In this document: positions 1-64,000 of the stretch, in pieces
Layout: every line of letters starts with the position of its first letter
Position numbering within the stretch: the first letter of the stretch is position 1
Source: Haloterrigena alkaliphila
GTDB lineage: Archaea; Halobacteriota; Halobacteria; Halobacteriales; Natrialbaceae
DNA: 64,000 nucleotides
Direction of reading: 5' to 3'
Assembly: GCF_017352155.2 (NCBI RefSeq)
Contig: NZ_CP071462.1
Location: 3,720,001 to 3,784,000, forward strand
Position numbers and translations under genes: made by a program
Notes under the pieces: generated by a model
What the model was told of the DNA's origin: nothing
The model's input: only the letters and a program-made list of their open reading frames with translations
Databases searched by the model: none

Positions 1-1
1 C

Positions 2-364
2 GCGTTTCTGGCGATGACCGCGGGGTTCCTGTTGATCGCGTACGTCCCGACGATCGAGGCGCTGTTCGCTGCGCTCGTGTTGATCGGCGCCGGCATGGGC
101 GCGGCCGCGCCGGCGATGCTCGCGATTCTGGGCGACCTCACACCCGGCGACGAAATCGGGCGGATGGGCGGCGTCTATCAGGTGTTGGGCGATATCGGGC
201 TCAGCCTCGGCCCGCTGATCGCGCTCCCCGCCGTCGACAGCTGGTTCGGCTACCAGTGGACGTACGTCCTCTGTGCCGTGCTGGTCTGTAGCTGCCTGCT
301 GATCGTCTCCCTGCCGCTCCTGCGGGACCCGGAGGTCTCGCGGACGCCCGTGAAAGCCGATTGA
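2..364 (+). CDS. MFS transporter, C-terminal part (5' truncated by window edge)
   Basis: The reading frame is open from the first bases and stops at 364, so only the last 120 or so residues are present. They form hydrophobic segments typical of the last four helices of a major facilitator superfamily carrier: an AALVLIGAGMGAAAPAM helix, a loop with charged GDLTPGDEIGRMGG, then GDIGLSLGPLIALP and YVLCAVLVCSCLLIVSLPLL. The tail is a short charged cytosolic segment. The GDxGxSxGP-like helix is common in drug/multidrug MFS members. Substrate cannot be read from this fragment. It ends 43 bases before the dehydrogenase at 408. Confidence 0.75.
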   Translation, partial: AFLAMTAGFLLIAYVPTIEALFAALVLIGAGMGAAAPAMLAILGDLTPGDEIGRMGGVYQVLGDIGLSLGPLIALPAVDSWFGYQWTYVLCAVLVCSCLLIVSLPLLRDPEVSRTPVKAD

Positions 365-407
365 CTCGATCGAAACTATTATCGGACCATATGTGGGTTG
401 TGAGTTT

Positions 408-1145
408 ATGGCACAGCAAGCAGCAGCCGTCGTCGGCGGCGGCATCATGGGTGCCGGCATCGCACAGGTACTGGCCCGCAACGGCTACGAAGTCCGCGTT
501 CGGGAGATCAACGAGGAACTGGCCGAGGAGGCCCGCGAACGCGTCGTGTCGGGCAACTACGGCCTCGAGGACGCCGTCGAGGGCGGCTACCTCTCCGAGG
601 ACGAGATGGACGAGGTGCTCGATCGGATGACGTTCACGACGGACCTCGAGGAAGCGACCGACGGCACCGAGTTCGTCATCGAGGCGGTCACCGAGAACCT
701 CGCGATCAAGGGACAGGTGTTCCGCGATCTGGACGAGGTCACGGACGACCAGCCCCTGTACTCGAACACGAGCGGCTTCGCGGTGACCTCGATCGCCAAC
801 GCCGTCTCGGATCCCTCGCGCGTCGCGGTGACGCACTTCTTCAATCCCGTCGCGGTGATGGACATGGTCGAAATCGTCCAGGCGCCCGAGACCGACGAGG
901 CGGTCGTCGAACGCGCCGAGGAACTGGTCGACGAACTCGGCAAAACGCGGGTCACCATCGACGACGACCCCGGCTCCTACGGCTTCCTCGCCAACCGCTG
1001 TCACGCCGCCATGCGCGAGGAGGCCAAGAAGATCGTCGACGAAGGGATCGCCACGAAGGAGCAGGTCGACAAGGCGCTCGAGGACGGCTACAACCTCCCC
1101 GTCGGCCCGTTCTCGCTGGCCGGCCTCGGCGAAGAGTGGGACTGA
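408..1145 (+). CDS. 3-hydroxyacyl-CoA dehydrogenase, short C-terminus
   Basis: The enzyme oxidises (3S)-hydroxyacyl-CoA to 3-ketoacyl-CoA with NAD in beta-oxidation. The N-terminus has a Rossmann GGGIMGAGIAQ motif at residues 9-19. The catalytic His of VTHFFNP and the Glu of MVEIVQ follow, then the start of the helical C-terminal domain with a PVGPF motif. The ATG at 408 places the nucleotide-binding motif directly at the N-terminus; an in-frame GTG at 393 would only add five residues. The protein is 245 residues, while the family usually has about 280-290. It stops just after PVGPF, so the last part of the dimerisation domain is absent. A palindromic repeat begins about 40 bases after the stop. 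It is convergent with the enoyl-CoA hydratase gene. Confidence 0.85.
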   Translation: MAQQAAAVVGGGIMGAGIAQVLARNGYEVRVREINEELAEEARERVVSGNYGLEDAVEGGYLSEDEMDEVLDRMTFTTDLEEATDGTEFVIEAVTENLAIKGQVFRDLDEVTDDQPLYSNTSGFAVTSIANAVSDPSRVAVTHFFNPVAVMDMVEIVQAPETDEAVVERAEELVDELGKTRVTIDDDPGSYGFLANRCHAAMREEAKKIVDEGIATKEQVDKALEDGYNLPVGPFSLAGLGEEWD

Positions 1146-1185
1146 CGAATCGGTCCGGGCTATTGTTTCGAACAGAGAAGTCGGC

Positions 1186-1300
1186 GTGCAGTGGCGCGCG
1201 CTGCGTCGCGGTGAGGGGATACCGAACCGCGACGCGAAGCCGCGCGAGGGATGAGCGAACGACCTCAGGGAGTGAGCGAATCGGCTGGGGAGGAAGTGGA
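1186..1300 (-). repeat. Palindrome-rich intergenic repeat, copy A (inverted)
   Basis: This stretch between two convergent genes is nearly the reverse complement of copy B at 1375-1500. On the minus strand it reads CCTCCCCAGCCGATTCGCTC, then GTTCGCTCATCCCTCGCGCG, then a GCGCGCCACTG-like end. Copies A and B face each other and each lies next to the 3' end of one gene. The space 1301-1374 shows no gene. Confidence 0.7.
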
Positions 1301-1374
1301 AATCCTAGCCGCCAGCGAGAGCAGCGCACTCAGGGCTACGAGAGCAGACGACGTTCTCGAGCAGTGTGTAAATC

Positions 1375-1500
1375 GTGGCAACAGGGAGTCGCCACACCCT
1401 CCCCAGCCGATTCGCTCGTTTCACTCGCTCATCCCTCGCGCGGCTTCACACCGTGGTTCGCGCTTCGCTCACCACGGTTCGGCACGCGCCACCGTCAGTG
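1375..1500 (+). repeat. Palindrome-rich intergenic repeat, copy B
   Basis: The copy starts with a GTGGCAACAGGGAGTCGCCAC hairpin-like block (positions 1376-1396), continues with CTCCCCAGCCGATT and TCGCTCATCCCTCGCGCGG, contains ACCGTGGT/ACCACGGT arms and ends with GGCACGCGCCACCGTC. The same blocks in the same order occur in copy C at 4934-5130. It lies just after the 3' end of the minus-strand enoyl-CoA hydratase gene. Confidence 0.75.
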
Positions 1501-1549
1501 CACACAATTCCTCGCGTTGATCGCAGAGTGAAACGGGTGTCTCGAGTAG

Positions 1550-2347
1550 TTACTTCCCTTCGAATTCGGGCTCGCGGTCCTCGCCGAACGCGGCGGCGCC
1601 CTCCTCGTAGTCCTCGGTCTGCAGGAGCTGTCGGAAGAGCTTGCTGTCGTAGCGCAGGCCCTCCTCGAGTCCCGACTGGACGGCCATGTGCGCCGAGTCC
1701 TTGATCGCCTGCACCGCCAGCGGCGCCTGTCCGGCCAGGTTGGTGACGAACGCGTCGACCTCGTCCTCGAAGGCGTCGTCGTCGTAGACGTCGTTGATAA
1801 TGCCCTCGTCGGCGGCCCGCTGGGCGGAGATGTGCTCGCCGAACATGGCCAGTTCCTTGGCGACGGCGGGGCCGGCCAGCTTCGTGACGTACTGGACGCC
1901 GCCGGCGCCGGGGAGGATGCCGAGGTTCACTTCGGGGAAGCCGAACGCGCTGGACTCGCTGGCCAGCCGGAAGTCGCAGGCGAGCGCGGTCTCGAGGCCC
2001 CCGCCCAGACAGTAGCCGTCGATCTTCGCGATCACGGGCGCCGGGAAGTCCCGGATGAACCGGTAGTGGTCGCGCTCGGAACTCGCACCGGCCGACTCCG
2101 AGGAGAAGCCGCCGACGTCCGCGCCGGCACAGAAGGCCTTCTCGCCGGCGCCCTCGAGGACCACCGCGCGGAGCGCGACGCCGTCGGCGTCCTCGTTCTC
2201 GGCCTCGAGGCGCTGCAGGCCCGCGATGATGTCGTCTCTGAGTTGGCCGTTCAGGGCGTTGAGCGCGTCCGGGCGGTTCATCGTGAGCGTGCCGACGCCG
2301 GTTTCGCTGTCGAACTCCACCAGGACAGTTTCGAGGTCTTCGTCCAT
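1550..2347 (-). CDS. Enoyl-CoA hydratase/isomerase family protein
   Basis: The protein belongs to the crotonase fold family, which adds water to trans-2-enoyl-CoA in the second step of beta-oxidation. Visible signatures are TLTMNRPDALNALN near residue 21, the oxyanion-hole segment EKAFCAGADVGGF, and the family block GYCLGGGLETALACDFRLAS followed by FGFPEVNLGILPGAGG. Length is 265 residues, normal for the family. The ATG at 2347 is preceded on its strand by TTATTTGG about 20-25 bases upstream, a haloarchaeal TATA-like element fitting a leaderless message. It is divergent from the MBL-fold gene and convergent with the dehydrogenase at 408. Individual crotonase substrates cannot be assigned from motifs. 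Confidence 0.9.
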   Translation of the reverse strand: MDEDLETVLVEFDSETGVGTLTMNRPDALNALNGQLRDDIIAGLQRLEAENEDADGVALRAVVLEGAGEKAFCAGADVGGFSSESAGASSERDHYRFIRDFPAPVIAKIDGYCLGGGLETALACDFRLASESSAFGFPEVNLGILPGAGGVQYVTKLAGPAVAKELAMFGEHISAQRAADEGIINDVYDDDAFEDEVDAFVTNLAGQAPLAVQAIKDSAHMAVQSGLEEGLRYDSKLFRQLLQTEDYEEGAAAFGEDREPEFEGK

Positions 2348-2522
2348 GGAAGATGGTCACTATCGATCACCAAATAAGTACGCGAATCGGGTCCGCTCAT
2401 GGAGCGCTGTCCCCCGCCTCGAGCAACCGCGTCCGCTTCGAGCAACCGCACCAGCCTCGAGCCCCCGCGACCGCCTTGCCGCGTGGCAAAACATAACACA
2501 AACGGGGCTCGTACGCGTGTCC

Positions 2523-3533
2523 GTGTCACGGACGAACCGATCGCCTCCCGAGGGCGACCAGTCGCAAGTTCATCGTCTCGAGTGTTCTGTCGAGTGGCCG
2601 CCGGATCACACCGCGGCGTACCTCCTCCCCGACGAGGAGCCGATCCTCGTCGACGCCGGGATGGCCGGCGAGCGGGCCCGAACGGAACTGATCGACGGCC
2701 TCGAAGCGATCGGCTACGAGCCCGGGGACGTCGATCACCTGCTACTGACGCACGCGCACATCGATCACATCGGGCAGGTGCGGACGATCCTCGAGGCCGG
2801 CGACCCGACCGTCTACGCGCCGGCGCGGCTGCGAGAGCTGTTCCGCCGCGACCTCGAGACCGTCGAAGCGGCGACCAGAGCGAACCTGCGCGAGACGGGC
2901 TTCGATTCCGACCGCCTCGAGGTCGCGGCCGACGAGTTGCTCGAGATCCACCGCGGGATCCGCGAGGCGGTGCCGTTCGAGGCGGTCGACGTCTGGATCG
3001 ACGCGGACGAACCCGTCGAGATCGGGAGTCGGGAGTTCGACTCCATCTACACCCCCGGCCACCACGTGACCCACCACTGTTACGGGACCGAACTCGGCGG
3101 TGAGCGGGTCGTCTTCGCCGGCGACATGGCCATCGAGCCGTTCCGGGCGGCCGCGATCCACGTCAACTTCGACGACGGCGTACGGGAGGGGATCGACGCC
3201 TACCTCGAGGCCCTCGACCGGCTCGCGGACTACTCGTTCGACCGGGTCTACCCCGGCCACGGACCGGTCCACGACCGCTATCGCGAGACGATCGAGCGCT
3301 CGCGGGCGGACCTCGAGGACCGGCTCGATCGGTGCGTCGAGCGGCTCGCGGACCGCTGTGCGGGCGGCGAGGAGTCCGTCACGGCGATCGCCCTCGTACG
3401 TGATCGGAGCGACGACGTCCGCACGCGGGTGATGATGCTGCGGGAAACCGTCGCCGCGCTGGGAACGCTCGAGCGACGGGGCCGCGTCGAATCGCGGCTC
3501 GACGACGGCGTTCGTTACTACGAACCGGCGTAG
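2523..3533 (+). CDS. MBL-fold metallo-hydrolase
   Basis: This is a glyoxalase II/LACTB2-like metallo-beta-lactamase-fold hydrolase. The binuclear metal site is visible: LLLTHAHIDHIGQ (HxHxDH), TPGHHVTHHC, FAGDMAIEP and VYPGHGPVHD. The last 70 or so residues look like a small winged-helix-type tail, as in LACTB2-like enzymes. Homology seems to begin around VHRLECSVEWPP, so the start is probably one of two GTG codons at 2517 or 2523; the frame stays open upstream to 2226 but that part is composition-poor. It sits among beta-oxidation genes, so acyl-thioester hydrolysis is a reasonable guess, not shown by the sequence. Confidence 0.8.
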   Translation: MSRTNRSPPEGDQSQVHRLECSVEWPPDHTAAYLLPDEEPILVDAGMAGERARTELIDGLEAIGYEPGDVDHLLLTHAHIDHIGQVRTILEAGDPTVYAPARLRELFRRDLETVEAATRANLRETGFDSDRLEVAADELLEIHRGIREAVPFEAVDVWIDADEPVEIGSREFDSIYTPGHHVTHHCYGTELGGERVVFAGDMAIEPFRAAAIHVNFDDGVREGIDAYLEALDRLADYSFDRVYPGHGPVHDRYRETIERSRADLEDRLDRCVERLADRCAGGEESVTAIALVRDRSDDVRTRVMMLRETVAALGTLERRGRVESRLDDGVRYYEPA

Positions 3534-3625
3534 CGAACCGACGTAGCAAGGGGGACTGGCCGCTCTCGAGCCCCGTCCTCGACGTAAGCTCTTTGGCGCT
3601 CGTCGTGCTAGTGGTACGGGAACAC

Positions 3626-4795
3626 ATGCACAACGCAGTCATCGTGGACGCGGTCCGGACGCCCTTCGGCAAGCGCAACGGCTCGTTCCGCGACACGCAC
3701 CCGCAGGATCTGGCGGCGAAACCGCTCGAGGCGCTCCGCGAGCGAAACGACTTCGACCCCGAGACGATCGAGGACGTGATCTACGGCTGCGTAACCCCGG
3801 TCGACGAGCAGGGGCTCAACATCGGGCGCCTCGCCCCGATGGTCGCCGGCTGGGGCGATATCGTCCCCGGCGTCCAGCTCAACCGGATGTGCGGCTCCGG
3901 CCAGCAGGCGCTCAACTTCGCGGCCGCGAACCTGATGGCCGGCCAGCACGACGTCCTGATCGCCGGCGGCGTCGAACACATGACCCGCGTGCCGATGGGA
4001 TCCGACGGCGCCGACGGCGTGGACGGCACGAGCGCCGTCACGGACACCTACTTCGAGTACTTCGACGAACTGACCCACCAGGGCGAGGGGGCCGAGCGCA
4101 TCGCCGAGGAGTACGGCTTCACCCGCGAGGAACTCGACGAACTCGCCGTCGACTCCCAGCGCCGCTGGGGAGAGGCCTGGGACGAGGGGCGCTACGACGA
4201 CCAGATCGTTCCTGTGGAGACGGAACTCGACGGCGAGTCGGTCACCGTCGAGCAGGACGAACACCCACGGCCCGACACCGACCTCGAGACGCTCTCGAAC
4301 CTCCCGCTCTCCTTCCGCGAGGAGGGCGAGGGCCGCCACCACCCCGGCAACTCCTCGGGGATCGTCGACGGCTCGAGCGCGCTGCTCGTCGCCAGCGAGG
4401 AAGCCGCCGAGAAACACGGCTGGGAGCCGATGGCCCGCATCGTCCAGACCGAGGTCGTCGGCGTCGACCCCGTGACGATGTTGACGGGGCCGATTCCGGC
4501 GACAGAGCAGGTCCTCGAGAAAACCGATCTGGAACTCGAGGACATCGACCTGTTCGAGGTCAACGAGGCCTTCGCCGCGGTCGTCGCCGCGTGGCTCGAG
4601 GAGACCGGCATCTCCTGGGAGAACGTGAACGTCAACGGCGGCGCCATCGCCCACGGCCACCCGCTCGGCGCGACCGGCGCGACGCTGGTGACGAAGTTGG
4701 CGCACGAACTCGAGCGCACCGGCCAGGACCGGGCGCTCTCGACGATGTGCATCGGCTTCGGGCAGGGGATCGCGACGATCATCGAACGGGTCTAA
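3626..4795 (+). CDS. Thiolase family protein (acetyl-CoA acyltransferase)
   Basis: Thiolases cleave 3-ketoacyl-CoA or condense two acetyl-CoA. The nucleophile Cys89 lies in NRMCGSGQQALN, His345 in AHGHPLGATG and the second catalytic Cys375 in TMCIGFGQG. The N-terminus NAVIVDAVRTPFGK is typical for the family. Length is 389 residues, the usual size. The ATG at 3626 gives the canonical N-terminus, while the frame opens earlier at 3593 with no homology. Together with the adjoining dehydrogenases and hydratase it completes the beta-oxidation cycle. Degradative and biosynthetic thiolases cannot be separated here. Confidence 0.92.
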   Translation: MHNAVIVDAVRTPFGKRNGSFRDTHPQDLAAKPLEALRERNDFDPETIEDVIYGCVTPVDEQGLNIGRLAPMVAGWGDIVPGVQLNRMCGSGQQALNFAAANLMAGQHDVLIAGGVEHMTRVPMGSDGADGVDGTSAVTDTYFEYFDELTHQGEGAERIAEEYGFTREELDELAVDSQRRWGEAWDEGRYDDQIVPVETELDGESVTVEQDEHPRPDTDLETLSNLPLSFREEGEGRHHPGNSSGIVDGSSALLVASEEAAEKHGWEPMARIVQTEVVGVDPVTMLTGPIPATEQVLEKTDLELEDIDLFEVNEAFAAVVAAWLEETGISWENVNVNGGAIAHGHPLGATGATLVTKLAHELERTGQDRALSTMCIGFGQGIATIIERV

Positions 4796-4933
4796 GGTCA
4801 TCGAAACGCGATTTCGCGTTCCGTTTTGGGTGTAGAGATGGTTGTTGAGCGGCGGGACTGACTCGCTCGAGACGGGTTACAAAGAAGCAAGGCGAGTACC
4901 TCTTGACTCGAGGCAGTTCGCTCTACCGCTGCT

Positions 4934-5130
4934 ACCGTGGCAACAGGGAGTGGCCACGTCCTCCCCAGCCGATTTCTCCTCACGGACGCAAAGCGTCCGT
5001 TCGGATGGTTCGCGGAACCGGAGGTTCCGCGCTAACGCTCCCTCCGGTCGCTCATCCCTCGCGCGGTTTCGTCGTCCGGCCTCACCGTTGCTCGGCCGGA
5101 CGACAGCACGCGCCACTGTCCGTCGGTAAT
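4934..5130 (+). repeat. Palindrome-rich intergenic repeat, copy C, with two triloop hairpins
   Basis: The block lies in the 368-base space between the convergent thiolase and acyl-CoA dehydrogenase genes. It shares with copy B the segments CGTGGCAACAGGGAGT, CTCCCCAGCCGATT, TCGCTCATCCCTCGCGCGG and GCACGCGCCACTGTC. Between them are two perfect hairpins with 3-base loops: 4982-5000 (8-bp stem, loop AAA) and 5011-5031 (9-bp stem, loop GGA). Nothing coding is visible in 4796-5163. Confidence 0.75.
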
Positions 5131-5163
5131 TGGGCTCGAAAAACGGTACTGCGATGTCGTTCG

Positions 5164-6414
5164 TTACTCGTCGAGTTCGTCGATGCGCAGCTCCTCGTCG
5201 AACTGCAGCGTGTTCTCGATCTCGGCCTCGTCGACGTCCTCGAAGGCCCAGCGGGCGATCGAGCGGCGGTGGACCTCGTCGGCGCCGTCGACGATGCGGA
5301 ACGCGCGGACGTTCTCGTAGAAGTGCGCGATCGGGATGTCCTTGCCGATCCCGTTGCCGCCACAACACTGCAGCGCGAGGTCGATGGTGTCGTTGGTGAC
5401 GTTCGCGGTGAACATCTTCGACATCGCGACCTCGATACGAGCGTCGCTGCGGTCGAGTTCGCGCGCGGCGTGCCGAACCATCGTTCGCGCGGCGTGCAGG
5501 CGGGTTTCGGCGTCGGCGATGCGGTGGCGCAGCGCTTGCTTGTCCTCGAGTTTCGTGCCGAAGGCCTCCCGCTCCTGAAGGTAGGCCTTCGCGATGTCGA
5601 GCGAGCGCTCGGCCATTCCCGAGTAGCGCATGCAGTGGGTGAGTCGGCCGCCGCCGAGTCGCATCTGAGCGATACGGAACCCTTCGCCTTCCTCACCGAT
5701 CGTGTTCTCGACGGGGACGCGGACGTTCTCGAACTTCACCTCGGCGTGGCCGCCTTCGCGTTCGGTGATGCCGTGGCCGCCGAGGTGTGGGATGTTTCGC
5801 TGGACTTCGACGCCGTCGGCGTCGCGTGGCACCATGATGATCGACGTGCCCTCGTAGGGATGGGCGTCGAGGTCGGTTCGGACCATCGCCAGGTAGTAGT
5901 CGGCACCGAGCCCGTCGGAGGTCCACCACTTGTGGGCGTTGATGACCCACTCGTCGCCGTCCTTGACGGCGGTGCTCTGGAGCATCTTCGGGTCGGAGCC
6001 GGCACCGACCTTGGGCTCGGTCATCGCGAACGCCGTCTGAATGTCCCCCTGAACGAGCGGACGGAGCCACTCTTCTTTCTGCGTTTCCGTACCGACCATC
6101 TCGAGGGTGTGCATGTTCCCCTCCTGGGGCGCGTTGGCTCGGATCGCGAGCGCGCCGATCAACGACCGGCCGACCTGTTCGAACGACGGGAGCATGTCGC
6201 TGAAGTCCAGTCCCTGGCCGCCGTACTCCTCGGGGACCTGCGGCGCGAACAGGTCCCGATCCTTGGCCATCTCCCACATCTCGTGGATCTCGTCCATCGT
6301 GATCTGCTCACCCGTGGCGAGCGCCTCGCGCTCGCGCGGGATGACGACCTCGTCCATGAATTGCTCTACGCGCCCTGCGACCTCCTTCGATTTCTCGGAG
6401 TCGTGGTACTCCAT
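5164..6414 (-). CDS. Acyl-CoA dehydrogenase
   Basis: FAD-dependent enzyme of the first beta-oxidation step, passing electrons to an electron-transfer flavoprotein. Signatures are the flavin/substrate block FAMTEPKVGAGSDP, the INAHKWWTS segment, RLGGGRLTHCMR, and near the C-terminus QCCGGNGIGKDIPIAHFYENVRAFRIVDGADEVHR, split over about residues 345-385. The DGADEVHR ending resembles the ACAD10/11-like branch. The ATG at 6414 gives MEYHDSEKSKEV and 416 residues; an upstream in-frame extension to 6453 runs through the promoter and is unlikely. ACAAC/TTGT palindromes lie directly upstream. Confidence 0.9.
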   Translation of the reverse strand: MEYHDSEKSKEVAGRVEQFMDEVVIPREREALATGEQITMDEIHEMWEMAKDRDLFAPQVPEEYGGQGLDFSDMLPSFEQVGRSLIGALAIRANAPQEGNMHTLEMVGTETQKEEWLRPLVQGDIQTAFAMTEPKVGAGSDPKMLQSTAVKDGDEWVINAHKWWTSDGLGADYYLAMVRTDLDAHPYEGTSIIMVPRDADGVEVQRNIPHLGGHGITEREGGHAEVKFENVRVPVENTIGEEGEGFRIAQMRLGGGRLTHCMRYSGMAERSLDIAKAYLQEREAFGTKLEDKQALRHRIADAETRLHAARTMVRHAARELDRSDARIEVAMSKMFTANVTNDTIDLALQCCGGNGIGKDIPIAHFYENVRAFRIVDGADEVHRRSIARWAFEDVDEAEIENTLQFDEELRIDELDE

Positions 6415-6430
6415 ACCGGGGAATAGACGT

Positions 6431-6474
6431 ACAACATTGTAAATGTACAACAAACCGGCCAGCTACAACGTTGT
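6431..6474 (-). promoter_or_regulatory. Promoter with paired ACAAC-TTGT operators of the acyl-CoA dehydrogenase gene
   Basis: Two palindromic ten-mers lie 34 bases apart: ACAACATTGT at 6431-6440 (near-perfect) and ACAACGTTGT at 6465-6474 (perfect). The first sits inside a wider inverted repeat with GTACA/TGTAC arms and overlaps the AT-rich TATA position about 20-27 bases before the ATG at 6414. This arrangement suits a dimeric repressor that blocks TBP/TFB binding. The identity of the regulator is unknown. Confidence 0.55.
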
Positions 6475-6568
6475 GAAAGAAAGACCGAACGTCGACCGAC
6501 CTCCCTGCCGGCCGCGAGCCAGGTCAGCCCGGGGTACCTTTTAGTAGTGTGTCGTGATATCGTGGGCC

Positions 6569-8164
6569 ATGAACCTGGACGACGTCAGCTTCGACGCTAG
6601 AGAGGGGAATGTAGCGCGATTGCACGACGAGACCGCGCGCCACCACGGCGATGCGACGGCGATCGAGTACCACGGGACCACGCTGACCCACGACGACCTC
6701 CGAGAGGAGAGCGCCCGATTCGCCGGCGGCCTCGCGGACCTCGGGCTCGAGCCCGGCGAGGTACTGCTCCAGTACCTGCCGAACTGTCCGCCCTACCTGA
6801 TCGGCTCGCTCGGCGCGTTCAAGGCCGGCGTCGCCGTTTCGCCGGTCAACCCGCAGTATCGACGCCGGGAACTCGCTTACCAACTCGAGGACACCGGCGC
6901 GACCGCCGTCCTCACCCACGAGGCGCTGGTCCCGTTCCTCCGGGAGGCCCTCGAGGACGTCGATCGGGAGCCGGTCGTGATCGTCGTCGAGAGCGGCGAC
7001 GGAGAGGAAGCCGAGGGCGCGGACGCGCACGCCTTCGCCGACGTCCGCGGGGAGGAGCGCTTCGTCGAGCGGGCCGACGACGACGTCGCCCTGCTGCCGT
7101 ACACGTCGGGGACGACGGGGAAACCGAAGGGTGTCCAGCTAACTCACCGGAACTTCCGCGCGCAGATGTTCTCGATACTCTCCCAGCCCAGCGACATCGC
7201 GGACGAGGACGTTCGGAGCCTCGTCTGGCTGCCGCTGTACCACATTACCGGGTTCACCCACACCGCGTGGCAGCCCCTGGTCCGTGGCGGCAGCGTCTTC
7301 CTCCGGAGCGCGGCCAACTGGGACGCCGACGCCGCGATGGAGCTGATCGAACGCGAGGGGATCACCCACTACGTCGGCGTCACCGCGATGTACGTCGACA
7401 TGGTCAACAGCGAGAACTTCGGCGACTACGACCTGACGAGCCTCGAGTCGGCCGGCGAGGGCGGCGCGAAGATGTCCGTCGCGGTCCAGGAGGAGTTCGA
7501 GGACGTAGCGGGCGTCGAGATGGCCGAGGGGTACGGGCTCACCGAGACCAACGGCGCGACCCACTCCCAGTCGAACTCGACCTTCGGCCTCCGCCACGGG
7601 ACGATCGGCCAGCCGACCCGCCTGACCGACTGCAAGATCGTCGACGACAGCGGCGACGAGGTCCCGCCGGGCGAGGAGGGCGAACTCCTCGTGCGCGGGC
7701 CGCAGGTGATGTCGGGCTACCACGAGATGCCCGAAGCGACCGAGCGAGCGTTCACCGAGCACGGCTACTTCCGAACGGGGGACATCGCGCGCCGGGACGC
7801 GGACAACTACTACGAGATCGTCGACCGGAAGAAGCACATGATCAACACCGCCGGCTACAACGTCTACCCCAGCGAACTCGAGGAACTCCTCTCGGAACAC
7901 GAGGCCGTCGCCGAGGGCGCCGTCGTCGGGATTCCCGACGAGCGGCGCAACGAAGTACCGAAGGCGTTCGTCGTCACCGCGCCGGGCGTCGAACCGGGCG
8001 TCGATGTGACGAGCGAGGGGATCAAGGAGTACTTCCTCGACCGCGTCGCCGCCTACAAACACCCCCGCGAGGTCGAGTTCATCGACGAACTGCCCCGGAC
8101 GACCAGCGGGAAGATCCAGAAGTACAGACTCGAGGAGCGCGAGTCCGATGAGCCCGGCGAGTGA
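6569..8164 (+). CDS. Fatty-acyl-CoA synthetase (AMP-binding, long-chain type)
   Basis: The ANL-superfamily enzyme activates fatty acids to acyl-CoA through an acyl-AMP. Motifs in order: YTSGTTGKPKG at residues 178-188 (phosphate loop), EMAEGYGLTETNG (A5), FRTGDIARRDADNYYEIVDRKK split over A7/A8, INTAGYNVYPSELEE, and the catalytic C-terminal Lys515 in TTSGKIQ. Length is 531 residues. The ATG at 6569 has TTTTAGTAG about 25 bases upstream. The gene faces away from the acyl-CoA dehydrogenase with a short shared promoter region, so both may be co-regulated. Chain-length preference cannot be seen. Confidence 0.88.
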   Translation: MNLDDVSFDAREGNVARLHDETARHHGDATAIEYHGTTLTHDDLREESARFAGGLADLGLEPGEVLLQYLPNCPPYLIGSLGAFKAGVAVSPVNPQYRRRELAYQLEDTGATAVLTHEALVPFLREALEDVDREPVVIVVESGDGEEAEGADAHAFADVRGEERFVERADDDVALLPYTSGTTGKPKGVQLTHRNFRAQMFSILSQPSDIADEDVRSLVWLPLYHITGFTHTAWQPLVRGGSVFLRSAANWDADAAMELIEREGITHYVGVTAMYVDMVNSENFGDYDLTSLESAGEGGAKMSVAVQEEFEDVAGVEMAEGYGLTETNGATHSQSNSTFGLRHGTIGQPTRLTDCKIVDDSGDEVPPGEEGELLVRGPQVMSGYHEMPEATERAFTEHGYFRTGDIARRDADNYYEIVDRKKHMINTAGYNVYPSELEELLSEHEAVAEGAVVGIPDERRNEVPKAFVVTAPGVEPGVDVTSEGIKEYFLDRVAAYKHPREVEFIDELPRTTSGKIQKYRLEERESDEPGE

Positions 8165-8452
8165 GTATCAGCTTCAAGAGATGATACAGAGTATATCAAC
8201 TGACGTATGGGTACGATGACTGCTCGTCCACCCGTACACCGGTCGGATAGCTAGGCGTTCTAAGGGCGTATCAGGTCATCTCGGAGTAGATGTGACTCTC
8301 GAGTTGAGGTCCGGTCGGGTCCGGTCGACAAGCCGGTGTCGAGTCCGGAGAGAGCGACGGCAACCGGCGGATAGCGTGCGACGCGGTGGTAACTATCGAT
8401 TCCGTCGTCGACACTCCGTCACTCCGACTCAGGTGGTAGTGTTTGATATCCA

Positions 8453-9616
8453 TTATTCACGTGAGTCCGTCAGGAATCGACAGCCCGAACTACCCGGTCG
8501 ACCGACTGTCCGCAGTCGGCCCGCAATAACGTCGCCGCAGTCGGCCCGTAATAACGCCGCCGCAGTCGGCCGGGTGTGGCGGTCTACAGCAGGAAGCCGC
8601 CCACCATCGCCAGGATGAAGACGGCGGCGACGACGGCCAGCGCGTCGTACCGGTGGTCCCGCTCGTCGGTGACGTCCGGCGTGGCGAAGACGACGCCGAG
8701 CAGGCCGCCCACGGCGACCAGGAGCACCGCCACGGCGTAGATCGTGTACAGGAGGTCCGCCATACGGTAGCATACGAAGCGAATTCACGTAAACCCCCGG
8801 CGGAGCCGTCGGATTTCCGACCGACTCGAGGCTGGCCATCATCATGCTGACGATGCCGACGACGACCAGCACGCCCATCACGTTCGTCGTCCACCGCCAC
8901 GAGCGCTTGCGTCGGAGGCGTTCGATCCCGGTCGTCTCGTAGTCGTCGGAGTCGCCGTGGAAGCCCGGCGTCCGATCCTTCGGCAGAAACGCCTTCATTT
9001 CGACGGGGTAGAACGCCGGGTGGAAGCCGTGCTCGAAGGTGTGGAACATCACGCCCATCAGCATGATGACCCCGAGCAGGCCGTGGAAGGCGACGAAGGC
9101 CATCACGACCGTCTGGGAGTTATAGAAGTCGATCAGCCAGGTCTTGCGCCAGATGAGCAGCCCCGAAATCATCAGCAGGAGCAACTCGACGGTGAAGATC
9201 CAGATGACGCCCTTGCCGATGTAGGAGATCAGCGGCACCTCGTCGGCCTTGTAACCCCCGAACTGGCGGGCCGCGGGGTGGCGCTCGTCGGCCCGACCCA
9301 GCGCGAACTTGACGTCCTGCACGAACGCCTTTACGTCGGCGACGGCCGGCAAGACGCCGCGGAAGTTGGACCGGCTACTCGAGCGAAGCAGCATGTACGG
9401 TACCCAGAAGCCGGTCAGCGCGATCAGCGCGAAGCCGGCCAGTCGGTGGATCGAGAGCACGCCACGATTGCCGCCCATCAACTCGACGAGCCACCACAGC
9501 TCCGTGTTGAAGGCGATGGCGTACCCCGTAAAGAACAGGACGAACACCGTCAGCGCCAGCAGCGAGTGGAACATCGTGGTGGCCCGCGAGAACTTGCCGT
9601 GATCGAGGTTCGTCAC
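8453..9616 (-). CDS. Cytochrome b subunit of formate dehydrogenase (gamma-like), probable 3' frameshift
   Basis: The membrane subunit would carry haem b and pass electrons from the exported FDH catalytic dimer to quinone. The first 275 residues show four hydrophobic helices with candidate haem His residues: MFHSLLALTVFVLFFTGYAI, SIHRLAGFALI, a helix with LLLLMISGLLIW, and FHGLLGVIMLMGVMFHTFEHGFHP. After about residue 277 the sequence turns into arginine-rich low-complexity peptide that overlaps the 59-residue gene in another frame. A one-base shift in the C5 tract at 8794-8798 would give a TGA at 8785-8787, 21 bases before the next ATG. The true product is therefore likely about 277 residues. 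The start overlaps the upstream gene by 4 bases. Confidence 0.75.
   Translation of the reverse strand: MTNLDHGKFSRATTMFHSLLALTVFVLFFTGYAIAFNTELWWLVELMGGNRGVLSIHRLAGFALIALTGFWVPYMLLRSSSRSNFRGVLPAVADVKAFVQDVKFALGRADERHPAARQFGGYKADEVPLISYIGKGVIWIFTVELLLLMISGLLIWRKTWLIDFYNSQTVVMAFVAFHGLLGVIMLMGVMFHTFEHGFHPAFYPVEMKAFLPKDRTPGFHGDSDDYETTGIERLRRKRSWRWTTNVMGVLVVVGIVSMMMASLESVGNPTAPPGVYVNSLRMLPYGGPPVHDLRRGGAPGRRGRPARRRLRHAGRHRRAGPPVRRAGRRRRRLHPGDGGRLPAVDRHTRPTAAALLRADCGDVIAGRLRTVGRPGSSGCRFLTDSRE
8510..8572. repeat. 25-bp direct tandem repeat (about 2.5 copies)
   Basis: Two almost identical 25-base units at 8510-8534 and 8535-8559 begin with CCGCAGTCGGCCCG and continue with an AATAACG core; a partial third copy follows from 8560. 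They lie just downstream of the small membrane protein gene that ends the FDH operon. The space 8165-8452 before them holds no recognisable gene. Confidence 0.6.
8584..8763 (-). CDS. Small two-helix membrane protein at the end of the FDH operon
   Basis: A 59-residue ORF starts with ATG at 8763 (MADLLYTIYAVAVLLVAVGG) and ends with TAG at 8584. It has two hydrophobic helices of about 20 residues (7-27 and 40-58) separated by a charged loop TPDVTDERDHRYD. It overlaps, in a different frame on the same strand, the low-quality tail of the cytochrome b ORF. Its clean helix-loop-helix composition suggests this frame, not the overlapping one, is the real coding frame. A possible subunit of the FDH membrane part; no family is recognised. 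Confidence 0.6.
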   Translation of the reverse strand: MADLLYTIYAVAVLLVAVGGLLGVVFATPDVTDERDHRYDALAVVAAVFILAMVGGFLL

Positions 9617-10302
9617 GGGCGATCACCGCCGTCGGCGGCAGTTGTATCGTCGGTCGTCTCGCGACTCGAGTCTCCGTCACCAGTCGATTCGGGTGCGCCA
9701 CCATCGGTCGCCGCGGCGCTCTCCGGCGCTCGAGTCGAACCCGCGGGCGGCCGCATTCGCGCTCCCAGTCGCCGGAACGCCGCCCAGTGGATGAACACCA
9801 TCAGGAGGATGAAGATCCCCATGACGACGTCCGCGAAGTGGACGATCGCGATCGCGGCCTCGAGGATCGGCCGTGTGTTGCCGACGAGCCAGTCGGCGCC
9901 GACGCCGCCGCCGTCGACGGTCGGCCGAACCCGCAGGACGTTCTCGAAGAAGGGGGCGCGTCCCGTGACGAGCGCGACGGCGCCGACCGCCAGGGCGAGG
10001 CCGAACAGCGCGCTGAGCCAGAAGGCGATGCGGTCCGAACGGCCGCCGCTCCCGTCGTCGTCGCCGTCGCCGTGACCGCCGTCACTGGTCCCCCCGCTGG
10101 CGGCCCGTCCGGAGGCGGATCCCCTCAGTCGTTCGTCGGACGATACCCCGGCCCGTGCGTCGCGGCTCCGGGCGGCGTCGCGTTCGGTTCGGTCGACCGC
10201 GTCGGTCGTCCGCTCGCGGTCCCGCGCGGCCCGGACGTCGTCGTCCTCGTGGTCGAGGGCGTGCTCGTAGCCGTCGCCGTCGGATGGTCGGTCGTCGCTC
10301 AT
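9613..10302 (-). CDS. FDH-operon membrane protein with two helices
   Basis: No known family is recognised. The first 80 residues are hydrophilic, with many Asp, Arg and Gly. Two hydrophobic segments follow, IAFWLSALFGLALAVGAVALV and IAIVHFADVVMGIFILLMVFI, with a loop of about 40 residues that would face one side of the membrane, then an acidic Ala/Thr-rich tail. The ATG at 10302 overlaps the stop of the FeS subunit gene, and its own stop overlaps the cytochrome b start, so it is translated within the FDH operon. It probably anchors or stabilises the complex. The ORF remains open upstream into the neighbouring gene, which is not expected to be coding. Confidence 0.7.
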   Translation of the reverse strand: MSDDRPSDGDGYEHALDHEDDDVRAARDRERTTDAVDRTERDAARSRDARAGVSSDERLRGSASGRAASGGTSDGGHGDGDDDGSGGRSDRIAFWLSALFGLALAVGAVALVTGRAPFFENVLRVRPTVDGGGVGADWLVGNTRPILEAAIAIVHFADVVMGIFILLMVFIHWAAFRRLGARMRPPAGSTRAPESAAATDGGAPESTGDGDSSRETTDDTTAADGGDRP

Positions 10303-10979
10303 GATTCCTCGAAGAATTGGGCGTCCTCGGCCCCGAAGATGATCTTCATGGCCTCCTGGTTGAAGAACGGCTGGCTGCCGCGTCGCTCGAGTTCGTCGGC
10401 GATCTCGCCGGCGCCGCCGACGAGGATGGCGTCGGTCGCGCACTCCTCGGCGCAGGCCGGACCCTTCTGGACCTCCTGGCGCTCGCGACAGCCGGTGCAC
10501 TTGTCCATGATGCCTCCGGTACCGACGATCCGGGCCGCGCCGTCGTCGCTGTCCGGGAACTGCGGCGCGCCGAACGGACAGCCAGACAGGCAGTACTGAC
10601 AGCCGACACAGAGGTCGTCGTGGACCGTCACGAAGCCGTCGTCCTCCTTCTGGAGGGCGTTCGTCGGACAGACCGAGACGCAGGGCGCGTTCTCGCAGTG
10701 GTAACACTGCATCGGCAGGCTGGTCTCGCCGGGGTTCTCGCCCGCGGCCAGTCGCTCGGTCTTGTCGGCGTTCTCGCCTTGCGGACCGGCGACGCCCTCG
10801 GCCATGGTCGTGATGTCGATGCGCTGGTTGTCGATCTCCCGGTCCCAGGTGCGTTTACAGGCGACGACGCAGCCGCCGCAGTCGATACAGGCCTCGACGT
10901 CGGGGAAGATTCGCATCCCCTCGCCGGTGCTCATGACGCCCTCGCCCATCACCTGGCCGGACGGTCCTTCCTGTGTCAT
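10299..10979 (-). CDS. Formate dehydrogenase iron-sulfur subunit (beta, four 4Fe-4S)
   Basis: A 226-residue ferredoxin-like electron transfer subunit. Four cysteine groups are visible: CIDCGGCVVACKR (C31, C34, C37, C41), CYHCENAPCVSVCP (from C92), CVGCQYCLSGCP and CTGCRERQEVQKGPACAEEC. This is the arrangement of FdhB/NrfC/DmsB-type subunits that carry electrons from the molybdopterin subunit to the membrane cytochrome. It has no signal of its own, so it would be exported with the Tat-bearing catalytic subunit. It overlaps both neighbours by 4 bases (ATGA). Confidence 0.9.
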   Translation of the reverse strand: MTQEGPSGQVMGEGVMSTGEGMRIFPDVEACIDCGGCVVACKRTWDREIDNQRIDITTMAEGVAGPQGENADKTERLAAGENPGETSLPMQCYHCENAPCVSVCPTNALQKEDDGFVTVHDDLCVGCQYCLSGCPFGAPQFPDSDDGAARIVGTGGIMDKCTGCRERQEVQKGPACAEECATDAILVGGAGEIADELERRGSQPFFNQEAMKIIFGAEDAQFFEES

Positions 10980-13900
10980 AGTATCTCACCGCCTTCTTCC
11001 ATGTCCCACTCGCGGACGTCGTAGCGCTTCTGTCGGCCGAGACCGTTCTCTTCCTGGGGGTAGTCGATGAACTCCATGTCGAGGTCGTCGACGACCTGCT
11101 GGGTCGCCTTCTGGACGTGGACGACGCCCGACTTCGTCTCCTGCATCTGGGTCTCGGCGTCGAACCCGCTGGGCGTGATGATGTTCGCGCTCTCGCCGAT
11201 CGCCAGCGGCTCCGTTCCCTCCGGCCAGCTCTCGGCCTGGTTCTGGCCGTGGAAGACTCCGCCCCAGTGGTAAGGGAGGAAGACCTCCTCGTCGTTGACG
11301 CGGTTGGTCACGTTGGCCTTCACGAGGATCGATCCCTTGTCGGCGGAGGTGACGACGACGTGGTCCTCGCCGCCGACGACGTCGAGTTCCTCGGCCAGAC
11401 TCGGGCTGATCTCCGCGTACATGTGGGGCTGGCGGTCGGCGGTGTACTTGTTGTTCCGCGTCTCGGCGCCGCCGCCCTGGTGTTCCACCTGTCGACCGGA
11501 GGTCATGATGACGGTCCGGCCGCTCTCGGCGTCGCTGCCCAGTTCCGTGTGGACCGCCTCGGTCGCCTGCTGCTGGACGCTGGCGTTGTTCTGGTCGAGT
11601 CGCCAGAAGTTGGTCTGCTCGCCGTTGGCCGGCCACTCCTCGACCAGATCCGGTCGGGGGCTCTCGACGGGCTCTCGGTGAACCGGCACCGTGTCGATGA
11701 AGTTCCAGACGACCCCCCGCGCCTTGCCGCGCCCCGTCGGCGGATCCGGCTGTTCGGAGTCGTACTCCTCGAACTCCGCGGGGTCGACGTCCACGTCGTC
11801 GTACTGCTCGTCGACCGCCTGCGCCGCCTCGTACACCGACACGTCCTCGTCGAGGGCGGCCCGAACTGGCAGCGTCTGGCTCGAGGCCTCCGCGGGGTCG
11901 TCGGGCAGGATGGTCGCGTAGGCGGGATACGACGGAACGCCCTCGATCTCCCCGTCGTCGTACCACGGCGCCTCGAACGACTCGGCGATCAGGTCCAGCC
12001 CGTCCGCCCCCTGCTGGTCGACGGTCTCCTGCAGGGGGTACTCCTTATCGAGGTCCATCTCCGACCACTCCTCGGGCGTCGGAGCCTGCTGTCCCCAGTT
12101 CACGCGGAAGTCGTGGCCCCCGTCGCGGGGGTCGGACTCCTGTGTCCAGATGATCGGCGAGCCGGGGTGATCGTCGCCCCAGTAGGGCCAGGGGAGCGAC
12201 CAGTAGTCGCCGTCGACGGGCGTCCCGGTGTTCTCCGCGCGCAGGTCCTCGGTGCTGAACGCCCAGTCGTACTCGACGTGCTGCTGGAGTTTCTCGGGGG
12301 ATTGCTGGTAGCCGATCGAGCGCACGCCGAGGTTGATCTCTCGGAGCGTCTCCTCGTATGAGCTTCGGCCGTTGTGTTGCTCCGGTCCGCTTCCCCAGTC
12401 GAAGTGCTCGCCGAAGCCCATGTACTGGGCCAGTTCCTGCATGATCTGGAGGTCCGGCTTGGAGTTGTGGGCCGGCGTCGCGGCGGCCTCGCTCCACTGG
12501 ACCGACCGGTGCGAATTCGTGACCGACCGCACGTGCTCGTACTGGCTCGAGGCCGGCAGCAGGAGGACGTCCGCGTCGTCGGGCAGCGTCCCGGCGACCG
12601 CGGGGAAGACGTCGACGACGACCAGCAGGTCCAGCGCCTCCATCGCCCGCTTCATCTTGTCCATCTCGCTGATGGAGTTGGCCGAGTGGCCCCAGAAGAA
12701 GGCCATCTTCAGCGGGTTCGGCTGGTAGAGGTTCGAGTCGAGCAGTCGCTCCTCCTGCCCCAGTGCGGCCTCGTACCAGCGGGCGACGGTCAGCCCGCGC
12801 TGGAACATCATCGACTGAGGATCCGCGTCCTCGATCGGGGCGTCCTCCTGGAGGCCCTCGTCCTCGCTGCCTTCGCTATCACTATCGCCGCCGCCACCCC
12901 CTTCGCCGTCCGACGATTCTCCTTCGTCCTCCGACTCGGATTCTCCTTCCTCGACCGAGGCGGGAACGTCGAGGCCCGCCCACATCTCGTTGGGCATCCG
13001 CTCGAAGTTTCGGTAGAGGTCTTCGAAGGAGATGCTCCCGCTGGTCCAGGGACTCCGGGTCCAAACTTCCGACCAGTGTTCCCACGAGCCGGGCGCGTCG
13101 ACGCCGTAGTAGCCCGGCAGGATGCTCGCGTCGACGCCGAGATCCGTCGCGCCCTGCACGTTGGCGTGACCGCGCATGACCTGCAGGCCGCCGCCGGATC
13201 GGGCCGCGCTCCCGGTCGCGAGGCTGAACAGCGCGTACGCGCGGATGTTCTGCGTCCCGTTGTTGTGCTGGGTGCCGCCCATCGCCCACTCGACCTGGAT
13301 CTGGGGCGCGTTCTCGACGATCATATCGCCGATCTCCTCGAGGTCTCCCTGATCGATCCAGGTGATGTCGGCGACGGTCTCGAGGTCGTACTGGTCGAGT
13401 TCGGTCTCGACGTCGGGCCACCCCATCACGCGGTCCTCGAGGAACTCCTCGGCGAGCCCGTCCTGCTCTCGGACGTAGTTGAGCAGGCCGAAGATCAGCG
13501 CGACGTCCGTCCCCGGGCGCAACCGATAGAAGTAGTCGGCGTGGGCCGACGTTTTCGTGTACCTGGGGTCGATGGAGACGATCGTGCCGCCTCGGGCCTG
13601 CCCCTCGAGGATGTGTTGCATCGCGATCGGGTGGGACTCGGCGGGGTTCTGCCCGAGGATGATCAACAGGTCGAAGTTGCGGTAGTCGTTGATCGTGTTC
13701 GTCATCGCGCCGAACCCCCAGGTGTTGGCCAGTCCCGTGACGGTCGGCGAGTGGCAGATCCGCGCCTGGTGGTCGACGTTGTTCGTCCCCATGAACGCCG
13801 CGAGCTTCCGGATGGCGTAGGCCGCCTCGTTCGAGTGGTGAGCGCTGCCGAGCAGCATCACGCTCTCGCGACTGTACTCCTCGACGGTCTCCTGCCACGT

Positions 13901-14305
13901 CTCGGCGATCTCCCGATAGGCCTCGTCCCAGGTGACTCGGCGCCACTCGCCGTCTTCCTTCCGCATCGGGTGTTTCAGCCGCTTGGGCGAGTGCTCGGTC
14001 TCGAGGATGCCCGCCCCCTTCGAGCAAAGCGCGCCGTTGTTGATCGGGTTCTCGAACCACGGCTCCTGGGCGACGAACGAGTTGCCGTCCTTGACCGCCT
14101 TGAACCCGCAGCCGACGGCACAGTAGTTACAGATCACCTTCGCGGTGTCCTCCCCCTCGGGGACGCCGTCGTCCTGATCCTCCTGGGTGCCGAGGACGTG
14201 GCCCGTCACGCCGCCCCCGAGAAAGATTCCGCCGGCGAGCGCGCTCGCCTTCACGAACGAGCGCCGGTCGAGATCGATCGTAACCGGTTCGTCCGCCGCG
14301 CTCAT
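10976..14305 (-). CDS. Formate dehydrogenase catalytic subunit, Tat-exported molybdopterin enzyme
   Basis: This 1109-residue protein of the DMSO-reductase family oxidises formate to CO2. Residues 14-19 (RRSFVK) with the following hydrophobic stretch form a Tat signal. A 4Fe-4S cluster is bound by C59, C62, C66 and C94. Cys184 in QARICHSPTV occupies the place of the selenocysteine of FdnG-like enzymes, followed by TGLANTWGFGAMTN. The C-terminal cofactor domain ends with YHWGG and related motifs. Around residues 450-495 there is a Ser/Glu/Asp/Gly-rich insert, probably a surface loop of halophilic type. It heads a tightly overlapping operon with FeS, anchor and cytochrome b genes. Other substrates of the family cannot be fully excluded, but the ARICHSPTV context favours formate. 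Confidence 0.87.
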   Translation of the reverse strand: MSAADEPVTIDLDRRSFVKASALAGGIFLGGGVTGHVLGTQEDQDDGVPEGEDTAKVICNYCAVGCGFKAVKDGNSFVAQEPWFENPINNGALCSKGAGILETEHSPKRLKHPMRKEDGEWRRVTWDEAYREIAETWQETVEEYSRESVMLLGSAHHSNEAAYAIRKLAAFMGTNNVDHQARICHSPTVTGLANTWGFGAMTNTINDYRNFDLLIILGQNPAESHPIAMQHILEGQARGGTIVSIDPRYTKTSAHADYFYRLRPGTDVALIFGLLNYVREQDGLAEEFLEDRVMGWPDVETELDQYDLETVADITWIDQGDLEEIGDMIVENAPQIQVEWAMGGTQHNNGTQNIRAYALFSLATGSAARSGGGLQVMRGHANVQGATDLGVDASILPGYYGVDAPGSWEHWSEVWTRSPWTSGSISFEDLYRNFERMPNEMWAGLDVPASVEEGESESEDEGESSDGEGGGGGDSDSEGSEDEGLQEDAPIEDADPQSMMFQRGLTVARWYEAALGQEERLLDSNLYQPNPLKMAFFWGHSANSISEMDKMKRAMEALDLLVVVDVFPAVAGTLPDDADVLLLPASSQYEHVRSVTNSHRSVQWSEAAATPAHNSKPDLQIMQELAQYMGFGEHFDWGSGPEQHNGRSSYEETLREINLGVRSIGYQQSPEKLQQHVEYDWAFSTEDLRAENTGTPVDGDYWSLPWPYWGDDHPGSPIIWTQESDPRDGGHDFRVNWGQQAPTPEEWSEMDLDKEYPLQETVDQQGADGLDLIAESFEAPWYDDGEIEGVPSYPAYATILPDDPAEASSQTLPVRAALDEDVSVYEAAQAVDEQYDDVDVDPAEFEEYDSEQPDPPTGRGKARGVVWNFIDTVPVHREPVESPRPDLVEEWPANGEQTNFWRLDQNNASVQQQATEAVHTELGSDAESGRTVIMTSGRQVEHQGGGAETRNNKYTADRQPHMYAEISPSLAEELDVVGGEDHVVVTSADKGSILVKANVTNRVNDEEVFLPYHWGGVFHGQNQAESWPEGTEPLAIGESANIITPSGFDAETQMQETKSGVVHVQKATQQVVDDLDMEFIDYPQEENGLGRQKRYDVREWDMEEGGEIL

Positions 14306-14532
14306 GGCATCACGTCCGTTTCCGCGGCCCGCGCACCTTCCCGCCGTTCCGGCAGTGTGCTACGTACACCCATACCTATCGCCTTCCCCGGTATCCACCA
14401 TCAATATTTGCCCGAGTAATCTTCGAGGAATTTACGCTCTGACTAGGTTATTAGGCTATTACCTGCACAGTGTCGGAATATGATCCGTTTATCTCGAACG
14501 AACGCCATAAGTTAGAGATTAACAGGCGCAAT

Positions 14533-14540
14533 ATTCTTAT
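14533..14540 (+). promoter_or_regulatory. TATA-like box of the HdrA/MvhD-like gene
   Basis: ATTCTTAT in an AT-rich patch lies 25 bases before the ATG at 14565, the spacing expected of a leaderless haloarchaeal promoter. The shared 259-base region 14306-14564 also serves the divergent FDH operon, whose own TATA may be the AATATT near 14401-14407. Confidence 0.45.
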
Positions 14541-14564
14541 CGTGCCACGGGATACCACGACGGG

Positions 14565-16703
14565 ATGAGAGTCGGGAGTTTCGTCTGTTCCTGCGCCGAC
14601 ACGTGCGAGGTCGACCTCGAGGGGGCTCGGGAGGGGATCGAGGGCGTCGACGTCGCGGCGAGTTCGCGGCTGCTCTGCGAGGACGGCCTGCCGGCGATGG
14701 AGCACGTGATCGAGGAGTACGACCTCGACGAGTTGATCGTCACCTGTCCCGAGTCGCGGGTCCAGCGAAAACTCGAGCGCGTCGCCGAGCAGCAGGGGGT
14801 CCACCCGGACGCGGTCTCGTTCGTCGACCAGCGCGAGGGCGCGGGCTGGGTCCACGACGAGGCCGGCGCGACGGCCAAGACCGCCCGCATGGTCAACGCC
14901 CGGCAGGCCGGCCTCGAGGCCGAGTCACCCTCGAGGACGCTCACGCGCGAAGCCGGCGAGCGCGTCGCTGTCGTCGCCGACCCCGACACCGCCGCGGCGC
15001 TGGCCGACGACGCCGACGTCACCCTGATCGCCGACGGGGACGAATACGTCGACAGCGCGGCGGATCTCGACCACGTGACGATCGAGCGCGGACGCGTCGC
15101 CGGCGTCGACGGCCGGTTCGGGGAGTTCGAGGTCCGCCTCGAGTCCCGCGTCACCGAAGAGTGCATCTCCTGCATGAAATGCGTCCACGAAGGCCCGGAC
15201 GAGCAGGTCACGCGCTACCCGGTCGATATCGACCCCGACGCTCCCGACGGTGCGTGGACGGACGTCTGTCCCACCGACGCCATCGAGATGGACGGCGTCG
15301 AACGGGAACTCGAGTTCGATCAGATCGTCTACCCCGCGGCGACCCGGCGAACGCGGGGCGGTCGCGTCGGCTTCTACACCGCGCCGATCGACGCGGCGAC
15401 GATTTCGGCCGTCCGGAAACATCTCGGCGGGATCGAGAAGCCCGCCCACCTCGACCTCGAGATGGAGGTCTGCGCGGCCGGCGACTCGAGCCAGCCGGGC
15501 TGCAACGAGTGCGTCGAGGTCTGTCCCCACGACGCGGTCGAGCGCTCGCGGATCGACGCGGTCGCGTTCCACGAGGAAGCCTGTCAGAACTGCGGCGCCT
15601 GCACCAGCGCCTGTCCGACGGGCGCGACGATGCTGCGCGAGCCGTCGAACGAGCGCATCGCCCGCGAGGTCGAGGCGCTCCTTCGGCCGACCGGCGAGGA
15701 GGGCGGCTGGCTCCTGAACCGGTCGGGGTCGGACGTCGACGCCCCCATCGTCGCCTTCGTCTGCTCGGAGGAGGCCGACGACGCGCTGGCGGAGTACGGC
15801 CGACTGGCCGCCGCGGGCAAGGCCGACGTCGAGTACCCGCCGATCCTCCCCGTGCGCGTGAACTGTACCGACACCGTGGGCGAGGCCCACGGGATGCACG
15901 CGCTGGCCTCCGGCGCCGACGGCGTCGCGATCGTCGGCTGCGGCGGCGACTGCCTGCACTCGGGGCCGGAACCGAAAGCCGACCTCGTCGACCGACTCAA
16001 CCGGGCCAGCCGCGACCTCGAGCTCGGCGAGCGGTTCGCGTTCTTCGCGCCCGACGCCGACGAACCGGGCGCGTTCGTGGAAGCGATCTCGACGTTCGCG
16101 GTCGAACTCGAGCCCTCGCCGGTTCCGGCGGGCGAGCACGAGGCCACCGGCGAAACCGATGCTGACCGCGAGAACCCGGCCTTCGACAGCCACGGCTGGA
16201 CGCTCGAGAGCGTCCGCGCGATCCTCGAGCACGTCGACCCCGAGCGCGAGGTCATCAGGGGGCTGACGGACTTCGGTCGGATGGAAGTGGGGGACGGCTG
16301 TACGCTGACGCCCACGTGCTCCACCCTCTGTCCGACCGACGCGATCCGGCGCGACGAGGAGACGGCGACGCTCGAGTTCAACCACGAGCGCTGCGTCAAC
16401 TGCGGGACCTGCGAGGAGGGCTGCATCGAGGACGTCATCACGATGCGCGAGGGACTCGACCGCTCGCTGCTGCCCGAGAACCGCGGCGATGCGGACGACC
16501 CCGCCTGGATCGCGGTCCACGACGGCGAGATGCGCGAGTGCAACAACTGCGGGAAACCCTTCACGAGCGAGGGCTCCGCGCGGAAGATCCAGTCGGCGGT
16601 CGGCGACGTCGTTGCGGACCTCGCGCCGGGCGCGCGCGGAAGCGTCTTCGACTACTGCGGCGACTGCCGCGCACAACTGCTCTACGACCGTGGAAACGGA
16701 TGA
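14565..16703 (+). CDS. Multi-ferredoxin HdrA-like/MvhD fusion iron-sulfur protein with zinc ribbon
   Basis: A cytoplasmic electron-transfer protein of 712 residues. Residues 1-120 resemble the HdrA N-terminal domain (GSFVCSCADTCEVD, LIVTCPESRVQRKL, GWVHDEAGATAKTARM) but the FAD-binding domain that normally follows is missing. Ferredoxin motifs come next: ECISCMKC with VCPTDAI (about 198-245), CNECVEVCP (about 312) and CQNCGACTSACP (about 342). Residues about 393-470 match the MvhD/FrhD delta family (VAFVCSEEADDA, LPVRVNCTDTVG, GVAIVGCGGDCLH). A further ferredoxin lies at about 583-620 and a CNNC/YCGDC zinc ribbon at the end. It is divergent from the FDH operon and followed by a TorD chaperone, so it may link FDH or another redox enzyme to a soluble pool. 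The partner is unknown. Confidence 0.8.
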   Translation: MRVGSFVCSCADTCEVDLEGAREGIEGVDVAASSRLLCEDGLPAMEHVIEEYDLDELIVTCPESRVQRKLERVAEQQGVHPDAVSFVDQREGAGWVHDEAGATAKTARMVNARQAGLEAESPSRTLTREAGERVAVVADPDTAAALADDADVTLIADGDEYVDSAADLDHVTIERGRVAGVDGRFGEFEVRLESRVTEECISCMKCVHEGPDEQVTRYPVDIDPDAPDGAWTDVCPTDAIEMDGVERELEFDQIVYPAATRRTRGGRVGFYTAPIDAATISAVRKHLGGIEKPAHLDLEMEVCAAGDSSQPGCNECVEVCPHDAVERSRIDAVAFHEEACQNCGACTSACPTGATMLREPSNERIAREVEALLRPTGEEGGWLLNRSGSDVDAPIVAFVCSEEADDALAEYGRLAAAGKADVEYPPILPVRVNCTDTVGEAHGMHALASGADGVAIVGCGGDCLHSGPEPKADLVDRLNRASRDLELGERFAFFAPDADEPGAFVEAISTFAVELEPSPVPAGEHEATGETDADRENPAFDSHGWTLESVRAILEHVDPEREVIRGLTDFGRMEVGDGCTLTPTCSTLCPTDAIRRDEETATLEFNHERCVNCGTCEEGCIEDVITMREGLDRSLLPENRGDADDPAWIAVHDGEMRECNNCGKPFTSEGSARKIQSAVGDVVADLAPGARGSVFDYCGDCRAQLLYDRGNG

Positions 16704-16728
16704 TACCGACCCGAAACAGGAATCCACC

Positions 16729-17361
16729 ATGAGTCTGAACCAACAGGCGCTATACGAAGCGCGACTCGAGCTCGTGAACTTCCTGATCGACGCGTTCGCG
16801 GACGTGCCGAGCGAGGCGTTCGTCGAGACGATTTGCTCCGACGAGGTGACGCTCCCGGAGGGGAGCGTCGGCGACGACCTCGATCGGGGGTTTTCCGACC
16901 TCGAGGCGTTCATCGAGGCCAATAGGGGCCGCGGCACGGCTCCCGTTCAGGACGACCTCGAGGGCGAGTTCACCCGGCTGTTCGTCGGGCCGCGACCGTC
17001 GATCCTCCCTCACGAGACCTACTACCGCGAGGGCACGGACTTCCGCGGAGCGGGACTGGCGACGGTCGAGGCCAGTTACGGCGCGGCCGGCTGGTCCCCG
17101 CCCGAGGACTACCCGGAGGAGAACGACTACATCGCGGTCGAACTCGCCTTCCTCCGCTCCCTGATCCGCCAGCAGCGGGCCGGCCACGAGGAGGCCGTCG
17201 GCTACCAGCGCGTCTTTCACGAGGAACACCTCTCGGCGTGGATTCCGGCCTTCGCGGCCGACGTCCGCGAGACGACCGACGAGCGGTTCTACGAGGCCGT
17301 CGCCTCGATCCTCGAGGGCTACGTCGCCTTCGAGGAGGAGATCGCGATGGGGATGGCCTGA
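16729..17361 (+). CDS. TorD/NarJ-family molybdoenzyme chaperone
   Basis: Chaperones of this all-helical family hold the apo-catalytic subunit and its Tat signal until the molybdopterin cofactor is inserted. The 210 residues are helix-rich with the family landmarks LEGEFTRLFVGP, a PHETYYREG segment and a DYIAVELAFLRSLI helix. The ATG at 16729 starts 26 bases after the FeS fusion gene, so the two are cotranscribed. The most likely client is the Tat-exported formate dehydrogenase subunit encoded on the other strand nearby; this is inference from context. Confidence 0.83.
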   Translation: MSLNQQALYEARLELVNFLIDAFADVPSEAFVETICSDEVTLPEGSVGDDLDRGFSDLEAFIEANRGRGTAPVQDDLEGEFTRLFVGPRPSILPHETYYREGTDFRGAGLATVEASYGAAGWSPPEDYPEENDYIAVELAFLRSLIRQQRAGHEEAVGYQRVFHEEHLSAWIPAFAADVRETTDERFYEAVASILEGYVAFEEEIAMGMA

Positions 17362-17445
17362 TCGACGGGACGGCCCGGTTCCGCGCGACGCTCCGATCCC
17401 CCGGCTTCGTCACGTCGACGTCGCGAACGAACCCTGAGACCGCTC

Positions 17446-17730
17446 TCAGGAACTTCCCTCGATCTCGCCGGCCTCGAAGGTCGCGCCGTTGACGGCGACG
17501 AACGCGACCGCCAGCACCACGGCGAGGGCGGCGAAGGCCAGCGAGAGCCTGCGTCGGCCACCGGGTGTGACATCCAGACGGTCTCCGATCCGCTCGCTGA
17601 AGAACAGGCCCGAGAGGAGCAGGGAAACTCCAATTGCGGCGATCCAGCCGCCGCCCAGTACCGACGACGGGACGATCAGGGGACCGTAGCCCAGCACCAG
17701 TGCACCGATGACTACGGTGACCACGGCCAC
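17446..17730 (-). CDS. Small three-helix membrane protein
   Basis: A 94-residue protein with hydrophobic segments at about 2-18 (VVTVVIGALVLGYGPLI), 25-45 (GGWIAAIGVSLLLSGLFF) and 61-82 (LSLAFAALAVVLAVAFVAV), a basic GGRRR turn between the last two and an acidic tail. No family is recognised. It is convergent with the TorD gene; a CCTGAG/CTCAGG hairpin separates the two stops. Confidence 0.6.
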   Translation of the reverse strand: MAVVTVVIGALVLGYGPLIVPSSVLGGGWIAAIGVSLLLSGLFFSERIGDRLDVTPGGRRRLSLAFAALAVVLAVAFVAVNGATFEAGEIEGSS

Positions 17731-17920
17731 GATACCGACCGAACCGCTCGACGTACCGAATTCGTTGAATTAATATCTATTTTGTGTATTTCGGACGAGA
17801 TAATCCTTGTGTGACCGCTGCTACGCCGTGTCCCGACGCTTCGCCGTCCGGGATCGCGTTTGCCGGCCCGGGTGATGTCGGCGTTCGAGACGGGTCGCGG
17901 GATTGGACTCTTCAGGTTCG

Positions 17921-17945
17921 CTATCACCAACTATGTGGGTGATAG
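17921..17945. promoter_or_regulatory. Inverted repeat operator upstream of the 64-residue protein gene
   Basis: Perfect 8-bp arms CTATCACC (17921-17928) and GGTGATAG (17938-17945) are separated by 9 bases. The site lies 32-56 bases ahead of the ATG at 17977, where a TATA/BRE region is expected, so a dimeric winged-helix regulator could act here. Confidence 0.45.
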
Positions 17946-17976
17946 AACTAAGCACAGTTCTCGCGTGGCTATCGCC

Positions 17977-18171
17977 ATGCGTCGCATTCTCAATACCCGA
18001 ACGAACACCGCACACAAGCCCCGCGACGACGGAAGTCATCGAACGACGGCGTGTGGATCGCTCGTGACCGCGACCCACGACCGGACGCGGGTCGTCTCCG
18101 GCGAAGAGGTCCGCACGTCCGCCGCCATCGACCGCTGCGGAAGCTGTTTCGAGGACGTCACCGGCTACTGA
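17977..18171 (+). CDS. Small haloarchaeal conserved protein with CGSCF motif
   Basis: The 64-residue product begins MRRILNTRTNTAHKPRDDG, has RTTACGSL in the middle and ends with AAIDRCGSCFEDVTGY. The combination of a THR-ACG element and a terminal DRCGxCFED motif is seen in short haloarchaeal proteins of unknown function; the three Cys and the His residues may bind zinc. The ATG at 17977 was chosen because sequence resembling the family starts there, although the frame opens at 17860. Confidence 0.55.
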   Translation: MRRILNTRTNTAHKPRDDGSHRTTACGSLVTATHDRTRVVSGEEVRTSAAIDRCGSCFEDVTGY

Positions 18172-18224
18172 CGGTCGACTCACCGAATCCACAGCGGTCG
18201 AGGCCGCGTGTCGAAACGCACGGC

Positions 18225-18386
18225 TCAGTCGTCTTCGTCCCGGAACCCCTCGAGGACGGCGTCGCTGAACTCGATCTCGCCGTCGATTTCGCCGTCGTTG
18301 ATCCGGTGTGGCCCCTCGTGGTCCCACACCTCTCTGCCCCGCTTGCGCGCGAGCGTCGGCTTCGGACGCCAGTCGGTGTGCGTCAT
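18225..18386 (-). CDS. Short hypothetical haloarchaeal protein (53 aa)
   Basis: The ORF starts with ATG at 18386 (MTHTDWRPKPTLARKRGREV) and ends in an acidic EFSDAVLEGFRDEDD tail. A basic N-terminal third with WRPKPTLARKRGREVWDHEGPHR split by no gap, then a strongly acidic second half, suggests a small structured protein. An AT-rich AGCTATAAGCG patch lies about 25-30 bases upstream on its strand. Function unknown. Confidence 0.55.
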   Translation of the reverse strand: MTHTDWRPKPTLARKRGREVWDHEGPHRINDGEIDGEIEFSDAVLEGFRDEDD

Positions 18387-18475
18387 AGCTAGCTGTCCAC
18401 GAGTCACACGCTTATAGCTTTGCGGCGGTTCGCGTATACGTCGGCCGCGATCGGCGGGGATGACGCCCTCGCAGG

Positions 18476-18835
18476 TCACCAGGGCCGCGGATCGTCCGGG
18501 TCCGCGCCCCCCGTCTCCTCGCCTTCGAGAAACACCCGCGCGAACAGGTCGACGTGCATCGCGAGGACGTCCGCGGGCTCGAGCCCGTACGCGTCGGCCT
18601 GCCGGTCGAGAAACGCCTCGAGGTCGTCGCTCGGCTGGTGGTGGATCTCGCCGTCCTCGACCGCGAACTCGACCTCGGTCGCGTCGGCGACGAGGTGTTC
18701 GATCTCGAGCAAGGCCTGTTCGGCCTTGCTCTCGAGGGCGTCGTTTTCGTCCATCAGTCGGCTGTCGCCCCACTCGATCGCAGCCTCGCGGAACCGGTCG
18801 CTGACGGGGACGGTGAGTCGGTCGTCACCGCTCAT
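18476..18835 (-). CDS. Hypothetical haloarchaeal cytosolic protein (119 aa)
   Basis: The sequence is acidic and mostly helical: RFREAAIEWGDSRLMDENDALESKAEQALLEIEHLVADA, given in parts, followed by a short strand region VEFAVEDGEIHHQP and a helix DDLEAFLDRQADAYGL-EPADVLAMHVDLFARVFL. No membrane segment and no catalytic motif is visible. The stop of the upstream two-helix membrane protein lies one base from its start, so both are in one transcript. Confidence 0.55.
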   Translation of the reverse strand: MSGDDRLTVPVSDRFREAAIEWGDSRLMDENDALESKAEQALLEIEHLVADATEVEFAVEDGEIHHQPSDDLEAFLDRQADAYGLEPADVLAMHVDLFARVFLEGEETGGADPDDPRPW

Positions 18836-18836
18836 C

Positions 18837-19094
18837 TCACTCGGGCGGCCACTCTTCCGGTGCGGGGTCCGGTTCGCCGAGCGCGCCGAACGAGGCGATC
18901 AACAGTCCGAGGAAGGCGGCGATGACGAGCAACCCCATCAGCCCGCCGAGGCCGTGCTGGCCGACCCAGTTGCCGCCGGCGATCGATCCCATCTGATCGA
19001 CGATCCGCGCCCCGATCACCACGCTCCAGCCGATGGCGAACAGGAGCCCCGCCGTCACGAGCGGATTGTGTTCGATCGCGGTCCGAATACCCAT
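18837..19094 (-). CDS. Small membrane protein, two to three helices
   Basis: The 85-residue product starts MGIRTAIEHNPLVTAGLLFAI. Hydrophobic helices run at about 12-30 (LVTAGLLFAIGWSVVIGARI) and 48-71 (GLGGLMGLLVIAAFLGLLIASF), followed by an acidic proline-rich tail. The ATG at 19094 was chosen because a TTTTTA box lies about 20 bases upstream; a longer in-frame reading to 19460 runs antisense through the next gene. No family recognised. Confidence 0.6.
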   Translation of the reverse strand: MGIRTAIEHNPLVTAGLLFAIGWSVVIGARIVDQMGSIAGGNWVGQHGLGGLMGLLVIAAFLGLLIASFGALGEPDPAPEEWPPE

Positions 19095-19168
19095 GCGACC
19101 GATGACCACACCGGCGGTAAAAATTCCCCGGCTCACCGGTACTCGAGCGGGACCGTCATCGGTACTGA

Positions 19169-19954
19169 CTACTCCGACGCGGCGTCGTCCTCGAGTGGCC
19201 ACTCCGCCTTCGCAGCGGCGGTCTCGAGCGGGACGAACTCCCAGTCGGCCGCCTCGGCGATCGGTTCGTCCTCGCCCTCGAGACCGACGACGACCATCCG
19301 CTCGGCGTAAAACATCGAGTTCTGATCGATCTCGGCGAGCCGTTCGCCGGGTCCGGTTCCGGTCCCGTTGAAGAAGTCGACGTCGATCCCCCGATCCCGC
19401 TGGAACTTCTGGACGACGTAGGCGGGCACGTCGCCGACGATGCCGACCCAGTCGCTCCACTCGGACGCGCTCGCGAAAACCGCCGCCGGGTGCTCGAGGC
19501 GGTGCAGGGCGCCGTAGGTGATCGCCATCGTCATCTCGTCCGCGCCACCGCCGTGAGGACCAGACGCCGGTTCGGCACCGTCCGCCGCGGTCGACCCGCC
19601 CGACGGTTTCGTTCCCATCGGTCGCATCGATTCGGTATCGTTTCCGTTTCCGCTCGCATCCGCCGTCGAATTCGCCGTGCCGCTCGAGGCGTCAATCCCC
19701 GACCCGTTCCCTTCAGTCGGAATCCCGACGGGAGTGCTCTCGCCGGTCGTCGGGACGTGGGGCGCCGGAGCGCGGTCGGGACCGTCCTCGATCGTATCGG
19801 CGGCGCCGCCCGTCGCCGGCGACGGCGAATCGAACTCGTCCGCCGGCTCGGCCGACTCGTCGTCGCGCCACAGCCAGTCGCCGCGGTTTCCCGCCTCCTC
19901 CGTCTCCGCGTCCGCGCCGGTCTCGAGGTCGTCCAGATCGATCCGATCAGTCAT
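19169..19954 (-). CDS. Haloarchaeal conserved protein downstream of AOR homologue
   Basis: The first 130 residues are low-complexity, rich in Asp, Glu, Gly, Ser and Thr, probably disordered. The conserved part is residues about 140-250: MTMAITYGALHRLEHPAAVF, SEWSDWVGIVGDVPAYVVQKF, and FFNGTGTGPGERLAEIDQ. This looks like a compact alpha/beta domain of the type found in uncharacterised haloarchaeal DUF proteins. Its start overlaps the end of the AOR gene by 8 bases, so it is translated with it and may work on or with that protein. Confidence 0.6.
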   Translation of the reverse strand: MTDRIDLDDLETGADAETEEAGNRGDWLWRDDESAEPADEFDSPSPATGGAADTIEDGPDRAPAPHVPTTGESTPVGIPTEGNGSGIDASSGTANSTADASGNGNDTESMRPMGTKPSGGSTAADGAEPASGPHGGGADEMTMAITYGALHRLEHPAAVFASASEWSDWVGIVGDVPAYVVQKFQRDRGIDVDFFNGTGTGPGERLAEIDQNSMFYAERMVVVGLEGEDEPIAEAADWEFVPLETAAAKAEWPLEDDAASE

Positions 19955-21806
19955 CGTCGCTCACCTCCGGGGACGGTTCGGACTCGGCTCTCGCCCCAGT
20001 ACCACCGGTCTCCGGGATCGGCGTGGAGTCGTCGACTACCTCGCGGAGATCGAGTCGTCGAACCGTCTCCAGGGTCGGCCGCCCCTCCTCGTTCCAGCCA
20101 CGGTAGCGGTAATAGCGCTCGAGCAGGGCGTCGAACCGCTCGGGATCGAGGCCGTCGCCGTTCGCGTTGCCACCGTCGCCGGCCGCACCGCTCCCACCGT
20201 CCGCGTCGCCACGGGACTCGAGCAGGGCGTCGGGCAGCGCGTCGTCCTCGCGGGAAAAGCCCTCTCGGACGTTGAACAGCCGCACGAGCGTCCAGATCCG
20301 CTCGCCGACGGTCGCGAGGTCGGTGCGGTCGACCTCGCGGCCGACCGCCGCGAGCCACTCGGCGCCGAGGTCATGGGAGAGGGCGTCCTCGAGGAAGTCG
20401 TCGGCGATCAGGCTCCAGAGGACCGCTCGGCGGTTCTGCTCGCCGGCCACGGCGGCGACGCGAGCGCGGTCGTCGGGCCACGCCCGGCCGACCGCTTCGG
20501 ACTCGACGGGTCTGGCCCGTCGGTGACAGGCGCCCCGATCGCTGGTCGCGTAGGCCAGCGCCATCGTCTCCGCGCCGCGGGGATCGTACGACGAGTAGTC
20601 CATCCCCTTGACCGTCGGGACGAGGTCCTCGCCGCCGAATTCGGCGGCCGCGGCGTCGATCCCGTCGGCCAGCGCGTCGCCCAGCGGAGTCTTTCTGGAC
20701 GCGATTTCGCGGATCACGTCGTTCGCGGCGTCTTCGTCGCCGAAGGAGAGGTCGCGCTCGAGCAGGTCCGCCTGACTGGCGCGGACGGCCCAGGCGACCG
20801 CGTTCCCCGCGCTGATGACGTCGACCCCGAGGCGATCGCAGACCGCGCCCAGCGTCGCGACGGCGTCGAAATCGTCGATCGCGAGCCCGGCCCCGAGGAC
20901 GATCGGCGTGGCCCCCCGCGGGACGCTCTCGCCCGCCCCGGTCTCGACCCGAAACCCGCCAGGGACCGCGTCGTCGGGACGTTCTCTTCCGCTGGCGCGC
21001 TCGCGGACCGCCTCGATGCCGAGGTCGTCGGCGCCGTCGAATCGGCTATGTTGCCAGCCCCGCGTCGGAAGCACGCCGACCGCGTTCGCGACGTCGATCG
21101 TCTCGAGCGTCCCGCTGGCCGACTGCCACCGCCCGTCCTCGCTCTCGGCGAAGCGGCGTTCGTAGCGCTCCCGGAGATCCTCGAGTCCCGTCGGCGCCTC
21201 GCCGCGCGCGACGACGGCCTTCAGGTTCTTCGAGCCCATCACGGCGCCGGCGCCGCCCCGCCCGGCGTGGTGGTCCCCGCCGTCGGCGGCGATGGTGGCG
21301 TACTGGACCTCGTGCTCCCCGGCGGGGCCGATGCAAGCGACGCCGGCGTCGGGAAAGGCCGCGCAGGTCTCCGCGGCGTCGGTACCGCGGAGGTCGTCTG
21401 CGGGTTCGATCGTCGCCTCGCCGTCCGCGACCGAGAGGACGACGGGTTCGTCGGCTTGGCCCGTGACGAGAACGGCGAGGTGGTCCTCGAGCGATCCCGC
21501 CAGCCGACCGGCGAACTCGCCGCCGCTGTAGGAGTCGAGAAAGGTCCCCGTCAGCGGCGACTTCGTGATCGCCGCGTACCGGGGCTCGCCCGGGGTCAGC
21601 CCCGACACCGGACCGACGACGAACGCCAGCACGTTCTCGGGCGAGAGCGGGTCGGTTCCCGGCTCGAGGTCCGCGTAGAGGTACCGCGCGCCGAGTCCCT
21701 TCCCCCCGATGTAGCGCTCGAGCCACGTCTCCGGGACCGGCTCGCTGGAGACGGTCCGGTCGGAGAGGTCGACCCTGAGAACGCGGCTCGGATACTCCCG
21801 TGCCAT
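19947..21806 (-). CDS. Aldehyde ferredoxin oxidoreductase homologue lacking the 4Fe-4S ligands
   Basis: The 619-residue protein has the AOR N-terminal and middle domains: VLRVDLSDRTVSSEPVPETW, YIGGKGLGARYLY, AFVVGPVSGLTPGEPRYAAITKSPLTG in parts, and GAGAVMGSKNLKAV. AORs oxidise aldehydes with a tungsten bis-pterin and a nearby 4Fe-4S cluster bound by CxxCxxxC plus a distal Cys. Here only four Cys residues exist in the whole protein (148, 158, one in LGAVCDRLG and one in RGACHRRA) and the region where the CxxCxxxC should stand reads RPDDAVPGGF. Either the enzyme works without the cluster or it is a divergent paralogue. ATG at 21806 is the canonical start; the frame stays open upstream into promoter DNA. 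Confidence 0.8.
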   Translation of the reverse strand: MAREYPSRVLRVDLSDRTVSSEPVPETWLERYIGGKGLGARYLYADLEPGTDPLSPENVLAFVVGPVSGLTPGEPRYAAITKSPLTGTFLDSYSGGEFAGRLAGSLEDHLAVLVTGQADEPVVLSVADGEATIEPADDLRGTDAAETCAAFPDAGVACIGPAGEHEVQYATIAADGGDHHAGRGGAGAVMGSKNLKAVVARGEAPTGLEDLRERYERRFAESEDGRWQSASGTLETIDVANAVGVLPTRGWQHSRFDGADDLGIEAVRERASGRERPDDAVPGGFRVETGAGESVPRGATPIVLGAGLAIDDFDAVATLGAVCDRLGVDVISAGNAVAWAVRASQADLLERDLSFGDEDAANDVIREIASRKTPLGDALADGIDAAAAEFGGEDLVPTVKGMDYSSYDPRGAETMALAYATSDRGACHRRARPVESEAVGRAWPDDRARVAAVAGEQNRRAVLWSLIADDFLEDALSHDLGAEWLAAVGREVDRTDLATVGERIWTLVRLFNVREGFSREDDALPDALLESRGDADGGSGAAGDGGNANGDGLDPERFDALLERYYRYRGWNEEGRPTLETVRRLDLREVVDDSTPIPETGGTGARAESEPSPEVSDDD

Positions 21807-22028
21807 CGGATAGCTCGTACGGCGCGAACCTCCTTTAACCGTTGCTTTGACCGATGAAATCGACCAAAAATATACGCTATAGAACACACTTTTCCTTGCT
21901 GAATATTCCGGTAGTGAGACGACTCTCGGCGAATGAATTTTAGTTCGTATCGAGAAAATATCAAATTTAGAGAGAACGCCACGATCGCCTGCGAAATCCC
22001 CTTGCGGAGCGATCACGAACCACACGGT

Positions 22029-22427
22029 ATGCGGATGGAACTCCGTGTCTGCAAACACTGCTACGAGGGGACGCACGGCGACGAGGGGAAGACGGCGATC
22101 ACGCGCGACATGGTCGCGTGCGCGGAGCGGGTCCGCGAGTACAAGGACTTGATCGGGCTCGATTCCCTCTACATCGCGAAAGTCGAGGAGGGTGACGTCG
22201 GCGGCGCGGAGGCGCTCCCGGCCACCGTCGCTCACATCGAGGGCGATCAGGTGACCCTCGCGGACACGCAACTCGTGATGGAAGACGGGGACGGGAACCT
22301 GCTGGTCTACCCTGAACCGGAAGACGTCCTCGAGGTCCTGACGCGAAACATCGATCAGATCAGCGAACAGACCCGTCAGGACGTGACGGTGGAATTATCA
22401 GTGGAAAGCGCCGAACTACTCAGCTGA
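22029..22427 (+). CDS. Hypothetical haloarchaeal protein with N-terminal CxxC
   Basis: The 132-residue product starts MRMELRVCKHCYEG. A CKHC pair could be half of a metal site. The remainder is a mixed alpha/beta sequence, DMVACAERVREYKDLIGLDSLY in parts, then strands ALPATVAHIEGDQVTLADTQLVM and a helical acidic tail. ATG at 22029 was preferred over the earlier frame opening at 21933, which lies in AT-rich promoter DNA. It is divergent from the AOR homologue. Function unknown. Confidence 0.6.
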   Translation: MRMELRVCKHCYEGTHGDEGKTAITRDMVACAERVREYKDLIGLDSLYIAKVEEGDVGGAEALPATVAHIEGDQVTLADTQLVMEDGDGNLLVYPEPEDVLEVLTRNIDQISEQTRQDVTVELSVESAELLS

Positions 22428-22515
22428 ACGCGCGATAAACGGCTAGTCCGTTTCCGATTCCAAACTATGGCAATACCTCATAAACTTTTGTACCATCCTA
22501 CAGAACTACGATCAC

Positions 22516-23577
22516 ATGCGAGCAGCCGTAATCGATGAACACGGGGAACCGCTCGAGATCGAAGACGTCGCGTATCCGGAGCCGGAGCCGGATCAGGTGA
22601 TCGTCGAGACGGAGGCGTGCGGGGTCTGTCGCAGCGACTGGCACGCCTGGCAGGGGGACTGGAGTTGGATCGGGGCGGGCGTCCCCGAAGGCCAGATTCT
22701 CGGCCACGAACCCGCCGGCGTCGTCTCCGAGGTCGGATCCGAGGTCGAGACGCTCGAGGAGGGCGACCGGGTCGCCGTCCCGTTCCACCTCGGCGACGGG
22801 ACCTGTCCCCACTGCCGCGAGGGACGGGCTAACAACTGCGAGACGGTAATTCCGCTCGGACTCTCCGAGTTCTCCCAGGGCGCGTTCGCGGAGGCCTTCC
22901 CGGTTCGGGAAGCGGACTTCAACTGCGTCAAACTCCCCGAGGACGTCGAGTACGACGAGATGGCCGGCCTCGGCTGCCGGTTCATGACGGCCTACCACGC
23001 GCTGGCCGACCGCGCGAATCTCCGCCCCGGCGACTGGGTCGCCGTCCACGGCTGCGGCGGCGTCGGGCTCTCCGCGATCCACATCGCGAACGCGCTGGGC
23101 GCCCACCCGATCGCGATCGACCTCGTGGACGACAAACTCGAGCGCGCCGAGGAACTCGGCGCTCGCGCGACGGTCAACGTCACCGAAGTCGACAGCGCGG
23201 CCCGGGAGGTCCAGTCGATCACCGACGGCGGCGCCGACGTCTCTATCGACGCGTTGGGCGTCGCCGAGACCTGTAAAAACTCGGTCAACAGCCTCGGCAC
23301 GCGGGGGAGCCACGTACAGGTCGGCCTGACGACCGGCGAGGAGGAGGGCCAGATCGAACTGCCAGTCGACATCATGACGATGCAGGAGATCGACTTCCAC
23401 GGCTCCTTCGGCATGCCGCTGGTCCGCTACGAGGAACTGTTCAAGCTGATCGCGCAGGGCACGCTCGAGCCGAGCAAGATCATCGGCGAGCGACTCTCGC
23501 TCGACGACCTGCCGGAGACGCTGGCCTCGATGGACGACTACGAGACGGTCGGCATCCCCGTCATTACCGAGTTCTGA
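22516..23577 (+). CDS. Zinc-dependent alcohol dehydrogenase family protein
   Basis: The medium-chain dehydrogenase of 353 residues oxidises an alcohol or related substrate with NAD(P). The catalytic zinc site is visible: ACGVCRSDWHAW (Cys), GHEPAG (His-Glu) and a later GCRFMTAYHAL. The coenzyme loop is VHGCGGVGLSAIHIA. The structural-zinc lobe keeps CPHCREGRANNC, that is three of the usual four Cys, with the first replaced in LGDGTC. An AT-rich ATAAACTTTTG patch lies about 25-35 bases before the ATG. Substrate is not predictable. Confidence 0.88.
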   Translation: MRAAVIDEHGEPLEIEDVAYPEPEPDQVIVETEACGVCRSDWHAWQGDWSWIGAGVPEGQILGHEPAGVVSEVGSEVETLEEGDRVAVPFHLGDGTCPHCREGRANNCETVIPLGLSEFSQGAFAEAFPVREADFNCVKLPEDVEYDEMAGLGCRFMTAYHALADRANLRPGDWVAVHGCGGVGLSAIHIANALGAHPIAIDLVDDKLERAEELGARATVNVTEVDSAAREVQSITDGGADVSIDALGVAETCKNSVNSLGTRGSHVQVGLTTGEEEGQIELPVDIMTMQEIDFHGSFGMPLVRYEELFKLIAQGTLEPSKIIGERLSLDDLPETLASMDDYETVGIPVITEF

Positions 23578-24162
23578 GCGGCGACGCGAGACGCCCGCGC
23601 CGCACGATCACAATTTTTCGCCGATCGACACGGGTACTGGTCGAACGCAACTGGCCGTTCACTCCCGACCGGACGATAGCCGCGGCTCGTCGGTGAGTCG
23701 GTTGGTGAAGCCGGGCGGGGGCGGGAACCCGCCCTGGCGTGAGAGACATGAGCTAACTCGAAGCGGGGGCGAGTCCACTTCCGAGCATCCGGGCACGAAC
23801 GCACGCAATCGGCTGGTCAGCGCGTCGCAGTGAGTCGAGCGTGTACCCGGCGGGGTCGTTCTCCCCGCATCCGAGTCGATGGCGTTTCCACCCATTGTTA
23901 TGCAGGCACTTGGCTGATGGTAGTCGACGCGAACCCGTTACAGGCACTGAATAACGTGCTGACAGTCTCCGACTAGAGCGCAGTTACGTCGACGTTCGAA
24001 CCGCGAACCGGTGGCCCAGTGACTCGAGGGGCGAGGGTGGGTCGGCCACCGGGAGGGTGCGTTGACCGACGGGAACGAGTCGGAACCCGCAGAACCCAGA
24101 ACGGATACGTGCTTGCCTGCGACGCCCGCAGAGGCATGGTTCTGGAACGAGCGTTCGAAACT
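23578..24162. other. Intergenic region without a convincing gene
   Basis: No ORF here has good haloarchaeal coding character. A GGGCGGG...CCCGCCC hairpin lies near 23713-23734 and a TTTTT tract at 23613-23618 could help end transcription of the alcohol dehydrogenase gene. The last part holds the promoter and alternative start (24136) of the next gene. Confidence 0.5.
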
Positions 24163-25173
24163 ATGCGCCACGACGCCTCGGAACGCCCGATTCGCATCGG
24201 CATCGTCGGACTGGGATACATCGGGACGACCGTCGGCGGACAGTTTCACCGGCACGCGGACGCGACCGTGCGGGCGCTCTGCGACCTCGATACGGACCGA
24301 CTCGAGGAGACGGGTGCCGAGTTCGAGGTCCCGGAGGATCGGCGGTACACCGACTACGCGGCGATGCTCGAGGCCGAACCGATCGACGCCGTCCTGATCG
24401 GAACGCCACACACGCTCCACTACGAGCAGGTCGTCGCTGCTCTCGAGGCCGGCTGTCACGTCTACTGCGACAAGCCGCTGACGACGGACCTCGAACGCGC
24501 ACGAGACCTCGCCGACCGGGCCGAACGCGGTTCGGAGACGCTGATGGTCGGCTACCAGCGACACCTCCAGACGGCGTTTCAAACGGCCAGAGCGCGTTTT
24601 ACCGAGCAGTCCCCGAACTGGCTGACGGCATCGATCACGCAGGGCTGGATCGACGACTCGCGGGGGACCTGGCGGCTCGATCCGGACCTCTCCGGCGGCG
24701 GCTTCCTCTACGACACCGGCAGCCACGTCCTCGACGGCGTCCTCTGGACGACCGGCCTCGAGCCGGAATCGGTCGCCGCGAGCATGGAGTTTCACGACGA
24801 CGACGAGCGGATCGATCGGCGGGCCCACCTCGACGTCCGGTTCGAGAACGGCGCGACCGGCACGTTCTCGTTCAACGGCGACGCCCCCTCGGTCCGCGAG
24901 CACCTGCATCTCTGGGACGACGACGGCGCCGTCTACCTCGAGGGGCGCCAGTGGGGCCCGCGGACGATCACCGAAATCGACGACGACGCCGGCGAATACG
25001 ATCCCTACATCGACGTCCGAACAGAGCAGTCGCGGGCCGACGCGTTCCTCGAGAGCGTTCGGACGGGGAGCGAACCGCCGGCGACCGCTCGCGACGCGCT
25101 CCGGGTGACGGCGCTGACGGAAGCGGCCTACGAGGCGGCCCGTACCGGCGACCGAATCGCGGTGTCGGAGTGA
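24163..25173 (+). CDS. Gfo/Idh/MocA family oxidoreductase
   Basis: An NAD(P)-dependent sugar or inositol-type dehydrogenase. The Rossmann motif IRIGIVGLGYIG is at residues 9-20, the conserved CDKPLTTDLERA segment (EKP-like motif with Asp in place of Glu) near 105, and the C-terminal domain has GGGFLYDTGSHVLDGVLW with the typical D-x-x-x-H catalytic pair. 336 residues is normal for the family. The start is uncertain: ATG 24163 and ATG 24136 are both in frame. No neighbours point to a substrate. Confidence 0.83.
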   Translation: MRHDASERPIRIGIVGLGYIGTTVGGQFHRHADATVRALCDLDTDRLEETGAEFEVPEDRRYTDYAAMLEAEPIDAVLIGTPHTLHYEQVVAALEAGCHVYCDKPLTTDLERARDLADRAERGSETLMVGYQRHLQTAFQTARARFTEQSPNWLTASITQGWIDDSRGTWRLDPDLSGGGFLYDTGSHVLDGVLWTTGLEPESVAASMEFHDDDERIDRRAHLDVRFENGATGTFSFNGDAPSVREHLHLWDDDGAVYLEGRQWGPRTITEIDDDAGEYDPYIDVRTEQSRADAFLESVRTGSEPPATARDALRVTALTEAAYEAARTGDRIAVSE

Positions 25174-25411
25174 TGCCCCCTCGAGTCGGCCGTCGGCCGC
25201 GTCACTGACGCGCCTTCGCGCCGATCGTCCGCGTCGCTATCGGCCAGTATGTACAGATTACTCCGGCGAACGGTGCTGTTATTCGAGCCGCGGTCACGTC
25301 ACTCGACGCTTCGCTCGCTGGCCGGTCAGACCGCGGTAAGAGCCGCATAGGCCGGCCGCACTTTCGGTTACAAGCCGGATAACTACAACCGGTCGCGGCT
25401 TTCGATCGGGT

Positions 25412-25627
25412 ATGATCACCTGCAGTAACTGCGAGACCGCCCAATTCCTGCAGATCACCCAGAGCCGCGTCTACTTCGAGGACGGCGAGATGATCAACGA
25501 GATCTCCGAGACCTACGAGTGCACGCTCTGCGGGGCGACGGGCCAGTACGTCTACGACGAAGACCGCGACACGGAGACCGTTACCGGCGACGTCGAACTC
25601 ACGACGGAACGACCGGAGTACGCCTGA
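25412..25627 (+). CDS. Small zinc-ribbon protein
   Basis: The 71-residue product has two CxxC pairs, ITCSNC at residues 2-6 and ECTLCGATG at about 37-42, with a hydrophobic-acidic stretch between, giving a single zinc-ribbon fold. The tail is acidic with a TVTGDVELTTERPEY strand pattern. Short proteins of this type are common in haloarchaea and mostly uncharacterised. Confidence 0.65.
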   Translation: MITCSNCETAQFLQITQSRVYFEDGEMINEISETYECTLCGATGQYVYDEDRDTETVTGDVELTTERPEYA

Positions 25628-25794
25628 CAGCCGGCGACCGTCGCTTCCGGTCGCATCGTCGGTCGCCCTCCACGTTCTCCGTTCCGTTCTCGATCTCCTC
25701 GTCTCGTCCTCGATCCGACGACGCGCTCCGACTCGGCCCCGCTCGATTCGAGGCGCCGATAGTGAGTCCGTAGCCACCGCTTTTGCGGTTCGGC

Positions 25795-26133
25795 TCACTC
25801 CTCGTTGTCGTCTCGGTCCTCGTCGTCCTCCTGCGCCAACGCACCGTCGTGACTGGTCCCGACCGTGATCCGCTCGAGTTCGTCGGGCGGTTCGCTCCGA
25901 TCCCGCTGGTGCTGGCGACGGCTCAGCGCCGATCGTCGGCGTTCGACATCCCACTCCTCGAAGAGGCCGTACTCGGTCATCGTCTCCATCCCGGCGATGG
26001 CCGCGGTGAGTTTGATCCCGACCAGCGGGATGTCCGCGACCGAGACGATCACGTCCGCCCGGAGGACGGCGCCGTCCCTGAGCAGGACGTCGAGCACGTC
26101 GACGAGCGTCTCCTCGTCCTTTCGCGGTCTCAT
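25795..26133 (-). CDS. gvpM: Gas vesicle protein GvpM
   Basis: GvpM belongs to the GvpA/J/M family of small hydrophobic vesicle proteins. The first 65 residues show the family core: ETLVDVLDVLLRDGAVLRAD, VIVSVADIPLVGIKLTAAIAG, METMTEYGLFEEWD. A hydrophilic tail of 45 residues follows. It is the last gene of the leftward gvp operon, its ATG overlapping the gvpL stop by 4 bases. GvpM is needed in small amount for vesicle nucleation in Halobacterium. Confidence 0.88.
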   Translation of the reverse strand: MRPRKDEETLVDVLDVLLRDGAVLRADVIVSVADIPLVGIKLTAAIAGMETMTEYGLFEEWDVERRRSALSRRQHQRDRSEPPDELERITVGTSHDGALAQEDDEDRDDNEE

Positions 26134-27044
26134 GCGTTGGGTGGGGTGTCGGTCGATTCGTCGCCGCCCAGTTCCGGCGCGAACGTGTACGGCGGCCAGG
26201 GGCCCGTGAACCTGACCTCGAAGCCGTCGTTCGCGGCCACGTCGTCGAGGATCGACCCGATCGCCCCCTCGTCGTCCTCGTGGGCGAGCAGCGTCAGCCG
26301 ACACAGGGTTTCGCCGTCGTCTTCGTCCGCTCCCTCGCCGGCGACCTCGTCGGAGAGCGACGCGGACGGCGACCGCTCGAGGGTGTGAACCTCGCGCGCG
26401 ACGTCCGCGAGTCGTTCCTGCAGATCGGCGGTGATCGACTCGCGGCGGGACGCACGCAGTTCTTTCAGGCGCTGGTCGAACTTCTTCTCGAGCAGGAACG
26501 CCGCCCCCTCGCTCGAGTCGTCGATCTGTTGGGCGAGATCCTGCAATCGCTCGTCCTGTTCGATCAGCGCGTCGTCGTCGATCGGATCGATCTCGACGAC
26601 CTCGACGCGGTACTCCCAGTGGCCCGCCAGCCCCGAGAGCGCGCGCTCGAGCGTGTCGCGCTCCTCGCGGAGCCACTCGCGGACGCGCGCGTCGTCGCCC
26701 CGGAGGATCGTGTCGAACTGGAACGGGATCGGCGTGCCGAAGGCCTCGCCGGCCTCGTCGACGACCGTCTGGTGGCGGACCAGCCAACGACGAACCTGCG
26801 CGAGGTCCGCCGAGTCGTAGATCCCGTCGGTTTCGTGGACGACCGCGCCGATGCCGTCGTCGACGACGATCGAAATCGGCTCGCCGTCGACGCCGGTCGT
26901 CTCGAGGGTCGCACCCTCCTCGGCCCGGACGATACAGTAGAGGTACCGCCCGTCGTCGAAGTCGGGCAGCGCCTCGTCGACGGCGTCCTCGACGTCGAGG
27001 TCCTCGAGGGTTTCGACCCGTTCACCCGCGCCGTCGGAACTCAC
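26130..27044 (-). CDS. gvpL: Gas vesicle protein GvpL
   Basis: A GvpF/GvpL family protein of 304 residues. Family landmarks are [10 protein letters not shown] near residue 32, a GIGAVVHE segment, [33 protein letters not shown], and the C-terminal [17 protein letters not shown] long acidic helical insert lies in the middle. In Halobacterium GvpL contacts many other accessory Gvp proteins. It overlaps gvpK and gvpM by 4 bases each. Confidence 0.92.
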
Positions 27045-27385
27045 TCGTCCTCACCTCCGAAGACGGAGTAGCCGGGTTTGTTGATGGCGGTGGGTTCGCC
27101 GTGGAGCTGTTCGATCGCGTCGTTGACCAGCCCGTCGAGTTCGCCCCGGAGGTCGTCGACGCCCTCCTCGATCCCCTCGTCTTCCTTGAGCGCCTCGATC
27201 TCCTCCTCGATCGTCGCGAGCTGGCGGCCGAGCCGATCGATCTCCTCGTCCGCGAGGTTCCCCGACTCCATGCGACGGACCGCCTCGCGCTCGAGGGCGT
27301 CCATCAGGATCTCCACGACGGTGACGACGAGGGTGACTAACCCCTGTCGCGCGTCTTCGCCGTCGCCGACGTCGATCTGGGTCAC
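27041..27385 (-). CDS. gvpK: Gas vesicle protein GvpK
   Basis: The 114-residue protein carries the GvpK hallmark [31 protein letters not shown], here in parts, followed by [18 protein letters not shown]. The C-terminus is acidic with NKPGYSVFG at the end. Start overlaps gvpJ stop (ATGA) and stop overlaps gvpL start, as in other haloarchaeal clusters. Confidence 0.92.
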
Positions 27386-27963
27386 GACTCGCCCTCCGTG
27401 TTCGTCGCCTCTGCTTTCTCGGCGTCGTCGTCAGCGTCGCCGTCGTCCGCCTCGTCACCCCCTTCGTCGGCGGATTCCGCCTCCTCTTTTTCACCTGTGT
27501 CGTCGCTGAGCAGGTCGAAGCCGCCGCTCGTGGGCCGGTCCGGATCCGGCCGCGCCCCGAGGTGGGACGCGCCGCGGTCGGGCATCTCGTCGCTCCCCTC
27601 GTCGCTCGAGTCTCCGTCGCCATCTCCCTCGCTCCCGTCGGCGTCTTCGTACTGCTCGTCGGGCGTAACGTTGACGCCGCTCGTGGGATCGATCACCGGG
27701 TTCGGCCGGTCGGTCTCGGCGATCGACGGGTCGTCGACCGCCGCCGCGACGCGTCGCATGTCGGTCCCCTCGGGGAATTCGAGGCCGTACTTCGCCGCGG
27801 TCTCGAAGGAGGCGATGGCGGCCCGGACCTGCACGCCGAGCAGTTGGGTGTCGCCGATCGAGACGGCGATGTCGGCGTTGATGACGATCCCCTTGTCGAG
27901 CAGCATCTCGACGACCTCGGCGAGGTCGGCCTTCTGGCGGCTCGGCTGGAAGTCATCGACCAC
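27382..27963 (-). CDS. gvpJ: Gas vesicle protein GvpJ
   Basis: The GvpA-like core is [40 protein letters not shown] and [18 protein letters not shown] within residues about 10-70, followed by an unusually long acidic tail of some 120 residues. No ATG is available near the expected start; GTG at 27963 gives [16 protein letters not shown], aligning best with known GvpJ N-termini, while GTGs at 27972 and 27990 are alternatives. It follows a 60-residue ORF that overlaps it by about 10 bases. Confidence 0.85.
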
Positions 27964-28135
27964 GGCGCTCACCTCCGTCGTCGGCCGCACCCGTCGCGAC
28001 CTCGTCCGTCCGCTTCGAACCGCTCCCGTCGGTCGCCGCCGACGCGGTCACAGCCGTCGGCGTGGACACGGTCGCCAGCCCGACGGCCGTCAGTACCTCG
28101 AGTCGCCGTCGAATCGAATTCGGTAACTCAATCAT
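27953..28135 (-). CDS. Candidate 60-residue ORF between gvpI and gvpJ
   Basis: The ORF starts with ATG at 28135, overlapping the end of the gvpI-position gene by 8 bases, and ends at 27953, inside the start of gvpJ. The product begins MIELPNSIRRRLEVLTAVGLA and continues with an Ala/Thr/Ser-rich, Arg-containing tail. Its tight fit between two coupled genes suggests it may be translated to keep coupling across the gap. No homologue is recognised. Confidence 0.35.
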   Translation of the reverse strand: MIELPNSIRRRLEVLTAVGLATVSTPTAVTASAATDGSGSKRTDEVATGAADDGGERRGR

Positions 28136-29150
28136 TGGGTTCGCTCCGTTCGTTCTCGTTCCGCTGCTGTTTCTCGCTGTCGTTTCCGCTCTGTCGCTGT
28201 TTCCCGCGTTCGTTTCCGCTCCGTTGCTGTTTCCCGCGGTCGTCCTCCTTCCGTCGCTGTTTCTCGCGTTCGATCTCGAACCGGCGGCCGTAGATCCGTT
28301 TCCGGGTCGGCGCCGTCGAGAGCTTCACGCTCTGGGGGACCGTCGAGTACTTGGCGCCGCCCCCCAGATCGCGGCGTTCGGTCGGAATGGTCGCCGCCGC
28401 GGTCGGGTTCCGCGAGTTCGTGCTGGTGTCCTGGCGGCGCATCTTCTCCCGGTTGAACTCGTAGAGTTGCTCGAACTTCTCGTGGGTCTCGAGCAGCGCC
28501 GACCGGAAGGCGTCGATCCCCTTCATCGCCTGCTCCTGAATGGCGATCTGGTAGGCCTCCGGGTCCTCCGCGACGTTGATGTCACCCAGCGCCTGCTTCG
28601 CGTCGCCCGCGCCCATCTCGATCAAGTCGTCGTCGTCGCCGCCGATCAGGCCGCCGTCGTCGTCGTCCCCGTTGGCGATGTCCGAGATCGCGTCTTCGAC
28701 CATGCCGGCGTCCTCGCCGTCCCCGAGGGCGTCCATCGCGTCGTCGAGTTCTCGTTTCTCCCGCCAGAGACCGGCCAGATCCGCGGCGTCCCAGGCGTTC
28801 AGCAGGTTGATCGCCCGGAAGAGCTGCGTGAAATTCACGAGGTCGCTCGCCCCCTGCTCGTCGTCGGCGAGCACCTCGGGAATGTCCCCGAGCTCGATCG
28901 CCTCGAGGAGTTCGTCCCCGTCGACGGCTTCTGGAAGTTCGCTGAGGTCGATCGCCTCGAGCAGGTCTTCGGTCTCGCGCACGACTCTCGCGAGCGTCTC
29001 GACGTCGCCGAGGACGGACTCGAGGGTGCTGTCGTCGAGGTCGTCGACGTTTTCGACGCCGCCGAGGCACTCGTCGAGGTTCGCGAGGCAGTCTTCGGCG
29101 TCGTCGAGGAGGGCGTCGAAGCTCTCGTCGTCGGTCGTCTCGTCACTCAT
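28128..29150 (-). CDS. Large gvp-operon protein in the gvpI position
   Basis: The gene lies exactly where gvpI stands in other haloarchaeal clusters, but the product is 340 residues, while classical GvpI is a short basic protein. Residues 1-120 are acidic helices (SFDALLDDAEDCLANLDECL, DLLEAIDLSELPEAVDGDEL). Residues 150-165 form an Asp/Gly run. Residues 165-220 are helical, including an EAYQIAIQEQAMKGIDAFRS segment. The C-terminal 60 residues are Lys/Arg/Gln-rich with KIY/RIYGRRFEIEREKQRR and repeated GKQ-R units. It may be a fusion of a new N-terminal domain to a GvpI-like tail. Overlaps gvpH by 8 bases. Confidence 0.7.
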   Translation of the reverse strand: MSDETTDDESFDALLDDAEDCLANLDECLGGVENVDDLDDSTLESVLGDVETLARVVRETEDLLEAIDLSELPEAVDGDELLEAIELGDIPEVLADDEQGASDLVNFTQLFRAINLLNAWDAADLAGLWREKRELDDAMDALGDGEDAGMVEDAISDIANGDDDDGGLIGGDDDDLIEMGAGDAKQALGDINVAEDPEAYQIAIQEQAMKGIDAFRSALLETHEKFEQLYEFNREKMRRQDTSTNSRNPTAAATIPTERRDLGGGAKYSTVPQSVKLSTAPTRKRIYGRRFEIEREKQRRKEDDRGKQQRSGNERGKQRQSGNDSEKQQRNENERSEPND

Positions 29151-29760
29151 CGTTGTCCTCCGTCTCCGCCGACGATTCCCCTGCCGGCTCCCCGCTCGAG
29201 GACGGCTCGATCAGGACGGTGAGCACGCCGTTCTTGATCGTCGCGTCGGCCGTTCGATCGGGCCACGGCACCTCGATCCGCTCGAGTTCGCGGCCGTCCA
29301 CGGCGACGACGAGCGTCGCGCCGTCGAAGCCGACGGTGACGTCGTCCGGATCGGCGCCGGCGACGTCGGCGGTGACCAGCAGTTCGTCCTCGGCCTCCCG
29401 CGTCGTCACGTGGTGGTCGCTCGACGGCATCGCGGACTCCGAGGAGCCGGACGATTCCGACCTGTACCGTCGCGTCCGCGGGCGATTCCAGTCTCGGTCG
29501 GCCTCCCGATCGGGATCGACCCGGCCGTCATCGGGGCTGGCACGTGGCGCTCGATCGGATCGCATCCGGTCGTCGAGCGCGTCGCCCGAGCGGATCGAGA
29601 CGTCGTAGTCGACGACCGTTCGATCGCCGCGGCGCTGGCCGGACGTCGACGCCTCGTCGAGCCACTCGAGGGCCGACAGCAGGCTCGAGAGCCAGTGGCC
29701 CTGGTCGTCGGTCGATTCGTCGCGTCGGTCGTCCTCTGGTGTGCGGTCGTCTCGTGACAT
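29143..29760 (-). CDS. gvpH: Gas vesicle protein GvpH (Hsp20-like)
   Basis: The 205-residue protein has a hydrophilic N-terminal half with Arg/Asp/Ser-rich sequence after the DDQGHWLSSLLSALEWLDEA helix. The C-terminal half is alpha-crystallin-like: DELLVTADVAGADPDDVTVGF, DGATLVVAVDGRELERIEVPWP and ATIKNGVLTVLIEP. GvpH is known as a small heat-shock-like chaperone of vesicle assembly. The ATG at 29760 shares one base with the gvpG stop codon. Confidence 0.85.
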   Translation of the reverse strand: MSRDDRTPEDDRRDESTDDQGHWLSSLLSALEWLDEASTSGQRRGDRTVVDYDVSIRSGDALDDRMRSDRAPRASPDDGRVDPDREADRDWNRPRTRRYRSESSGSSESAMPSSDHHVTTREAEDELLVTADVAGADPDDVTVGFDGATLVVAVDGRELERIEVPWPDRTADATIKNGVLTVLIEPSSSGEPAGESSAETEDNDE

Positions 29761-30014
29761 CAACGTTTCACCTCTACGCGGCCGCTCGTGAGTCGCTCGT
29801 GGACGTCGCGGGCGACCTCGAGTTCCTCCTCGAGTTCGTCCTTGCGACGCCGGTACTCCTCCTCGGAGCGTTCGCCGAGTTCGTACAGCAGTTGGTTCTC
29901 CTTGAGGTCGTCCTCGATCGCCTCGAGGTCGTACATCTCGCTCAGCGCCATCGTGTGCAGCGTGTCCACGATGCCGACGAACGGACGGATCAGGAGGTCG
30001 TCGAGGATGAACAT
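29760..30014 (-). CDS. gvpG: Gas vesicle protein GvpG
   Basis: An 84-residue helical protein typical of GvpG: MFILDDLLIRPFVGIVDTLH at the N-terminus, then a coiled-coil-like EAIEDDLKENQLLYELGERS and EEEYRRRKDELEEELEVARD. It lies directly after gvpF with two bases between. Confidence 0.9.
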   Translation of the reverse strand: MFILDDLLIRPFVGIVDTLHTMALSEMYDLEAIEDDLKENQLLYELGERSEEEYRRRKDELEEELEVARDVHERLTSGRVEVKR

Positions 30015-30016
30015 GG

Positions 30017-30640
30017 TTACCGTTGGGCTCCGATCGTGACGTCGACGAAGCTGTACGGGGCGAACGGGCCCGTGTAGCGGAACATGAGGTCGTCGTACTC
30101 CTCCTCGAGGTCGGCGATCGCTTCGTCGAACTGGCCGCGCGCGTCGCGGTCGACGAGGTAGGAGCGGTTGAGCACGAGCCGATCGCTGAACAGGTCGTTG
30201 GGAACCGACTGGGCGGCGATGGGGTCGAGCGCGTCCTCGACGGCGTTCTCGAGGGCGTCTCCGTCGACGTCGGCGTCCTCCTCGCGGACGATCTTGAGCC
30301 CGAGTTCGATCCGGCCCTCGACATCGTTCAGGGCGCGCCGAAACGCCGGTCTCGCCCCTCGGAGGACGTTCTTCAGTTCGCGGTCGCTCTCGAAGGCCAT
30401 CCCGAACTGCATCGGCACGATCCCCGGCACGCCGTCGCGGTCCATGATCTCCCGGAGCACGTCGTCGTGTCGCTGGGCGTCCTCGTCGGTCTCCTCCGGG
30501 TCGGTCGTGTCGATGTCGGAGACGACGGCGTTGAGCCGTCGGTGTGAGACCGTGTAGACGCGGTCGGCGCCGCCGACGGCGTCGGTCTCGAACTCCACGG
30601 GTTCGCCGTCGGTGATGCCGTAGACGTACCGGTTGGTCAT
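30017..30640 (-). CDS. gvpF: Gas vesicle protein GvpF
   Basis: First gene of the leftward gvp operon, 207 residues. GvpF family features are NRYVYGITDGEPVEF at the N-terminus, a RLNAVVSDI strand, HDDVLREIMDRDGVPGIVPMQFG in parts, and the C-terminal YTGPFAPYSFVDVTIG. In Halobacterium GvpF binds GvpA and sits at the gas side. ATG at 30640 was chosen; the open frame further upstream into the gvpA-gvpF spacer has no family similarity. Confidence 0.93.
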   Translation of the reverse strand: MTNRYVYGITDGEPVEFETDAVGGADRVYTVSHRRLNAVVSDIDTTDPEETDEDAQRHDDVLREIMDRDGVPGIVPMQFGMAFESDRELKNVLRGARPAFRRALNDVEGRIELGLKIVREEDADVDGDALENAVEDALDPIAAQSVPNDLFSDRLVLNRSYLVDRDARGQFDEAIADLEEEYDDLMFRYTGPFAPYSFVDVTIGAQR

Positions 30641-30915
30641 CGGTCGATCACCGCCCGGCGGCGCGGGACTCGGTCGGTCGGCTCGTGCGGAACGCGGACC
30701 GTCGGTGGTAGTTCCGACGTCGGTGGTACTCCCGACCGCGGCTGGCGGTCCGGTTCGGTACCGGTCTCGAGACGGATCGATCGGACAGATATCATGGGAA
30801 CGGGATGGGGTTTCGATTGCCCGGGCACCCGCACGCGTTGGGGCACGGGCTGGTACCGTCGGGTATTCGAGGAACTCGTCACGGAAATTTCGGTGCGACC
30901 ACGGGTCATGGTGAT

Positions 30916-30998
30916 GCTTGCAGACGCAGCCCGTCGTGGCCGGGCCGAACGCTAGGGATCGCCGGCGGATCGCCGGGGGCGGCTTGCAGTCGCAGCCC
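30916..30998. repeat. Direct repeat pair in the gvpF-gvpA spacer
   Basis: GCTTGCAGACGCAGCCC at 30916-30932 and GCTTGCAGTCGCAGCCC at 30982-30998 differ at a single base and are 66 bases apart start to start. The second ends 37 bases before the gvpA ATG. The whole spacer 30641-31035 holds no gene. No strong TATA box for gvpA is evident; the repeats are candidates for activator sites. Confidence 0.55.
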
Positions 30999-31035
30999 AA
31001 TCCGTGTTACCAGCAGGGGATGTATCCGGATCCGT

Positions 31036-31326
31036 ATGGCAGCATCATCAGGTCGGAGACCCGACTCCTCGAGTCTCGCAGAGGTACTGGATCGCATCCT
31101 CGACAAGGGCGTCGTCATCGACGTCTGGGCACGAATCTCGGTCGTCGGGATCGAGCTACTGACGATCGAGGCCCGCGTCGTCGTCGCCTCGGTCGACACC
31201 TTCCTCCACTACGCGGAGGAGATCGCAAAAATTGAGCAAGCGACGGCGGAGGGCGACCTCGAGGAGCTCGAAGAGCTCGAGGTCGAACCGCGTCCGGAAT
31301 CGTCACCCGAATCAGCCTCCCAATAA
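31036..31326 (+). CDS. gvpA: Gas vesicle structural protein GvpA
   Basis: The main shell protein, which forms the ribs of the vesicle wall. The core is classical: [54 protein letters not shown]. The protein is 96 residues, longer than the common 70-80, because of an acidic tail rich in Glu, Leu, Pro and Ser. The ATG at 31036 was chosen because the family N-terminus ([20 protein letters not shown]) begins there. gvpN follows after 6 bases; no gvpC lies between them. Confidence 0.95.
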
Positions 31327-31332
31327 CGCTCC

Positions 31333-32376
31333 ATGGCCGACGATTCTTCGCGCAAGCGCAAGGTCAGAGGTCGGAAGATCGCGACCGACCGCTCCCAGAA
31401 AGAGGGGCGGCGAGCGAAGAAAGAACTGGCCCGCAGGTCGTCGAAGATGGGCGAGAAGAACGGCGACAGCCCGCTCTCCGCCCCCGAGGACGTCGCTCCC
31501 GAGCCGTTCATCGAGACCGACGCCGTCGCCTCGCTGCGCGACAGGATCAACGGCTGGCTCGAAGCGGAGAAGCCGGTCCACCTGATCGGCCCGACGGGCT
31601 GTGGGAAGACGGCGCTTGCGCTGTCGGCCGCCGCCGAACGCGGTCGCCCGGTCGTCTGGATCAACGGCGACGAGTCGGTCGACACGGCCGCACTCGTCGG
31701 CGCGAACGCCGGCGGCGAGCGGTACAAGGAGAGCGACCAGTTCGTCGGCGGGGTCAGCAAGAAGACCGAGATCGTTCGCGAACGCTGGGTGGACAACCCG
31801 CTCTCGGTGGCCGTCCGGGAGGGCGCGACGCTCGTCTACAACGAGTTCTCGCGCAGCGATCCCTCGGCGCACAACGTCTTGCTCTCGGTGTTCGAGGAGG
31901 GCGTCCTCGAGCGACCGGGCAAGCGCGGCGAGGATCGGACGATCGACGTCCACCCCGAGTTCCGGGCGATCTTCACCTCGAACGACGTCGAGTACGCGGG
32001 CGTCCACCGCCAGCAGGACGCGCTGCTCGACCGCTTCGTCGGCGTTCACATCGACTACTACGACGAGGAAACCGAACGGGCGATCGTCAACTCCCACGTC
32101 GACCTCTCGGAGGAGGACGTCGAGGCGATCGTTTCGAAGACGCGGGCGCTGCGCGACGAACTCGACCTCGTCGTCGGCACGCGGGCGGCGATCACGGCCG
32201 CGAAGGGACTCGCGGTCTTCGACGGCCGGCGCAACGGTGACGGCGACGCCGAGGCCGGCGAGTTCGACGACGAGTTGCTGACCGACGTCTTCATGGACGT
32301 GCTCGCGCCGAAGATCGCCGGCGAAGGGCCCGAGGACGTCTCGCAGTTACGGACGCAGATCGCCGAGTCGGTCTGA
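31333..32376 (+). CDS. gvpN: Gas vesicle ATPase GvpN (MoxR-type AAA+)
   Basis: The 347-residue AAA+ ATPase has a basic N-terminal extension (about 1-45, many Lys/Arg), the Walker A GPTGCGKTAL at about 87-96, a NGDESVDTAALVG segment, Walker B-like TLVYNEFSRSDPSAHNVLLS, the sensor AIFTSNDVEYAGVH, and an Arg-finger-type DALLDRFVGVHIDYY. GvpN is thought to energise vesicle growth. It lies in the gvpA-N-O transcription unit. Confidence 0.93.
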   Translation: MADDSSRKRKVRGRKIATDRSQKEGRRAKKELARRSSKMGEKNGDSPLSAPEDVAPEPFIETDAVASLRDRINGWLEAEKPVHLIGPTGCGKTALALSAAAERGRPVVWINGDESVDTAALVGANAGGERYKESDQFVGGVSKKTEIVRERWVDNPLSVAVREGATLVYNEFSRSDPSAHNVLLSVFEEGVLERPGKRGEDRTIDVHPEFRAIFTSNDVEYAGVHRQQDALLDRFVGVHIDYYDEETERAIVNSHVDLSEEDVEAIVSKTRALRDELDLVVGTRAAITAAKGLAVFDGRRNGDGDAEAGEFDDELLTDVFMDVLAPKIAGEGPEDVSQLRTQIAESV

Positions 32377-32502
32377 ACCGGGTCGACGACCCACGACCCC
32401 GCTCGTCGTCGAACGGGCGGGGCGCACGCACCGCCTCGAGACGAGATCGAAACACCTGGAGAATCAGCACACGCGAAACGAACGTAGGTTCAGAACAAGC
32501 CA

Positions 32503-33042
32503 ATGGCCGAAGCGGATACGAAACAATCAGCGGACCAGTGTCAGGCGCTCACCGAGAACGACGAGCGCTGCTCGCGACCGGCCCGGGACGACGGGTTCTG
32601 CTACCAGCACGACGAGAGTGATCCAACCGTGAGTGACAGTCAAGCAGTCGAAGACGAACAAGCACAGGACGAGTCGGACGCCGAGAGCCAGAGTCGAGAG
32701 CTCGGCACGGTCGACATGACCGACGAGGAGAAGACCGATCCGGAGTCCGTCGACGCCGACGTCGACACCGACCACGACGAGATCGCCGGCGTGCTGGCCG
32801 TCCGCCGGACCGTCCAGTCGACGGCCGGCGAACTCATCGGCAGGGAGTTCGACGCGGTCAGCGAGATCACGCCGACCGACGATGGCTGGCGAGCGATCGT
32901 CGAGGTCGTCGAACGCCGGGCCGTCCCCGACACGCAGGACATCGTCGGCCGCTACGAGATCGAACTCGACGAGAACGCGACCGTCCACGGCTATCGTCGA
33001 CTCGATCGCTACCGCCGCGGCGACACGGCGCAGTTCGAGTAG
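32503..33042 (+). CDS. gvpO: Gas vesicle protein GvpO with N-terminal Cys-His motif
   Basis: The C-terminal 90 residues are the GvpO domain: VQSTAGELIGREFDAVSEIT, TDDGWRAIVEVVERRAVPDT, IVGRYEIELDENATVHGYRR. The N-terminus has CQALTENDERCSRPARDDGF followed by CYQH, a C-x8-C-x8-C-x2-H pattern that could bind zinc. A long acidic linker joins the two. 126 bases separate it from gvpN, room for its own promoter. It is the last clear gvp gene on this side. Confidence 0.88.
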   Translation: MAEADTKQSADQCQALTENDERCSRPARDDGFCYQHDESDPTVSDSQAVEDEQAQDESDAESQSRELGTVDMTDEEKTDPESVDADVDTDHDEIAGVLAVRRTVQSTAGELIGREFDAVSEITPTDDGWRAIVEVVERRAVPDTQDIVGRYEIELDENATVHGYRRLDRYRRGDTAQFE

Positions 33043-33219
33043 CGGTCGCGATCACGCGCTCGTCGTCCCGACCGAACCGGCCCGCCGAGGGCCGCTCGAG
33101 CCGCTGCTGTCTCCAGCACTTACGGGTCCGCTTCTGGCAGTCACGAACTCGAGAAGTGATCTATGACGGCCGATTCGCAACCGCAAAGTTCTGCCGCCAC
33201 CTGAGTACGATCGATACCC

Positions 33220-33549
33220 GTGTCCGGACCACCCGTTCGCGGCGTCGACGTCGGCTCCGAGACCCGGTGTGCTCACTACCACACCGACCGCGACGTGGTC
33301 GCCTTCAGGTTCGCCTGTTGCGAGACGTATTTTCCCTGCTATCGGTGCCACGAGGCTGTCGCCGACCACGACGCGATTCCGTGGCCGCGCGACCGATTCG
33401 ACGAGCCGTCGGTGCTGTGTGGCGTCTGCGGGACCGAACTGACCGTTCCAGCGTACCTCGAGGCCGACTATCGGTGCCCGTCCTGCGGCGCGTCGTTCAA
33501 TCCCGGCTGCGAGGCACACGCCGACCGCTACTTCGAGACGGGTACCTGA
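33220..33549 (+). CDS. CHY-type zinc finger protein
   Basis: A 109-residue zinc protein with the CHY-finger pattern: CAHYHTDRDVVAFRF, CCETYFPCYRCHEAVADHD, then CGVCGTELTVPAYL and CPSCGASFNPGCEAH. About ten Cys and several His could bind three zinc ions. CHY fingers occur in small helper proteins, for example in mitochondrial import (Hot13-like) and in archaea of unknown role. The GTG at 33220 starts it. It follows gvpO by 177 bases; a link to gas vesicles is not shown. Confidence 0.8.
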   Translation: MSGPPVRGVDVGSETRCAHYHTDRDVVAFRFACCETYFPCYRCHEAVADHDAIPWPRDRFDEPSVLCGVCGTELTVPAYLEADYRCPSCGASFNPGCEAHADRYFETGT

Positions 33550-33588
33550 GAATCGCGGACGTGAGTACTCGGCCCATCCACACCGCCG

Positions 33589-35010
33589 TCAGTCGTCCGC
33601 GGGGGCCGACATCGGTGGCTCCGCCGACTCCTCCTCGGACGGGGTCCCTTCGTCGCGCAGCGTCGCCTCGACGTCCGGCGCGAGTTCGTTGACCATCGCT
33701 CGGCCGTCCTTCTCGCGGACGACCAGTTCGTCGTCCTCGAGCGCCGAGAGGTGGTGGGAGACGGTACTCGGGTCGCGCTCGAGTTCGTCCGCGAGGCGGC
33801 CGTTCGGCGCCGATCCGAGCTCTGCGAGCGTCTCGAGAACCCCGCGCTTCGCCGGTTCCGCGAGCGCGGCGTGGAGTTCGGCGTCTGCGACGTCGGTCCC
33901 CTCGCCCGGCCGGTTGCCGTCCGCGTCGAGGTAGTAACGGCGCTTGCCGTTGAGTTTGGCCGAGGTCACCAGCCCTTCCTCCTCGAGGACGCGGACGTGG
34001 TGGCGGACCGTCGAGAGCGCGACGTCGCTCCGATCGCTCACCTGCGAGAGGTAGCAGCCGGGATCGGCCGCGATCGTCTCGTAGACCGCCCGCCGTCGGT
34101 CGTTCTCGAGGGGGTCCGAGTCGTCGTAGCGGCTGTACCTGAAGATCGGCAGGAGCTCCCAGGGGAGGGTCGAACCGGCCCGCCGGAGGTGGCGCAGGCC
34201 GGGAAGCTGGCCGAACTGGCTCAGCCAACCGCCCACGAGACCCGCTGCGCTGCCGGCCGCGGCGCCGCCGGCTGACGCGCCGCTGGCCCCGGCCCCGGCG
34301 GACGCACCGGTGCTCCCCGCGGCAGCGCCGGAGGCGGTGATCGCGCCGAGCAGGCCGACGAGCACGGCATCGACGCCCGACGACCCGCTGCCGGACGGAG
34401 CCGGGCCGGTACCCTCGCCGTCATCGTCGCCGCTCGAGTCCTCCTCGGCCGCCCCGTCGTCGTTCGATGCCGCGGCGACCCCGAGTTCCGTTCCGACCGT
34501 CACGTTCGAGCCGTCCCCCTCGACACCGACCCCGCCGCGCACCTCGATCGGGGCGGTCACCCGTTCGGTCACGTTCTCGAGGAGGGCGTTCGTCTCGTCG
34601 GTCGTGTTCTCGAGTTCCGTCGTCGTCTCGTCGGTCGTGTTCTCGAGTTCCGTCGTCGTCTCGTCGGTCGTGTTCTCGAGTTCCGTCGTCGTCTCGTCGG
34701 TCGTATTCTCGATGGTGTCGATCGTTTCGTTGACGGTCCCATCAACGGTGTCAGTGGTCTCGTTCGTCGCGTTCTCGAGTTCCGTCGTCGTCTCGTCGGT
34801 CGTATTTTCGAGCGCGTCGGTCGTCCCGACGACGACCGTCTCGAGAACGACCGTCGTCGTGCCGGTACGCTCCCCGAGCGGGTCGCTGGTCGTCTCCCAC
34901 GTCGAACCGCCGGTCGCCGCGGTGGCGACGCCAACCGTCCCGGAACCGAGGACGAGGACGGCGACGAGGCAGGCGAGTGCGCGGGTCGCGATCGACGAAC
35001 GGGCGCTCAT
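33589..35010 (-). CDS. Membrane-anchored regulator with two winged-helix domains and repetitive outer region
   Basis: Residues 1-33 form a signal peptide (LACLVAVLVLGSGTVGVATA). Then come Thr/Glu/Asn-rich repeats, including three exact copies of an 11-residue TTELENTTDET unit, a linker, and a Gly/Ala-rich hydrophobic segment (about 217-265) likely to span the membrane. The cytosolic part has one ArsR-like winged helix (YETIAADPGCYLSQVSDRSD, VRHHVRVLEEEGLV) and a second (RGVLETLAELGSAPNGRLAD, VSHHLSALEDDELV). Such proteins could sense an outer signal and act on DNA. ATG 35010 lies downstream of a TTTATAG box; a TTG at 35031 is the other option. The target is unknown. Confidence 0.78.
   Translation of the reverse strand: MSARSSIATRALACLVAVLVLGSGTVGVATAATGGSTWETTSDPLGERTGTTTVVLETVVVGTTDALENTTDETTTELENATNETTDTVDGTVNETIDTIENTTDETTTELENTTDETTTELENTTDETTTELENTTDETNALLENVTERVTAPIEVRGGVGVEGDGSNVTVGTELGVAAASNDDGAAEEDSSGDDDGEGTGPAPSGSGSSGVDAVLVGLLGAITASGAAAGSTGASAGAGASGASAGGAAAGSAAGLVGGWLSQFGQLPGLRHLRRAGSTLPWELLPIFRYSRYDDSDPLENDRRRAVYETIAADPGCYLSQVSDRSDVALSTVRHHVRVLEEEGLVTSAKLNGKRRYYLDADGNRPGEGTDVADAELHAALAEPAKRGVLETLAELGSAPNGRLADELERDPSTVSHHLSALEDDELVVREKDGRAMVNELAPDVEATLRDEGTPSEEESAEPPMSAPADD
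34592..34690 (-). repeat. Three perfect 33-bp tandem repeats within a coding region
   Basis: Units at 34592-34624, 34625-34657 and 34658-34690 are identical and encode the 11-residue TTELENTTDET repeat of the outer domain; degraded copies continue to about 34830. Being in frame and a multiple of three, they can expand or contract without breaking the gene. Confidence 0.8.
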
Positions 35011-35152
35011 GCTACTCGTCGGGGTCTCCAACCTCGAGCGTAATACGCTTTTTCCGTTATCGTGACTATAAACCTGATCTAACTATCTCCGAAACCGACC
35101 GGCAGCGGGCGATCCAGCAAGCTATTTCCGCGTTCGACGGCGGGTTTCACGT

Positions 35153-37930
35153 ATGGATCCGGCGCTTGGCCCTCCCGAGGAGATGGCCGAGAAACGCGAC
35201 GAGCTGACGCCCATGATGGCGCAGTACCACGACCTCTGTGCCCGCTACGACGACGCGATCGTCCTCTTTCAGGTGGGGGACTTCTACGAGACGTTCTGCG
35301 GGGCCGCCGAGCGCACCGCGCGCCTGCTCGAGATCGCCCTGACCAGCCGCGAGGACTCCACCGGCGAGTACCCGATGGCCGGCATCCCGATCGACAACGC
35401 CGAGTCGTACGTCGAGGAGTTGCTCGAGGCCGACTACCGTGTCGCTGTCGCCGATCAGGTGGAGGAACCCGGCGAGACGTCCGGCGTGGTCGAGCGCGCG
35501 GTGACGCGCGTGATCACGCCCGGGACGCTCACCGAGGACGAACTGCTGGCCGGCGACGACAACAACTTCGTCGCCGCGCTGGCTCGAGACGGCGAGCGCC
35601 TCGGTCTCGCCCTGCTCGACGTCTCGACCGGCGACTTCTACGCGACGAGCGCGACCAGCGGGGAGTCGATCGCCGACGAGGTGAGCCGATTCGCCCCCTC
35701 CGAGGCGGTCGTCGGTCCCGACGCGCCCGCCGAGCCCGTCCCCGACGACTGCATGGTGACGCCGTTCGACGCGCGCGCGTTCGATATCGAACGGGCGGGG
35801 GAGAAAGTTGCGACGTACTTCCGGAACCCCGACGCCCTGCTCGCGAGCGACGTCGAAGTCCGGGCCTGCGGCGCGCTGCTCGCGTACGCCGAGTACGTCC
35901 GCGGCGGCGAGCACGAGGGGGAACGCGGCGAGAGCGACGAGCGCCGCGTCGAGGCCGTCTTCGAGGGCGACGCGGACCAGCGACTCGAGTACATCACCCA
36001 GCTCACCCGCTACGATCCGCGGGAGTACCTGCTGCTCGACGCCGTCGCGCTGCGGAGCCTCGAACTGTTCGAACCGCGATCGGTTCGGGGGCGGGACGAC
36101 GCCACGCTCGTCGGCGTGCTCGACGAAACTGCCAGCGCGCTCGGCGGCCGCAAACTCAGGGACTGGATCCGTCGGCCCCTGCTCGATCCGAATCAGATCG
36201 AGGCGCGCCACGACGCGGTCGCCGAACTGAAAGCGGCCGTCCAGACTCGCGAACGGCTTCACGACCGCCTGCGGGAGGTCTACGACCTCGAGCGGCTGAT
36301 CGGTCGCATCTCCCGCGAGCGAGCGAACGCCCGGGACCTGCGCTCGCTGCGGGATACGCTCGCGGTCGTCCCCGAGATTCGGGAGCAACTCGACGACGCG
36401 GACTGCGAGCACCTGCGTGAACTCCACGCCAATCTCGATCCGCTGACGGACGTCCGCGAACTGATCGAGGACTCGATCGTCGCGGAGCCGCCGATCGAAA
36501 TCACCGAGGGCGGGATCATCGCGGAGGGGTACGACGCGGACCTGGACGACCTCCGGGGGACCGCCAGGGACGGGAAGCAGTGGATCGACGACCTCGAGGA
36601 GCGCGAGCGCGAGCGGACGGGAATCGACTCGCTGAAGGTCGGCCACAACTCGGTCCACGGCTACTACATCGAGGTGACGAACCCGAACCTCGAGTCGGTG
36701 CCCGAGAACTACCAGCGCCGCCAGACGCTGAAGAACTCCGAGCGGTTCGTCACGCCGGAACTGAAAGAGCGCGAGGACGAGATCGTCGGCGCCCAGCAGC
36801 GGGCCGACGAGCGCGAGTACCAACTCTTCCGCGAGGTTCGCCGGGAGGTCGCCGCCGAGGTCGAACGCGTTCAGAGCCTCGCCGACGCGCTCGCGACGCT
36901 GGACGCGCTCGTCTCGCTCGCGACCGTCGCGGCCCAGTACGACTACTGTCGACCCGAGATGCTCGAGCGCGAGGGACGAGACGGTCTCGTGATCGACGTC
37001 GAGGGCGGTCGCCACCCCGTCGTCGAGCGCACGCAGGAGTCGTTCGTCCCGAACGACGCCCACCTGACGAACGACCGACGGCTGGCGGTGATCACGGGTC
37101 CGAACATGTCGGGTAAGTCGACCTACATGCGGCAGGTCGCCCAGATCGTCCTGCTCGCGCAGGTCGGCAGTTTCGTCCCCGCGCGGGCGGCCAGACTGAC
37201 GCCGGTCGATCGGATCTTCACCCGCGTCGGCGCCAGCGACGACATCGCGGGCGGGCGCTCGACGTTCATGGTCGAGATGGACGAACTCGCGACCATCCTG
37301 CGGGAAGCCGACGAGCACTCGCTCGTCTTGCTCGACGAGGTGGGCCGGGGCACCTCGACCGCCGACGGCCTCGCCATCGCGCAGGCGATCACCGAGTACG
37401 TCCACGACCGGGTCGGCGCGACGACGCTGTTCGCGACCCACCACCACCCGCTGACCGAACTGGCCGACGACCTCGAGGCCGCGTTCACGCTCCACTTCGA
37501 GGTCGACGAGGAAGACGGCGAGGTCGTTTTCCACCACGAAATCGCGCCCGGCGCGGCGACGGGGTCCTACGGCGTCGAGGTGGCGACTGCCGCGGGCGTC
37601 CCCGCGGACGTGGTCGAGCGCTCGCGGGAACTGGTCGCTGAGGCGGCCGGAGCGGATGCGGTCGACGACGGGAACGGCGACACGCGTGACGAGACTGACG
37701 AGTCAGGCGCGTCAGCCGGAACCGACGACGCCGGGGGCGCGCCCGCTGCGGCCACTGCAGATGGGGGTGAGCGAACCGCTGGTTCGCGATCCTCGTCGGA
37801 GCTACGCTCCGACGTAGGAGATATTCCAACTGACGTCGCCGCCGAACTCCGGGCGCTGGACCTCGCGCACCTCACGCCCGTCGAGGCGCTGACGGAACTG
37901 GATCGATTGAAGCGGCTGCTCGAGGACTGA
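35153..37930 (+). CDS. mutS: DNA mismatch repair protein MutS
   Basis: MutS binds mismatches and loops in DNA. The mismatch-contact motif is VGDFYETF (Phe-x-Glu) at about residues 40-47, the clamp/lever region has [18 protein letters not shown] in parts, Walker A is GPNMSGKST at about 649-657, and Walker [17 protein letters not shown] follows, then [11 protein letters not shown]. Length is 925 residues, slightly long because of a Gly/Asp/Ala-rich linker near 840-895 that includes a hairpin insertion. The last residues ([20 protein letters not shown]) are the typical helical tail. No mutL lies within the window. Confidence 0.95.
37771..37814 (+). repeat. Two triloop hairpins inside the mutS linker
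   Basis: GCGAACC-GCT-GGTTCGC at 37771-37787 and a 9-bp stem at 37794-37802/37806-37814 with loop TAC lie in frame in the coding sequence of the C-terminal linker. Their build, 7-9-bp perfect stems with 3-base loops, matches the hairpins in the intergenic arrays at 4982-5031 and 45931-46052. Confidence 0.6.
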
Positions 37931-37947
37931 CCGCGGTCCGAAACGTC

Positions 37948-38478
37948 TCACTCCTCACCGAGCAACGACTTCCGATAGAAGAGCAGGTCGAACGGCTCGT
38001 CGAACCCATCGATGCGCTCGCGCGTCGCCTCCTCGTATCCCAGCGTCTCGTACAGTTCACGCGCAGCGGTCTGCGTTGCCATCGTATCGAGCACGATGTC
38101 CGTATAGCCCCGGTCGCGGGCGCGCCCCTCGAGTTCCGCGGCGATCCGCCGGCCGTACCCCCGTCGCTGGTGGTCGGGGTCGACGCGCATCCGTGTCAGT
38201 TCGACCGTCGACGCCGGAAGATCGGAGACGAAATCCGTCACGTAATCCGTCTCCTCGACCGGTCGGAACGCGCCCATCGCGACGATTCGATCCTCGCGCT
38301 CGCCGACGAGGAACTCGCCGTCCGACTCGAGGTAGGTTTCGGTGACGGCCTCGAGGTCGTCGTCCGGTCCGTCCTCGACGTAGGCACCGACGTCTCGCAT
38401 GGCCGTTTCGTGCAGGTCCTGGATGCGGTCGGTATCCGCCGGCCGAACCCGGCGAACGCGGAGGTCGCCAGTCATCAA
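37948..38478 (-). CDS. GNAT family N-acetyltransferase
   Basis: The 176-residue enzyme transfers an acetyl group from acetyl-CoA. The core motif A is ELTRMRVDPDHQRRGYGRRI with the Q/RxxGxG/A signature at about residues 104-109, preceded by the strand FLVGEREDRIVAMGAF, and followed by motif B (IVLDTMATQTAARELYETLGY). ATG codons at 38478 and 38475 are both possible. It is convergent with mutS, 17 bases apart. Substrate unknown. Confidence 0.85.
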   Translation of the reverse strand: MMTGDLRVRRVRPADTDRIQDLHETAMRDVGAYVEDGPDDDLEAVTETYLESDGEFLVGEREDRIVAMGAFRPVEETDYVTDFVSDLPASTVELTRMRVDPDHQRRGYGRRIAAELEGRARDRGYTDIVLDTMATQTAARELYETLGYEEATRERIDGFDEPFDLLFYRKSLLGEE

Positions 38479-38582
38479 TCGATCCCTCGTCGGTTCGATC
38501 GTTCCCTGACCTCGAAGAAAAGTCTTCGGACGAACGACACGTCGGTCGTCTCCTCGCTAGGTCGCAAGCGAGGGCGAACCGG

Positions 38583-39038
38583 TCACTCTTCGCGCTGGGC
38601 GATCTCGAGGAACGCGAGCGCGCCGCCGAGAAGCGCGGTGTTCTTCAGGAAGTGGATCAGTTCCTGCTGTTGCTGTTCCTCATCCTCCGCGTTCCAGAAG
38701 TCGTGCATCATCGGCGTGACGCCGATGAGGAAGCTGGCGACCGCCGTGGCACCGGCCACCGGGGCCCGCCAGAGGGCGACGCTGAGCCCGCCCAGCAGGA
38801 GGCTCCCGCTGATCGCGGGGACCGAAACGCGAGCCAGCGGCGTGTCCTTGGCGTCGGCGTAATCGACCCGCCCCTGGAGGTTCCGGAGGTTGTCGAGGGC
38901 GTTGAACGCGAGGATGCCGCCGAAGAGGATGCGACCGAGACGGAACATCGGCGTTTCGGTAACGGCAGATTCGGTCCCGTCGGATCGCAGGACGTCGGTG
39001 CTGTCGCTTCGCTGCTCTGGTTCTGAGAAGACGTTCAT
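38583..39038 (-). CDS. DoxX-like membrane protein
   Basis: A 151-residue protein with about four hydrophobic helices: GRILFGGILAFNALDNLRN, VPAISGSLLLGGLSVALW, VAGATAVASFLIGVTPMMHDFW and FLKNTALLGGALAFLEIA. The pattern of an N-terminal Gly-rich helix followed by FNALDNL and a late NTALLGGALAF helix is that of the DoxX/DoxD family. The role of these proteins in haloarchaea is mostly unknown. The N-terminal 30 residues are hydrophilic. Confidence 0.7.
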   Translation of the reverse strand: MNVFSEPEQRSDSTDVLRSDGTESAVTETPMFRLGRILFGGILAFNALDNLRNLQGRVDYADAKDTPLARVSVPAISGSLLLGGLSVALWRAPVAGATAVASFLIGVTPMMHDFWNAEDEEQQQQELIHFLKNTALLGGALAFLEIAQREE

Positions 39039-39279
39039 CGACAGTTCGAATCGCGGTGCCGACCGAGTTAGGGACCACCGTGGCACGTGCAGGGGAGTGA
39101 TTCGTGACCCCGTCGAGTTACGGATTCGGGGGCCTCTCGAGGCGACCCTCGCGGGACCGTCCCGGTCAGACCTCGGGTCGAACGGATTCCCCCGCAGTCG
39201 TCGCTGTCGGCCGCCCCCACTATATCGGCTGAATAGATACAGGGTACCGCATATAGCCCTCCGCTGAGAGCACCGTATT

Positions 39280-39618
39280 ATGGCTACGGTTGAGAACGTC
39301 CTCTCGTCGGTTTTCAGCACGATTCCGGAACTTCACTCCGGGCAACTCGGGTTACTCTCGGGCGTGCTCGTCGTGATCCTCTACTGGCACGGTTATCGTC
39401 GAGAGTCGCTCGCCCTTCTCACCGGGTTTTACCTACTCGCACTCGGCGTCGTCCCCGCCTCCACGAGGGGGTTGGCCGTGGTGCAGGCCAAGCCGTGGTA
39501 CTTCTGCTCGCTCCTGCTCATCACCACCGTCGGCGCGATCGGCGGTCGAGCCGTCTGGACGCTCCTGTCGTTTCGAATCCGGTCGAAATCGCTGGAGAGC
39601 AGGCAGCGAGACGCTTGA
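39280..39618 (+). CDS. Haloarchaeal membrane protein, three helices
   Basis: A 112-residue hydrophobic protein: GLLSGVLVVILYWHGY, LALLTGFYLLALGVVP and FCSLLLITTVGAIGGRAVWTLL. The N-terminal 20 residues and the basic C-terminus are hydrophilic. A TATA-like ATATAG lies 24-29 bases before the ATG, which supports the start. Family not recognised. Confidence 0.65.
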   Translation: MATVENVLSSVFSTIPELHSGQLGLLSGVLVVILYWHGYRRESLALLTGFYLLALGVVPASTRGLAVVQAKPWYFCSLLLITTVGAIGGRAVWTLLSFRIRSKSLESRQRDA

Positions 39619-39677
39619 ACGTATGATTTTTCGAACCGGGTGACGGCGACCGAACTCATCGCAAACCTGGTCCCCCC

Positions 39678-41093
39678 TTACTGACGGCGTTCCTCGCCCT
39701 CATCCTCGCGGACGATCGGGGATCGGAACGCGACGTTAGCGTCACGGAGCCACCACGCAGTCTCGAGGCCGGCCCAGGTGAGTCCCGCCGCGACCCCGAC
39801 GACGACGGCGGCGGCCTCGGTCACGCCGACCCAGACGGGGGCGACGAAGATCAACGCGTTGTAGAGTCGGTGAGGGAGAATCGACTCGACGATCGATCCG
39901 ACGAATTCGACCGGCCGAAACCCGCCGGCGCCGGTTTCGGCGTCCCCGTCGTCGACCGTACGCGACTCGAGGCCGAGTTCCCGTGCGCTCTGGCCGCCCT
40001 CGCTCTCGGCCCCGGTCTCGAGGCGTTCGGCGTCGTAGGGCATCGTCGACTCGACCTGCCAGACGACCTCGCCGGACTCGTCGACCGCCAGCACGCGGTT
40101 GCCGTGCGTATCGGTGATCAGCGTCTTCCCGTTCGGAAGGCGGTCGGCGTCGCGGGGCCACTGGATGCGGTCGTCCTCCCACTGCCACGTGCGCGTCCAC
40201 TCGCCGTCCTCACGCTGGAACTCCTGAACGCGGCCGTTCTCGGAGTCGGCGACGACGATCGCCGGACCGCCCCGCGATTCGGGGATGTAATCGGGGTTGT
40301 GTTGTTCGTGCAGGATCTCGTACTCGTTCTCGCTACCGAGCGTCCAGTTTTCGACCACTCCCTCCTCCCGATCGAGGAAGACGACCTGATCCTGGTTGCG
40401 CATGCTGACCATGATTCGACCTTCGTGTCGGCCCTCGTCGACGTACTCGACGTCGTTGATGTGGGCCCAATCGTTGGGGAACGCGTGGCCGCTCTCGAGG
40501 GCGAAATCGCTCTGAGCGTCCCAGAGCCACTCGACGACCTCCGTCTCCGTGTCGACGATGAACACCTGATCGGCGACGATATCGGCGACGACCACGTGCC
40601 TCTCGTCGATGCGATCCGCGTCGTGCCACTCCGCGGCGGTCTCCTTGTGATCGTAGCGCTCGTAAACGATCTCGACGTCGCCGGTCTCGAGGTCGACGCG
40701 CTCGATGACGTTTCGCGCGCACGGCGGATCGGAACAGGTCGGGCCCTCGGTGTGGATCGTGTCGGTCGCCGCGTACTCGACGGTCAGCGGATCGCCCTCG
40801 ACGGGGTCCACGTCGAAGTACTTCGTCCGCGAGTTGTTGTAGTACAGCACGTCGCCGTCGGGTTCGTAGGCGGTTATGGTCCCCGCGCGTCCCGATTCGG
40901 TGACGACCGTGTGGTTCTCCGTCGGCGGGGCCCTCGGAACGGCCTCCTCCGACGCCGTCGAGAGGCCGCCCGCGGCTCCGTTGACGACGACGGCGGCCGA
41001 GAGGAGAACGAGGACGGCGAGTCCGATCCGTACTCGAGTGCGCGTGAGCGCCGATCGGGGGCGGACGGGCGGGGGACGGAACCGAGCACTCAC
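39678..41093 (-). CDS. Membrane-anchored arylsulfotransferase-like beta-propeller protein
   Basis: The 471-residue protein has a basic N-terminus and one N-terminal helix (IGLAVLVLLSAAVVVNGAAG). An outer domain of repeated propeller-type strands follows: VFIVDTETEVVEWLWDAQSD, NDWAHINDVEYVDEGRHEGR, ISMRNQD-like VSMRNQDQVVFLDREEGVVE, HNPDYIPESRGGPAIVVADS. Two helices lie near the C-terminus (ALIFVAPVWVGVTEAAAVVV region). This matches the ASST-type arylsulfotransferase fold. Whether it transfers sulfate cannot be told. Start is a GTG at 41093, immediately after a 22-bp tandem repeat. Confidence 0.75.
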   Translation of the reverse strand: MSARFRPPPVRPRSALTRTRVRIGLAVLVLLSAAVVVNGAAGGLSTASEEAVPRAPPTENHTVVTESGRAGTITAYEPDGDVLYYNNSRTKYFDVDPVEGDPLTVEYAATDTIHTEGPTCSDPPCARNVIERVDLETGDVEIVYERYDHKETAAEWHDADRIDERHVVVADIVADQVFIVDTETEVVEWLWDAQSDFALESGHAFPNDWAHINDVEYVDEGRHEGRIMVSMRNQDQVVFLDREEGVVENWTLGSENEYEILHEQHNPDYIPESRGGPAIVVADSENGRVQEFQREDGEWTRTWQWEDDRIQWPRDADRLPNGKTLITDTHGNRVLAVDESGEVVWQVESTMPYDAERLETGAESEGGQSARELGLESRTVDDGDAETGAGGFRPVEFVGSIVESILPHRLYNALIFVAPVWVGVTEAAAVVVGVAAGLTWAGLETAWWLRDANVAFRSPIVREDEGEERRQ

Positions 41094-41094
41094 G

Positions 41095-41160
41095 GGACGT
41101 CACCCGCACGCAGAGCGGACGTCACCCGCACGCAGAGCGGATGTCACCCCCACGCACGGC
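41095..41160. repeat. Three 22-bp tandem repeats upstream of the arylsulfotransferase-like gene
   Basis: Units at 41095-41116, 41117-41138 and 41139-41160 share a GTCACCC core and an ACGCA element. The first two are identical; the third has a few changes. They abut the GTG start of the minus-strand gene. The following stretch 41161-41466 shows no gene. Confidence 0.65.
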
Positions 41161-41466
41161 GGGAGCATCTGCGTGAACGCGACGGTAACTGGTTCTGCGC
41201 CTTCGACGGGCCGTCGCGTCGAGGGTAGCGGACGCGATGCCGGTCTGCGGGGAAGCGATCGGTCGGGGGATCTCTCGCCGCGTCGCTTTCGAGAGCGCGC
41301 TGCCGATGGCTGCACGGGGAACATCCGTCTCATTGGAACTGCACTCGGTAGTCGGCACACCATGCTACGGGATACCGCGACAGTAAACCCGCCCCCTTTC
41401 TGCTCAAGCCGAGAACGGTCCGAAAGCGACGTGTAGCGGTTCGACGATCGCGCCCGTGCGTGGTAC

Positions 41467-42276
41467 TCACCCGTCGGTCGGCTCGAGCGACACGAACTCG
41501 AGACCGTGCTCGCCGAGCAACCGTTCCGCGCGGTCGGTCACGGAGGGCGCGACCAGAATCCCGCGGACGTCGGCGTCGGCGTGGAGGTCCCGCGTCAGGG
41601 CGTCGACGTAGCGCCGGAGCTGGCTCACCGCGTCCGGCCCGACGCGGCGGCGCTTGAGTTCGACGACGACCGTTCGGCCCGCCGAATCCTCGCCGTAGAT
41701 GTCGACGGCCCCGGCGGGCGTCGCTCGTTCCGTCGCAAGCGGCGTGAAGCCGGGTTCGAGCAGGGCGGGTTCCTCGAGGAGGCGCTGGCGGAGATCCTCC
41801 TCCGTCCCCGAGAGGGCGAGTTCGTTCTCGTCGGTGCCCGAGAACGTCGAGACCTGCAGGACGCGCTGGAAGCGGACCAGCAGCCGCTCGTCGGGGTTCG
41901 ACCGGAGGCTCTCGAGGACGAGCGCGTCCGTTCCGTCGTCGTCTCCGGCGCCGTCGTTGTCTTCGTCTCCGTCAACCGCTCCCGCGCGGTCGCAGTAGAC
42001 GTCGTGCTCGCAGCCCGGGGGCTGCCAGTTGACCGGCTGCTGGCCCTCGTCGGTGTGGACCAGCGCCGCCCCGTCGGGTTTGAGCATGACGTGGCGGTCG
42101 CCGGCCTCGAGTACGCTCGAGGCTCGCCCCTCGTAGTCGACGGTGCAGCGGCCGAAGACGGTCACGAGCGCCTCGCGCTCGATGCCGTCGGCGATGGCCT
42201 CGCGGGCGTCCTCGAGGGCGGGTCGCTCGAGGGTTACCGCGTGCGGGGACTGTTGTGTCGGTGTCCCGGAAGTCAC
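41467..42276 (-). CDS. nucS: Endonuclease NucS (EndoMS)
   Basis: NucS cuts both strands at mismatches or branched DNA and is tied to PCNA in archaea. The N-terminal DNA-binding domain has TVFGRCTVDYEGRASSVLEA and the basic/aromatic DRHVMLKPDGAALVHT. The C-terminal RecB-like nuclease has GAVDIYGEDSAGRTVVVELKRRR (D-ExK active site) and AVSQLRRYVDAL. The GTG at 42276 is 25 bases after a TTTTAT box, so a leaderless GTG start is favoured over the longer open frame to 42357. Length is then 269 residues. An acidic linker of about 15 residues is inserted in the middle. Confidence 0.93.
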   Translation of the reverse strand: MTSGTPTQQSPHAVTLERPALEDAREAIADGIEREALVTVFGRCTVDYEGRASSVLEAGDRHVMLKPDGAALVHTDEGQQPVNWQPPGCEHDVYCDRAGAVDGDEDNDGAGDDDGTDALVLESLRSNPDERLLVRFQRVLQVSTFSGTDENELALSGTEEDLRQRLLEEPALLEPGFTPLATERATPAGAVDIYGEDSAGRTVVVELKRRRVGPDAVSQLRRYVDALTRDLHADADVRGILVAPSVTDRAERLLGEHGLEFVSLEPTDG

Positions 42277-42300
42277 TGCGTTTGCGTAGCCCTCGCGCGA

Positions 42301-42306
42301 ATAAAA
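42301..42306 (-). promoter_or_regulatory. TATA box of nucS
   Basis: TTTTAT on the minus strand, within GCTTTTATTCG, ends 25 bases before the GTG start at 42276, the standard haloarchaeal distance for transcription beginning at or next to the start codon. Confidence 0.55.
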
Positions 42307-42425
42307 GCGGCCCGGACCGGTGATCCGAACCGCTTCTCGGGGGTGCGTGCTCGCCACCGATGCGCGACCGAGTGGTAGCGGTTGTCAAAAACGCTTATCT
42401 TCGGGGATCTATGCGTACGAGTCGA

Positions 42426-43034
42426 ATGACGAACGGTCACGACCGCCGCCGATTCATCCAGATCGCCGGCACTGGTGCCGCTGCATCGCTCGCCGGCTGT
42501 GCGCAACTCGACTCGCTAATGCAGTCCGACGGCGACTCGAGCGACGCGGTCACGGTCGCGGTGGCTCCGGACCGGGAGGAGATGCAGGCTCTCAACGAGG
42601 AGATTCAATCGGAGGTCGAGAACGGCAATCTCAGCCGTCAGGAGGCCCAGCAGCGGATGGTATCGGAGCAGCAAAATCTGACCGAAGCGGCCGCGACGGA
42701 GTTCGAGGAGTCGGCCGACGGCAGCGATATCTCGATCGAGGACGCCGAGACGCAGTACGGCCTCTTCCGCGTCACCGGCTCCGACGAAGCGATCATGAGC
42801 GCGCTTCGATCGGGCGAGATCAGCGGCATCTATCCCGGCGACCAGTACGACGCGTTCGTCCGGCGACAGGAACAACAGGCCCAGCGCCGGCAGATGCTCC
42901 AGGAACGGCAGCAACAGGCGGAGCAACAGGAGAACGGTACCGAAACCGAGTCGGGTCCCGGAAACGAGACGGGCGATTCGGACGGCGGGAACGAGACCGA
43001 GAACTCGAGCGACGGAAACGTGACCGCCGAGTAA
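42426..43034 (+). CDS. Tat-exported lipoprotein, function unknown
   Basis: The N-terminus MTNGHDRRRFIQIAGTGAAA with SLAGC is a Tat signal with lipobox, so the protein is anchored by lipid outside the cell. After residue 30 there is a domain with a helical stretch (EMQALNEEIQSEVENGNLSR, QQNLTEAAATEFEESAD), an ETQYGLFRVTGSDEAIM segment and YPGDQYDAFV. The C-terminal third is Gln/Arg-rich, then Gly/Asn/Glu-rich and probably disordered. ATG 42426 lies 25-30 bases after a TTATCTT box; ATG 42411 is the other option. Confidence 0.72.
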   Translation: MTNGHDRRRFIQIAGTGAAASLAGCAQLDSLMQSDGDSSDAVTVAVAPDREEMQALNEEIQSEVENGNLSRQEAQQRMVSEQQNLTEAAATEFEESADGSDISIEDAETQYGLFRVTGSDEAIMSALRSGEISGIYPGDQYDAFVRRQEQQAQRRQMLQERQQQAEQQENGTETESGPGNETGDSDGGNETENSSDGNVTAE

Positions 43035-43103
43035 CTCGAGGCGCGCGTTCCGGCGTCGATGTCTCGAACCGTCGATGCCTCAATGCCTCGATCCGTCGAT
43101 CCG

Positions 43104-43589
43104 CTATCGGTCGACGCCGAACGGACTCTCGCGCTCGGTCCAGTTCCAGCCCGGCAAGCGCTCCTGGAAGCCGGCCGCCAGCGCCGCCTCGCAGTCGTCG
43201 ACGCCCGCATTCTCGTCTTCCTCGCCGTGGACTCGCAGGTCGGCGTAGTGAAACGTCGCCTCGCCGAGGGTCCGCAGCGGCTGCTCGCCGGCGATGGTCG
43301 CGGCCAGTTCTCGCCCGAGGATCTCGTCGACGACGAAGCCCGGGTAATCGCCCTCGACGTCGAGTTCGCGGAGGATCGCGACCAGCGCGGCGACGTTGAC
43401 CGCCAGATCGCCGTCGACGAAGACGTCGTCCACCGCCGCGACGTACTGCGCCTCCGTGACGTGGTCGACGTCGGTATCGAAGATCTCGCCGAGATCGTCG
43501 CGGACGCGATTGACGAGCGGAACGACCGTCTCGGCTCGGTTCGCGACCCAATCTCGCTCCGTCACGACGCGTTCGTGCGTGAGGTGCAT
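43104..43589 (-). CDS. Hypothetical haloarchaeal protein (161 aa)
   Basis: Mixed alpha/beta, acidic, no membrane segment. Features are NRAETVVPLVNRVRDDLGEI, the helix DLAVNVAALVAILRELDVEG, ELAATIAGEQPLRTLGEATFHYADLRVHG in parts, and a Trp-rich end PGWNWTERES. No catalytic motif is recognised. A TATATAAG box lies about 45 bases before the ATG. Confidence 0.6.
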   Translation of the reverse strand: MHLTHERVVTERDWVANRAETVVPLVNRVRDDLGEIFDTDVDHVTEAQYVAAVDDVFVDGDLAVNVAALVAILRELDVEGDYPGFVVDEILGRELAATIAGEQPLRTLGEATFHYADLRVHGEEDENAGVDDCEAALAAGFQERLPGWNWTERESPFGVDR

Positions 43590-43920
43590 ACCCCCAGTTC
43601 GCGGTCGACGGCCCTGATTTTTGCGAAGGCTTATATACGACGCAAAGAATAGCGTCCGATAAGCGGGTTCTCCCTGGAATCTTCCCGCACGAACCAGGAC
43701 AACCGACGGGAGCGTATTCGTCGCGAGACGGTCTCACACGGATGATCCGGACTACGAGACGTTTGTCGTCGTCCCACGTGGGCGACGCGACACACCGATA
43801 TCGCCGGTACGATGGAGTGCGGCCGACCGTCGAATCGTCTCGTCCACCGGCGTCCGTGAGAACCGGCCCGACACGTTCGCTCTCCGGCGGCGAGTTCACG
43901 CAAGCCACAATCGGCGACCT
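43590..43920. other. Divergent intergenic region before the aCPSF1 gene
   Basis: No convincing gene is present in these 331 bases. They contain the TATATAAG box (about 43632-43639, minus strand) of the hypothetical protein and, at the right end, the promoter region of the aCPSF1 gene. A 60-codon frame at 43742-43924 is Arg/Ser/Thr-rich and lacks coding character. Confidence 0.4.
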
Positions 43921-45855
43921 ATGAGTACTGTAGAGCAGCAACTCGACGATTTGAAAGCACAGATCACGAGCGAGTTACCGAGCGATATCTCGGTTTCCTC
44001 GGTGAAATACGAAGGCCCCGAAGTGGTCGTCTACACGCGCGATCCGAAGAAGTTCGCGCGACAGGGCGACCTCATCCGGCAACTCGCCAGCAAACTCCGC
44101 AAGCGGATCACCGTCCGCCCGGACCCGAGCGTTCTCTCGCGGCCCGACGAGGCCCGCGAGGAGATCATGAACGTCATCCCCGAGAACGCCGGCGTCACCG
44201 ACCTGGACTTCCACGCCGACACCGGCGAGGTCGTCATCGAGGCCGAAAAGCCCGGCATGGTCATCGGCCGCCACGGGTCGACGCTTCGGGAAATCACCAA
44301 GAACGTGGGCTGGACGCCCGAAGTCGTCCGCACGCCACCGATCGAGTCCTCGACGGTCTCGAACGTCCGGAGCTTCCTCAAGCAGGAACGCGACGAGCGA
44401 CGGGACATCCTCGAGAAAGTCGGCCGGCAGATCCACCGCGAGGAGATGTCCGACGACGAGTACGTCCGCATCTCCACGCTGGGCTGTTGTCGCGAAGTCG
44501 GTCGAGCCTCCTTCATCCTCTCGACGCCGGAGACGCGCATCCTCATCGACTGCGGCGACAAGCCCGGTGCCGAGGGCGAGGTTCCCTACCTCCACGCGCC
44601 CGAGGCATTCGGCGCGGGTCCACAGACCATCGACGCCGTGGTCCTCACCCACGCCCACCTCGACCACTCCGCGCTGATTCCCCTCCTGTTCAAGTACGGC
44701 TACGACGGGCCGATTTACTGTACCGAACCCACTCGAGACCTGATGGGGCTGCTGACGCTGGACTACCTCGACGTCGCCGCCAAGGAGGGCCGCACCCCGC
44801 CCTACGAGTCCGAACAGGTCCGCGAGGCGATCAAGCACACCATCCCGCTCGAGTACGGCGACGTCACGGACATCGCGCCGGACGTCAAACTCACCTTCCA
44901 CAACGCGGGTCACATCCTCGGTTCGGCCGTCTCGCACTTCCACATCGGTGACGGCCTCTACAACGTCGCCTTCTCCGGCGACATCCACTACGAGGACACC
45001 CGGCTGTTCAACGGCGCGGTCAACGACTTCCCGCGCGTCGAGACGCTCGTCCTCGAGTCGACCTACGGCGGGCGCAACGACTACCAGACCGATCAGGACG
45101 ACTCAGAGCGCACGCTCAAGGAGGTCATCAGCGAGACCACCGAACGCGGCGGCAAGGTCGTCATCCCCGCGTTCGCGGTGGGCCGCTCGCAGGAGATCAT
45201 GCTCGTCTTGGAGGAGGCGATGCGAAAGGGCGAGATCCCCCGCGTTCCAGTCCACTTGGACGGGATGATCTGGGAGGCGACGGCGATCCACACGACCTAC
45301 CCCGAGTACCTCCGCGACGACCTGCGCGACCGGATCTTCCACGATGACGAGAACCCCTTCCTCGCCGAGGAGTTCAATCACATCGACGGCGGCGAGGAGG
45401 AACGCCAGGACGTCGCCGACGGCGACTCCTGTATCATCCTCTCGACCTCGGGGATGGTCGAGGGCGGCCCGATCATGTCTTGGCTCGGCCACATCGGCCC
45501 GGATCCGGAGTCGACGCTGGTCTTCGTCGGCTACCAGGCCCAGGGGACCCTCGGCCGACGCATTCAAAATGGCTGGGACGAGATCCCCACCAGCGAGGTC
45601 GGCGCCATGGGCGACAACAACTCTCGGGGCACCCTCTCGCTGAACATGGACGTCGAGACCGTCGACGGCTTCTCCGGCCACGCCGACCGCGCCGGCCTCG
45701 AGAACTTCGTCAAGACGATGAATCCGCGCCCCGAGAAGGTGCTCTGCGTCCACGGCGACGAGCGCTCCGTCCAGGACCTCTCCTCGGCGCTGTACCACGA
45801 CTACAACATGCGGACGTTCGCGCCGAAGAACCTCGAGACCTTCCGCTTCTTGTAA
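43921..45855 (+). CDS. Transcription termination factor aCPSF1/FttA (beta-CASP ribonuclease)
   Basis: This 644-residue protein is the archaeal CPSF73-like factor that cuts nascent RNA and ends transcription. Two N-terminal KH-type modules occupy about residues 1-145 (VVVYTRDPKKFARQGDLIRQ; VVIEAEKPGMVIGRHGSTLR). The metallo-beta-lactamase site follows: LTHAHLDHSALIP near 240, HNAGHILGSAVSHF and FSGDIHYED. The beta-CASP part has STYGGRNDYQ, IPAFAVGRSQE, STSGMVEGGP and the final FSGHADRAGLENFV and CVHGDERS. All metal ligands appear present and length is normal. Confidence 0.95.
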   Translation: MSTVEQQLDDLKAQITSELPSDISVSSVKYEGPEVVVYTRDPKKFARQGDLIRQLASKLRKRITVRPDPSVLSRPDEAREEIMNVIPENAGVTDLDFHADTGEVVIEAEKPGMVIGRHGSTLREITKNVGWTPEVVRTPPIESSTVSNVRSFLKQERDERRDILEKVGRQIHREEMSDDEYVRISTLGCCREVGRASFILSTPETRILIDCGDKPGAEGEVPYLHAPEAFGAGPQTIDAVVLTHAHLDHSALIPLLFKYGYDGPIYCTEPTRDLMGLLTLDYLDVAAKEGRTPPYESEQVREAIKHTIPLEYGDVTDIAPDVKLTFHNAGHILGSAVSHFHIGDGLYNVAFSGDIHYEDTRLFNGAVNDFPRVETLVLESTYGGRNDYQTDQDDSERTLKEVISETTERGGKVVIPAFAVGRSQEIMLVLEEAMRKGEIPRVPVHLDGMIWEATAIHTTYPEYLRDDLRDRIFHDDENPFLAEEFNHIDGGEEERQDVADGDSCIILSTSGMVEGGPIMSWLGHIGPDPESTLVFVGYQAQGTLGRRIQNGWDEIPTSEVGAMGDNNSRGTLSLNMDVETVDGFSGHADRAGLENFVKTMNPRPEKVLCVHGDERSVQDLSSALYHDYNMRTFAPKNLETFRFL

Positions 45856-45864
45856 AGCCGTCGG

Positions 45865-46185
45865 CGAGCCCTGGCGGGCTCGTTCCGCGGCTTCGCCGTC
45901 TTCTCGCGGGCTTTACCCGCTCGAACGGTCCGTGGAGCGTTGCTCCACGCGACTCCACCTCGAGGTCGCTTCGCGACCTCGCATCGCTCGCCCGTTACGA
46001 TTCTACCGGAGCGCCGGCGGCGCTCCGGTCGCCCGGAAATCTTCGATTTCCGCAGGCCACCAGGCACAGCCGTGGCGCGGCGCGCGGATCCGCGCGCCGC
46101 GCGAGAGCCTGCCCTCCCCCGTGACTCGAGCGCGCGCTCTCATTTCGAGTCGCGCGCTCGAGTCGGCCACCGCGCTGTGGCAGGC
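45865..46185. repeat. Array of perfect hairpins between aCPSF1 and the ABC transporter genes
   Basis: At least eight palindromes follow one another in this 421-base convergent spacer (45856-46276). Examples: 45865-45882 (7-bp stem), 45931-45949 (8 bp, loop GTT), 45961-45981 (9 bp, loop TTC), 46006-46028 (10 bp, loop GGC), 46034-46052 (8 bp, loop TTC), a loop-free 28-bp palindrome at 46075-46102 centred on GGATCC, and 13-bp arms at 46124-46136 and 46151-46163. No reading frame explains them. Confidence 0.75.
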
Positions 46186-46276
46186 CGATCTCGTGAAGCC
46201 CTTTGGCTGATCGGGTTCAGTGACGCCTACTCGAGTGTTCTGCTGCGTCGGGAGAATCGTGATCGGCGAGGGTCGA

Positions 46277-47080
46277 TCAGGAGAGTTGCTTCGAGAGCCA
46301 GTCCAGGTTCGTCGCGATCGTCGCGATCACGATCGCACCGATCGAGATGAGGATGAGGAACGTCGAGACGACGCTCACCATCGGATCCAGCGACTGTCGC
46401 AGCGCTTGCCAGGCCACGACCGGGATCGTCTCCGTGCCGTGGCTCGAGAGGAACAGCGCCATCACGAACTCCTGGAGGCTGACGATGAACGCGAGCAGCG
46501 CGCCGACGAAGATCCCGTGTTTGACGTTCGGGAGGACGGCGTAGACGAACGACTGAATCGGCCCCGCGCCGAGGTCCCTCGCGGCGTCGAGCAGTTGCCA
46601 GTCGAACCGGCTGAAGACGGACCGCATCACGAAGTAGACGAGCGGCGTCGCCCACAGCGTGTGCGCGAGGATGATGCTCAGGTAGGAGGCGTCCAGCCCG
46701 GCCCTGACGAAGTAGACGCGCATCGAGATCCCGAGAATGATCGGCGGGATCAGCAGCGGGACGAGGACGAGGGGCGCGAGCAGCTGCCCGGCCCGGCCGT
46801 CGTCGAGTTCGTGCCCGAACGCCGCCGTGACGCCCAGCGTCGTCGCGACGACCGTCGTCCCGACGCCGACGAGGAGGCTGTTGTCGAACGCCGACATCCA
46901 GCGCGTTTCCTCGAGGAACGAGCGGTAGTGGACCAGCGAGTAGCTCTCGGGCGGAAAGGCGAGATTGCCCGACTCAGCGAAGGAGGTCACGACGACCACG
47001 ACGAGGGGCAACAGCATGAACGTCAGGATCGCCAGATAGCCCGCTCGGAACAGGGCGTTCTCGAGGGTCTCTCTACGCAT
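46277..47080 (-). CDS. ABC transporter permease (PotC-like)
   Basis: One of two membrane subunits of a polyamine-type importer, 267 residues, with about six helices: YLAILTFMLLPLVVVVVTSF, SLLVGVGTTVVATTLGVTAA, LLAPLVLVPLLIPPIILGIS, IILAHTLWATPLVYFVMRSV, GIFVGALLAFIVSLQEFVMA, and VVSTFLILISIGAIVIATIA. The EAA-type loop DAARDLGAGPIQSFVYAVLP docks to the ATPase. ATG 47080 overlaps the stop of the other permease by 8 bases. Confidence 0.9.
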   Translation of the reverse strand: MRRETLENALFRAGYLAILTFMLLPLVVVVVTSFAESGNLAFPPESYSLVHYRSFLEETRWMSAFDNSLLVGVGTTVVATTLGVTAAFGHELDDGRAGQLLAPLVLVPLLIPPIILGISMRVYFVRAGLDASYLSIILAHTLWATPLVYFVMRSVFSRFDWQLLDAARDLGAGPIQSFVYAVLPNVKHGIFVGALLAFIVSLQEFVMALFLSSHGTETIPVVAWQALRQSLDPMVSVVSTFLILISIGAIVIATIATNLDWLSKQLS

Positions 47081-47993
47081 ACTCCATCTCACCTCCGAAG
47101 CGGCCGAGCGCGACGGTGAGAACGGCAACGCTCACGAGCATCAACACCAGCATGACGACCGAGTACGCGGTCGCGATCTCCCACTGGAGGTTCGACAGCA
47201 ACCGCTTCTCGACTTCGATCGCGAACGCCTGGTCCCGCGCACCGAGGAGCCCCGGTGCGGCGTACGCGCCGACGCTCCAGGCGAAGGAGATCACCGTCGC
47301 GACGATGATCCCGGGCATCGCCTGGGGGACGACGACCTCGAGGAACGAGCGCGGACGGCTCGCTCCGAGGTCGCGAGCGGCCTCGACGAGCCCCCAGTCC
47401 ATCGTCGACAGGACGCTGTAGATCGCCAGGACGGCGTAGGGCAGGACGATGTAGACCTGACCGACGATCACGCCGACCGTTCCGGGGGCGAACTGGATCG
47501 GCTCCGAGACGAGATTCAGCCCCAGGAGCACGTCGTTGAGCGTTCCGTTCGGCGAGAGCAGCGGTCGGAACGCGTAGGTCTTGATCACGAGCGTCGTCAA
47601 CAGGGGCAGGACGACCGAGAACAGCAGTGCCGACTTGACCAGCCCCTCGGCTCGCCGGATCGCGTAGGCGTAAAACAGCGCGACCACGACCGTGATCGCC
47701 GTGGCCGCCAGCCCCAGTTTGAACGAATAGATGATGGGCTCGAGCAACACGCCGTTGGTGAACACCTCGACGTAGCCGTCCACCGACCAGGTCCCCTCGG
47801 CGTAGCGAAGGTCGGACGACCCGCCGGTGAGGCTGATCCGCAGCAGGATCAGGAACGGGGCGACGAAGAGCAGCAACTCGAAGACCAGTAGCGGGGCCAT
47901 CAGCAACAGCGCCCGCTTCGAGCGCGACCGCTTCCGGAGCGGTTCCCAGAGCCGAGCGATCGGCGCCGGCAGCGACGATTGCGTTCCCGACAT
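47073..47993 (-). CDS. ABC transporter permease (PotB-like)
   Basis: The second membrane subunit, 306 residues. A basic N-terminus (PLRKRSRSKRALLLMAP) leads into six or seven helices including PLLVFELLLFVAPFLILLRI, LGLAATAITVVVALFYAYAI, VIVGQVYIVLPYAVLAIYSV and VVMLVLMLVSVAVLTVALG. The EAA loop is VEAARDLGASRPRSFLEVVV. It lies between the ATPase and the other permease in one operon. Confidence 0.9.
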   Translation of the reverse strand: MSGTQSSLPAPIARLWEPLRKRSRSKRALLLMAPLLVFELLLFVAPFLILLRISLTGGSSDLRYAEGTWSVDGYVEVFTNGVLLEPIIYSFKLGLAATAITVVVALFYAYAIRRAEGLVKSALLFSVVLPLLTTLVIKTYAFRPLLSPNGTLNDVLLGLNLVSEPIQFAPGTVGVIVGQVYIVLPYAVLAIYSVLSTMDWGLVEAARDLGASRPRSFLEVVVPQAMPGIIVATVISFAWSVGAYAAPGLLGARDQAFAIEVEKRLLSNLQWEIATAYSVVMLVLMLVSVAVLTVALGRFGGEMEYA

Positions 47994-47995
47994 CG

Positions 47996-49138
47996 TTAGA
48001 GGTCGACCCTCGAGCCGTCGTCGCGGAACGCGAGGACGTCCGCGCCGTCCCAGCTAATCCCGATCTCGTCGCCGGCCTCGAACTCGCCGGAGTCCGAGAC
48101 GGTACGTTCGGCGAACACCGACGTTCCCTCGACGTCGACGGAGTACCGAACCGTCGATCCCCGATAGAGGACGTTCTCGACCGTGCCGACGACGAAATTC
48201 GTCGTACTTCCGTCGGCGCGAACGGCCTGGGTCGCCGCCTCGCCGTCGGCGTCCGCCGCCGATTCGATCGAGAGGGCCTCGGGACGGAGCGAGAGGACCA
48301 CCGAATCGCCCTCGGCGAGCGCGTCCGCGCCGCCGTTCGTCGTCGGAATGACGACCTCCCGTCCCAGCTCCGTGTCGACGCGGACCGAGTCCGCCGTCGT
48401 CCGCTCGACCGTCCCCTCGACGAAGTTCGTATCGCCGAGGAAGCCCTCGATGAATCGGTTCTTCGGATTCTGGTAGACCTCGTTCGGCTCGCCGACCTGG
48501 ACCAGCTTCCCGTCGGCCATGATGCCGATCCGATCGGCGAGGGTGAACGCCTCGTCCTGATCGTGCGTGACGTGGACGAACGTCTCCTCGAGGTCCGCGT
48601 GGATCTCGCGGAGTTCGATCTGCATGTCCTCGCTGAGTCGCTTGTCGAGGTTCGACAGCGGCTCGTCGAGCAACAACACGTCGGGGTTGACGGCGAGGGC
48701 TCGTGCGAGTGCGACGCGCTGTTTCTGCCCGCCGCTCAGGTTCATCGGATCGTCGTCGGCGTACTCCTCCATTCGGACGCGCTCGAGCATCGTTCGCGCC
48801 TGCTCTCGGCGTTCCGCCTTCTCGACGCCCTGCATCTTCAGCCCGAACGCGACGTTCTCGAGCACCGTCTTGTGGGGGAACAGCGCCCAGTCCTGGAAGA
48901 CGGTCGCAGTCGTGCGCTCGTAGGCCGGCCGATCGGTCACGTCCTCGTCGTCGATGCGAATTTCGCCGTCCGTCGGCGTCTCGAGGCCGGCGAGCATCCG
49001 CAGCGTCGTGGACTTGCCGCTGCCGCTGGGGCCGAGCAGGCAGAGCAGTTCGCCGTCGTCGATCGTCACCGAGACGTCTTCGACGGCGAGTTCGTCTCCG
49101 TACCGTTTCTCGAGTCCGGCAAGCGTGATTTCAGACAT
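47996..49138 (-). CDS. ABC transporter ATP-binding protein (PotA-like)
   Basis: The 380-residue ATPase drives import. Walker A is GPSGSGKST at residues 36-44, the signature LSGGQKQRVALARAL near 133 and Walker B LLLDEPLSNLDKRL near 155, with the H-loop HVTHDQDEAF. After residue 240 a TOBE-type regulatory domain follows (VVLSLRPEALSIES, FVVGTVENVLYRGSTVRYSV). Family includes importers of polyamines, iron, thiamine and others. The stop is 2 bases before the permease start. Confidence 0.92.
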   Translation of the reverse strand: MSEITLAGLEKRYGDELAVEDVSVTIDDGELLCLLGPSGSGKSTTLRMLAGLETPTDGEIRIDDEDVTDRPAYERTTATVFQDWALFPHKTVLENVAFGLKMQGVEKAERREQARTMLERVRMEEYADDDPMNLSGGQKQRVALARALAVNPDVLLLDEPLSNLDKRLSEDMQIELREIHADLEETFVHVTHDQDEAFTLADRIGIMADGKLVQVGEPNEVYQNPKNRFIEGFLGDTNFVEGTVERTTADSVRVDTELGREVVIPTTNGGADALAEGDSVVLSLRPEALSIESAADADGEAATQAVRADGSTTNFVVGTVENVLYRGSTVRYSVDVEGTSVFAERTVSDSGEFEAGDEIGISWDGADVLAFRDDGSRVDL

Positions 49139-49159
49139 GTATGAATAGCGGTGGGTCCG

Positions 49160-50302
49160 TCAGGAGTTGCGCTGGATCTCGCTGAACGCGTCGGAGAGGT
49201 CGCCGCTGTGGTCGGCGAGGAACTCCCAGTCCGGGAAGGCGATGTTCGACGCTTCCTCGCTGTTGCTCGGCAGGTCGTCGGCGAGGTCGCCGGCGTACTC
49301 GGTGTTCTCGTTACAGAACAGAGTGGGCATCTCCTCGGACCACGCCGTCTGGACCTCCGAGTCCATGAGGAAGTTGATGAACTCCTCGGCCCGGTCGCGC
49401 TTGTCGGTGCCCTTGACGACGCACCAGTGGTTCAGGTAGCCGGTCGTCTCCTCCGGCATCGTGTGGGTCAGCCCGTCGTAGTCGTCGATGTCGTACTCCG
49501 TCTGCTCGTAGTACCACTGGGCGACGTCGATGACGTCGTTGCGGAAGGCCTGCCAGATGTCCTCGCCGGAGCTGGCCCAGCTGGTGATCGGCCAGTTCCG
49601 GACCGTTTCGAGGACGTCGTCGTGCAGGTCGGCGTCGTGCATCTCCTCGCCGAGTTCCGCCTCGTCCATCCCGACGGCGGCGGCGTACACCGGGAACCAC
49701 CAGAAGCCGGTGTCGACGCCGATCCCGTTGCTCTCCTGGACGGCCGGCGCAGAGAGGTCGCTCCACGATTCGAATTCGAAGTCCACGTTCTCGCGGTGGA
49801 CGATGGTACAGGGCGCGCCGTCGACCGGCATCCCGTACTCCGTGCTCCGGAACTCGGAGTAGTAATCGATGAGTTCGTCGGCGTTGGGGACGTTCTCCGT
49901 CCTGATCTCGTGGAAGAGATCGTCCTGTCGGCCGAGGTAGTAGAAGTTCCCCTCCGTGATGGTGACGTCGTACGGCGGGTCGCCGTCCGGGGCCGTCTGG
50001 ATGTTGGTGAGGATGTCGTTCCAGCCGCGTTCGATCTGGATCTCCGCATCGAACTCCTCTTCGTATTTCGGGACGACCGATTCCTCGAACCGGTCGGCGT
50101 AGTTCCCGCTCCAGACGCTGACGCGGAGCGGATCGCCACCCCCACTCGAGAGCAGTTCCGTACAGCCGGCGAGGGCGGTCGCCGACCCGACCGCTGTCGT
50201 CGTCAACAGTCGGCGGCGTGAGACAGAAGAACGCTCGGTGTCAGTTGTCGGCTCGGTCGCACTCTCGCTCGTCTCTGCAACCCGATCAGGGTCTGCAGCC
50301 AT
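49160..50302 (-). CDS. Extracellular substrate-binding lipoprotein (PotD-like)
   Basis: The N-terminus has a Tat RRRLLTTTAVG motif and an ALAGC lipobox, so the mature protein is anchored outside the cell. The binding-protein fold is seen in DPLRVSVWSGNYADRFEESV, YDVTITEGNFYYLGR, VDGAPCTIVHRENVDF and PEETTGYLNHWCVVKGTDKR. The type is that of spermidine/putrescine-binding proteins, though the ligand may be something else. ATG 50302 lies 28 bases after a TTTTAC box; ATG 50317 would be too close to it. First gene of the import operon. Confidence 0.87.
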   Translation of the reverse strand: MAADPDRVAETSESATEPTTDTERSSVSRRRLLTTTAVGSATALAGCTELLSSGGGDPLRVSVWSGNYADRFEESVVPKYEEEFDAEIQIERGWNDILTNIQTAPDGDPPYDVTITEGNFYYLGRQDDLFHEIRTENVPNADELIDYYSEFRSTEYGMPVDGAPCTIVHRENVDFEFESWSDLSAPAVQESNGIGVDTGFWWFPVYAAAVGMDEAELGEEMHDADLHDDVLETVRNWPITSWASSGEDIWQAFRNDVIDVAQWYYEQTEYDIDDYDGLTHTMPEETTGYLNHWCVVKGTDKRDRAEEFINFLMDSEVQTAWSEEMPTLFCNENTEYAGDLADDLPSNSEEASNIAFPDWEFLADHSGDLSDAFSEIQRNS

Positions 50303-50434
50303 TGGTACCCCGGTCATCTCTGGTGGTGACGTAAAACGATTGTGGCTTCACGGAACGTCGCAACGTGTTACCAGTTCTCTTACCGATCGGTCCGATACTG
50401 CTCGAGAAACCGACAAGAACGACGGGGCTCGAAC

Positions 50435-51262
50435 TCAGGTATCGGATTCGGCCGCCTCCGGCGCCTCGGCGGGATCGATCACCTCGCCGGTCTCGGGGTA
50501 GACCCCGACCTGCTCACAGATGTCGGCCATCGGACAGGCCTCCGGATCCTCGAGGCAGGCCGGCTTGCGCGCCGTGCAGTACTCCCGGCCGAACTGGATC
50601 GTCGCCGTGTGGCCGAACCCGCACTTGGCAGTGGGTACCTCGCGCTCGAGAACGGCGCGCACGTCCTCGTGGTCGGCGTCGGCCGGTGCGATCCCCATGC
50701 GGCGGTAAATCCGGTGGACGTGCGTGTCGACCGGAAAGACGCCGCCGCGGCCGCCCGCGAACAGCAGGACGCAGTCGGCGGTTTTCGGGCCGACGCCGCG
50801 AACCGAGAGCAGCGTCTCGCGGACCTCGGCCGGTGCTCCTTCCGTGACGAACTCGTCGAACGCCCCGGCGGAGCCGAACTCCTCGAGGACCCACTCGGCG
50901 GTCGCGACGAGGATCTCGGACTTGCGGTTGTAGAGGCCCGCAGAGCTGATCGTTTCGGCCAGTTCCGACTGCTCGGCCGCGGCGAGCGACGCCGCGAGGT
51001 CGGTCTCGGGACCACCGTACCGATCGATCAGCGCGTCGTGCGCCGGCTGGCTGGCCTTGTCGCTGGTGTTCTGGCTCAGGATCGTCCGAACGAGACAGGT
51101 GAATGCGTCCTGCCCGCCGTAGGTCTTCTGCCAGTACAGTTCGCCTAGTCGATCGACGACCACCTCTGCGCGGGTGTCGGCCGTCGCGGGGTCGAACTCG
51201 GCGGCGACGCCACCGCCCTCCGTGCCGCCGCTGATGTTGACCGCGGGTTCGTCGTCGCTCAT
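50435..51262 (-). CDS. nth: Endonuclease III (DNA glycosylase/AP lyase)
   Basis: The enzyme removes oxidised pyrimidines from DNA. The helix-hairpin-helix LSVRGVGPKTADCVLLF includes the catalytic Lys, followed by the catalytic Asp of PVDTHVHRI. The C-terminal 4Fe-4S cluster cysteines are in CTARKPACLEDPEACPMADI plus a final C, spaced C-x6-C-x6-C-x5-C, not C-x6-C-x2-C-x5-C. ATG 51262 is used; the frame opens earlier without homology. The first 25 residues are an acidic extension; total 275. Confidence 0.92.
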   Translation of the reverse strand: MSDDEPAVNISGGTEGGGVAAEFDPATADTRAEVVVDRLGELYWQKTYGGQDAFTCLVRTILSQNTSDKASQPAHDALIDRYGGPETDLAASLAAAEQSELAETISSAGLYNRKSEILVATAEWVLEEFGSAGAFDEFVTEGAPAEVRETLLSVRGVGPKTADCVLLFAGGRGGVFPVDTHVHRIYRRMGIAPADADHEDVRAVLEREVPTAKCGFGHTATIQFGREYCTARKPACLEDPEACPMADICEQVGVYPETGEVIDPAEAPEAAESDT

Positions 51263-51338
51263 GGTCTCGTCTTCGGACGGCCGGGACAAAACGACGACGG
51301 AAGGAGAACCACACCCTGCTGCGACGACTGCACGGGAA

Positions 51339-51752
51339 CTACTCCACGCTGATCGTCACGGTCGCGTCAGCGCCGTCGGCCAGCGCCGCGACGAGGTCGC
51401 GGTCGAACCCCTCGGCCGCGAACTCTGCGTCGTTCACGATCGTCCGGTCGTCCACGTAGTCGCTCGTTCGCCCCACGGCGCTGCGCTCGTTCGTGAACTC
51501 GAGGTCGGGATCCCCCCGTCCCGTCACCGAGTCGGAGTGGCCGCCCGCTTCGATCGTGACCGTGATCGACGCGTCCGCGTCCCGACAGGCCGCGACGAAC
51601 GCGGGATCGAAATCGGCGGGGGCGCGGTCGGCCTCGATCGCGAGGATGCAGTCCCCCGCGGGGGTGAGGTAGTCGTCGGTCGTCACCTCGAACGTGCTCG
51701 CGTGCTCGGCGGAGACGTGCTCGTGGCCGCGAGCGCGGATGACCTCTTCCAT
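51339..51752 (-). CDS. DUF371 family protein
   Basis: A 137-residue archaeal protein of unknown function. The conserved start is EEVIRARGHEHVSAEHASTF with EVTTDDYLTPAGDCILAIEA, followed by ITVTIEAGGHSDSVTGRG and the C-terminal LVAALADGADATVTISVE. The family is found across archaea and is predicted to form a compact beta-rich domain. It is divergent from the histidine kinase gene. Confidence 0.82.
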   Translation of the reverse strand: MEEVIRARGHEHVSAEHASTFEVTTDDYLTPAGDCILAIEADRAPADFDPAFVAACRDADASITVTIEAGGHSDSVTGRGDPDLEFTNERSAVGRTSDYVDDRTIVNDAEFAAEGFDRDLVAALADGADATVTISVE

Positions 51753-51871
51753 GCACGGGGGTTCGTTGCCGGGCGGAAAACGGCCTCGAAGTGGAGCCGC
51801 CGTCGGCGCGGTCGCGACGACTCGAGTCGGTCAGCGAAACATCCATTACGGTATCCCGGAAAGTGCGTACC

Positions 51872-54376
51872 GTGCCTTTCCGGAATCGCTTCCTGTCGCC
51901 CGGCAGTGCGAGAGTCGGCATCGTCGCGCTCGGCGTGCTGTACGTCGCGCTCGCCGTCGGGCGGGCGTTCGTCCGCCTCTCGCAGGGCACCGCGCTGGGG
52001 AACGTCCTCATCGTCACGCTGCTGATCGCAGGCCCCGGTCTCGTCCTCGTCTACGGGAGTTACTGGGTATCCGGAGCCGGCATCGACGACGAGTTCTACC
52101 CGGACATCCTCCGCTGGTGTCTGCTCGGGTTCGGGACGATGGGGGCCCTGCTCGTCCTCTTTCACCTCCGACCCGACGGAAGCGTCGACGACCCGGGGAC
52201 GGGGGTGCCGATCCTCACCGCGCTGAGCACCGCCGCCGGCTTCGGCGTCGGCAGCTACGACGTCCGGGCCAAGACGCGGCGGCGCGAACTCAGGCAGCGA
52301 AACCGCGAACTCGAGGACACGCAGGCGGAACTCGAGGAGACGGTTCACCGGCTGGCGGAGACGAACACCCGCCTCGAGGAATCGAATACGCGCCTCGAGC
52401 ACTACCGGCAGTACACCGACGAGGTGCTGGACGCCATCCACGACGTCTTCTACGTCATCGCGGCGGACGGCAGCCTCAAGCGGTGGAACGAGAGCCTCAG
52501 CGACGTGACGGGGTACGCGGACGCGGCCCTCTCGTCGATGACCTTCGCGGGGCTGGTCGCCGACGACGACCGCGAGACGGTTACGAACGGGATCATGGAG
52601 GGAGTCGAAACCGGCCGTACACAGTTCGAGGCGGAACTGTGTACCAGCGACGGAACCCGGGTTCCCTACGAGTTCGCCGCGTCGACCCTCGAGGTCCGCG
52701 ACGAGGAACCGGTGCTGGCGGGCATCGGACGCGACATCTCCGAGCGCAAGGCGCGCGAACGGGCGCTCGAGGAGTCGGAACAGCGATACCGGACCCTCGC
52801 GGAGAACTTCCCGAACGGCGCGGTGGTGCTGCTCGACGACGACCTCCGCCACACGCTCGTCGAGGGCCAGGGCTTCGAGAAACTCGATTTCGACGCCGAC
52901 GACCTCCGGGGCGAACGCGTACGGGACGTGTACCCGCCCGAGATCCGCGAGCAAATGGAACCGAACTACCGCGCGGCACTCGACGGCGAATCGAACAGCT
53001 TCGAACTGCCGCTTCAGGGGCGAACGTTCGAGTTCCGGGTGCTCCCGCTGACCACCGACGACGAAGTGTTCGGCATCCTCGCGATGTCCCAGGACATCAC
53101 CGAGCGCAAGCAGCGCGAACGAGCGCTCGAGCAGCGGGCCCGCCAGCAACGGGTCGTGGCCGACCTCGGTCAGTTCGCCCTCGAGACCGACGATCTGGAC
53201 GAACTCATGCGCGAGGCGACCAGAAACGTGGCGGACGTTTTGGACAACGAGTACTGCAAAGTGCTCGACCTCGACGAGGAGGAGGAAGAGCTCCTGCTCC
53301 GTCAGGGCGTCGGGTGGCGCGACGGCCTCGTCGGCGAGGCGTCGGTGTCCGCGGTCGAAGCGGAGTCGCAGGCCGCGGTGACCCTGGCGAACGACGGGCC
53401 GATCGTGGTCGAGGACATCGAGACGGATCCGCGACTGAGCGGCCCCGAACTGCTGACGAGCCACGACGTTCACAGCGGGATCAGCACCGTCATCGGCCCG
53501 TTCGACGAGCCGTGGGGGATTCTGGGAACTCACGACACCGAGCGGCGGACGTTCACCGACGAGGACGTCACGTTCGTTCAGAGCGTCGCCAACGTCCTCG
53601 CCGAGGCGATCGAACGCCAGCAGTACCGCGAGGAACTCGAGGAACTGGTCGTGGACCTCGAGAAGTCCAACGAACGACTCGCCGAGTCCAACGAGCGCCT
53701 CGAGCAGTTCGCCTACGCCGCCAGTCACGACCTGCAGGAGCCGCTGCGGATGGTCTCCACCTACCTCCAGTTGATCGAGCGACGGTACGCCGACGAACTC
53801 GACGAGGACGGCGTGGAGTTCCTCGAGTTCGCCGTCGACGGCGCCGAACGCATGCGCTCGATGATCGACGGGCTGTTACAGTACTCGCGGGTCGAGACGC
53901 AAGGTGACGAGTTCGAACCGGTCGATCTCGAGGGCGTTCTCGCCGACGCTCGAGACGACCTCCGGATGGCGATCGAGGAGAGCGACGCCGAGATCACCGC
54001 CGCGTCGCTCCCTCGCGTCGAGGGCGACGAGGGACAGTTGCGACAGGTGTTCGAGAATCTCCTGTCGAACGCGATCCGGTACAGCGGTGCGGAATCGCCG
54101 CGGATCCACGTCGCCGCCGAGCGGAACGGGACGGACTGGATCGTCTCCGTCACCGACGAGGGGATCGGGATCGATCCGGCGGACCAGGAACGCATCTTCG
54201 AAATCTTCGAGGGGTTGCCCGCCGCGGACGGCTACGCCGGGACGGGGATCGGCCTCGCGGTCTGCGAACGGATCGTCGAACGCCACGACGGGGAGATCTG
54301 GGTCGACTCCCAGCCCGGTGACGAAACGACCTTCTCGTTCACGCTACCGCCAGTCGATGCGGACGGCGACGACTGA
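51872..54376 (+). CDS. Membrane histidine kinase with PAS and GAF domains
   Basis: The sensor begins with three to four hydrophobic helices (about 10-115: VGIVALGVLYVALAVGRAFV, VLIVTLLIAGPGLVLVYGSY). A coiled-coil (RQRNRELEDTQAELEETVHR) leads to two PAS domains, each ending in a GIGRDISERK or AMSQDITERK motif, then a GAF domain (about 430-590, ending FVQSVANVLAEAI). The kinase core has the H-box AASHDLQEPLRMVSTYLQLI, N-box NLLSNAIRYSG, and G boxes DEGIGIDPADQERIFEIFEG and GTGIGLAVCERIVERH. The GTG at 51872 lies about 22 bases after an ATTACG patch; ATG 51791 is a longer alternative. No response regulator is adjacent. Confidence 0.87.
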   Translation: MPFRNRFLSPGSARVGIVALGVLYVALAVGRAFVRLSQGTALGNVLIVTLLIAGPGLVLVYGSYWVSGAGIDDEFYPDILRWCLLGFGTMGALLVLFHLRPDGSVDDPGTGVPILTALSTAAGFGVGSYDVRAKTRRRELRQRNRELEDTQAELEETVHRLAETNTRLEESNTRLEHYRQYTDEVLDAIHDVFYVIAADGSLKRWNESLSDVTGYADAALSSMTFAGLVADDDRETVTNGIMEGVETGRTQFEAELCTSDGTRVPYEFAASTLEVRDEEPVLAGIGRDISERKARERALEESEQRYRTLAENFPNGAVVLLDDDLRHTLVEGQGFEKLDFDADDLRGERVRDVYPPEIREQMEPNYRAALDGESNSFELPLQGRTFEFRVLPLTTDDEVFGILAMSQDITERKQRERALEQRARQQRVVADLGQFALETDDLDELMREATRNVADVLDNEYCKVLDLDEEEEELLLRQGVGWRDGLVGEASVSAVEAESQAAVTLANDGPIVVEDIETDPRLSGPELLTSHDVHSGISTVIGPFDEPWGILGTHDTERRTFTDEDVTFVQSVANVLAEAIERQQYREELEELVVDLEKSNERLAESNERLEQFAYAASHDLQEPLRMVSTYLQLIERRYADELDEDGVEFLEFAVDGAERMRSMIDGLLQYSRVETQGDEFEPVDLEGVLADARDDLRMAIEESDAEITAASLPRVEGDEGQLRQVFENLLSNAIRYSGAESPRIHVAAERNGTDWIVSVTDEGIGIDPADQERIFEIFEGLPAADGYAGTGIGLAVCERIVERHDGEIWVDSQPGDETTFSFTLPPVDADGDD

Positions 54377-54463
54377 AGCGGACCGGAGGTTCCGAGGGCA
54401 GTGTCCGCGACGGTACGGATCGAAAATTCGCGCTATCGTCGAGTCGCTCGCGAGCGAACGGCC

Positions 54464-55807
54464 TTACAGCAGGCTCGCGCCGTCGAACTCGCCGCGGCTG
54501 TAGTCGACGTCCAGCAGGTCGAGAACGGTCGGCGTGATGTCGAAGAGGTCGGCGTTGCCGATGGTCGCGTCCGGATGGTCGATGTACAGCGAGGTGTTGT
54601 CGAAGCTGTGCATCCCGTTTCGGGGGCCGGTGTCGAAGACCTCGGAGTCGGCCTTGAAGCCGGACTTGAGGTCGAAGCCCTTGTTCGGGATCGCGACCAG
54701 GTCCGGCGCGATGTCGTCGTGATCGCCGCGGAAGGCCTCCTCCTTCTCGACGACGCGTTCGACCACCTGGTTCCCGTTCGGCCCCTCGAGTGCCTCGAGG
54801 TCCGCCTTCAGTTCGTCGCGGACCTCGTCGTACTCGTCCTCGGGGACGGAGCCGCGCGGTTCCCGGCCCTCGAGGTTGATGTAGAACCGACCGGGGATGA
54901 AGGAGTACGCCCTAGTTTCGTCGGCGATGTCGTCCAGTTCTTCCGGATCGTCGGTCTGGAAGGAGAGCCACCCCTCCTCCCGGAGCCACTCGTTGAAGTG
55001 GACCTCGTAGTCGAGGCTGGTGAAGCCGTGGTCGGAGGCGACGATCATGGTGACGTCCTCCGGGAGCGCGTCGCGAAGCCGGCCGATGTAGTCGTCGATC
55101 TTCTGGTAGAACTCGAGGAATTCGTCCTTGTACTCGCCGTCGCGCTCGTAGTCCTTGAACAGGAAGTGGTTGACCCGGTCGGTCGTCATGAAGACGCCGA
55201 AGAACAGGTCCCAGTCGTCCTCCTCGATGTAGTGTTTAAATGCCTCGAAGCGCGCGTCGACGGTGGCGTGAGCGTCCTCGATGAACTCGGATTTGTCCTC
55301 CTGGTGGCCGAGTTTCGGATTGACGTCGATCCGGTAGTCGAGCGTCTCGAGGTAGTCCCGAACGTCGTCGGGGTAGGCCGCTTTGTCGAGGCCGGGCGAG
55401 AGGAAGCCCGAGACCATCCGCTGGACGTTGCGCTGTGGCGGGAAGGTCACGGGGACGTTCATCACGGTCGCCTTGCGACCATCCTCCTGGACGCGGTCCC
55501 AGACGCGGTCGGCCTGGACCTCCCGTCCCATGGGGACGTAGGTGTCGTAGGTACCGATCTCGCGGTCCTGAAAGCCGTAGACGCCCGTCTCACCGGGATT
55601 CTTCCCGGTCGTCAGCGACGGCCAGCAGGCGCTGGATTCCGGCGGCACGATGCTCGAGATCTCGCCGGCCGTCCCCTCCTCGGCGATCGCGGCGAAGTTC
55701 GGGAACAGTTCCTCGTTCTCCGACAGGAGACTGTACGGCACGCCGTCGACCCCGATAAACGCGACTCGGGGAGTGTCGTCGCCCCGCAGTCGATCGAACA
55801 GACCCAT
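54464..55807 (-). CDS. Alkaline phosphatase/phosphodiesterase superfamily protein
   Basis: A 447-residue type I phosphodiesterase/nucleotide pyrophosphatase-like hydrolase. The metal-site Asp is in VAFIGVDGVPYSLL, the nucleophile loop in ESSACWPSLTTGKNPGETGV, and MIVASDHGFTSLDYEVHFNE holds further ligands; MHSFDNTSLYI follows near the end. Haloarchaeal relatives occur as AP superfamily proteins of unknown substrate. ATG 55807 is canonical; the open frame beyond it is a run-on through promoter DNA. Confidence 0.85.
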   Translation of the reverse strand: MGLFDRLRGDDTPRVAFIGVDGVPYSLLSENEELFPNFAAIAEEGTAGEISSIVPPESSACWPSLTTGKNPGETGVYGFQDREIGTYDTYVPMGREVQADRVWDRVQEDGRKATVMNVPVTFPPQRNVQRMVSGFLSPGLDKAAYPDDVRDYLETLDYRIDVNPKLGHQEDKSEFIEDAHATVDARFEAFKHYIEEDDWDLFFGVFMTTDRVNHFLFKDYERDGEYKDEFLEFYQKIDDYIGRLRDALPEDVTMIVASDHGFTSLDYEVHFNEWLREEGWLSFQTDDPEELDDIADETRAYSFIPGRFYINLEGREPRGSVPEDEYDEVRDELKADLEALEGPNGNQVVERVVEKEEAFRGDHDDIAPDLVAIPNKGFDLKSGFKADSEVFDTGPRNGMHSFDNTSLYIDHPDATIGNADLFDITPTVLDLLDVDYSRGEFDGASLL

Positions 55808-56039
55808 GGGCGTGGGTAGTCCGACCGCATACAAGAAGGTTCGTTTCGAGATACAGCCTTGCGAATGGTTGTCACCGTCTCCCAGCCACCGTTCCGACGA
55901 TCGATTCGATCGGATTGACGATCTGGTGCTGATTGGCGTTTCAGTGCAGAATGGTGGCCTGGTCCGGCTCGTCACCTGTCTCGGTGCGAATCGAGCGCAC
56001 ACTCGAGGCTGTCGGCCGTCGTGCGACGAGCAGCGGCCC

Positions 56040-56174
56040 TCAGTCGTCGCGGTCGGTCTGGTCGTCGGCGTCGAAGTTCACGGGAACGACCGTCGGGTGA
56101 GCCATGCCGACGGCGGCGTCGGGCGCGTCGTCTGCCGAGGGGGACGGTCGTGCGGACGGGTTGGGTGCTGCCAT
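56040..56174 (-). CDS. 44-residue acidic protein with its own promoter
   Basis: The ORF starts with ATG at 56174 (MAAPNPSARPSPSADDAPDA), continues with VGMAHPTVVPVNFDADDQTD and ends at 56040. A TTTTAT box lies at 56202-56207 on its strand, 28 bases before the ATG, the standard distance for a leaderless transcript. The product is Pro/Ala/Asp-rich with a small hydrophobic core HPTVVPVNF. No function can be given; the promoter geometry is the best support. Confidence 0.5.
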   Translation of the reverse strand: MAAPNPSARPSPSADDAPDAAVGMAHPTVVPVNFDADDQTDRDD

Positions 56175-56354
56175 ACGGGTCTAGCCACGACGGGAACGGG
56201 GATAAAATTACCCATGCTCATAATGCATGAAGCGAACGGCTGTCCATAACTCCCGTGAATCCGGTGGCGACCGAACCGACGGAACGGTGGGTGCAGACCG
56301 CTGTGAACGGCGTCAGAAGCGAGAAAAACGGGTGTGGCGAGCCGGCAGCGACTC

Positions 56355-56885
56355 TCAGAAGTTCTCTTCGTAGAGATCCTGCGCGTGTTCGATCGCGTCG
56401 TAGGCGGCCTGTCTGTCCTCCCAGCCCTGCGTCTCGACTTCCTTCCCTTCCTCGAGGTTCTTGTAGGTCGCGAAGAACTCGTCGATCTCGTCGAGTTGCT
56501 GCTGTGGGATGTCGTCGAGGTCCTCGATGTGGTCGTAGCGCGGGTCCTCGCTGGGGACGGCGATGACCTTGTCGTCCTGCTCGCCGTCGTCGTCCATCTT
56601 CATCAGTGCGACCGGGCGCGCCTCGATGATGCAGCCGGGGAACGTCTGGTCCTCGACGAGGACGAGCACGTCGAAGGGGTCCTCGTCGTCGTAGTACGAC
56701 TGCGGGATGAACCCGTAGTCGCTCGGATAGTGGACGTTGCTGTGGAGGACGCGATCGAGGACGACCCCCGGGACGTCCTTGTCGTACTCGTACTTGTTGC
56801 GCTCTCCCTTGAGACACTCCACGACGGCGTAGATCTCTTCGGGCGGGTTCGGTCCGGTTTCGAGGTCTTCCCAGAGGTTGACCAT
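56355..56885 (-). CDS. ppa: Inorganic pyrophosphatase
   Basis: The soluble family I enzyme hydrolyses pyrophosphate in the cytosol. The 176-residue protein has the substrate-binding ERNKYEYDKDVPGVVLDRVL stretch, the DYGFIP motif and the metal-binding signature DDEDPFDVLVL (D-x-D-P-x-D), then VIAVPSEDPRYDHIEDLDDI in parts. All three key Asp residues appear. ATG 56885 gives the usual N-terminus MVNLWEDLETGPNPP; the open frame upstream is spurious. Confidence 0.95.
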   Translation of the reverse strand: MVNLWEDLETGPNPPEEIYAVVECLKGERNKYEYDKDVPGVVLDRVLHSNVHYPSDYGFIPQSYYDDEDPFDVLVLVEDQTFPGCIIEARPVALMKMDDDGEQDDKVIAVPSEDPRYDHIEDLDDIPQQQLDEIDEFFATYKNLEEGKEVETQGWEDRQAAYDAIEHAQDLYEENF

Positions 56886-57091
56886 GTACCCGAAACTCCA
56901 CGGGTGGATCAAAAAGTACTTTCGTAATCGAGTGTCACAGTACGGACGACGGTTACCAGACACCTCGACGATGAGATCCGGACAAACACCACCAGTGTCC
57001 GGCGGCCCCGGAGTTGATCGACCCGCTGCGGAGCGGTCGAACCGAGAATTAGTTGACAAGTCTTAAATAGTCTGGTGACATTTGCACACGT

Positions 57092-57451
57092 ATGTCAGAG
57101 GCACAATCAATCACCGGCGAACAGAGTATTGCACGCGAACTCACCGCGTTCCAGACCAACATCCTCACGATCCTGGCCAAAGAGCCGATGTACGGCCTGG
57201 CGATCAAACGTGAACTCGAGGACTACTACGGAACGGAAGTAAACCACGGCCGACTCTACCCGAACCTCGACGAACTCGTCGACCTCGGGCTCGTCGAGAA
57301 GAGCGAACTCGACAAGCGAACCAACCAGTACTCGCTGACCGACGACGGCTACGACGCCGTCCTCGACGGCATCGAGTGGTCGCTCTCGAAGATCGTCACG
57401 GACGACGACCGCGCCGACGAGATCCGCGACATCGTCGACGACAGCTACTGA
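57092..57451 (+). CDS. PadR-family winged-helix regulator, RosR-like
   Basis: A 119-residue DNA-binding protein. The winged helix has ELTAFQTNILTILAKEPMYG, LAIKRELEDYYGTEVNHGRL, YPNLDELVDLGLVEKSEL and DKRTNQYSLTDDGYDAVLDG. The MSEAQSITGEQSIARE start and overall sequence strongly resemble RosR, the oxidative-stress regulator of Halobacterium, though this is from memory. A CTTAAATAG box at 57062-57070 lies 22-30 bases before the ATG. It is divergent from the pyrophosphatase gene. Confidence 0.85.
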   Translation: MSEAQSITGEQSIARELTAFQTNILTILAKEPMYGLAIKRELEDYYGTEVNHGRLYPNLDELVDLGLVEKSELDKRTNQYSLTDDGYDAVLDGIEWSLSKIVTDDDRADEIRDIVDDSY

Positions 57452-57481
57452 ACGCGCCGATACACCACCAGAATCCACCAG

Positions 57482-58114
57482 TTACCGGTCCCGGAACTCG
57501 GGTACCGGTTCGTCGACCGTTTCGTAGATCCGCGTGATCGACTCCTCGATCACGTCGCGTTGTTTTTCCGACGGCCAGGCGTTCCTGACGAAGTAGTCCG
57601 TCACGAACTCCGCGAGTTCCGCGCCCGTCAGGTCCTCGATCCGTTTCGCGTAGTGGTTACCGACGAAGTCGGCCAGCGCCGCGGCGTTGTCACCGTCGAC
57701 GTCGCCGTGACGGTCCCGGACTCGAGCGACGATGTCGCGGTTGTGCGCGTCGATCGCCTCCCAGTCGTCGGGATCGTCCGTTCCCTCGAGGGGAATCTCG
57801 ATCGCCCGCGAGAGGTCGTCGATCCGGTCGGTTCTGATGACCCCCTCCTCGGCGTCGTGCCACTCCTCGGGGTGGAGCACGAGGACGGCGTCGTCGTCCT
57901 CCCGGACGCGGGCGGTGAACTCGTAGTTCTCGAGGAGACTCGCGCGCCACTCTCTGCGGGCCTGCGCCTCGTTCTCGTCGGGCGTCTCGCGCGCGATCCG
58001 CGTGAGCCGCTCGGCCTCGTCGACGACGTCTGCGGGGAGTTCCGCGGTCGCGGGCTCGTCCCCGGCCCCGTCGGCACCGCCGGCGTCGGCGAGGGATTCG
58101 TTCGAGTCGGTCAT
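57482..58114 (-). CDS. RnhA operon protein (haloarchaeal, function unknown)
   Basis: The 210-residue acidic protein contains DVVDEAERLTRIARETPDEN, a strand-rich block ARVREDDDAVLVLHPEEWHD, and a C-terminal helical domain with FVGNHYAKRIEDLTGAELAE, VTDYFVRNAWPSEKQRDVIE. It follows rnhA downstream on the same strand, which is the arrangement behind its haloarchaeal name. No catalytic motif is seen. Confidence 0.7.
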   Translation of the reverse strand: MTDSNESLADAGGADGAGDEPATAELPADVVDEAERLTRIARETPDENEAQARREWRASLLENYEFTARVREDDDAVLVLHPEEWHDAEEGVIRTDRIDDLSRAIEIPLEGTDDPDDWEAIDAHNRDIVARVRDRHGDVDGDNAAALADFVGNHYAKRIEDLTGAELAEFVTDYFVRNAWPSEKQRDVIEESITRIYETVDEPVPEFRDR

Positions 58115-58237
58115 ACCGCGGCGTACGCGCTCGAGGACTTTTCCTCTTGCCGATCCGCAGTGGCAGTCTCCCCTTGCCGATCCGCAGTGACGGCGAGCAA
58201 CAACCGACGAGCGCCGTCGAGCACCGTGGCCGACGGG

Positions 58238-58831
58238 TCAGGCCCGATCCAGCGCCTCGTTGGCCAGTTCGTCCGCACGCTCGTTGACCTCGCGGGGGAC
58301 GTACTCGAGGGTCCACTCGTCGAACGCGCGGAGGAGTTCGTGGACGCTGACGCGCCGCTCGCGCAGTTCGGGATCGTTGGTGTCGTACTCGCCCCGGACC
58401 TGTTTGACGATCAGTTCGGAATCCCCGCGGACGTGAACCTCGTCGTAGCTGTAGTCGCTGGCGGCCTCGAGGGCCGTGATCAGCGCCTCGTACTCGGCCT
58501 GGTTGTTCGTCGCGCGGCCGATCGTCTCGCCGCCCTCGGCGACGATGCCGTCGCCGGTGACGATCAGCCAGCCGATGGCTGCGGGGCCCGGGTTGCCGCG
58601 GCTCGCGCCGTCGAAGTAGACGTGGGCGCGCCCGCCGCCCTCGCGCAGGATGGCCTCGAGGTCCCGCGGGTCCGAGCCCTGGATGACGACCTTGTCGTCG
58701 TAGGCGACCGCGGACGCACCGCCGCGACTGGCCCGCCAGCGCTCGTGATCCGTGTTCCCCGACTCGACGGAGACGTCCGCCGCCTCGAGTCGCTCTCGAG
58801 CCGTCTCGACGTCGCATTCGATGACCGGCAT
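58238..58831 (-). CDS. rnhA: Ribonuclease HI
   Basis: The enzyme cuts RNA in RNA-DNA hybrids. The four catalytic acids are visible: D74 in VYFDGASRGNPGPAAIG, E113 in NNQAEYEAL, D137 in RGDSELIVKQ and D187 in NERADELA. The N-terminal 65 residues form a haloarchaeal extension (MPVIECDVETARERLEAADV). Total length 197. It is the first gene of a two-gene unit with the rnhA-operon protein and is divergent from tfb. Confidence 0.93.
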   Translation of the reverse strand: MPVIECDVETARERLEAADVSVESGNTDHERWRASRGGASAVAYDDKVVIQGSDPRDLEAILREGGGRAHVYFDGASRGNPGPAAIGWLIVTGDGIVAEGGETIGRATNNQAEYEALITALEAASDYSYDEVHVRGDSELIVKQVRGEYDTNDPELRERRVSVHELLRAFDEWTLEYVPREVNERADELANEALDRA

Positions 58832-58958
58832 TCCGGGCTGTTGTCCGGTGGAATCGGATAAAGTCTTTCCGGTTCCGAATCGTAAACTTCGCGTCTGGAG
58901 GCTCCTCGATGCCGATTTCGGGAGATACGCGTCAGATGGTGAAAACGGTTCCCGAGGA

Positions 58959-58966
58959 TTTATATA
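58959..58966 (+). promoter_or_regulatory. TATA box of tfb
   Basis: TTTATATA, one of the clearest TATA boxes in the window, lies 28 bases before the ATG at 58994. A second AT-rich element (ACTATAAAAG) lies near 58979-58988. Confidence 0.6.
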
Positions 58967-58993
58967 CCATGGTGATACTACTATAAAAGTGCG

Positions 58994-59956
58994 ATGACAC
59001 GGCCCACCCGCCAGCGGGAGCGAACGCGTGAGACGGACGAGACCGAGGAGCAGGAGGGGGTACGTGCCTGCCCCGAGTGTGAATCGGACAATCTCGTAAA
59101 GGACTCCGACCGGGGTGAGCTCATCTGTGAAGACTGTGGGCTCGTCGTGGAGGAAGAAAAGATCGATCCCGGCCCGGAGTGGCGGGCGTTCAACCACCAG
59201 GAACGACAGGAGAAGTCCCGCGTCGGCGCGCCGACGACCCAGACGATGCACGACAAGGGGCTGACGACGACCATCGACTGGAAGGACAAGGACGCCTACG
59301 GCCGCTCTATTTCCTCGAAGAAACGCAGTCAGATGCACCGCCTGCGCAAGTGGCAGGAACGCATCCGAACCAAAGACGCCGGGGAGCGGAACCTGCAGTT
59401 CGCGCTCAGCGAGATCGACCGGATGGCCTCCGCGCTCGGGGTCCCTCGGTCCGTCCGCGAGGTCGCCTCGGTCATCTACCGACGCGCGCTGAAGGAAGAC
59501 CTCATCCGCGGCCGGTCGATCGAAGGGGTCGCCACGTCCGCGCTGTACGCCGCCTGTCGGAAGGAAGGCATCCCGCGCTCCCTCGAGGAAATCTCGGAAG
59601 TCTCTCGCGTCGAACGCAAAGAGATCGGTCGCACGTATCGGTACATCTCGCAGGAACTCGGTCTCGAGATGCGCCCCGTCGACCCGAAAAAGTACGTCCC
59701 TCGCTTCTGTTCCGAACTCGAACTCTCCGAAGAGGTCCAGACCAAGGCTAACGAGATCATCGAGAAGACGGCCGAGGAAGGCCTGCTCTCGGGCAAGTCA
59801 CCGACCGGCTACGCCGCGGCCGCGATTTACGCCGCGTCGCTGCTCTGCAACGAGAAGAAGACCCAGCGTGAAGTCGCCGACGTCGCGCAGGTCACGGAAG
59901 TGACCATCCGGAACCGCTATCAGGAACAGATCGAAGCGATGGGCATCCACGGCTAG
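58994..59956 (+). CDS. tfb: Transcription initiation factor TFB
   Basis: TFB bridges TBP-bound promoters and RNA polymerase. The N-terminal zinc ribbon uses C26, C29, C45 and C48 ([24 protein letters not shown]). The B-reader follows ([20 protein letters not shown]). Two cyclin-like repeats run from about 120 to 210 and 215 to 310, with [20 protein letters not shown] and [20 protein letters not shown]; the last helices recognise the BRE. 320 residues is normal. Haloarchaea carry several tfb paralogues; which one this is cannot be told. Confidence 0.95.
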
Positions 59957-60027
59957 GTCGTCCGCTCACCGTTATTTTTTGCGCCGAATCGCCGATCAGC
60001 GACCGTACAGCCGCCGCGCCCGGGAGC

Positions 60028-60672
60028 TTACTGCTCGTCGTCGACGTCGGTTCCGTTCTCCGCGTTCCCCAGGCCCGCCGCCGACTCGTTCCCGCCGTCG
60101 GTCTCGTTTCCACCGTCGCTTTCGTTCCCGCCGTCCCCGCCCTCGGTGACTTCGATCGTGATCTCGTCGGTGAGGGCGTAGGCGTTGTGAATGCCGTCAC
60201 CCGCCTGCGCACAGAGGTCGTGTTCGCCCGGTTCGAGTTCGAGTTCGATCTCTCGTCCGCCCTCGCTCAGGTGATGGTAGCCGTCTTCCTGCGGGATGAC
60301 GTAGCCCGGTTCGATACACCCCTGGTCGACGATCACGTGGAGGTGACCGACTCCGTTCTCGGACGTCTCGTCTCCCTCGACTGCGTCGAGCTCGAGGCCC
60401 TCGACCTCCATCTCGACCGAGACGGGACTCGAGACCTCGGCGCCGTCTTCGGGCGAGACGAAGGAGAGTTCGCCGTCGACCTCCTCGTAATCGATATCGG
60501 CGACCGTGTCGCCGCCGCTGTCGTTCTGCGAGTCGTTCCCGCCTTGGCTCTCGTTCGAGGGGTCCCCGCTCCCGTCGTCGCCCTCGAGCACGTCGGTGCA
60601 ACCAGCGAGTGCGGCGGCGCCCGCCGCAACGCCGGCCGTGAGGTATCGTCGTCGCGTCGATGATCGTGTCAT
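60028..60672 (-). CDS. Tat lipoprotein with DUF4399 domain
   Basis: The N-terminus RSSTRRRYLTAGVAAGAAAL ends in AGC, a Tat signal with lipobox. A Ser/Asn/Gly-rich spacer leads to the DUF4399 domain (about 65-180): LSFVSPEDGAEVSSPVSVEM, HLHVIVDQGCIEPGYVIPQE, DGYHHLSEGGREIELELEPG, EHDLCAQAGDGIHNAYALTD. The domain has clustered His, Asp and Cys residues that may bind metal. The tail is a repetitive GGNESDGGNETDGGN stretch. ATG at 60672. Confidence 0.83.
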   Translation of the reverse strand: MTRSSTRRRYLTAGVAAGAAALAGCTDVLEGDDGSGDPSNESQGGNDSQNDSGGDTVADIDYEEVDGELSFVSPEDGAEVSSPVSVEMEVEGLELDAVEGDETSENGVGHLHVIVDQGCIEPGYVIPQEDGYHHLSEGGREIELELEPGEHDLCAQAGDGIHNAYALTDEITIEVTEGGDGGNESDGGNETDGGNESAAGLGNAENGTDVDDEQ

Positions 60673-61000
60673 GGTGGATCTAACTCGTTCGATGGCGTCG
60701 TTGGGGAGACACCGACGGCTAACGGCACTCTCTCGGTCGGCGGCCGTCGCTGGAAGACAGCAGTCGGCGATCCCCGTTCGCGCGTCGGGACGGTGATCAG
60801 GAGTCGATCGGATCGACACGCCCCGACGGACGGTTCCGCTGTACCTCTCGCTGGGGGCCTCGTGGCGAAAAGGTCGCGGCCTGCCCTCGCTACGGTTCGA
60901 ATCCCCGAGACGACGACCGCCCTGGGTCGACTCGGACCGCTCGAATACCCCCGGAGCGCGTTCGATACCGGCGTGGCGGCGCTCCTCGGGCGGGGGACAC
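60673..61000. other. Intergenic region without recognisable gene
   Basis: Neither strand shows a frame with haloarchaeal coding character in these 328 bases. The GGTTCGAATCC at 60895-60905 resembles a tRNA T-loop, but there is no tRNA fold around it. Confidence 0.4.
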
Positions 61001-61285
61001 CTATATATCGGATTCGTTGGTGTCGTTGGTCTCGTTTTCAGTTTCGTTGCCGCCGATATCGGTCTCGTTGGTCTCGTTTCCGGTCTCGTTGGTCTCGTTT
61101 TCAGTTTCGTTGCCGCCGATGTCGGTTTCGTTCTCGCCGTCTTCAGTTTCGGTCTCCTCGCCGCCGTTCTCCCCGCCGTTGGCGTTCCCGTTACCGCCGC
61201 CTCCGCCGCCACAGCCCGCGAGGGCCGTGAGGCTGATTCCACCGCACAGTGCGATCGTCCGTCGGCGCGTAAGTCTGTCCGTCAT
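61001..61285 (-). CDS. Small Tat lipoprotein with low-complexity repeats
   Basis: The signal LTRRRTIALCGGISLTALAG ends in a lipobox Cys, followed by a Gly run. The mature part consists almost only of Gly, Asn, Glu, Thr and Asp, with the unit ETDIGGNETENETNETGNET appearing twice. A protein of this kind may be a surface-attached acidic tail. ATG 61285 is preferred over GTG 61297. The internal DNA repeat (about 61015-61130) is in register with the peptide repeat. It has the same signal style as the neighbouring DUF4399 lipoprotein. Confidence 0.6.
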   Translation of the reverse strand: MTDRLTRRRTIALCGGISLTALAGCGGGGGGNGNANGGENGGEETETEDGENETDIGGNETENETNETGNETNETDIGGNETENETNDTNESDI

Positions 61286-61591
61286 CTGTTTCGTCACTCG
61301 AGAGAGGGGGACTGACCGGCAAGAGAATTCGGAGCCTAGTGCCCGTGTTTCAGCGGCAAACTATCGTTACGTCGATTCCGCCGAAAAGCGGTCGCGTTCG
61401 GGTCGTCGACCGCGATTGTCTTGCGGCCTGATAGGATATCGCGTCGACCGTTTCGACGAGAACGGACACCCTGCTGGGATCCGGCGCACGTTAGAAAATC
61501 GTCAGTTACTCGGCGGAACGTCCGTCCGACCCCGCGTTCGACCCCGGCACTGATCGGCCGCTGCAGTTCGATCGCGGGTCCGACCGGGCGA
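61286..61591. other. Intergenic region without recognisable gene
   Basis: The 306 bases between the small lipoprotein start and the gfcR stop show no convincing coding frame and no strong repeat. They hold the promoter of the lipoprotein gene. Confidence 0.35.
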
Positions 61592-62242
61592 TCACTCCTC
61601 CTTGCCGACGCTGATGACCTGCAACAGCGAGTAGACCGGGACGCCCTCGATCTCCTCGAGGCCCTGTTTGTCCGCGAGAACCACGCACGCGAGGGGGTCG
61701 CCGCCCTCGGCGCGGATGGCCTCGATGGTTTCGCGCATCGTCGTCCCGCTGGTGATCGTGTCGTCGACGACGTAGCACTCGCGGTCGCGGATCCCCGCGA
61801 AATTCCGGCTAAAGGTCCCGCCGAGCTCCTCGATGTCGCCCTCCTCCCACTGGTGTTTCGCGGGCGTGTAAGTCCCCAGATCGGTCTCGAGTTCGCGCGC
61901 GACGAGCGTCGCGATCGGGCCGCCGGCCTTCTCGATGCCGATCGTCAGGTCGACGTCCTCGCCGTGTTTGACGAGCATGTCCGCCATCGCGTCCGCGATG
62001 GAACCCATCCGTTTGCTGTCCCGGCCGATGGCCGACCAGTCGACGTGGATGTCCTGGGGGCCGCCCGGGCTCGCGGGCGCCTCCTGCTGTCGGTCGCTCG
62101 GTTCCGTCGTCGCGCCGCTGCGCTCGACGAGCCAGCTCGCCGTCTCCCGGGAGACGTTCAGTTCGTCCGCGATCTCTCCCTTCGAGAGCCCCCGGGTCGC
62201 GAGCTCGGCCGCGCTCTCGATGAGGTCGTCGACGTTTTTCAT
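61592..62242 (-). CDS. gfcR: Sugar-catabolism regulator GfcR (PRTase-like with helix-turn-helix)
   Basis: GfcR is the haloarchaeal activator of glucose and fructose catabolism genes. The N-terminal helix-turn-helix is LATRGLSKGEIADELNVSRE with TASWLVERS (about 15-42). The rest is an orotate-phosphoribosyltransferase-like domain (about 65-216) with LTIGIEKAGGPIATLVAREL and the PRPP loop CYVVDDTITSGTTMRETIEA. The ATG at 62242 overlaps the stop of gdh by 4 bases, so the regulator is translated with its likely target. Length 216. Confidence 0.9.
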   Translation of the reverse strand: MKNVDDLIESAAELATRGLSKGEIADELNVSRETASWLVERSGATTEPSDRQQEAPASPGGPQDIHVDWSAIGRDSKRMGSIADAMADMLVKHGEDVDLTIGIEKAGGPIATLVARELETDLGTYTPAKHQWEEGDIEELGGTFSRNFAGIRDRECYVVDDTITSGTTMRETIEAIRAEGGDPLACVVLADKQGLEEIEGVPVYSLLQVISVGKEE

Positions 62243-63339
62243 ATATCGCTGAATTCGACCGCCGTTTTTATAGTCGTGTCGTCGTCGCCCGACCGTTCGT
62301 CGGTCGTCGCGTTCGGAAACGCGCGATCGTACTCCTCGAGGCCGTAGACGCCGGTCACGACGGCCTCGAGGAGCCACGGCGGGAGCTCCGCGAGCGTGTC
62401 GACTGCCGACGCGAAGTGGTCGCGATTCGAGTTGACGCTACCCACGATGGCCTTGTTGTGGAGGACCAGTTCGCGGTGGAGTCGCCCGCCGTCGATCTCG
62501 AACGACCAGTCGCCGGGGACGCCGAGCAGGGCGGCGACGCCGTTGGGGGCGAGCGCGTCGATGGACTCGAAGGCGTGTTTCGCGTACCCCGTCGCCTCGT
62601 AGACGACGTCCATCGGCTCGTAGGCGTCGGCGATCTCCGACACCGGCGTCTCGCGGGAGTCGATGTAGGTGACGCCGAGTTCGTCGAGGATGTCGATCGA
62701 GGGGTCCGGTCGGTCGCGCCGCCCCAGACAGTAGACCCGATCGTAGCCGATCGTCGTCCGGAACATCGCGGCGGTCAACAGCCCCAGGGAGCCGTTCCCG
62801 AGGACGAGCGCGGACTCGGGTCGCCAGTCGAACGCGGCCCGCGACGCGGCCGCGTGCTGGAGGGCCTTCTCGGTGATGCTGATCGGTTCGACGAGGAAGC
62901 CGACCGGCGCGAGGTCGGCGGGGATGGGGACGAGACAGTCGGCCGGACTCGTGAAGTACTCGGCCATGAACCCGTGGGCGCCGACGATCCCGCGCTCGAC
63001 GTACTCGCCGTCGGGCGCCATGTCGGGTTCGCCGCGTTCGAAGTAGTCGTTCGTCTCGACGCCCGCCGGCGGCCGGCGGACCGTCGGCACGACGTACTGG
63101 CCCGCCTCGAGGTCGGTTCCGTTGGGCTCCTCGACGATCCCGACGGCCTCGTGACCGAGGACGAGTCGGTCGTCACCCGCGGGGACGCCGCCGTGACAGC
63201 CGTCGATGACCTCGTAGTCGGTACCGTCGACGCCGACGCGGAGCGTTCGGACGAGGGCTTCGCCGGGGGCCGGTTCGGGGACGGGGAGTTCGATTCGTTC
63301 CGGCGCACCCGCCCCGGGCTCGACTGCGATGGCTTTCAT
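62239..63339 (-). CDS. gdh: Glucose 1-dehydrogenase
   Basis: First enzyme of the semi-phosphorylative Entner-Doudoroff pathway, oxidising glucose to gluconolactone. The zinc-dependent medium-chain dehydrogenase has D38 (RVGVDGTDY), H63 and E64 (LGHEAVG) and E151 (VEPISITEKA); Asp at position 38 in place of Cys is the known feature of the Haloferax enzyme. The coenzyme loop is VLGNGSLGLLTA, and CLGRRDRPDPS fits NADP use. 366 residues, normal length. An AATAAATACTTAAC patch lies about 30-45 bases before the ATG. Confidence 0.93.
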   Translation of the reverse strand: MKAIAVEPGAGAPERIELPVPEPAPGEALVRTLRVGVDGTDYEVIDGCHGGVPAGDDRLVLGHEAVGIVEEPNGTDLEAGQYVVPTVRRPPAGVETNDYFERGEPDMAPDGEYVERGIVGAHGFMAEYFTSPADCLVPIPADLAPVGFLVEPISITEKALQHAAASRAAFDWRPESALVLGNGSLGLLTAAMFRTTIGYDRVYCLGRRDRPDPSIDILDELGVTYIDSRETPVSEIADAYEPMDVVYEATGYAKHAFESIDALAPNGVAALLGVPGDWSFEIDGGRLHRELVLHNKAIVGSVNSNRDHFASAVDTLAELPPWLLEAVVTGVYGLEEYDRAFPNATTDERSGDDDTTIKTAVEFSDI

Positions 63340-63483
63340 GGTATCACACTACGCGGCCTGCTGTTAAGTATTTATTCCTAGTCGAGTAAAAATTCTGTAC
63401 GTTGGTGATCGGGTAGTATGATCGGTCACGCTGGAGCGGCCAACTGGAAACGATTATCCTGCTGCCCGCGGTCGGTAGGGGAC

Positions 63484-64000
63484 ATGGAGCGGTACGATCT
63501 CGTCTACCAGCTGTACGACGAGTACGAGACGGACCAATTACGGGAGTATCAGGCGTTCGTCGACGTCTTTCCGGCGATCGACTCCCGCGTCGCGCTCGAG
63601 CACTGGCAGACCGCGAACGAGGAACTCGAGCGGCGCAAGGACGAGATTCGCTCGGCGTTCGCGGCCGGCGAGACGTTCGCGGAGGTCGCCGCCCGGGCCG
63701 ACCGCGATCAGGCGTTCACCGCCTTGGACCTCGAGGCCAAGTACGGCCGCGCGGTGAACGTCCTCGTCCTCGACGTCGACGAAACGCTGCGCTCGGCGGG
63801 GGGAACGGACAACGAGATCCCCCGCGACACGCTGCACGTCCTGACGGAGTTCCACGAGGCCGGGGTTCCGATCGTGATCTGTACCGGCCAGACCCTAGAG
63901 AACGTCAAGGGGTTCGCGATTCAGGGGCTGGGCAGCGAAATCGTCCACTCCGGGAACCTCTCGATCGTCTACGAGGCCGGGACCGGCGTGTTCGCGCCGG
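63484..64000 (+). CDS. HAD-superfamily hydrolase, 3' truncated by window edge
   Basis: The frame starts with ATG at 63484 (MERYDLVYQLYDEYETDQLR) and is still open at the right edge. An N-terminal helical domain (about 1-90, with a VFPAIDSRVALEHWQTANEE stretch) precedes the HAD catalytic motif LVLDVDETLRSAGGT (DxDxT) at about 94-108, then VPIVICTGQTLENVKGF, matching HAD motif II (the Thr), and a GSEIVHSGNLSIVYEAGTG segment. It is likely a phosphatase of small sugar phosphates or related. Class and substrate cannot be fixed from this part. It is divergent from gdh with 144 bases between. Confidence 0.78.
   Translation, partial: MERYDLVYQLYDEYETDQLREYQAFVDVFPAIDSRVALEHWQTANEELERRKDEIRSAFAAGETFAEVAARADRDQAFTALDLEAKYGRAVNVLVLDVDETLRSAGGTDNEIPRDTLHVLTEFHEAGVPIVICTGQTLENVKGFAIQGLGSEIVHSGNLSIVYEAGTGVFAP

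Follow-up and report, generated by a model that had tools for sequence, protein, structure and literature searches.

A haloarchaeal clade of the aldehyde ferredoxin oxidoreductase family lacking cluster ligands and the active-site glutamate is associated with formate dehydrogenase genes

The closest described relatives of the protein analyzed here are those of the aldehyde ferredoxin oxidoreductase (AOR)/WOR family, represented by P. furiosus AOR (1aor; Pf, whose residue numbering we follow), FOR (1b25), the A. aromaticum AOR (8c0z) and Haloferax WOR83 (9q1t). In the excerpts available from the cited works, the residues surrounding the tungstopterin and the [4Fe-4S] cluster are reported to vary very little in this family (PMC13328260), and the proposed AOR mechanisms use Glu313 (PMC12096430). 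The excerpted text also indicates that the branches of YdhV and of BamB (class II benzoyl-CoA reductase) are likewise devoid of second-shell AOR residues, but carry an extra Cys metal ligand (PMC12096430) that is missing from the clade described below. With respect to formate dehydrogenase (FDH), partial texts state that the sulfido ligand of the E. coli enzyme requires FdhD and that FdhD-type chaperones bind bis-MGD (PMC6239281), and that a tungsten FDH from Methylorubrum requires MoeA1, MobB and FdhD (PMC13197769).

The window, i.e., the whole stretch of 64,000 nt from Haloterrigena alkaliphila that was analyzed, contains a gene for a 619-aa protein of the AOR family in the vicinity of FDH genes:

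8453–9616, minus strand: putative FDH cytochrome b subunit, by likeness on reading of the ORF
10299–10979, minus strand: FdhB-type multi-cluster ferredoxin subunit
10976–14305, minus strand: FDH alpha subunit, with a twin-arginine signal and the motif RICHS (Cys metal ligand next to a His)
14565–16703, plus strand: 712-aa iron-sulfur protein with FlpD and ferredoxin domains
16732–17361, plus strand: TorD/NarJ-type chaperone (PF02613), from Pfam
18476–18835, minus strand: 119-aa protein of unknown family, with no Pfam match
19169–19954, minus strand: DUF7124 protein (PF23439), with an 8-base overlap with the AOR gene
19947–21806, minus strand: cluster-less AOR-family protein, 619 aa, ATG start at 21806
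20397–20417, minus strand: residues 464–470, WSLIADD replacing DSAGLCL, with Asp469 at the position of Cys494 (fourth cluster ligand)
20523–20528, minus strand: Cys427-His428 (Pf Cys447-His448 by alignment), invariant within the clade
20910–20912, minus strand: Ala299 replacing the catalytic Glu313, by alignment
20952–20987, minus strand: residues 274–285, RERPDDAVPGGF, replacing the CxxCxxxC cluster loop (Pf Cys288/291/295) in alignments

The top PDB match of the FDH alpha subunit was FdhA from 9vap (1e-200).

The homology of the 619-aa protein to the AOR/WOR family extends over its full length, with Pfam domains AFOR_N (6e-65) and AFOR_C (1e-88) spanning it and being the only matches at E ≤ 0.001, at which PF02634 (FdhD) gave none; among solved AORs, the best match was 9mqx (1e-83), and 1aor matched at 2.5e-71. 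The initial annotation had remarked that the protein contains only four Cys, with no CxxCxxxC motif, and that RPDDAVPGGF stands in its place; the alignment, in which the P. furiosus cluster loop CYACPIGC pairs with this very stretch, confirms it and extends it to the whole clade. A search of the ORF translation for the shorter motif CxxC was also negative, while three further AORs from the same genome (L002, L003, L004) all have CxxCxxxC.

We compared individual residues in 35 cluster-less rows, seven rows from a cysteine-bearing sister clade and 13 other AORs. Among the cluster-less rows, the position of Cys288 is occupied by Asp (30), Glu (3) or Gly (2), that of Cys291 is deleted in 33, that of Cys295 is Gly in 34 and Asp in one, and that of Cys494 is Asp in all 35. 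None of the four [4Fe-4S] ligands is thus retained in any row, and the initial proposal of a protein without iron-sulfur ligands, for which an alignment with AORs and paralogs had been suggested as a check, holds for the fourth ligand as well. The catalytic Glu313 is also absent from all 35 rows, replaced by Ala (21), Ser (8) or Gly (6), and it is preceded by two further invariant changes, Glu311 to Arg and Tyr312 to Gly. Conversely, as in the AOR/WOR family, Thr243, Asp343, His448 and the AGRGG loop are kept in 35/35 rows and Arg76 in 34/35, and position 427 is Tyr in 33 rows and Phe in two, which supports the earlier impression that the pterin-binding parts are still recognizable. Roles assigned here to single Pf residues beyond those given in PMC12096430 and PMC13328260 are presumed ones. 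One of them is that of Asp489, which we take to be a pterin contact in PfAOR; this position is Trp in the cluster-less protein and Tyr or Phe in the sister clade, which also lacks the Asp. In a larger alignment of 64 rows, 83 columns are invariant. Cys323 and Cys427, half of the Cys complement of the protein, do not vary in it and align with the non-ligand Pf positions Cys337 and Cys447.

The loss of the cluster would make electron transfer by the AOR route impossible, and the loss of Glu313 makes the AOR reaction unlikely. By descent, the 619-aa protein belongs to the AOR family; judged from these two features, it appears not to be a functional tungsten AOR, in agreement with the suggestion in the initial annotation that redox activity may have been lost. 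It could be argued that a cluster or metal is held at the old site by non-Cys ligands (Asp278, Asp279, Asp469 and Asp470), preserving electron transfer, given that Asp replaced two of the four Cys and that Asp470 does not vary in the clade alignment. We deem this very improbable: the second ligand position is deleted in nearly every row and the third is Gly, the invariant Arg at position 311 is compatible with a salt bridge that occupies the cavity, and Glu313 was lost too. To our knowledge, there is no precedent for a [4Fe-4S] cluster without any Cys.

The AlphaFold2 model of the 619-aa protein (64 sequences; pLDDT 88.5, pTM 0.91) predicts an AOR fold, with Z scores of 37–48 to seven entries of the family in VIA-align. 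The highest were to 1b25 (Z 48.0; 2.2 Å over 579 residues) and 1aor_A (Z 46.6; rmsd 2.1 Å over 569 residues). The predicted fold is also shared with BamB (4z3w, Z 37.4), which has an Fe-S cluster, whereas the cluster-less clade has no ligands for one.

A match at E ≤ 1e-60 was found in 169 of 292 Halobacteria genomes; ten of these hold only cysteine-bearing AORs and were excluded, leaving 159. Sequences of the ortholog were read in 69 of the 159, none containing CxxCxxxC and 66 displaying W.L..DD where the region of the fourth ligand would be, and the remaining 90 genomes were placed in the clade on identity, either at least 55% or comparable values over split hits. Scanning GTDB genomes yielded 80 named loci with the same pattern (CxxCxxxC in 0/80, W.L..DD in 77/80), all from haloarchaea according to their record titles except for one MAG labeled only as Euryarchaeota; Haloferax gibbonsii and Haloferax massiliensis are among the carriers of the gene. 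The persistence in 159/292 haloarchaea of a clade lacking both the cluster and the active-site Glu suggests that this fold also performs a different type of task. The dN/dS values were 0.15–0.28 for the cluster-less AOR (ten pairs) and 0.05–0.15 for cysteine-bearing AORs (three pairs); the cluster-less AOR is under purifying selection, with no decay.

In a quick tree with 60 rows, the cluster-less sequences form one branch (SH-aLRT 100) adjoining a cysteine-bearing haloarchaeal clade (99), with a single change of state; by this topology, the cluster-less clade is of single origin from a cysteine-bearing ancestor. The sister clade (L036, L037, L039–L042, L051, L082) is rare, appearing in 7/194 genomes, and is 40–46% identical to the cluster-less clade. 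Both share Tyr93, His182-His183, an aromatic residue at 489 and the motif DRG(A/G)CHxRA, but the sister retains Cys494 and CxxCxxxC in 8/8 sequences and Glu313 in the 7/7 that were aligned. A comparison of 80 cluster-less with eight sister rows revealed 81 shared invariant positions and 22 sites fixed differently, 12 of which are concentrated in residues 275–323, comprising the cluster loop and the Glu313 stretch.

The distribution of the gene is closely associated with that of FDH, which was called from a strong TIGR01591 match or from a match to the window type at E ≤ 1e-100 and was present in 215/292 Halobacteria genomes. Thirteen genomes with weaker TIGR01591 matches were set aside, three of them being regained through the window type; 211 genomes exceeded the curated cut-off in the tool and 208 were used, a difference that could only enlarge the number of FDH-positive genomes without the gene. 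FDH was found in all 159 genomes with the cluster-less AOR vs. 56 of the 133 without it (Fisher, 1.9e-34), and YqeC in 159/159 vs. 42/133 (3e-43); no genome has the cluster-less AOR and lacks either of them. Likewise, the 77 genomes with window-type FDH all contain the gene, and none of the 20 genera without FDH does. The association persisted in permutations within genera, with 71 joint occurrences for FDH vs. 56.8 expected (13 informative genera, 118 genomes) and 89 vs. 72.3 for YqeC (15 genera, 138 genomes), both with p of about 5e-5, the lowest value that the test can return. A functionless relic AOR paralog carried along near FDH genes would fit the missing catalytic and cluster residues, but is hardly credible in view of the dN/dS values, of the 83 invariant columns and of the strict co-occurrence with FDH and YqeC.

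YqeC itself tracks FDH in Halobacteria (198/215 genomes with FDH vs. 3/77 of the others), although it is named as a selenium-cofactor protein of molybdenum hydroxylases. It follows FDH more closely than the cluster-less AOR does and may be a more general factor. The available excerpts report that the deletion of yqeC in C. difficile did not appreciably alter growth (PMC11448449) and that, among archaea, the selenium-cofactor trait occurs in Halobacteriales only (PMC5322559).

FdhD (PF02634, E ≤ 1e-10) was found in 0/292 Halobacteria genomes, whereas in the same search control genomes matched in 8 of 14 cases, including three archaea; therefore, the maturation of haloarchaeal FDH must follow another route or rely on an FdhD so divergent that it escapes detection. 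This raises the question of how these enzymes are matured, and an FdhD-free route would be of interest to makers of FDH for CO2 reduction. The 56 FDH-positive genomes with neither the cluster-less AOR nor a detected FdhD imply that some haloarchaeal FDHs can dispense with the gene. For this reason, we rejected as too strong the idea that FDH maturation needs the cluster-less AOR. In the open-license literature in PMC, we found no report of a cluster-less AOR clade or of the absence of FdhD from haloarchaea, which may be mentioned elsewhere.

The gene is also physically linked to genes for FDH and for cofactor synthesis. For this analysis, 31 further cluster-less neighborhoods were picked over families, before looking at any neighbors beyond those in the window. 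Clustering of the ORFs from these and the window (32 neighborhoods) retrieved the FDH alpha subunit in 21, YqeC in 14 and MobA in 10. Linkage was then counted with tblastn, using identical queries for every set of loci and a distance of about 8 kb: FDH, YqeC or MobA were near 70 of the 80 named loci (FDH in 49, YqeC in 39 and MobA in 21) and 23 of the 31 others. By contrast, they were near only two of 27 control loci with cysteine-bearing AORs, both being weak FDH-like hits (264 and 299 bits), and absent from all six sister-clade neighborhoods. The 49 neighboring FDHs are of four architectures, being closest to the window type (21), a 716-aa type (13), an NAD type with a NuoF-like partner (13) or a 980-aa type (2).

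These data bear on the possibility that the protein belongs to the FDH complex as a structural or regulatory subunit, or senses pterin, formate or metal, with no role in cofactor assembly. This would agree with the loss of the catalytic parts from a fold that is kept under purifying selection, with FDH genes near 49/80 named loci and with the two copies present in Haladaptatus salinisoli and Haloterrigena salina, each adjoining its own FDH, a pattern that also speaks for a cofactor-handling protein; of the two copies in Halorussus salinisoli, one does so. Nevertheless, we consider it unlikely, because a single subunit fitting four FDH architectures would be unusual, because YqeC and MobA are frequent neighbors, and because FDH and the gene often lie on opposite strands or have other genes between them. 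The links to MobA and YqeC, together with the variety of FDH architectures, favor cofactor assembly over a fixed FDH subunit.

Other neighbors might point to a protein that is still an enzyme, supplying formate to FDH by W/Mo-pterin-dependent oxidation of one-carbon aldehydes or by non-redox chemistry. A formate-tetrahydrofolate ligase gene lies near 6/80 named and 4/31 other loci, and a dimethylglycine-dehydrogenase-like gene near three (L065, L096, L097); His448, Thr243 and, mostly, Tyr427 are kept. Additionally, two FDH operons (L087, L088), with the order FdhA-FdhB-cytochrome b-TorD-(Fe-S protein), end in a cysteine-bearing AOR (CLGCPLEC or CRGCQLEC) from a group that keeps Glu313 (its copies L054 and L055 are among the 13 other AORs, all with Glu313). 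The presence of an intact AOR in these operons implies that a link to FDH does not by itself mean that AOR chemistry was lost. Yet one-carbon neighbors are few, those related to MobA and YqeC would be left unexplained, and the four cluster ligands are gone together with Glu313, on which the proposed mechanisms depend in the excerpts cited above (PMC12096430); we thus judge a surviving enzyme quite improbable. Since Glu313 was lost too, an AOR using another electron acceptor is relegated to a rival, and the same loss favors cofactor assembly over aldehyde oxidation.

Our preferred explanation, which we put forward tentatively and with somewhat less than even confidence, is that an AOR-fold protein became an FDH-dedicated cofactor-handling protein that is no longer an aldehyde oxidoreductase. 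A metal-pterin would probably be bound in the old AOR pocket, as judged from the conservation of Arg76, the HHAGRGG loop, Thr243, Asp343 and His428. The protein would hold, check or modify the W/Mo-pterin on its way to apo-FDH, in partnership with MobA (guanylation) and YqeC, plus TorD for exported FDH, and it may cover part of the role played elsewhere by FdhD. A more specific version, possible although doubtful, is that haloarchaea, lacking FdhD, recruited this protein as an FDH-dedicated carrier or insertase of the W/Mo-bis-pterin cofactor, acting with YqeC and MobA. If true, the fold of a redox enzyme would have turned into a cofactor chaperone, and the invariant Cys427, adjoining His428, could participate in sulfuration. 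We propose by analogy a likeness to FdhD/FdsC, in being dedicated to FDH, serving different FDHs and binding the cofactor, properties taken from the excerpted text of PMC6239281. Unlike FdhD, the cluster-less AOR has neither a PF02634 match nor CxxC, although some FdhD also lack CxxC according to the same excerpts (PMC6239281). Counting against a cofactor-handling protein are the 56 genomes with FDH and without the gene, the cysteine-bearing AOR in two FDH operons, the closer tracking of FDH by YqeC, the loss of Asp489 and the absence of CxxC.

The 8-base overlap with an uncharacterized protein, described in the initial annotation, is real and involves the DUF7124 gene (19954..19169). A DUF7124 gene was near 30 of the 80 named loci, following the AOR gene immediately and on the same strand in 29; the family is present in 292/292 Halobacteria genomes with one to five copies each, so it is not specific to the AOR/FDH system. 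For the AlphaFold2 model of the window protein (pLDDT 88.7), Foldseek gave nothing at E ≤ 0.001, and Z scores were only middling (9.8 to 1te2_A, a putative phosphatase), which suggests at most a HAD/Rossmann-like fold. We discarded it as an electron acceptor, as it has no Cys and no Foldseek match at that threshold, and as the family is universal in the Halobacteria searched yet near only 30 of the 80 named loci; the earlier idea of another acceptor hence finds no support, the loss of Glu313 and the link to FDH and cofactor genes being additions of this work.

Further small genes accompany the cluster-less AOR. The 119-aa protein, conserved in 9/32 neighborhoods of the first set, travels with the DUF7124/FDH arrangement and was found in 23/80 named loci. 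In three loci (L071, L094, L099), the cluster-less AOR is followed by a MoaD/ThiS-type gene and by two small unknown genes, of 91 and 122 aa in L071. Elsewhere in the window, positions 26130–27990 of the minus strand contain gas vesicle genes of the GvpL/F, GvpK and GvpA/J types.
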